DNA of 22,348 nucleotides from a virus, in the IMG/VR virus record IMGVR_UViG_3300036804_000196, positions 1-22,348 of that record. The stretch is one strand, 5' to 3'. Within the stretch, counting starts at the first letter, position 1; every line of letters begins with the position of its first letter. Shown here one piece after another: positions 1-22,348 of the stretch. A program made the translations under genes and the position numbers. Under the pieces are notes generated by a model, which saw nothing but the letters and a program-made list of their open reading frames with translations, was not told where the DNA came from and ran no database searches.

Positions 1-1635
1 GTTGAGGACGAGGATGTCCTGCATTTGCTGCAGGACGGCTCGACCATCCGCGAAAGCGATCTCTCCGAGGACCGCACCTTTGGCGACCTCGACCGGATGT
101 CGCTGCGCCGTCGCAGCATCCGCGAGAAGGTCTTGCAGTGGGTGAAGATCGTCGGTGGCCAGATCGTCGATCGCCAGGTCGAGATCGGCACCTATATCCC
201 GCTGGTCAGGGTGATTGGCGAGGAAGAAGTCATCGAGGGGCGGCTCGAGCGCAAGGGCCATGTGCGCGCTCTCAAAGACCCGCAGCGGATTTACAATTAC
301 TGGGCAAGCAGTGCTGTGGAACAAGTGGCGCTGCAGTCGAAATCGCCGTACATCGCCGCGGCGGAGAGCATCGAATCGTTCCAGGGCTACTGGGACACCG
401 CGAATACCGAGAACCACAGCGTCCTGCCCTACAACGCCAGGGATGACCAGGGCGGCCAGTTGCCGCCGCCGCAGCGCCAGGAGCCGCCGCAGATGGCGCA
501 GGCCTATGTCCAGGGCATGCAGGCGGCGCAGCAGGATTTGATGTTTGCCTCGGGCCAGTACCAGCCGACCATGGGGCAGCGCGACCAGCAGTCGGAATCG
601 TCGGGGAAAGCGCTGGCACTGCGGCAGCGCCAAGGCGACACCGCGACCTACCACTACATCGACAACCTGGCGATCGCGATACGATTCACCGGCCGCATCC
701 TCCTGGACCTGATCCCGAAGATCTACGACACGCCCAGGATCATGCGGATCCTCGCGCCCGACGGCACGGTCGACCGGGTGCAACTCGACCCGCGCACCCC
801 GCAGGCGCTGATGACGATGCCGCAGCCCAACCCCAACCAGGCGCAGAATGCGGGAGGGATTACGCCCCCGACACCGCAGCAGGCGCTGGCGGCGAGCGTC
901 GTGCGGATCTTCAACCCGAGCGTCGGAAAGTACGAGGTGCAGGCCGATGTCGGTCCCGCTTATGCGACGCGTCGCCAGCAGGCTTTTGACGCTTTTACGC
1001 AGATTATTGCGACCGCGCCGAGCATCATGAATGTGGCTGGCGACTTGCTGATGAAGGCGGCCGATTTCCCGATGGCCGAGGAGCTCGCAGAGAGGCTCCA
1101 ACGGCTGGTGCCCCCACAGGCACTGGGGCAGGGACCGACGCCTCAGGAGCAGCAGATGCAGCAGCAGCTGCAGGGGCTGCAGGCGCATGTTGCGCTGCTC
1201 AGCGAACAGCTCGCGGTCGAGAAGATGAAGGGCCAGGCGAAGAACGAGCGGACGGATATCGATGCGTATGAGGCGGTGACGAAGCGCATGGGCGCGCTGA
1301 TGAGCATGCGCGACACCGACAGCCCCTATGTCGACGGCATGGAGGTCCGCACCCTCATCATGCAGATGGTGAAGGATGCGCTCAGCCAAGTCGGCATGGC
1401 ACCGGTCTCGCGGATGGCGATGGCCGAGGCAACACAGGACGGCGCGGTGATGGCGGGGCTCGCCGGGCAATCGCCGCCCGGTGCGCCGCAACCGCCGCCG
1501 GGAGGGCCGCCGGGCGCCGTGGGACCTATGGGGGGGCCGATGACGCAAGCCTTGTCGCCGGTGCGGCCGCCGCGGGTGTTGCCGACGGGCATGCCTGCGG
1601 TGCCGGGCAACAACAATCTCGGACTTGTGAGATGA
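1..1635 (+). CDS. P22-like portal protein, C-terminal part (5' end outside window)
   Basis: Frame 1 is open from the first base, so the gene begins upstream; about 544 residues are present. The portal forms the dodecameric ring at the capsid vertex through which DNA is packaged and ejected. The stretch near nucleotides 570-740 (MGQRDQQSESSGKALALRQR followed by a YHYIDNLAIAIRFTGR-type segment) is the typical core of P22-type portal proteins. The last 200 residues are a Gln-rich coiled-coil-like helix (QQQLQGLQAHVALLSEQLA) and a Pro/Gly-rich tail, compatible with a barrel plus disordered end. Position upstream of scaffold and coat fits the P22 order. Family assignment is by recognition of sequence pattern and context; no alignment was run. 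Confidence 0.9.
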   Translation, partial: VEDEDVLHLLQDGSTIRESDLSEDRTFGDLDRMSLRRRSIREKVLQWVKIVGGQIVDRQVEIGTYIPLVRVIGEEEVIEGRLERKGHVRALKDPQRIYNYWASSAVEQVALQSKSPYIAAAESIESFQGYWDTANTENHSVLPYNARDDQGGQLPPPQRQEPPQMAQAYVQGMQAAQQDLMFASGQYQPTMGQRDQQSESSGKALALRQRQGDTATYHYIDNLAIAIRFTGRILLDLIPKIYDTPRIMRILAPDGTVDRVQLDPRTPQALMTMPQPNPNQAQNAGGITPPTPQQALAASVVRIFNPSVGKYEVQADVGPAYATRRQQAFDAFTQIIATAPSIMNVAGDLLMKAADFPMAEELAERLQRLVPPQALGQGPTPQEQQMQQQLQGLQAHVALLSEQLAVEKMKGQAKNERTDIDAYEAVTKRMGALMSMRDTDSPYVDGMEVRTLIMQMVKDALSQVGMAPVSRMAMAEATQDGAVMAGLAGQSPPGAPQPPPGGPPGAVGPMGGPMTQALSPVRPPRVLPTGMPAVPGNNNLGLVR

Positions 1636-1676
1636 GCGCGATGCTGTGCATCGCTGCGAATGTGGGGGTCTTCTAA
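1632..1676 (+). CDS. Mini-ORF between portal and next gene (hairpin-expanded MSAAN family)
   Basis: A 14-codon frame, MSAMLCIAANVGVF, starts on the portal stop (ATGA) and its TAA overlaps the next ATG (TAATG at 1674-1678). It matches the nine-residue MSAANMGIL frames at 2154 and 4046 if five codons are taken out; the extra bases form a perfect hairpin (GCGATGC, loop TGT, GCATCGC). A GGGGG run at 1664-1668 lies seven bases before the next start and could serve as its ribosome binding site. Whether it is translated is unknown. Confidence 0.45.
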   Translation: MSAMLCIAANVGVF

Positions 1677-2005
1677 TGCCGCCGTGGTGGAACCAACTGA
1701 GCCCGCAGCAGAAGCAGCAGCTGATGCAGATGTTCATGAGCCGTGGCACTGCGGGCATGCCGGGGATGACGGGGCAGGCGCAGCCCCAAGGTCCCATGGC
1801 GGGCAATCCGCTGATGAACCAGGGTGCGATGCAATCGCCGATGATGGGTCAGGCGCAGCAGCCGGGAATGATGCCTTGGATGATGGGGATGGGTCAGGGG
1901 CAGCAGCAGCCGACGCTGGCGCAGCTCCTGCAGATGCAAGGCGGCGCCATGGGACCTGGGGGTCTGCCACAAAGCCCGTGGGGATCCGGGGGCTTCCCGC
2001 CATGA
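1676..2005 (+). CDS. Met/Gln/Gly/Pro-rich small phage protein (unknown function)
   Basis: I do not recognise a family. The 109-residue product begins MPPWWNQLSPQQKQQLMQMF and continues as low-complexity Met, Gln, Gly and Pro repeats (MMGQAQQPGMMPWMMGMG type), so most of it is probably disordered or a surface adaptor. The ATG at 1676 was chosen over an upstream in-frame GTG at 1646 because it overlaps the mini-ORF stop and has a GGGGG ribosome-binding-like run seven bases upstream. The stop overlaps the next start as ATGA at 2002. Composition resembles the portal C-terminal tail and the protein at 2183, which hints at shared origin or shared role near the portal, but this is inference. Confidence 0.7.
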   Translation: MPPWWNQLSPQQKQQLMQMFMSRGTAGMPGMTGQAQPQGPMAGNPLMNQGAMQSPMMGQAQQPGMMPWMMGMGQGQQQPTLAQLLQMQGGAMGPGGLPQSPWGSGGFPP

Positions 2006-2157
2006 TCAGCCTCATCCTCTTGATCTTTGCGTTCGTACTGGCGATCTGCCAGGCGTTCCGGCCGTGGACGCAGCCCTGGCCGATCCCGCATCTCGGTTGG
2101 CTCGCGGTCGCGCTCTATCTGCTGACGCTGATCCTCGGCGGGGCGGGGCTGCGATGA
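2002..2157 (+). CDS. Small two-helix membrane protein (unknown function)
   Basis: A 51-residue frame starting MISLILLIFAFVLAICQAF. It has one hydrophobic segment at about residues 2-19, a Pro/Trp-rich loop (RPWTQPWPIPHLGW) and a second hydrophobic segment at about 33-48 (LAVALYLLTLILGG). This pattern fits a two-pass inner-membrane miniprotein. The start overlaps the preceding stop (ATGA) and its own stop overlaps the following mini-ORF start, which argues for real translation. A membrane protein between portal and scaffold is unexpected; holin-like, exclusion or lysis-timing roles are possible but nothing in the sequence decides between them. Confidence 0.6.
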   Translation: MISLILLIFAFVLAICQAFRPWTQPWPIPHLGWLAVALYLLTLILGGAGLR

Positions 2158-2183
2158 GCGCAGCGAATATGGGAATTCTGTAA
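2154..2183 (+). CDS. Mini-ORF MSAANMGIL (family copy A)
   Basis: Nine codons plus TAA fill the whole junction: the ATG overlaps the upstream TGA (ATGA) and the TAA overlaps the downstream ATG (TAATG). The upstream gene end carries a G-rich SD-like run (GGCGGGGC) before this ATG, and GGGA at 2171-2174 inside the mini-ORF is eight bases before the next start. The peptide is identical to copy B at 4046; the three base differences between the two are silent (ATT/ATC, CTG/CTT, TAA/TGA). Confidence 0.5.
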   Translation: MSAANMGIL

Positions 2184-2491
2184 TGATGGGGCCGATCAAT
2201 CCTTATCCGCCCGATCCGCAGTATGTGGCGTGGCAGCAGAACTGGCACCGGTTCCTCGCGCAGCAGCAGCAATCCTTTCAGCAGCAGATGGCGGCGCAAC
2301 AGACGCTGCCCGGACGTCCGGCGCCGAACGCGCTGATGGGCCGGGCGAGTGTCCCGGCGCTGGGCCAAGCCGATCCCGGGGCCGGCATGATGGGTTACTG
2401 GATGGGGGGCGGCAATGACGCTACCGGCGGTGGCTCGATGAGCCCGCAGATGATGCAGATGGTCATGGGCGGCAGCGGGGGGGCACTCTGA
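2183..2491 (+). CDS. Gln/Met/Gly-rich small phage protein (unknown function)
   Basis: A 102-residue product beginning MMGPINPYPPDPQYVAWQQN, followed by a Gln-rich helix (AQQQQSFQQQMAAQQ) and a Met/Gly-rich C-terminus ending in MVMGGSGGAL. No enzymatic motif is visible. It resembles the protein at 1676 in composition and length, and both follow a mini-ORF, so the pair may be diverged copies of one unit (mini-ORF plus gene). The ATG overlaps the mini-ORF stop. The stop TGA overlaps the ATG of a further short frame at 2491. A structural accessory or internal capsid role is a guess from position only. Confidence 0.65.
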   Translation: MMGPINPYPPDPQYVAWQQNWHRFLAQQQQSFQQQMAAQQTLPGRPAPNALMGRASVPALGQADPGAGMMGYWMGGGNDATGGGSMSPQMMQMVMGGSGGAL

Positions 2492-2569
2492 TGGCTTCCC
2501 CGATGTACACTCAAGAAATGTGCTGTCTACAACGTGGGGGAAAAAATTAACATGCCGCGAGCGCTCTGA
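2491..2569 (+). other. Two stub frames carrying a duplicated gene start
   Basis: A 19-residue frame at 2491-2550 (MASPMYTQEMCCLQRGGKN) is followed by a 5-residue frame at 2552-2569 (MPRAL) whose TGA overlaps the ATG of the next gene. The 20 bases at 2486-2505 and 2564-2583 agree at 17 positions and both encode MASPM, so the 5' end of the gene at 2569 appears twice, 78 bases apart. The DNA between is more A/T-rich than its surroundings. It looks like a duplication or a small insertion that cut off an older start. Confidence 0.5.
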
Positions 2570-3150
2570 TGGCATCACCCATGCCGGCAAACCCGCTGCT
2601 GCGCCCGACCGAGAACCCGGCGACCCGGTTTGGCGGCATGCCGGCGCCTGTCGGGCGCCAGCTTCCGTTGAACGCGCTGCGCATGCCGCCGCAACGCTCC
2701 GTCGCGCCAGTACTTCCCGCTGCGCCGCTCGCCCAACCCCAGCCGGGACCGATGATGCCGGGCGTCCAGGGACCAGCCCCACCGCAGCCGGCGAGCGCAG
2801 CGAGCGTGCCTCTTGTGCCTGAAGCGGAACGCATTTCGCCGCGCGTGCCGGTGCCGAAAGCCGACTTTCCCGAGGGCGAGCACAAGGACCTGCACGAGAA
2901 GACCATGGGGAAGGCGTTCGACGAGCCCGGGGCGCAGAACTTTGTCCGCGACCTCTATGCGATCGTCAGGAAGTCCCGCCCGCATATCGCGCCGCGCCAT
3001 CTCCTCGAGACCGTGCGCGATGCTCACCACGCGATGCACCACGGCTTCATGACGCCGCAGCAGGTCGGCGGCGCGATTGGCCGCATGGCGGAACTGCGCC
3101 ACGCCCAAGCGCAGGCGCTGGCCGCAGGCGAATCCCCAGGAGAGACGTAA
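2569..3150 (+). CDS. Hypothetical phage protein with Pro-rich N-terminus
   Basis: A 193-residue product not recognised as a known family. Residues 1-85 are Pro/Ala-rich and probably disordered (PLAQPQPGPMMPGVQGPAPP). Residues about 95-180 look folded and helical, with a charged segment (FPEGEHKDLHEKTMGKAF) and a His-rich part (DAHHAMHHGFMTPQQVGGAI). The ATG overlaps a TGA, and the TAA at 3148-3150 overlaps the scaffold ATG (TAATG), so the gene is tightly coupled to the scaffold. The placement between portal and scaffold would suit an assembly helper or decoration protein, without direct evidence. Confidence 0.7.
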   Translation: MASPMPANPLLRPTENPATRFGGMPAPVGRQLPLNALRMPPQRSVAPVLPAAPLAQPQPGPMMPGVQGPAPPQPASAASVPLVPEAERISPRVPVPKADFPEGEHKDLHEKTMGKAFDEPGAQNFVRDLYAIVRKSRPHIAPRHLLETVRDAHHAMHHGFMTPQQVGGAIGRMAELRHAQAQALAAGESPGET

Positions 3151-4046
3151 TGTCGAGCCGCATTCTCGCCGATAGCGCCGAGCGCTCGCCCGGTGGCCCA
3201 CCCGAGCCCCCGGCACCCGCACCCGCCGAAACCCCGGATGCCCAGAGAGCGCGTCCGGAGCCCCAGGAGCGCGGGGAAGAGGTTGCGGCCGATGATGCGC
3301 GGGAATCGGCTTCCCCCTCTCCTGAGGCACGAGACGCGCCCGCAGAGGCATCCGAGGGGACGACCCGGCAACCCAGCGAGAGCGACCGCGACTTCCAGCG
3401 CCGGATCGACCAGCTCACCCGCGACAAGTACGCCGCGCAGCGCGAGCGCGACGAGATGCGCCAGCAATACGAGGCCTGGCAGCGGCAACAGCAGCAGGCG
3501 GCGCAGCCGCGTGTCCCTGCGGGACAGGAAGACCCTTACGAACGCGCCCGGCGTGAGGTGCGCGACGAGGCGGTGACGCTCAGCTTCAACGCGGCATGCA
3601 ACGACCTCTTCCGCCGCGGGCAGGACGAGTACGGGCAGGAGATGGGGGACGCGGTGCAGGCGCTGAATGCGGTCGGCTGGGGCAACCGCCCCGACGCGCT
3701 GGCGGCGGTCACCCAGCTGCCGGACGGGCACCGGGTCTACCGCGAGCTCGCCCGCGACCTCGACAACGCCGCACGTGTGCTGTCGCTGCCGCCGATGGCG
3801 ATGGCGCTGGAACTGGCGCGGCTCTCGGGGCGAGATGAGCCACGGGACCCTGGAGCCGATGGGCGCGCGTTTTCGGAAACCAATGGCCGCGAGCGCGTCG
3901 CCGTCACCCGCGCCCCCGAGCCGATACGCCCGGTAGGCGGCAACAGCCGGCAATCGGAGCGACCGCTCGACGATGCCCGCGTCTCGATGGCCGAGTTCAT
4001 CCGCCGCCGCGACCGCGAGGAACGGCGTTCAAGGATCAGCCGCTAA
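3150..4046 (+). CDS. Probable capsid scaffolding protein
   Basis: A 298-residue acidic, Ala/Pro/Glu/Arg-rich protein. Residues 1-75 are disordered, and residues about 75-115 form a charged coiled-coil stretch (RIDQLTRDKYAAQRERDEMR). A helical middle follows, and the C-terminus is strongly basic (FIRRRDREERRSRISR). A basic helical C-terminal end is what P22-type scaffolds use to bind coat protein, and the place between portal and coat is the scaffold place in P22. The scaffold would line the procapsid during assembly and leave on packaging. Scaffold sequences diverge fast, so the call rests on context and composition. The TAA overlaps a mini-ORF start at 4046. Confidence 0.65.
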   Translation: MSSRILADSAERSPGGPPEPPAPAPAETPDAQRARPEPQERGEEVAADDARESASPSPEARDAPAEASEGTTRQPSESDRDFQRRIDQLTRDKYAAQRERDEMRQQYEAWQRQQQQAAQPRVPAGQEDPYERARREVRDEAVTLSFNAACNDLFRRGQDEYGQEMGDAVQALNAVGWGNRPDALAAVTQLPDGHRVYRELARDLDNAARVLSLPPMAMALELARLSGRDEPRDPGADGRAFSETNGRERVAVTRAPEPIRPVGGNSRQSERPLDDARVSMAEFIRRRDREERRSRISR

Positions 4047-4075
4047 TGAGCGCAGCGAATATGGGAATCCTTTGA
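4046..4075 (+). CDS. Mini-ORF MSAANMGIL (family copy B)
   Basis: Nine codons plus TGA; the ATG overlaps the scaffold TAA (TAATG) and AAGGA lies upstream in the scaffold gene as a possible ribosome binding site. The peptide equals copy A. Unlike the other copies it is not followed directly by a gene start but by the inserted moron and nuclease block, 1.5 kb before the coat gene. This suggests that the copy once led straight into the coat gene. Confidence 0.45.
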   Translation: MSAANMGIL

Positions 4076-4119
4076 CACTTTGCCGCATTGCTTTTGCTTA
4101 CCAAGAGTAAGCATATATA
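4072..4119 (+). promoter_or_regulatory. Candidate promoter and operator of the moron gene
   Basis: TTGACA at 4072-4077 matches the sigma-70 -35 consensus, and TATATA at 4114-4119 matches a -10 box, although the two are too far apart to form one promoter. A TTTTGC-like -35 at 4092-4097 would give 16-base spacing to TATATA. A perfect 7-bp inverted repeat (TGCTTAC, loop CAAGA, GTAAGCA) at 4095-4113 lies directly against the -10, which is where a repressor or activator would bind. The local base composition is much more A/T-rich than the flanks. Confidence 0.5.
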
Positions 4120-4122
4120 GCG

Positions 4123-4181
4123 GGCCGGGCGGGTGCGCGAACACCCGGGCCGACCCTCACCACCGACGAAGAGGACTCGTC
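4123..4181 (+). promoter_or_regulatory. Structured 5' leader with ribosome binding site in a loop
   Basis: A GC-rich hairpin spans 4123-4151 (GGCC and GGGTG pairing with CACCC and GGCC around the loop CGCGAA, with a bulge). A second small stem, GACGA 4165-4169 with TCGTC 4177-4181, holds the AGAGGA ribosome binding site at 4170-4175 in its loop, eight bases before the ATG at 4183. The layout would permit leader-based control, though this is inferred from sequence complementarity by eye. Confidence 0.45.
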
Positions 4182-4182
4182 A

Positions 4183-4530
4183 ATGGCTATCACGACCCTA
4201 GCACAAGCAGTCGCCGTCGCTGTCGCCGTTGCGGTTGTGGCCGCATCGCACGCCCAGGCCGAGAGTTGTGGCGGCGACGCCTACACGTCGACTTGCCCCG
4301 GGGATGCCGGCGTTAGCCAAGGTGCTTATGTTCCCGGTAATGCCTATCCCGACTACCAAGCCGATCAGCAGCGCCGACTTGCGCTCGCGCTAATGGCCCA
4401 ACAGTCGATGAACCAAGCGAATGCCCAATTCCAAGCGACATTGAGGGCGAACATGCCTCAGTATCGTCCGGCCATGAACTTCAACTGCTACTCGTACGCT
4501 CGCAACACTCTCAATTGCACAGGTCGCTAA
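4183..4530 (+). CDS. Secreted small Cys-containing protein, moron-type cargo gene
   Basis: A 115-residue product with an N-terminal signal sequence: a long Ala/Val hydrophobic core (QAVAVAVAVAVVAASHAQA) ending in an AQA signal-peptidase I site after residue 26. There is no Lys/Arg in the n-region, which is unusual. The mature part of about 89 residues has four Cys (29, 38, 102, 112) that could form two disulfides in the periplasm, and a Gln/Met-rich middle (ALMAQQSMNQANAQFQATL). I do not recognise the family. The gene has its own promoter-like region, leader and terminator inside the late operon, which is the definition of a phage moron, so expression from the prophage and a host-altering role are plausible. 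The target is unknown. Confidence 0.75.
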   Translation: MAITTLAQAVAVAVAVAVVAASHAQAESCGGDAYTSTCPGDAGVSQGAYVPGNAYPDYQADQQRRLALALMAQQSMNQANAQFQATLRANMPQYRPAMNFNCYSYARNTLNCTGR

Positions 4531-4551
4531 AGCGACTGCGCTAACCAACCC

Positions 4552-4577
4552 GGCCCGGTTTCGACCGGGCCTTTTTT
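4552..4577 (+). terminator. Rho-independent terminator of the moron gene
   Basis: A perfect 8-bp stem, GGCCCGGT 4552-4559 and ACCGGGCC 4564-4571, closes a TTCG tetraloop and is followed by six T residues (4572-4577). It starts 21 bases after the stop of the secreted-protein gene. It points in the late-gene direction, so read-through or antitermination would be needed for scaffold transcripts to reach the coat gene. Confidence 0.92.
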
Positions 4578-4851
4578 GTGCACCACTTTGCACCACCGAA
4601 AAAATCTCTTCACTTACCCACGGTAGGCGATCTATCCTGCCGCTCTTCTCGCTTCCCGGCGGGACTGCGCCTTCGCTCGGGGGCTTCGTACTCAGCGCGC
4701 CCACTGTGCGGCGTTAAAGGCACTGCACGCCGCCACGCATAGCCCGAGTCGGCCACGGGCATTCCCCGCAACCTGGATTGCCGCGCCTGAGGGCGCGCTT
4801 TGACGCTGCCTCGGCGCCGGGAGATGCGCCGCTTGCTCCGGCTTCAGACGC
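4578..4851. other. Non-coding stretch between terminator and GIY-YIG gene
   Basis: I see no convincing gene here. It holds a short direct repeat (TGCACCAC at 4579-4586 and 4589-4596), a perfect 7-bp inverted repeat with a 12-base loop (GCGGCGT 4708-4714, ACGCCGC 4727-4733), and another 6-bp stem with loop TGAG (CGCGCC 4782-4787, GGCGCG 4792-4797). The stems lie 3' of the minus-strand nuclease gene and may end or protect its transcript, but none carries a clear U-tract. Confidence 0.4.
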
Positions 4852-5511
4852 TCACGACGGCTTTGCTTTGCGGCGCACCCACGCTGCGGAGCGGCTTTTC
4901 GTCTGCGTCTCACGGTAAGCAGGATCCTGCCAGTTGCGCCGACGCTTCTTCGACATCGCGGCGCGGTGCTCCGGATCAGTCCAGAGTTTCTGCATATGCG
5001 CCGATACGGCAGCTTTGGCCTCCGGCGTATTGCGGTAAGCCGCGATCCCCGCGCCTCGCCGTTTCTGATGTTCCGGATCGGCAGCCCGCTCGCGTATCGC
5101 CGCGACTACGCGCGCCCGATACGCCGGATCTGCCCATCTGGCTTTGCGTTCGCGAGACAAAATCGCCCGCGTTTCAGGGCTGGTGGCAATCACTCCACCC
5201 GCAGGCATCAGATTATAAGCATCTGGGTAACGACTTAGAGCGGCGATCTCCGCCGCGTTCAGGCGCGCCTGCATCTCTGCCTTTGGCGTGCCGGTCAGAT
5301 TTACCAGCACCGCGAAGTCAAATGCCTCGGCGCCGTACTTCGTCCACGCGCGCTGCAGATACCTGTTTCGATGCTTACCGCTCGTCAACATCGAGCGATG
5401 CACTTCCCAGCGTCTTCGGATGTTCACCGCCTGGCCGATATAAACCGTGCCGGAGGCTCTGTGCGTCACCGCGTAAATGCCGGGAATGCTGTGCGAATTC
5501 CGTGCAGTCAT
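4852..5511 (-). CDS. GIY-YIG homing endonuclease with repeated DNA-binding modules
   Basis: A 219-residue product with a GIY-YIG nuclease domain at the N-terminus: GIY at residues 11-13, YIG at 24-26, the catalytic Arg in NIRRRWEVH (about 32-34) and a likely metal-binding Glu at 88 (LNAAEIAAL). Residues 105-210 contain three or four repeats of a NUMOD3-like module with a WxDPxxR pattern (RKARWADPAYRARV, MQKLWTDPEHRAAM, RRRNWQDPAYRETQ), the usual DNA-recognition tail of such enzymes. It is antisense to the late operon and sits in the gap before the coat gene. Homing nucleases cut an allele lacking them and are copied in by repair. The gene appears intact, and no flanking intron core was recognised. 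Confidence 0.88.
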   Translation of the reverse strand: MTARNSHSIPGIYAVTHRASGTVYIGQAVNIRRRWEVHRSMLTSGKHRNRYLQRAWTKYGAEAFDFAVLVNLTGTPKAEMQARLNAAEIAALSRYPDAYNLMPAGGVIATSPETRAILSRERKARWADPAYRARVVAAIRERAADPEHQKRRGAGIAAYRNTPEAKAAVSAHMQKLWTDPEHRAAMSKKRRRNWQDPAYRETQTKSRSAAWVRRKAKPS

Positions 5512-5544
5512 TGACCATGTCTATCGTCCCCACGTGACCATGTC
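5512..5544. repeat. Direct repeat between GIY-YIG start and coat gene
   Basis: TGACCATGTC occurs at 5512-5521 and again at 5535-5544, a period of 23 bases. The first copy touches the start codon of the minus-strand nuclease. The pair could be a regulator site or an insertion scar; the sequence does not decide. Confidence 0.5.
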
Positions 5545-5567
5545 AACCCAACCTATAGGGGATTAAA

Positions 5568-6791
5568 ATGGCAAATTCTCTACTTACGATTGATATGGTG
5601 ACGAGGGAAGCGCTGCGGCTCTTCCGCAACTCGAACTGGTTCCTGCGTACCATCGGGAGGCAATTTGACGAGGAGTTCGGGCGCGCCGGTGCTAAGATCG
5701 GTTCGCAGCTCCGCATCAGGTTGCCCAATGACTACACGCTGCGCACCGGGCCGACCGCCGTCCCGCAGTCGACGAACGAGCAGAACACGACACTGGTGCT
5801 CGCCACCCAGATGGGCGTCGACGTCGCGTTCTCGAGCGCCGAGCGCGCGCTGTCGCTGGACGATTACAGCCAGAGGATCCTGGCGCCCGCGGTCAATGTC
5901 CTCGCCGGCGGCGTCGCCACCCAGATCATGGGCAATATCAGCGGCGCGAGCAATCTAGTGCAGAACACCGATACCAGCGCCAACATGATCAGCCCCAGTG
6001 CCGGAACCTGGCTGGCGGCGGGTGCGGTCCTCGACAAGAACGGCGCGCCGCGCAATGACAGGTTCATTGTGCTCGACCCGTTGACCCAGGCGCGCACCGT
6101 CACGAGCCTCATGGGATTGTTCAATCCCCAGGTCAAGATCAGCGACCAATACATCCGCGGCACGATCAGCGTCGATACGCTGGGCTTTGACTGGGGCATG
6201 GACCAGACGGTCATCATGCACACCACCGGCGCCTACGGCGCGCCGCCGACCGTGGCGGGAGCAAATCAGACGGGAGCCGTTTTGACCGTCACCGCGCTCG
6301 CCGGGCCGCTCAATGTCGGCGATGTCCTCACCATTGCCGGAGTCGACAGCGTCAACCGCGTCACCAAGAGCAGCAACGGCACCTTGGCGCAGTTCGTGGT
6401 GACCGCGCCGGTGCTGGCGGGGGCGACGACGATCCCCATCTACCCGCCGATCACGCCGCCGACGCCCGGCACGCCGCCGACCCCGGTGCCGTTCCAGACG
6501 GTGACGGCGAGCCCGGCCAACGGCGCGGCAATCGCCTTTGCAACACCTGCATCCTCCAGCTTCCGCCAGAATTTCGCCTATTACGCGGAAGCGGTGACGA
6601 TGGCGACAGCCGAGCTCGAGCTGCCGCGCGGGGTGCATGAGGCCGCACGCGAGACCTATGACGGAGTCTCGCTGCGCATGATCACCGACTACGCGGTGCT
6701 CAGCGATCAGTTCATCACCCGCCTCGACATTCTCTTCGGCTCGCTGCTGCTGCGGCCTGAATGGGTCGTGACGGTGGCGGACGTTCCCTAA
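5568..6791 (+). CDS. Major capsid protein, P22 coat (gp5) type
   Basis: A 407-residue product close in length to P22 coat (430). The N-terminal LLTIDMVTREALRLFRNSNW, followed by LPNDYTLRTGPTAVPQ, resembles the start of P22-type coats, and residues 85-130 (VAFSSAERALSLDDYSQRIL) fit the HK97-like helix region. Residues about 230-320 form a Val/Thr/Pro-rich beta-type insertion (AGVDSVNRVTKSSNGT, then TPPTPGTPPTPVP) that may correspond to the extra I-domain of P22 coat. The C-terminal part (ELPRGVHEAARETYDGVSLR, then FITRLDILFGSLLLRPEW) is typical of the family. GGGGA lies eight bases before the ATG. The coat would form the icosahedral shell around the scaffold. Confidence 0.9.
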   Translation: MANSLLTIDMVTREALRLFRNSNWFLRTIGRQFDEEFGRAGAKIGSQLRIRLPNDYTLRTGPTAVPQSTNEQNTTLVLATQMGVDVAFSSAERALSLDDYSQRILAPAVNVLAGGVATQIMGNISGASNLVQNTDTSANMISPSAGTWLAAGAVLDKNGAPRNDRFIVLDPLTQARTVTSLMGLFNPQVKISDQYIRGTISVDTLGFDWGMDQTVIMHTTGAYGAPPTVAGANQTGAVLTVTALAGPLNVGDVLTIAGVDSVNRVTKSSNGTLAQFVVTAPVLAGATTIPIYPPITPPTPGTPPTPVPFQTVTASPANGAAIAFATPASSSFRQNFAYYAEAVTMATAELELPRGVHEAARETYDGVSLRMITDYAVLSDQFITRLDILFGSLLLRPEWVVTVADVP

Positions 6792-6800
6792 AGGAGCACC

Positions 6801-7070
6801 ATGAGCGATCCGAGGCCGGGCAATAGCGGGCGCGCCGATTATCCCAGGATGCTCTACCAGGCAGACGGGCGAATGCTCATCGCCCACAGCCCCGAGGAGC
6901 ACGACCGGCTGATGAAAGACGGCTGGGACACGGTTCCGGCCGCGATTCACACGCGCCCCGTCGCCAGCCCGGCGCCGGCTCTCTCGGGTGGCGATCCGCT
7001 GGCGGTGATGGTGCGCCAGGTGCTGCACGAGGTACTCGACGAACGAGGTGTCGGTAAAAGGAGGAGGTAA
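6801..7070 (+). CDS. Small phage protein, unknown function
   Basis: An 89-residue product starting MSDPRPGNSGRADYPRMLYQ and containing AHSPEEHDRLMKDGWDTVPA, a pattern met in short proteins next to phage coat genes. The C-terminal part has a short helix (AVMVRQVLHEVLDERGVG) and a basic end (KRRR). A strong ribosome binding site (AAGGAG) precedes the ATG. The family and role are not known to me; a head-completion or decoration role is possible by position only. Confidence 0.75.
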   Translation: MSDPRPGNSGRADYPRMLYQADGRMLIAHSPEEHDRLMKDGWDTVPAAIHTRPVASPAPALSGGDPLAVMVRQVLHEVLDERGVGKRRR

Positions 7071-7073
7071 GAG

Positions 7074-7412
7074 ATGGCACGAGGCGAAGGCGGCGGCAGG
7101 CACCGCGGCGAAGGACGCAGCAGAGGCTCGCTCGGCGAGCGGCATTCGGGGGCCGGCGAAAGCCTCAGACGAGGTGATCACCGCACCGCGACGGGACGCG
7201 ACCCCTACAGCGAGAAGTTCGAGCGCGAGCGCCGCGGCGGCGGCCGCTACGACGCGGGGCCGGGGCATGAAGGGCTCCCGGGCGCCAAGGACATGGACCG
7301 GCCGGATCCCGCCTGCGGCGCCTTCGAGCGCACCGGTTCCAGCCGCGGAAACATGGACCGCGCCCAACGCGAGATCCAGGACGCCGAGCCGCGCTACCGC
7401 GAGCACAAGTGA
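7074..7412 (+). CDS. Gly/Arg/Glu-rich disordered protein, unknown function
   Basis: A 112-residue, highly charged, low-complexity product (RGEGGGRHRGEGRSRGSLGE near the start) with no hydrophobic core, likely disordered and possibly nucleic-acid binding. The ATG at 7074 was chosen because GGAGGTAAGAG directly precedes it. An alternative frame over the same DNA (from 7048) is Ala/Ser-rich and lacks such a site. It may be a packaged or capsid-internal basic protein, which is speculation. Its stop overlaps the GTG of a tandem mini-ORF. Confidence 0.6.
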   Translation: MARGEGGGRHRGEGRSRGSLGERHSGAGESLRRGDHRTATGRDPYSEKFERERRGGGRYDAGPGHEGLPGAKDMDRPDPACGAFERTGSSRGNMDRAQREIQDAEPRYREHK

Positions 7413-7448
7413 GCGCGGCGAATGAGCGTTAGCGAATTTGGGTCTTGA
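7409..7448 (+). CDS. Tandem mini-ORFs MSAANER and MSVSEFGS (family copy D)
   Basis: Two overlapping short frames occupy this junction. The first (GTG 7409 to TAG 7432) encodes MSAANER and overlaps the upstream TGA. The second (ATG 7422 to TGA 7448) encodes MSVSEFGS and ends one base before the next ATG at 7450. The DNA of the second is like copy C at 13136 with one extra T, so the reading frame shifts but a stop still falls next to the downstream start. GGG at 7440-7442 is seven bases from the next ATG and is its only SD-like sequence. Confidence 0.4.
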
Positions 7449-7449
7449 G

Positions 7450-8244
7450 ATGCTGGTTTCCGACGCCATCAGCTACGCTATGCGCGTTGCCGGCATCCTT
7501 GGCGTCGGCCAGGTAGCGCTGCCGCAGGACACCGCCGACGCGCAGACCGCATTGTTGCTGATGCTGCAGCAGTGGCGGCAGAAGCGCTGGCTGGTGTTCC
7601 GGCTCAACTGGGACATCGTCCCGCTGGTGATCGGCAAGCAGTCCTACACCGTCGGACCTACGGCAACGCCTAATCCCGATTTTGTTACCGATGGCTACGC
7701 TCGACCCGCCAATGTGCAGTCATGTTTTCTGCGGCAGAATGTCGGGAGCGGACCCAATTCGTATCCGATCGACTTTCCGATGCGGATCCTCGGCAGCCGC
7801 CAGGAATACGACCGCATAAGCCTGAAATCGCTTCAGTCCTGGCCGGCGTCGATCTATTACGACCCGACGATCCCCAACGCCACGCTCTACATCTGGCCGA
7901 TCCCCGTTCAGCACCTCTTTTCGCTCTACATTGCCTGGCAGACCGCAATCGATCCGGTGACCACGGAGCCCAGCGCCGAGATTACTGATTTCCTTCCGGA
8001 AGAGACCCAGGAAGCGATCATCTACAACCTCGCGCTGAGACTCTGCACCAACTATAAGATGCCGCCCGACCCGGCGGTCGCCAGCATGGCCAAAGCCACG
8101 CTTAACACTCTCAGGCAGACAAACTTCGCGCTGCAGCCGCTGCGCATGCCGCAGTCCCTGCGGCCCGGCACGAGATTGCGCAACCCACTCGGCGGCTTTT
8201 ATCCCGAAACGTCAGCTGGAATTGCTGTTACGTCATTGGGTTAG
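7450..8244 (+). CDS. Tail accessory factor, P22 gp4-like
   Basis: A 264-residue product. The N-terminal MLVSDAISYAMRVAGILGVG and the pattern AQTALLLMLQQWRQKRWLV, then IGKQSYTVGP, then FPMRILGSRQEYDRI and SIYYDPTIPNATLYIWPIP, are typical of the P22 tail-accessory-factor (gp4/head-to-tail adaptor) family found in many podoviruses. P22 gp4 is 166 residues; this version is longer, as in many environmental relatives. It would bind the portal ring after packaging and begin tail assembly. The ATG at 7450 is preferred over an in-frame TTG at 7438 because it follows the mini-ORF stop immediately. Confidence 0.82.
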   Translation: MLVSDAISYAMRVAGILGVGQVALPQDTADAQTALLLMLQQWRQKRWLVFRLNWDIVPLVIGKQSYTVGPTATPNPDFVTDGYARPANVQSCFLRQNVGSGPNSYPIDFPMRILGSRQEYDRISLKSLQSWPASIYYDPTIPNATLYIWPIPVQHLFSLYIAWQTAIDPVTTEPSAEITDFLPEETQEAIIYNLALRLCTNYKMPPDPAVASMAKATLNTLRQTNFALQPLRMPQSLRPGTRLRNPLGGFYPETSAGIAVTSLG

Positions 8245-8280
8245 GCTTTTCTCTTTACCTGGAGTGCGCTAAAATGGCGC

Positions 8281-8817
8281 ATGCACAAACGATACGAACT
8301 GGTCGGCAAGACCTTTGGCAAGCTCACGGTTTTGCAGTTCGCAGGGATGGGCGACGACTACGCGTCGAAATGGCTCGCCCACTGCGAATGCGGCACCGAG
8401 AAGATTGTCGACGGCAAGAACTTGGTCAAAGGCCGAACGCGTTCTTGCGGCTGCATGCAGGGCGGTCGAAGCGGATTGCACGGTGCGGTCAAGCGCACGC
8501 ATGGACAGTCCGACAAGTCGCCGCTCTATACCGCGTGGATCAATATTCGCCAGCGCTGCAACAATCCGAACAACCAGGATTATCGAATCTATGGCGGCCG
8601 CGGCATTCGCGTTTGCGACGACTGGAATACGAGCTTCGAAGCCTTTCAGCGCGATATGGGGCCGACTTGGCAGCGCGGTCTGACAATCGATCGCATCGAC
8701 ACGAATGGACATTACGAGCCCAACAACTGCCGCTGGGTTCCAATGTCCGAACAATGGAAAACGCGCCGCTCGCATGGGCGAAAGCGAGCGCTTGATGGGT
8801 CATCTCAACGGCCATAG
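8281..8817 (+). CDS. HNH-type homing endonuclease inserted in the late operon
   Basis: A 178-residue product. Residues 1-60 (GKTFGKLTVLQF, then CEC at 35-37 and CGC at 56-58) look like a Cys4 zinc module. Residues 82-155 carry the pattern LYTAWINIRQRCNNPNNQDY, YGGRGIRVCDDW, IDRIDTNGHYEPNNCRW seen in many phage HNH nucleases. It lies in the sense direction between the gp4-like and coiled-coil genes, and its 3' end overlaps the next gene by 23 bases. Its ATG at 8281 has GGAG only 16 bases away, and TGCGC/GCGCA (8265-8269, 8277-8281) can pair over the start. Translation may therefore be weak. Confidence 0.8.
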   Translation: MHKRYELVGKTFGKLTVLQFAGMGDDYASKWLAHCECGTEKIVDGKNLVKGRTRSCGCMQGGRSGLHGAVKRTHGQSDKSPLYTAWINIRQRCNNPNNQDYRIYGGRGIRVCDDWNTSFEAFQRDMGPTWQRGLTIDRIDTNGHYEPNNCRWVPMSEQWKTRRSHGRKRALDGSSQRP

Positions 8818-9427
8818 CCTGGTAACCTGGAAGAAGGGCGACGGGCTGGTTGCGGCCGATCTCAATGCGAACTTTACCGCGCTCGCCGACCGCATCGAGG
8901 CGGCGATGGCGACCGCGCTCATGCCCGACCCGGCGAATGTTAGCCTCGAGATGCAGCTTCGCGGCCTCGGCGAGCGCATCGCTGCGCTGGAGAGCCTCAC
9001 GGCGATGCACGCCCGTCAGAGGAACGAGCGCGAATGGGCGCCGCTATCGCACCTGGGGGCTGTCCTCCAGCGGGTGAACGACATGCAGCGCCAGGTCGAG
9101 AATGCCGTTTCGCGCATCGAGGAGCTGTATGCCGCTCTGGCGGTTGATCACGACGATCTGCACCGCCGGATCCTCAGGATCGAACAGCAGCCGGAGGCAG
9201 CCCCAAAAGAGGATTTCGCCGTCCTTGCCGCGCATCACGATCGCATCGCTCTCAAAGAGCACATGCTCCTGGCTCAAGTCATCGCGCTCAGACATGAGAC
9301 GGGGATACTCCGCGACTTGGCCTTGGGCAAGGACCGCCAGGCGAACCGGCTCGAGTTCGCTCCGATGAGCTATGTTGGCCATCTGCTGCAGCGCATCCGC
9401 GAGATCGAGGAGCGGCTGAATGGCTAA
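8795..9427 (+). CDS. Coiled-coil-rich tail-associated protein
   Basis: A 210-residue product beginning MGHLNGHSLVTWKKGDGLVA; the ADLNANFTALADRIEA motif that follows is common at the start of phage tail fibre or appendage proteins. Most of the rest is heptad-like helix (RGLGERIAALESL, LQRVNDMQRQVENAVSRIEE, HLLQRIREIEERL). Two near-copies of a unit (REWAPLSHLGAVLQRVNDM and LEFAPMSYVGHLLQRIREI) suggest internal duplication. It could be a tail needle or fibre stem attached to the gp4/gp10 complex. The start at 8795 forms a TGATG with a stop in another frame; ATG 8774 is an alternative. The nuclease gene has overrun its 5' end, so the native ribosome binding site is unclear. Confidence 0.65.
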   Translation: MGHLNGHSLVTWKKGDGLVAADLNANFTALADRIEAAMATALMPDPANVSLEMQLRGLGERIAALESLTAMHARQRNEREWAPLSHLGAVLQRVNDMQRQVENAVSRIEELYAALAVDHDDLHRRILRIEQQPEAAPKEDFAVLAAHHDRIALKEHMLLAQVIALRHETGILRDLALGKDRQANRLEFAPMSYVGHLLQRIREIEERLNG

Positions 9428-10877
9428 GCTCCCGCTGCACCAAGGCGCATATGAGGCGCGCTCGCCGATCGCCAACGCGCAGGTGGCGATCAATGTCTAT
9501 CCCGAGCCGAACCCGAAAGACGCGCCGTTTCCGGTGACCCACTACCCCTCGCCCGGGCTTTCGGTGCTGGCCGATTTCACCGGGCAGATCACCGGCTCGG
9601 TGCGCGGGCTCTACATGGCCTCCGACGGGCAGCTCTTCGCGGTCATCGGCACCACCGTCATCTCGCTCTCCGGCAGCCCCGGCGCGGGGTTCGCCTGGGT
9701 GAACCTCGGGCAGCTCACCACCAACAGCGGCAACCTCGTCTCGATGTGCGACAACGGCACCACCCTCGTCATCGTCGACGGTAGCCCGCAGGGATGGCAG
9801 CTGCCGCTGGGTGCGGCCCTGACACCGGGCTCGCTGCAGCTGATCAACGACCCCGCATTCTACGGCTCGAACCGGGTCGACTTTATCGACACCTTCATGG
9901 TGTTCAACCAGCCCGGCACCGGAAATTTCTACACCACGACCTCGAATGTCGTGACGCCCTTCGACCCGACTTATTTTGCCGCGAAAGAAGGGTGGAACGA
10001 TCTTCTCGTCTGCTGCGTCTGCCTGCACGACAACATCTGGCTCCTCGGCAATACCACCGCCGAGGTCTGGTTTAATGCCGGGGGCGCGACGTTTCCCTTT
10101 GCCCGGATGCCCAACAGCATCCTGCAGCAGGGCTGCATCGCGGTCAATTCGCCAGTCGTCGCCGATAATGCCTTGTATTGGCTCAGCCAGGATCGCTGGG
10201 GCCGTAATTTGTGCATGCGCGGCGAAGGCTATGCGGCGCGGCGCGTCTCGAATTTCGCGGTCGAGGACGAGTGGTCCAAATACCCGACCTGTGCCGACGC
10301 GGTCGGCATGGTCTTTCAGTTGGGCGGACACGAGACGGTGGGGTTTTACTTTGCTTCCGGCAATGCCTGGTGGGCCTACGACGCCGCGACCGAGCTCTGG
10401 CACAAGCGCACCTACAGCGGCACGACGACCCCGTGGCTGCCCTACTGCATGGCCGGCTGGGGCCATGTCGAGGGCCTCACCTTCGACGACAACATCGTGG
10501 TCGCCGGCGACCGTACCGCGCCGCGCATCCTGCGGGTCGACCGCAACGCCTACACCGACGCCGGCACGCCGATCACCCGCCAGCGCTCGTGGATGCACAA
10601 CCAGGACGACGGGCAGCGCATCCACCACGCGCGGTTTTCCTGCAGCATGACCGGGGCGGCGATGACCCCGGATACGATCAATTTGGATTGGAGCGACGAC
10701 GCCGGGCAGACCTACGGCATCGCCGTGCCGCAGACGACCGACAACGCCACCAACGGGCAATACCAGTGGCGGCGGCTGGGGTACGCGCGCGACCGGGTCT
10801 ACCGATTGACATGGACGGGACAAGGCGAGTGCGCCCTCAACGGGGCCTATATCGACCTCGTCCCGCAGGGGACGTGA
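9420..10877 (+). CDS. Packaged DNA stabilisation protein, P22 gp10-like
   Basis: A 485-residue product close in length to P22 gp10 (472). It begins with LPLHQGAYEARSPIANAQVA, INVYPEPNPKDAPFPVTHYP and SPGLSVLADF, the recognised entry of this family, and goes on with beta-rich blade-like segments (RGLYMASDGQLFAVIGTTV, GWNDLLVCCVCLHDNIWLLG, AEVWFNAGG, SVSPVVADNALYWLSQDRWG-like). The protein forms the second ring of the tail tube below gp4 and keeps DNA inside the head. It overlaps the preceding gene by eight bases. The C-terminal part (TGQGECALNGAYIDLVPQGT) is as expected. The family call is confident; exact boundaries of blades were not modelled. Confidence 0.87.
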   Translation: MAKLPLHQGAYEARSPIANAQVAINVYPEPNPKDAPFPVTHYPSPGLSVLADFTGQITGSVRGLYMASDGQLFAVIGTTVISLSGSPGAGFAWVNLGQLTTNSGNLVSMCDNGTTLVIVDGSPQGWQLPLGAALTPGSLQLINDPAFYGSNRVDFIDTFMVFNQPGTGNFYTTTSNVVTPFDPTYFAAKEGWNDLLVCCVCLHDNIWLLGNTTAEVWFNAGGATFPFARMPNSILQQGCIAVNSPVVADNALYWLSQDRWGRNLCMRGEGYAARRVSNFAVEDEWSKYPTCADAVGMVFQLGGHETVGFYFASGNAWWAYDAATELWHKRTYSGTTTPWLPYCMAGWGHVEGLTFDDNIVVAGDRTAPRILRVDRNAYTDAGTPITRQRSWMHNQDDGQRIHHARFSCSMTGAAMTPDTINLDWSDDAGQTYGIAVPQTTDNATNGQYQWRRLGYARDRVYRLTWTGQGECALNGAYIDLVPQGT

Positions 10878-10878
10878 G

Positions 10879-10947
10879 ATGAGCGGCGTACTGCATAGCA
10901 GCACGCCTGCGAATTCGCAGCACCTCGCCGGTGAGGTGCGCTCATGA
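10879..10947 (+). CDS. Mini-ORF with three inverted repeats (family copy F, diverged)
   Basis: A 22-codon frame encodes MSGVLHSSTPANSQHLAGEV plus RS. It begins two bases after the gp10-like stop and overlaps the next gene start as ATGA at 10944-10947. It shares ATGAGCG and TGCGAAT with copy E at 1632, separated by an in-frame hairpin (GGCGT-CTGC, loop ATA, GCAG-ACGCC, one mismatch). Further on are a perfect 14-bp palindrome (10907-10920, GAATTC centre) and a stem GCACCTC/GAGGTGC just before the next ATG. GGGGA upstream could serve as its ribosome binding site. Confidence 0.4.
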   Translation: MSGVLHSSTPANSQHLAGEVRS

Positions 10948-11216
10948 TCCAGCGCTCGATCTCCCTGAAGCGCCGCCTCGAGGGCGAGACCGTGCGCCAT
11001 GTCGGCTCGCAGGGGCGCCTCGTCTATTACAAGGGCGAGATGCCTGAGCGCTGCGAGCTGCAGGCCGATGGCGAGCGCATCGAGAGCGTCGCGGCGCATG
11101 AGGAACTGGTGCGCGACCTCCACCAGGGCAACCAGCCCAAACCGCAGCCGCCGGCGACTTATTGGCGGCTCATGGACAACAACGGAAATGTCGTCATGCA
11201 GGGGGATGGCTTGTGA
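10944..11216 (+). CDS. Small phage protein, unknown function
   Basis: A 90-residue soluble product beginning MIQRSISLKRRLEGETVRHV, with a mixed alpha/beta look (GRLVYYKGEMPERCELQADG) and ending WRLMDNNGNVVMQGDGL. I do not recognise the family. The start overlaps mini-ORF F, and the 3' end overlaps the GTG of the following gene (GTGA at 11213-11216). The end of the gene supplies GGGGGA as ribosome binding site for that GTG. Its place after the gp10-like gene suggests a tail or ejection accessory role, unproven. Confidence 0.7.
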   Translation: MIQRSISLKRRLEGETVRHVGSQGRLVYYKGEMPERCELQADGERIESVAAHEELVRDLHQGNQPKPQPPATYWRLMDNNGNVVMQGDGL

Positions 11217-11428
11217 GCAGCCAGCCGCCGCGCCCCGTGGGGACCACGGTCCCCGGTCAGACCGCGACCCAGGGAATGATTGCGCCGCTCAACCCCTTTG
11301 TCGACGCGGGCGGTCTCCTGACCGGTGTCAGCTTCCGTTTTCTCTTTGAGTTGTTTCACAACATCAACCAGCTGCAGAGCGAGGTTCAGACACTGCAGCA
11401 GCGCCTCGCCAATGCGGGGATACCATGA
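11213..11428 (+). CDS. Small protein with amphipathic helix and coiled-coil tail
   Basis: A 71-residue product starting with GTG (MSSQPPRPVGTTVPGQTATQ). After a disordered first 30 residues comes a hydrophobic stretch (GGLLTGVSFRFLFELF) and a leucine-heptad tail (INQLQSEVQTLQQRLANAG). GTG at 11213 was selected because it overlaps the upstream stop (GTGA) and follows GGGGGA. A longer frame opening at 11162 would overrun the preceding gene. The stop overlaps the acetyltransferase start (ATGA). The short trimeric-coil pattern resembles small tail or spike adaptor proteins such as that at 18797; function unknown. Confidence 0.65.
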   Translation: MSSQPPRPVGTTVPGQTATQGMIAPLNPFVDAGGLLTGVSFRFLFELFHNINQLQSEVQTLQQRLANAGIP

Positions 11429-11946
11429 GCAGCCAGATCGGCACGGCCGATATGGGGGCGGTGCGTTTCGCGGTGACGTCCATGGATCGTATCTCGTTCC
11501 AGGCGGAAGCCTTCTTCGATGTGATCGAGGAAGCAAAGCCGCTGCTCCAGCGCCATTGGGAGGAGATCGCGCTCGATAAGGCGAGCGTGCCGCTCGATCC
11601 CGACTGGGACCGCTACCGCGAATTTGACAAAAAAAACGGGCTCTCGGTGGTGACCGCCAGGGTCAACGGCGAGCTTGTCGGCTACTGCTGCATGATCCTT
11701 TCCATGGGCCTGCATTATAAAACGACCCCGGAAGCGATTATGGACATCTTCTGGCTGGCGCCTGAGGTGCGCGGCCGGATGGGCGGCGTCAGGCTTTTCC
11801 GCGCGGTCGAGAAGGAATTGCAGCGGCTCGGCATCCGCCGCGTCAATGTCGGCTCGAAGCTCCATAAGGACGTGTCGCGGCTCTTCCTCGCGCTCGGCTA
11901 CCAGCCGATCGAGATGTGGTTCTCAAAACTGCTGGAGGCGCCGTGA
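11425..11946 (+). CDS. GNAT-family N-acetyltransferase in the structural operon
   Basis: A 173-residue product with the GNAT fold pattern: beta strands VVTARVNGELVGYCCMIL (about 75-92), motif A DIFWLAPEVRGRMGGVRLFR (107-126) with the acetyl-CoA pyrophosphate loop at RGRMGG, and the closing strand-helix LFLALGYQPIEMWFSK (153-168). Such enzymes transfer acetyl from acetyl-CoA to an amine. Similar GNAT genes are often found among late genes of P22-like and other podoviruses of Proteobacteria, where the substrate is unknown. It overlaps both neighbours (ATGA and TGATG), so it is expressed with virion proteins and could modify a virion or host surface component. The substrate cannot be read from sequence. 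Confidence 0.82.
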   Translation: MSSQIGTADMGAVRFAVTSMDRISFQAEAFFDVIEEAKPLLQRHWEEIALDKASVPLDPDWDRYREFDKKNGLSVVTARVNGELVGYCCMILSMGLHYKTTPEAIMDIFWLAPEVRGRMGGVRLFRAVEKELQRLGIRRVNVGSKLHKDVSRLFLALGYQPIEMWFSKLLEAP

Positions 11947-13136
11947 TGGTTAGCGGTCCGGTCGTCGGTGGTGCCATCAGCGGGATCGGCTCGCTGGTCG
12001 GCGGCGCGACTGCTTCCTCCGCCTCGCAGCAGGCTGCACAGTCGCAGCTGGCGGCGCAGCAGGCGGCGGATGCGACCGCGCTGCAGGAGCAGCAGCAGGC
12101 CGAGAATTTTTCCAGCGCGTATTTCGGCAACGCTGCGCAGTACCTCTCGCCGTTGATCAATGCGGGACAGGGGGTCGGCAGCGAGTTGCTGCGCGAAATG
12201 GGGGCGCCCTTCGGGGTAGGCACGCCCCCCGCTGCGGCGGCATCGACGCTCCCGGCGCCGGCGTCGACAGGCACCCCCGGTTCGACAGGTCCGCCCGCAG
12301 CGGGCGGCGCTGCGCAGCAGGTGACCTTGCCGGACGGCACCGTCGTCACCGCCCAGGACCTGCAGTACGACCCTGCGACCGGGCAGATCGCCTTCGGATC
12401 GCAAAGCGGCGACCTGCCGGCGAGCGACCAGGCGGCGGCGCAGGCTCTGCTTTATCCCTCGACACCGGCTGCGGCATCGGCTGCGACCGCAACACCGCCG
12501 TCAAACCTGGTGCCGGGCGGGGCGATCCCGGCAGCGGCCGCGGCTCAGTCATCGGGGTGGGCCGGTGCCCCGCCGGCCGGCAGCCTGGGCGCGATGCCCA
12601 GCCTCACCGATCTCTCGCAGCTGCCGGGCTTTTCCTCGACCATGTATTACGGGCAGCAGGGCGTCGCCAACGCCGCCGCCGCCCAGGGGCTTGGGGTATC
12701 CGGAGCTGCGCTCAAGGGCGCGGGCCAATACGCCGCGACCACAGCCAACCAGTTCTATAACAATTACTTCTCGAACTACTGGGCGAACCAGAACAACCGT
12801 TACAACATGCTCTCGGGGTTGATGAACACCGGCGCCAACGCGGCGAACTCCTTGGCCGGCTACTCGACCAATACCGGGGTGCAGGGGGCCTCGAACATCA
12901 CCAGCATCTCGAATGCGATGACGGGGCTTGCCGGGCAGATCGCGCCCTCGGTCGGTGCGGCGCAGCAGGCCTCGGGCAATCTCCTCGGGGCCGGGATAAG
13001 CGGCGCGGCCAACCAGTTCGGCGCCGCCGCCAATGTGCTGATGAACCAGGGCAGCGGCGGCACGACGCTCGGTCCCAGCGGGGGAACCTTTGCCACTTCC
13101 CCGACCGGTGATTACGGCGGCGGCGGAGATTACTGA
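11946..13136 (+). CDS. Putative ejection (internal virion) protein 1
   Basis: A 396-residue Ala/Gln/Gly-rich product. Residues 1-30 are a Gly/Ala-rich hydrophobic segment (GPVVGGAISGIGSLVGGATA), followed by a Gln/Ala helix (SQQAAQSQLAAQQAADATAL). The middle is Pro/Ala linker, and the C-terminal half is rich in Asn, Tyr and Ala (NQFYNNYFSNYWANQNNRYN). This resembles DNA-transfer/ejection proteins of short-tailed phages (place of P22 gp7/gp20), which are packed in the head and form a conduit across the cell envelope. The ATG at 11946 forms TGATG with the GNAT stop. Assignment is from composition, membrane-active look and place in the operon. Confidence 0.6.
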   Translation: MVSGPVVGGAISGIGSLVGGATASSASQQAAQSQLAAQQAADATALQEQQQAENFSSAYFGNAAQYLSPLINAGQGVGSELLREMGAPFGVGTPPAAAASTLPAPASTGTPGSTGPPAAGGAAQQVTLPDGTVVTAQDLQYDPATGQIAFGSQSGDLPASDQAAAQALLYPSTPAAASAATATPPSNLVPGGAIPAAAAAQSSGWAGAPPAGSLGAMPSLTDLSQLPGFSSTMYYGQQGVANAAAAQGLGVSGAALKGAGQYAATTANQFYNNYFSNYWANQNNRYNMLSGLMNTGANAANSLAGYSTNTGVQGASNITSISNAMTGLAGQIAPSVGAAQQASGNLLGAGISGAANQFGAAANVLMNQGSGGTTLGPSGGTFATSPTGDYGGGGDY

Positions 13137-13165
13137 TGAGCGTAGCGAATTTGGGATCCTTTTGA
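13136..13165 (+). CDS. Mini-ORF MSVANLGSF (family copy C)
   Basis: Nine codons plus TGA fill the junction exactly, with TGATG overlaps on both sides (13134-13138 and 13163-13167). Compared with copy B, one base has been lost and one gained near the 3' end, so the total remains 30 bases and the stop still overlaps the next start. GGAG upstream and GGGA at 13153-13156 are possible ribosome binding sites for the mini-ORF and for the next gene. Confidence 0.5.
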   Translation: MSVANLGSF

Positions 13166-14832
13166 TGCCGATCGATCCCGGCACCGGCGCCCTCATCAAC
13201 CAGCTGGCCAACCCGCCCGACCCGATGGCGCGGGTCCAGACGATGTACAACGCGCTGACGGCGCAGAAGAACTTTCAGGCCCAGCAGGCCGCCGCCAACG
13301 CCTACCAGCAATCGGTCGATCCCCAGACCGGCGCCTTTGACATGAACAAGTTCAATGCGCTCACCTCGCAGGGCCCGGGTGCGTGGAACTTCGGCGAGAC
13401 GATGAAATCGTCGGGCGGGGGATTGGCGGCGCAGGGGCAAGGGACGCAGCAGGATCTCTCGGCAAAGCAACAACAGATGTCGGCCCTTGCCGGCTACATG
13501 ACGCCGCTGATTGCCGACGTCAATTCGGGGAAAGGGGTGACTGCGGCGCAGGTTCAAGCGGCGCTCGCGAGCGTGCCGGAAGGTCTCGTGACCCCGCAGA
13601 TGCGGCAAAACGTCGAAAAGCAGCTGTCGGCAATGCAGCCGGGCGACGACGCGTCGAACCTGGTGCGCGGCGCTTACTTCGCGACGATGAACGGGGCGCA
13701 GCAGGTGCAGACGCTCACCGGCAACGTGCAGCCCCTGCAGACCGGGCCGCAGATTGTGCCGACGCAACTGGCACCCTTTGGCCAGAAGCCGACCGCCGCG
13801 CCGCTGACGATGGCTCTGACGCCGCAGAACCAGGTCGAGATCGGCAAGTGGTTGCAGGAGCCCTACGAGTGGGACGACCGTCAGGGGACGCACCAGAAGG
13901 GCACCAAGGCCGATTACTACACCTCGATGGGCATTCCGCTGCCCAGCTTTACCAACAGCACTGTGCCGGCACCGGGATCGCCGCCACCGGCAGCGGCGCC
14001 AACCGCAGCGGCACCGGGTGCGCCTGGCCCATTGTCGAGTGTCACGACCGGGCGCGAGCCGGTGAAGCCGGCCGGTCCAGCGGCCCCCGCAGCTCCAGCG
14101 CCCCCGCCGTCAACCTCGGCCTTGCCGCCCGAGCAGATTAAGGCCGGCCGCGACGCCTACGCCGCCGACCAGGCGCTGCAGGCGACGCTCGGCAGCCGCG
14201 TCGGGCCATTGTCGAGCGCCCTCTCGGTGCTGCGCGCGCATCCCGACATGCAGACTGTCGGGCAGGATGAGCTCAACCAGCTGACCCAGGTGGCGCACGC
14301 TTTTGGCTTCCCGGTCGGCGATCTCACCCAGGCCAATGCCTACCAGGAACTGTCGAAGAACCTCGAACAGTACCTGCGCGCGCTGCCCGGCGCCAACCGC
14401 TCGGATCTGGCGCAGTCGCAGGCCGGCGCCGCCTCCCCGCATATCGGCCAGGGGCGCGGGGCGATGACGGACCTGCTCGCCAAGGCGGTCGGCTACGAAC
14501 GGATGCGTGCCGCCGGGGTCGACTATTTCAACAGCCAGTATGGCGATGCCGCGACCGCGGCGAATAATTCGGCGCAGTACAAGAACAAGACGACCAACTG
14601 GCTCGCCAGTCAGGACCCGGTCGCCTACTCCGCCGACCAGATGACCCCACAGCAATACCAGAGCTACGTCAAAGGCCTATCGGCGAGCGACAAGCAGAAA
14701 TTCGTCAACTCGCGCAAGGAGGCGCTAAAACTTTATCCGACGCTCAAGCTTCCGGGCTCGACCGCGCCGGCGCAACCGGCGGCAACCGCGGCCCCAGCGC
14801 CCAATGCCCCCACTCCGGGGTTCCAGCCCTAA
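13165..14832 (+). CDS. Putative ejection (internal virion) protein 2
   Basis: A 555-residue product with Ala/Gln-rich helices (ALTAQKNFQAQQAAANAYQQ near the start), Pro/Ala linkers at about 270-325 (APAAPAPPPSTSALPPEQ) and helical domains rich in Gln/Asn. Segments such as TPLIADVNSGKGVTAAQVQA and AMTDLLAKAVGYERMRAAGV look folded. No catalytic motif is visible. It sits between ejection protein 1 and the transglycosylase-amidase protein, as P22 gp20 lies between gp7 and gp16, so a role in DNA delivery is likely. The start at 13165 overlaps the mini-ORF stop. The TAA abuts the next ATG without a gap. Confidence 0.6.
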   Translation: MPIDPGTGALINQLANPPDPMARVQTMYNALTAQKNFQAQQAAANAYQQSVDPQTGAFDMNKFNALTSQGPGAWNFGETMKSSGGGLAAQGQGTQQDLSAKQQQMSALAGYMTPLIADVNSGKGVTAAQVQAALASVPEGLVTPQMRQNVEKQLSAMQPGDDASNLVRGAYFATMNGAQQVQTLTGNVQPLQTGPQIVPTQLAPFGQKPTAAPLTMALTPQNQVEIGKWLQEPYEWDDRQGTHQKGTKADYYTSMGIPLPSFTNSTVPAPGSPPPAAAPTAAAPGAPGPLSSVTTGREPVKPAGPAAPAAPAPPPSTSALPPEQIKAGRDAYAADQALQATLGSRVGPLSSALSVLRAHPDMQTVGQDELNQLTQVAHAFGFPVGDLTQANAYQELSKNLEQYLRALPGANRSDLAQSQAGAASPHIGQGRGAMTDLLAKAVGYERMRAAGVDYFNSQYGDAATAANNSAQYKNKTTNWLASQDPVAYSADQMTPQQYQSYVKGLSASDKQKFVNSRKEALKLYPTLKLPGSTAPAQPAATAAPAPNAPTPGFQP

Positions 14833-17802
14833 ATGGCGCTCGACGACTACGATCAGATGATCCTTGGCGCCGCGGCGCAGTACAAGGTCGACCCGCGGCT
14901 CCTGAAAGCCATTATGTCGGTCGAATCGTCGGGCAACCCGGCGGCGGTCGGCGCTCCCTTCAGGTTGCCTAATGGCCGGATGGTGCAGGCGCGGGGCCTG
15001 ATGCAGTTCGCGCCCGATACCGCTGCCCAATACAAGGTCGATGTCAACAACCCGCAATCCTCGATCAACGGCGGGGCCAACTACCTCTCGGATCTCCTCA
15101 ATCAATACGGCTCGCCGGAGCTTGCGCTCAATCACTATAGCGGTGGCGACCCCGGGTATACGAAGAAGATTCTGCAGGCTTACAACAGCGTCAATCTGCC
15201 CGGTACGGCGCCCTCGATCCCCACGCCTGCTGCCGCGTCACCTGGTGCCGGGCAAGCGGGGGCGGGCGCGGGTGGCATAATGACGCCCCACATTGTCGAT
15301 ATGACGCAACAGGCCGGTTTCGGCGACCGTTTTGGCACCTTCGCGCAGCCGCCTATCGGAATGATAATTCATCACACCGGCGGCGGCAGCACTGTCGATC
15401 AGGTCATCAACACGTATAAGGCACGCGGGTTTCCGGCGCAGTTTGTCATTGGCCGCGACGGCACGACCTACCAGACCCTCCCCGATGGCGCGCAAGGGCG
15501 GCAGATCCAGAATGGATGGGGGCCGCTAGGAGAGGGTAAGTCCAACGCCAACACCGAAGGCGTGGAGGTGATCGCCAATAACGACCAGGATGTGACGCCG
15601 GCCCAGCAGCAGGCTGCCGCCGGGCTGGTCGAGGCGCGGTCGCAAAAATGGGGTTACGACCCGCAGACTTCGGTGTGGGGTCACGGTGAGGTCAACCCGG
15701 GCCACAAGGAGCCCGATGAAGGGCGCACAATTACCGCCGGTATCAGGAACGGCAGCTTGCTGCGGCAGATCGGCGTTCCCGAAAACCAGATAAACCCGCC
15801 ACCGCAGATCACCGAGCCGACGCCGCAGACCGCGGCAGCTTATGCACCCGGGGCCGTCGCGCCCGCAGGTCCCTTGGCGCCCCAGGTCGCTTCGACCGCA
15901 CCGATCGGCGCGGTGCATGACCCGACGGTAGCAACGCCGGCTGGTGTGCCATCCGCGCCACCACCACCGACGCCACAGCCACAGCCCGGAGCAACACCAG
16001 TGGCAGACCCTACCGAAGCGCCCGACCTTTCGGGATTGCCGCCGGAAGAGCAGACGATCCTTTCCGGCAAGCCGTTACCGGCAACCGCAGCGGCACCGGC
16101 ACCAACACCCGCGCCCCCGGTCGACACCGCGGGCCTGCCGTCGGAAGAGCAGGCGGCAATCGCGGGGGCAAACGCACCTCCGCCTCCTCCAGGCCCAACA
16201 CCCACCGCGCCTTTGTGGTCGGGCGATTGGGCGGGGCCCAAGCTGGTCCAGGGGGTGGAACAGGGGGTGCGCGATGTCGGCTCGACGCTCAACAGCGTCG
16301 ATGCCTACCTGGCAAAGAACATCCCCGGTTACGCGCAGCTCGATGCCGCAGTCGGCTATACACCCCAAAAAGCGGCGCAGGTTGAGGCGCAGACCGCCGC
16401 CGACACCGCCGCCTATAACCAGGCGAACCCAAGCAATCTGTCGTGGGCTGGGGCCGGGCGCCTCGGCGGCAACATACTGGCGACCGCCCCGGTGGGGGGC
16501 GCCGGGCGTCTTATCGGTGCCGGGGCCGAGCTGGTGCCGGGATTGTCGCTTGCCGCCCGACCCCTCGAGTGGGGCACCGCCGGCGGGCTTGCCAATGCGC
16601 TCACCTCTGGTGGCTCGACGCCGCAGGACTGGGGGACCAATGCACTCCTCGGGGCCGCCGGCGGGGCGGCTTTGGGTGGGGCGACCGGGCTTGCCGGGCG
16701 GGCGCTCTTCGGGTCCGGCGCCAACGCCATCGCCGAGCGCCTGGGGATCGATCTCTCAAAGGGCCAGACCGGCGGGGCGCTCGCCCGACGCATCGAAGAC
16801 ACGACGGCGGCGTTTCCGTTTTCCGGCGCGCCGGCATTCGACCAAGGCCAGCGCCAACAGATCGCCGGCGTGATCGGTCGCGAACTCGGGATGCCGGGCG
16901 AGGTCTCGCAGATCGACACGCCGACGCTCAACCAGGCGAGAAGCGATATCGCCGACCGGATCGAGGATGCTGCAGGCAATATTACCGTGCGCGGCACGCC
17001 GCTCTTGAGTTCGCTCTCCCCGATCGAGACCGCCTCGATCCAGGCCGGTCCCAATACCCCGCAGGCGCACACATTCCGCAATCTCAGCGATCAGCTCTTG
17101 AACCTGACCGCCAACAACAATGGCGATTTGCCGGGCAGCGAGTTTCAGAAATTCATCTCGCGCGGCGGACCGCTTGATACCGCGCTGTCATCGTCGGTTC
17201 CGGAAGTGCGCTCGGTCGGCCAGGGGATCCGCACCGCGCTCCTCAACGCCGCCCAGGGCGGGACTGCCACAACCTCAGACGCGCTCGCGAACCTCGCCAA
17301 GGCCCGCTACCAGTGGAAGGTGGCAAAGACGATCGAGCCGGCGATCACCAAGACGCAAGGGGGCACCGAGGAGATGAGCCTCCCCGGCCTGGCGCAGAAT
17401 ATCCGTACCGGGTTCGACATGACCGGGACCGGCCCCGGCAACAACATGCAGGACCTGGCGCGGCTGATCAGTGGCCCCTTGCGGACATTGCCGTCAAGCG
17501 GCACCGCCGAGCGCCTGCTCTGGCAGAAGCTGCTGATGCCGGGGGAAGCCGCAGGGTCCGCGGCAGCGGCCTTTGCGGGGATGCCCCACGTCGCCGCCGC
17601 TGTGGGTGCGCTCGCCCCGCTTCCCTCACTCGCCGGGCGCTATATGCGCTTCGGCCCGGCGATGGGAATCCCCGGCCTGGGGGCGGTTCAGGGCGTCACC
17701 AATCCACTCATCGCGCGCACCCTCGGCGGCAATATCGGCAACCGCCTGGTGCCGGGCGGCTGGCTGCCGCAGCAGCAGCAACCGCAGCCGGGGCAACCCT
17801 AA
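14833..17802 (+). CDS. Virion lytic transglycosylase-amidase ejection protein
   Basis: A 989-residue multidomain product. Residues 1-115 form an SLT-type lytic transglycosylase: catalytic Glu31 in SVESSGNP, GLMQF at 55-59 and HYSGGDPGY at 101-109. Residues about 165-305 form an Amidase_2/AmpD-like zinc amidase: HH at 180-181, GVEVI near 243, and the HGEVNPGHKEPDEG motif at 284-297, giving probable ligands H180 or H181, H284 and D295 with K292 nearby. A Pro-rich linker follows with two copies of a GLPxEEQxxxxG motif, then a Gly/Ala-rich hydrophobic region and helical C-terminus that look membrane-active, as in ejection proteins (T7 gp16, P22 gp16 place). It would cut both glycan and peptide bonds in the cell wall during DNA entry. 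Confidence 0.88.
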   Translation: MALDDYDQMILGAAAQYKVDPRLLKAIMSVESSGNPAAVGAPFRLPNGRMVQARGLMQFAPDTAAQYKVDVNNPQSSINGGANYLSDLLNQYGSPELALNHYSGGDPGYTKKILQAYNSVNLPGTAPSIPTPAAASPGAGQAGAGAGGIMTPHIVDMTQQAGFGDRFGTFAQPPIGMIIHHTGGGSTVDQVINTYKARGFPAQFVIGRDGTTYQTLPDGAQGRQIQNGWGPLGEGKSNANTEGVEVIANNDQDVTPAQQQAAAGLVEARSQKWGYDPQTSVWGHGEVNPGHKEPDEGRTITAGIRNGSLLRQIGVPENQINPPPQITEPTPQTAAAYAPGAVAPAGPLAPQVASTAPIGAVHDPTVATPAGVPSAPPPPTPQPQPGATPVADPTEAPDLSGLPPEEQTILSGKPLPATAAAPAPTPAPPVDTAGLPSEEQAAIAGANAPPPPPGPTPTAPLWSGDWAGPKLVQGVEQGVRDVGSTLNSVDAYLAKNIPGYAQLDAAVGYTPQKAAQVEAQTAADTAAYNQANPSNLSWAGAGRLGGNILATAPVGGAGRLIGAGAELVPGLSLAARPLEWGTAGGLANALTSGGSTPQDWGTNALLGAAGGAALGGATGLAGRALFGSGANAIAERLGIDLSKGQTGGALARRIEDTTAAFPFSGAPAFDQGQRQQIAGVIGRELGMPGEVSQIDTPTLNQARSDIADRIEDAAGNITVRGTPLLSSLSPIETASIQAGPNTPQAHTFRNLSDQLLNLTANNNGDLPGSEFQKFISRGGPLDTALSSSVPEVRSVGQGIRTALLNAAQGGTATTSDALANLAKARYQWKVAKTIEPAITKTQGGTEEMSLPGLAQNIRTGFDMTGTGPGNNMQDLARLISGPLRTLPSSGTAERLLWQKLLMPGEAAGSAAAAFAGMPHVAAAVGALAPLPSLAGRYMRFGPAMGIPGLGAVQGVTNPLIARTLGGNIGNRLVPGGWLPQQQQPQPGQP

Positions 17803-18047
17803 TGGTGAGCGGGACAATGATCCTCAGCGAGCAGGACATCCCGATCGGCTGGGATCATGGTTTCCCACAAAGCACAGTCCTGGGTGTGCTCCTGGGCGGT
17901 GCGGACATGTGGCGGCTGCATGACCGGGGCACGCGAGCCGACAAAGACCGTCAGCGCCATGGCGGCGAGGAACAGAACCACCACGCCGCGCTTGCCGATG
18001 ACGGCGAGGATGAGAAAGCCGATTGCGGCAATGCCGATGAGTGTCAT
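17799..18047 (-). CDS. Small two-helix membrane protein (paralogue 1), exclusion candidate
   Basis: An 82-residue minus-strand product: hydrophobic segment 1 at residues 2-18 (TLIGIAAIGFLILAVIG), a GKRG turn, and segment 2 at about 22-36 (VVVLFLAAMALTVFV), then a polar His-rich tail. It resembles the next gene over the turn and second helix ([IV]G[KE]RG, then an Ala/Gly/Leu stretch ending in FV). Three bases separate it from that gene, so they are one transcription unit. The stop overlaps the end of the transglycosylase-amidase gene by four bases, tail to tail. Superinfection exclusion or host-envelope modification is inferred from the location only. The C-terminal 35 residues could be run-through of a shorter ancestral frame. 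Confidence 0.6.
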   Translation of the reverse strand: MTLIGIAAIGFLILAVIGKRGVVVLFLAAMALTVFVGSRAPVMQPPHVRTAQEHTQDCALWETMIPADRDVLLAEDHCPAHH

Positions 18048-18050
18048 GAC

Positions 18051-18263
18051 CTATTCACTCTTCGGCATGGTGAAGTATTGGGTGGTCTGGATCGGATTGC
18101 CCCAGATGTTCAGGTTCGGGTCGTATTTCGGCGGGTTGCCGAAAACAAAGATCGCCAATCCGATACCGCCGACGAGGAGGATCCAGAACCCGCGCTCGCC
18201 GACGAGCCTGACGATCATGAAGATAACGGCGCCGACGATGAGACTCAGAATGAGGTGGTCCAT
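18051..18263 (-). CDS. Small two-helix membrane protein (paralogue 2), exclusion candidate
   Basis: A 70-residue product: MDHLILSLIVGAVIFMIVRL (helix 1), VGERG turn, FWILLVGGIGLAIFVFG (helix 2), and a polar tail with PKYDPNLNIWGNPIQTTQYF that may face the periplasm. It is a probable paralogue of the gene at 17799. It begins three bases after the coiled-coil gene stop and ends three bases before the next start, in a compact minus-strand operon of three genes. No known exclusion protein could be recognised by name. Confidence 0.7.
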   Translation of the reverse strand: MDHLILSLIVGAVIFMIVRLVGERGFWILLVGGIGLAIFVFGNPPKYDPNLNIWGNPIQTTQYFTMPKSE

Positions 18264-18266
18264 CGC

Positions 18267-18503
18267 TCAGTGATCCACCAAGTCGAGCCGGCGCTCGATG
18301 CGGTCTATGCGCTCGCCGAGGTGGTCGAGCCGCTCCATGATCACCGCGTAGTGACCCTGCTCCGAGGCGCTCATTTGCGCCATCTGCTGCTCAAGGCGCG
18401 TGATGCGCTGACCTTGCTCGCGCACATCACGCCGCAGCTCGGCAAGTTGCGAGTCGATGCGGTTGAACCGCTCTTTGAGGAAGTCCAGAATTTCGTCAGC
18501 CAT
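18267..18503 (-). CDS. Coiled-coil protein, first gene of the minus-strand cassette
   Basis: A 78-residue product starting MADEILDFLKERFNRIDSQL and continuing as heptad-repeat helix (AELRRDVREQGQRITRLEQQ; ERLDHLGERIDRIERRLDLV). It is almost wholly coiled coil and soluble. The ATG at 18503 was chosen because GGAGGCACAT lies directly before it; an upstream in-frame ATG at 18557 lacks such a site. Similar short coiled-coil proteins are frequent in prophages without known function. It may bind the two membrane proteins encoded downstream, which is inferred from the operon. Confidence 0.75.
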   Translation of the reverse strand: MADEILDFLKERFNRIDSQLAELRRDVREQGQRITRLEQQMAQMSASEQGHYAVIMERLDHLGERIDRIERRLDLVDH

Positions 18504-18614
18504 ATGTGCCTCCAACCCAGGCGCTGTGGTCAGGAGCAGGGGAGTGTCTCTCACCATTCCCCGGCTCCGCTTTTATACCCCAGAACCCTTTAAAAAGCCA
18601 TAAGGATCCGCCGC
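18504..18614. promoter_or_regulatory. Divergent intergenic region, promoter candidates
   Basis: This 111-base gap separates the minus-strand cassette from the plus-strand gene at 18615, so it must hold at least the minus-strand promoter. TATAAA on the minus strand (18572-18577) is a candidate -10; no good -35 is visible. On the plus strand TTTAAAAAG (18589-18597) and AAGGA near 18602 precede the next start. The region is more A/T-rich than its flanks near 18570-18605. Confidence 0.4.
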
Positions 18615-18800
18615 ATGCCTGATGAGCAGACCTACACCATCACGCTGCCGGCGCAGGATTGGCAGGTCCTGTTGACGGGGCTTTTCGAGCTCCCGATGAA
18701 GCTCTCGGCGGCGACCGCCAACCGGCTGCAGACGGCGCTGGCCGATGCGCAGAAACCGCCAGCTGAGATTCCGCATATCGTCAAGGGGGGCAAACCATGA
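18615..18800 (+). CDS. Small phage protein, unknown function
   Basis: A 61-residue product (MPDEQTYTITLPAQDWQVLL at the start), predicted alpha/beta with a helix over LPMKLSAATANRLQTALADA. Proteins of this look, with an ITLPAQDWQ segment, occur as short genes next to phage tail or lysis genes and have no assigned function. AAGGA sits about ten bases before the ATG. Its stop overlaps the following start (ATGA at 18797). Confidence 0.65.
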   Translation: MPDEQTYTITLPAQDWQVLLTGLFELPMKLSAATANRLQTALADAQKPPAEIPHIVKGGKP

Positions 18801-19018
18801 GCTCGCCAGTAAAGCAGCAAACCGTCACCCAGTACCCCGGTGGCGAGCCGACCGTGTTCCTTGGTCCGGACTTTCGCCAGGTCGGCATCGACGGGCTTAT
18901 CGCGGGCGCCTCGGCGATCGCCACGCTGCAGAGCCAGGTCGCGACCATGCAGGGGCAGATCGCCGATCTCACCACGCGGGTCGCGGCATTGGAAAGCGCG
19001 GCACCGCCGCCGGCATAA
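18797..19018 (+). CDS. Small protein with C-terminal trimeric-type coiled coil
   Basis: A 73-residue product: MSSPVKQQTVTQYPGGEPTV, a short beta part (FLGPDFRQVGIDGLIAG) and a leucine/alanine heptad region (ATLQSQVATMQGQIADLTTR, VAALESA). It ends in a Pro-rich tail. It may be an adaptor for the fibre or spike encoded downstream. The start overlaps the upstream stop (ATGA). A very strong ribosome binding site follows its stop (AAGGAGGGGGG at 19018-19028), now cut off from the fibre gene. Confidence 0.65.
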   Translation: MSSPVKQQTVTQYPGGEPTVFLGPDFRQVGIDGLIAGASAIATLQSQVATMQGQIADLTTRVAALESAAPPPA

Positions 19019-19155
19019 GGAGGGGGGAAACCATGAGGCCTAATCGGCGCGGAGAAACTCTCCACGCTGTGCACGCACTGCCTCGAGCCACGCAGCATGC
19101 GCCTCTTCGGGCGTATCAAAACTGCCGAGATGGATCTGCTGATGGTTCAGCTTGA
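19018..19155 (+). other. Stranded ribosome binding site and stub start of the fibre gene
   Basis: AAGGAGGGGGGAAACCATGAG at 19018-19037 is a near-ideal translation start, but the frame from ATG 19033 reads only 40 residues (MRPNRRGETLHAVHALPRAT at its start) antisense through the HNH-AP2 gene before a stop at 19155. The fibre gene itself begins 552 bases later with ATGAGCTCG. The parsimonious reading is that the nuclease block was inserted at the fibre start codon. Confidence 0.55.
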
Positions 19156-19570
19156 GTTGGGCAGTATAGCGCGGGCCTTTGCGCGACCTTCGCACTCCGC
19201 GCGGGAGACCCGTTTCGGGACGGCTGCGGTTCCATTTATTCTGTTGGTGAGTCGCCTCTCGCAAATTCTCCCAGCGATTGTCGCTGCAATCGCGGTTTTT
19301 GTGGTCGATTTGCTTCGGCCATGTGCCGGTCTGCAGCGCCCAGATTACGCGATGCGCCATATATCGAACACGGTCGATTACTACGCCAAAATAGCCCCTA
19401 GACCGGTCGATGCCGCCTGCTTTTCTGCCGGCGAAATATCCATTCCACGCGGCTTGAGCGTGGGCATGTTTGAAGTGGTGCAGCGGGCGTGTCTTCCAAG
19501 TAAGAGTTCCCGTGTCAGGCTCGTACACGAGGCACTCGCGCAGATATTCTGCGGTCGGCAACTTAGGCAT
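19040..19570 (-). CDS. HNH endonuclease with AP2 DNA-binding domain, antisense
   Basis: A 176-residue product. Residues 1-60 fit the usual N-terminal part (YEPDTGTLTWKTRP, GYFAGRKAGGIDRSRGY). An HNH_3 core spans 60-115: MAHRVIWALQTG with His73, IDHKNRDCSDNRWENLREAT with the IDH at 88-90 and N98/N102. An AP2-like domain follows at 121-165 (GLPRGVRRSRKGPRYTAQLK, then IHLGSFDTPEEAHAAW). This HNH-AP2 layout is a well-known free-standing homing endonuclease form. It is antisense, between the small coiled-coil gene and the fibre gene, and seems intact. Confidence 0.9.
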   Translation of the reverse strand: MPKLPTAEYLRECLVYEPDTGTLTWKTRPLHHFKHAHAQAAWNGYFAGRKAGGIDRSRGYFGVVIDRVRYMAHRVIWALQTGTWPKQIDHKNRDCSDNRWENLREATHQQNKWNRSRPETGLPRGVRRSRKGPRYTAQLKLNHQQIHLGSFDTPEEAHAAWLEAVRAQRGEFLRAD

Positions 19571-19584
19571 TGGGAGTGTTTAAC

Positions 19585-21348
19585 ATGAGCTCGCCCATAC
19601 CGCCAGTTCCACAAGGTAATGTTCCTGCAGTAGGCATTCCGAATACTCAGGACTATGCAAGGTTAATTTTTTCCGCGCCGTATTTCGAGACCGTTGCAAT
19701 TGCCGAAATAATACAGCCATCGGTTACTGAGGCAGTCGAGGCTATATTACCTTCTCTTGTTCCTCAATATGTCGATGCGGCTGCGCAGGCCGCAGTGCAA
19801 CAGCTCGCGGTGCTCTTGACCGGCAGCACCATGACCGGGCCGCTTTTCCTCTCGCCCCTGATGCCGACACAGCCCAGCCAGGCCGCGACGATGGCCTATG
19901 TCGACAGCATGATTGCGACCGCGGGCATCCCGGAAGTGCCGCCTGTTCCCTCCGGCCAGGTCTGGGCGCGAGAGACCGGTCAGTGGGTCCCGATCACCCC
20001 GCAGACCGGCGTCTTCCTGCCGCTCTCCGGCGGCACGATGGTCGGCAATATCGCGATGTCCGGCAACACGATCAACGGGCTGGCATCGGTCCCGTCGCTC
20101 CCCAATGGTGCCGCGCCGGCGCAATGGGTGCTTAATCAGATCGCGTCGGTGTCGCTCTTCCAAGGGCAATGGGACGCCGACACCAATGTGCCCGACCTTA
20201 CCCAACTTTCGGTGCGGGTCAATGGCTACACCTGGATCGCGATAACGACCGCTCCCGGCGGCGTCGTCATCGGACAAGCCATTCCGGGCCTGCAGGGCAC
20301 GACCATCTATAACGGCGACACGATCTACTATTCGACCGTCGATGGCGCGTTCTTCTCGATCCACGCGGGCGGTCTGACCTTGCCCGAGGCGGATGCGCGC
20401 TATGTGCAACTCACCGGCAGCCAGATGTCGGGGGCGCTGCTCTTGAATGCCAATGCCTCGCAGCCGCTGCAGGCAGTAACCCTCCAGCAACTGCAAGCAT
20501 TCGTGCCTCCGGGTGCAGTACCTGAGGCTCCAAACGACGGGCAACTCTACGGACGCAACGGGCTGACGACCTCTTGGGCCCCGGTGCTGCCGCTGGCGGG
20601 CGGCATACTCACCGGAATGATTACCCTGTCCGGAAACGCCACGCTGGCGCTGCAGCCGGCGACCTACGGGCAAATGAACAGCGCGATCACCGCCGCGACT
20701 GCCGGCTACTTGCCGCTCTCGGGCGCGGCAATGACCGGGCTGATGACCCTTTCGGGGAACGCCGCGGCATCGCTCAACCCGGTGCCGCTGCAGCAGGTGT
20801 CGGGGATGCTCGCCGCCTATCTGCCGCTCTCAGGCGGGACGGTCGCCGGAGCGCTGACCGCCGGGACAACGCTTGCCGTCACCGGCGCGACGACGCTGAC
20901 CGGAGCGCTCACGCCCACGGGCGGCGTTGTCGGCGTCACCAACGGCTCGAACGCCCCGGCGGGCCAGGTCGGTGAGGTGCTGTCGATCATCGTCACAACC
21001 GCAGTCGGTATGACTTCGGGAACGAACGGCCAAGTGGCCGCGCTGAGCCTTCCCGCCGGCGATTGGGATATCTGGGGCGAAGTAGTTTTCTCCTGGAGTG
21101 CCGGCGCTGCATTCTCGGCGGTCGGCGCTATCAGCAACACGGCAGGAACCTTGCCCGGCCTCATACTTAACGGCTCCCTGCACCAGATCAACCTAAGCGT
21201 CGCGAATCTTTCCGTTGCACGGCTGCCGGTAGCGGTCGCCATCGTCAACGCGGCGACAGCGACAACGATGTATCTGTTCGCGCAAACCGTGTTCTCCAGC
21301 GGCACGGCATCAGCGACCGGTAAGCTCGTCGCCCGACGGGTGCGATAG
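19585..21348 (+). CDS. Tail fibre protein with repeated LPLSGG units
   Basis: A 587-residue product with six degenerate repeats of an L-P-L-S-G-G-x-x-x-G-x-[IL] unit at about residues 78, 145, 276, 335, 376 and 413, a pattern typical of phage tail fibre shafts. Between repeats lies a beta-rich block (SLFQGQWDADTNVPDLTQLS, GYTWIAI, IYNGDTIYYSTVDGAFFSIH). The C-terminal 130 residues are beta-rich without repeats and may form the receptor-binding tip (DWDIWGEVVFSWSAG, ending SGTASATGKLVARRVR). It would bind the host surface. ATG 19585 has GGGAG eight bases upstream. The first 65 codons use many A/T-ending codons, unlike the rest, which suggests recombination in the N-terminal anchoring part. Confidence 0.8.
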   Translation: MSSPIPPVPQGNVPAVGIPNTQDYARLIFSAPYFETVAIAEIIQPSVTEAVEAILPSLVPQYVDAAAQAAVQQLAVLLTGSTMTGPLFLSPLMPTQPSQAATMAYVDSMIATAGIPEVPPVPSGQVWARETGQWVPITPQTGVFLPLSGGTMVGNIAMSGNTINGLASVPSLPNGAAPAQWVLNQIASVSLFQGQWDADTNVPDLTQLSVRVNGYTWIAITTAPGGVVIGQAIPGLQGTTIYNGDTIYYSTVDGAFFSIHAGGLTLPEADARYVQLTGSQMSGALLLNANASQPLQAVTLQQLQAFVPPGAVPEAPNDGQLYGRNGLTTSWAPVLPLAGGILTGMITLSGNATLALQPATYGQMNSAITAATAGYLPLSGAAMTGLMTLSGNAAASLNPVPLQQVSGMLAAYLPLSGGTVAGALTAGTTLAVTGATTLTGALTPTGGVVGVTNGSNAPAGQVGEVLSIIVTTAVGMTSGTNGQVAALSLPAGDWDIWGEVVFSWSAGAAFSAVGAISNTAGTLPGLILNGSLHQINLSVANLSVARLPVAVAIVNAATATTMYLFAQTVFSSGTASATGKLVARRVR

Positions 21349-21350
21349 AT

Positions 21351-21614
21351 GTGAGCGACGCGCCGCCCGACGATTCCGCGGCAGTGCTGCCGCTCGAGGC
21401 GGCGCGCGAGCACCTGTTGCACTGGTGGAGGGAACCGGCCGCCGGCATTCTCTCGCTCGGCATTGGCTGCTTTGACGCCTGGCGCTTTGGCCGGGATGCC
21501 GGCCTCACCGCATCGCTCGACGAGGCGCTGATCGTCGGCGGCGTCATCCTCATCGCCGGCACCCAGCGCTTTATCGGCCGCCCGACAATCGACGGCAACG
21601 GCAACAAACCGTGA
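21351..21614 (+). CDS. Small membrane protein, holin candidate
   Basis: An 87-residue product started by GTG two bases after the fibre stop. The N-terminal part is acidic (MSDAPPDDSAAVLPLEAARE), then two hydrophobic segments follow at about 35-47 (GILSLGIGCFDAW) and 60-73 (ALIVGGVILIAGTQ), with a short polar tail. Two membrane segments and position upstream of an endolysin gene fit a class II-like holin, which opens the inner membrane at lysis. Two-pass phage membrane proteins of other function cannot be excluded. Confidence 0.6.
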   Translation: MSDAPPDDSAAVLPLEAAREHLLHWWREPAAGILSLGIGCFDAWRFGRDAGLTASLDEALIVGGVILIAGTQRFIGRPTIDGNGNKP

Positions 21615-21684
21615 CGGGCGCGACGTCTTGTCTTATTAATGTGCCTACTTGTGGTTGGCATGGAGATACCTGAGGGAGGCAACA

Positions 21685-21840
21685 ATGAGCGAAGAGCATC
21701 AGGAGCACCAGGATAACCAGCCTGCCGAAAATGCGCGTGAACCCGCACCCGCGCCGGCTACGGTCGAGGAGCGGCTGAAGAAGCTCGAGGAGACTGTCGC
21801 CCGCTGGGCGCCCAAGCTCGCCGCGGTCATCGGCGAATGA
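21685..21840 (+). CDS. Small charged helical protein of the lysis region
   Basis: A 51-residue product, MSEEHQEHQDNQPAENAREP, then a Pro/Ala stretch and an amphipathic helix (TVEERLKKLEETVARWAPKL). No signal peptide or membrane segment. ATG 21685 was chosen over an in-frame upstream GTG because GGGAGG lies seven bases before it. The stop overlaps the endolysin start (ATGA). The role is unknown; it is not a recognisable spanin or antiholin. Confidence 0.6.
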   Translation: MSEEHQEHQDNQPAENAREPAPAPATVEERLKKLEETVARWAPKLAAVIGE

Positions 21841-22348
21841 GCGCCTTCGACCAGGCGTTCGAAATTGTCGTGGGGCACGAGGGGGGATATTCGAATAATT
21901 CCGCCGACCCCGGCGGCGAAACAAAATACGGTATTTCGAAAAGGTCGTATCCGAGCGTCAATATCGGCGCTCTCACGCTCGACCAGGCGAAGGCGATCTA
22001 CCAGGCCGATTACTGGAACCGTGCGGGCTGCGATCTATGCGATCCGGGCCTCGCCCTCATCGTCTTTGATGCCGCGGTCAATAACGGTGTCGGGCAGGCA
22101 ATCCGCTGGCTGCAGGCAGCGGTCGGGGTCAAGGCCGATGGGGTCATCGGCCCCGCGACCAGGGCGGCGATCGCCAAAGCCGACGCGCAGGACGCGCTCG
22201 TCGCGGCACACTCCGCACGCATCCACATGATGGCAGGGCTCAGTACCTGGGCGACCTTTGGCCGCGGCTGGTCGAAGCGCCTGGCGCAGCTGCCCTACCA
22301 GGCCGCGAAGATGACGGGCAATGACGCGCCGGCAGCATCGTCCTCGGT
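21837..22348 (+). CDS. GH108 endolysin (3' end outside window)
   Basis: Reading from ATG 21837 (overlapping the previous stop as ATGA), the product starts MSAFDQAFEIVVGHEGGYSN and carries the GH108 signature: catalytic Glu15 in HEGGYSNN, then DPGGETKYGISK. A helical middle follows (LTLDQAKAIYQADYWNRAGC, LALIVFDAAVNNGVGQAIRW). The stretch LQAAVGVKADGVIGPATRAA is the usual peptidoglycan-binding (PG_binding_3) repeat. GH108 enzymes are muramidases that cut the glycan backbone at the end of infection. At least 170 residues lie within the window, and the frame is still open at the last base. No signal sequence is seen, so release depends on a holin. Confidence 0.92.
   Translation, partial: MSAFDQAFEIVVGHEGGYSNNSADPGGETKYGISKRSYPSVNIGALTLDQAKAIYQADYWNRAGCDLCDPGLALIVFDAAVNNGVGQAIRWLQAAVGVKADGVIGPATRAAIAKADAQDALVAAHSARIHMMAGLSTWATFGRGWSKRLAQLPYQAAKMTGNDAPAASSS

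Follow-up and report, generated by a model that had tools for sequence, protein, structure and literature searches.

An antisense membrane-protein cassette in the sieA slot of P22-like soil phages, with a covarying leader and co-inheritance with ejection proteins

Background

In phage P22, genes 16 and 9 flank a slot occupied by sieA, orf59a, mnt, arc and ant. The SieA homologues described are enterobacterial and, where examined, always lie in this slot (Leavitt et al., PMC10883804). P22 mutations that escape SieA fall in the C-terminal regions of the ejection proteins gp16 and gp20, and the phages excluded by SieA are the same for types A and B, which share only 24% identity (PMC10883804), so matched pairing is not required. 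How exclusion keeps pace with very diverse ejection proteins is left open in the same study (PMC10883804).

The stretch analysed here (the window, a viral record of 22,348 bases) was previously given an initial annotation that placed an antisense membrane cassette at the P22 sieA/immI position and proposed superinfection exclusion or lysogenic conversion as its role.

Results

The gene order of the window is P22-like, and its source is a soil virus of bacteria, a temperate P22-like phage. Coat (phrog_283) and Hc3 head-closure (phrog_578) genes are followed by three ejection genes, a tail fibre (19570..21348, +; phrog_11393, E 1.6e-13), a holin-like gene (21351-21614) and a GH108 endolysin (21837-22346). 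The ejection protein at the gp20 position (13165..14832, +) lies within an ORF at 13090-14832, its start being placed provisionally near 13165. The last ejection protein, at the P22 gp16 position (14833..17802, +), carries SLT transglycosylase and Amidase_2 domains. The interval between this gene and the fibre additionally holds two small plus-strand genes, one of which (18615..18800, +) is conserved and forms the right-hand boundary of the slot, and a minus-strand gene adjoining the slot for a free-standing, homing-type HNH endonuclease with a weak AP2 match (19040-19570, -). A GIY-YIG endonuclease, also free-standing and homing-type, is inserted among the structural genes (4852-5511, -); the HNH gene likewise lies between structural genes, and both are without the leader described below. 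A GNAT acetyltransferase gene (11425-11946, +) located between the head-closure and ejection genes is conserved in most relatives.

The cassette consists of three tightly packed minus-strand genes between the last ejection protein and the fibre (17799-18503, exactly as initially annotated), separated by gaps of 3 nt. The operon's first gene encodes a coiled-coil protein of 78 aa without a transmembrane helix (18267-18503, -). It is followed by the membrane proteins M1 (18051-18263, -; 70 aa, two predicted helices) and M2 (17799-18047, -; 82 aa, a predicted helical hairpin with H2-17 and H19-38), and M2 overlaps the stop of the ejection gene by 4 nt, tail to tail. Placement at the sieA position also held, given that P22 carries sieA antisense between genes 16 and 9. 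The [IV]G[KE]RG turn noted earlier was recovered in both membrane proteins (VGERG in M1, IGKRG in M2), and their suspected paralogy was borne out by a local score of 69, reached by 0 of 1000 shuffles that kept segment composition; unrelated cassette membrane proteins of other phages scored 42 or less. An AlphaFold model of M2 (pLDDT 64) sufficed for the hairpin and was too low in confidence for a fold search. Hydropathy and this low-confidence model are compatible with a putative inner-membrane location of M1 and M2.

Orthologues of the coiled-coil protein were found in L004 (13102-13338; about 88-90% amino acid identity) and in L006 (50% identical). Between the window and L004, this gene changed mostly at minus-frame third positions (7/3/21), with a dN of 0.069, a dS of 0.51 and a dN/dS of about 0.13. 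Since the gene evolves as a minus-strand protein, the cassette genes are taken to be real, and the cassette is almost certainly a genuine antisense moron operon. The orthologue of M2 (L012 15207-15458, -) is about 42-44% identical, with pS exceeding pN. Each of these two M2 orthologues has exactly two tail cysteines about 20 residues apart (58/78 in the window, 63/82 in L012), which would fit a periplasmic disulfide.

A direct search with M1 in viral contigs returned nothing, and M2, the coiled-coil-TM protein of one relative and the L122 membrane protein were without a relative in 50,697 annotated phages. The membrane proteins tested gave no convincing match in Pfam, PHROGs or PADLOC; none matched any PADLOC model, and the PADLOC matches of coiled coils look generic. 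The coiled coil scored 19.5 bits against Haemolysin XhlA (PF10779), below the Pfam cut-off of 34.7. This weak likeness, together with the coiled-coil and TM proteins encoded by relatives, would suit an XhlA-like or antiholin-like accessory of lysis. Such a role is quite improbable: the score is under the cut-off, the cassette runs opposite to the late genes, and the holin-like gene and GH108 endolysin lie elsewhere.

Six genomes have in common, upstream of the first minus-strand gene, a promoter-like box, a stem-loop, CCTGACCA, a Shine-Dalgarno sequence and usually ATGGCT. In the window, this leader (18527..18577, -) comprises a TATAAA box (18577-18572), the stem-loop (18568-18533) and the conserved CCTGACCA (18534-18527), and the operon's Shine-Dalgarno-like GGAGG follows at 18513-18509. 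Among 23 leaders, 12 of 13 pairs had compensatory changes and 93% of cells paired in an alignment fitted to the model, which favours structure; no shuffle or slid control came near, and the pattern scan described below did not select the inner stem. The putative promoter was read from the leader alignment, in which the box-to-stem distance varies; scanning with a sigma-70 consensus detected neither a promoter nor a terminator.

The CUCC of CUCCUGACCA has two potential partners, the upstream GGAG and the Shine-Dalgarno sequence, which makes a translational switch possible; it is just as possible that the leader simply stabilises the 5' end. Action as a DNA operator is judged less likely, since pairing is preserved although the stem sequence varies. 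The stem-loop was also considered as a plus-strand terminator; this idea was abandoned, as only a subset of members has a T run behind it. Three leaders gave a sub-threshold Rfam match to R1162-like plasmid antisense RNA (RF00043; 28-31 bits against a gathering threshold of 55), all on the minus strand (window 18496-18569, L024 11212-11284 and L028 19425-19497). The match spans the hairpin, ACCA and the start codon, corresponding to the hairpin, Shine-Dalgarno and ATGGCT layout, and was taken as a resemblance with a score far under threshold.

Additional leaders were found by a covariance model in the window, in L143 (one) and in L151 (two). The second window copy (4107..4167, +; model R1, 24.1 bits, E 8.5e-4 over 761 kb) precedes a separate moron between the scaffold and coat genes, a signal-peptide-like ORF of 115 aa that starts with ATGGCT (4183..4530, +) and matches no Pfam family. 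The L151 leaders (10081-10143 and 14375-14436) precede an endonuclease-VII-like gene and a coiled-coil-TM gene. Scanning a viral contig collection with a three-part sequence pattern yielded 18 stretches, 17 of which look like leader members. The genes behind them mostly resemble, as judged by eye, HNH, GIY-YIG or endonuclease-VII homing endonucleases, and the remainder are membrane or coiled-coil morons. Copies in front of genes of these kinds were observed in L158-L175 (including L164 10482-10543 and L158 7464-7521); in these contigs and in L151, the stretch fetched was mostly unrelated to the window's genes. Distant relatives led to three bacterial genomes, in which the leader model had no match at E 0.001, and a search of the literature with the leader string gave only unrelated matches among the matches listed, with no description found.

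We hold with roughly even confidence that the leader represents a portable expression element of soil phages that has not been described before, common to exclusion-type membrane cassettes, other morons and several free-standing homing-endonuclease families, which would form one regulon outside the lytic programme. The layout of this element is a promoter-like box, a 5'-terminal covarying stem-loop, CCTGACCA, a Shine-Dalgarno sequence and ATGGCT. The sharing of the leader with many likely homing endonucleases and the HNH gene adjoining the slot could also be read as marks of selfish cargo, moved by homing endonucleases with no benefit to phage or lysogen. Purifying selection on the cassette genes and the recurrence of membrane-protein content make this very improbable.

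Close relatives were picked by Hc3 scans of viral contigs, and the slot was readable in 11 genomes (the window, L004, L006, L007, L012, L019, L021, L022, L024, L025 and L028). Minus-strand mini genes were present in all 11, with one or more of them encoding a membrane protein and converging on the ejection gene. The contents vary (coiled coils, coiled coil plus TM, TM plus coiled coil, membrane proteins), and the membrane proteins fall into about six types with no detectable mutual similarity. Neither this variety among relatives nor the structured leader features in the initial annotation. Most relatives with an Hc3 identity of about 41% or less were without such a cassette. A further scan turned up other contigs (L093, L100, L102, L109, L111, L113, L114 and L122) in which antisense membrane genes directly adjoin the stop of the ejection gene, and a scan with the window-type ejection C-terminus added, besides L012, only one distant contig. 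In PAE2, the minus-strand genes annotated behind the ejection gene fall within a long plus-strand ORF, and they were not scored as a cassette. In L024, a 23-codon ORF behind the leader (~11144-11220, -; MADTNHITDQQQ...) ends in TGAGCAATG, which is the start of the membrane gene; it looks like a shrunken coiled-coil gene retained for translational coupling.

Integrases were identified in eight contigs of the close group (G002, G004, G006, G008, G013, G014, G015 and G017), and none scored above threshold in two 37-kb contigs, L019 and L025. The relatives are temperate by integrase, and the earlier lysogenic-conversion (moron) reading was supported.

Ejection C-termini form two groups, and the membrane-gene type tracks them (window/L012, L007/L021/L022, L024/L028 and, more weakly, L004/L025). 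By Mantel test, membrane-gene type correlated with the ejection C-terminus (r 0.55; p 0.0004 and 0.001 in two runs) and with the gp20-position gene (r 0.50, p 0.005), and did not follow the phage backbone (Hc3, r -0.04). The Spearman correlation for the same pairs of membrane gene and ejection C-terminus was weak (0.20, p 0.14) because most pairs show no similarity and the signal sits in a few related pairs. Removal of the near-duplicate L022 left an r of 0.53 (p 0.002) for the ejection C-terminus. At the eight loci with the right-hand flanking gene, r was 0.51 (p 0.03) for the ejection C-terminus and 0.18 (p 0.14) for that neighbour; without L022, these values were 0.42 (p 0.05) and -0.10. 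Coiled-coil genes, unlike membrane genes, do not stay with the ejection C-terminus. The window displays module exchange directly: its backbone is L004-like (coat protein 91%, fibre N-terminus 85%, coiled coil likewise), whereas its gp20-position gene (52%), ejection C-terminus (55%) and M2 (42%) form an L012-type block.

Physical adjacency (the 4-nt overlap) without functional matching could give the same co-inheritance, and the data fit both. The cassette may be general lysogenic-conversion cargo that alters the host envelope (stress, adsorption or other phage types), its match to the ejection gene being hitch-hiking by adjacency. The very diverse, unrelated slot contents and the leader common to unrelated morons and homing endonucleases would agree with such cargo, but membrane proteins occur in every relative and are tied to the ejection C-terminus while coiled-coil genes are not; we regard it as possible but doubtful. 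The tight pairing could also reflect self-protection, in which the membrane proteins would neutralise an ejection protein (a transglycosylase/amidase, possibly with a membrane-inserting C-terminus) that the same cell makes or receives by injection. Its SLT and Amidase_2 domains suit this proposal, but the cassette lies opposite to the late operon, so that co-expression is not obvious, and we know of no such factor for P22; self-protection is accordingly improbable.

Discussion

Our preferred reading, which we consider to have about an even chance of being correct, is that the cassette would be expressed during lysogeny and block DNA ejection by related superinfecting phages in the manner of SieA. 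Transcription of the moron operon would start at its own promoter, with a structured leader, opposite to the late genes, and would most likely take place in the lysogen. Placed in the inner membrane, the two hairpins would act as P22 SieA does and prevent the gp20/gp16-type DNA-delivery conduit of superinfecting relatives from assembling or functioning, with the coiled-coil protein as a putative cytoplasmic accessory or oligomerisation partner.

The SieA-like reading is favoured because slot and orientation equal those of P22 sieA, because all readable slots and several distant contigs (L100, L109, L111, L113, L114 and L122) hold such genes, and because relatives carry integrases. Co-inheritance of membrane-gene type with the ejection C-terminus and the gp20-position gene lends exclusion new support. 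Against it stand the lack of SieA similarity and of a PADLOC match for the membrane proteins, and the absence of an integrase from the window itself, a 22-kb fragment. Linkage to the ejection gene alone could moreover explain the co-inheritance, and matched pairing is not required for SieA.

Slots whose membrane gene travels with the ejection type offer natural matched pairs for direct tests of exclusion, and the shared leader provides a sequence handle for locating such morons and homing endonucleases. The findings suggest that this slot harbours exclusion genes far outside the enterobacteria too, in families that no searched library recognises.

For the leader, the nearest published parallels found are the SAS/ESAS of cluster K mycobacteriophages and the hairpins of T-even homing-endonuclease genes. 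SAS/ESAS are likewise repeated, start-associated sequences with inverted repeats before several genes (PMC3203893); the leader differs in sequence, in having one long covarying stem-loop plus CCTGACCA, and in being tied to homing endonucleases and morons. The T-even RBS-proximal hairpins are also stable RNA hairpins upstream of a gene, and that of seg43(25) similarly lies upstream without covering the RBS (PMC2988022), whereas here several endonuclease families, as well as membrane morons, have one element in common.

HK97 gp15 and other inner-membrane exclusion proteins are small membrane proteins acting on the DNA-injection machinery (PMC10883804). They differ in belonging to tape-measure systems of long-tailed phages, and their likeness to the cassette is by description only. 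The P22 immI genes (mnt/arc/ant) occupy the same genome interval, and to that extent the proposed immunity-I analogy stood; it failed for the window, where 17799-19570 holds no Arc, Mnt or antirepressor gene. In the related Acetobacter phage phiAX1, the slot carries Arc-type repressors and KilA-N genes, so the analogy applies to some relatives.

With SieA (P22; prophage types A, B and C) the cassette shares the slot between the gp16-position ejection gene and the fibre or spike, antisense orientation, its own (here putative) promoter region, a membrane protein product and a temperate P22-like phage as carrier. SieA is a single three-helix protein of 162-164 aa, whereas the cassette encodes two paralogous hairpins of 70-82 aa and a coiled coil; set against a SieA of ~160 aa with three transmembrane helices, M1 and M2 (70 and 82 aa) are half the size and two-helix hairpins. 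Compared with type A SieA (P22), phmmer found no match and blastp only chance-level pieces of 11-15 aa, and the FxRYPxEAxxFNK motif was absent from 13 of 13 cassette membrane proteins. The window's relatives also stand outside the enterobacterial SieA set of PMC10883804. The cassette is no member of the SieA family, yet it may act like SieA.
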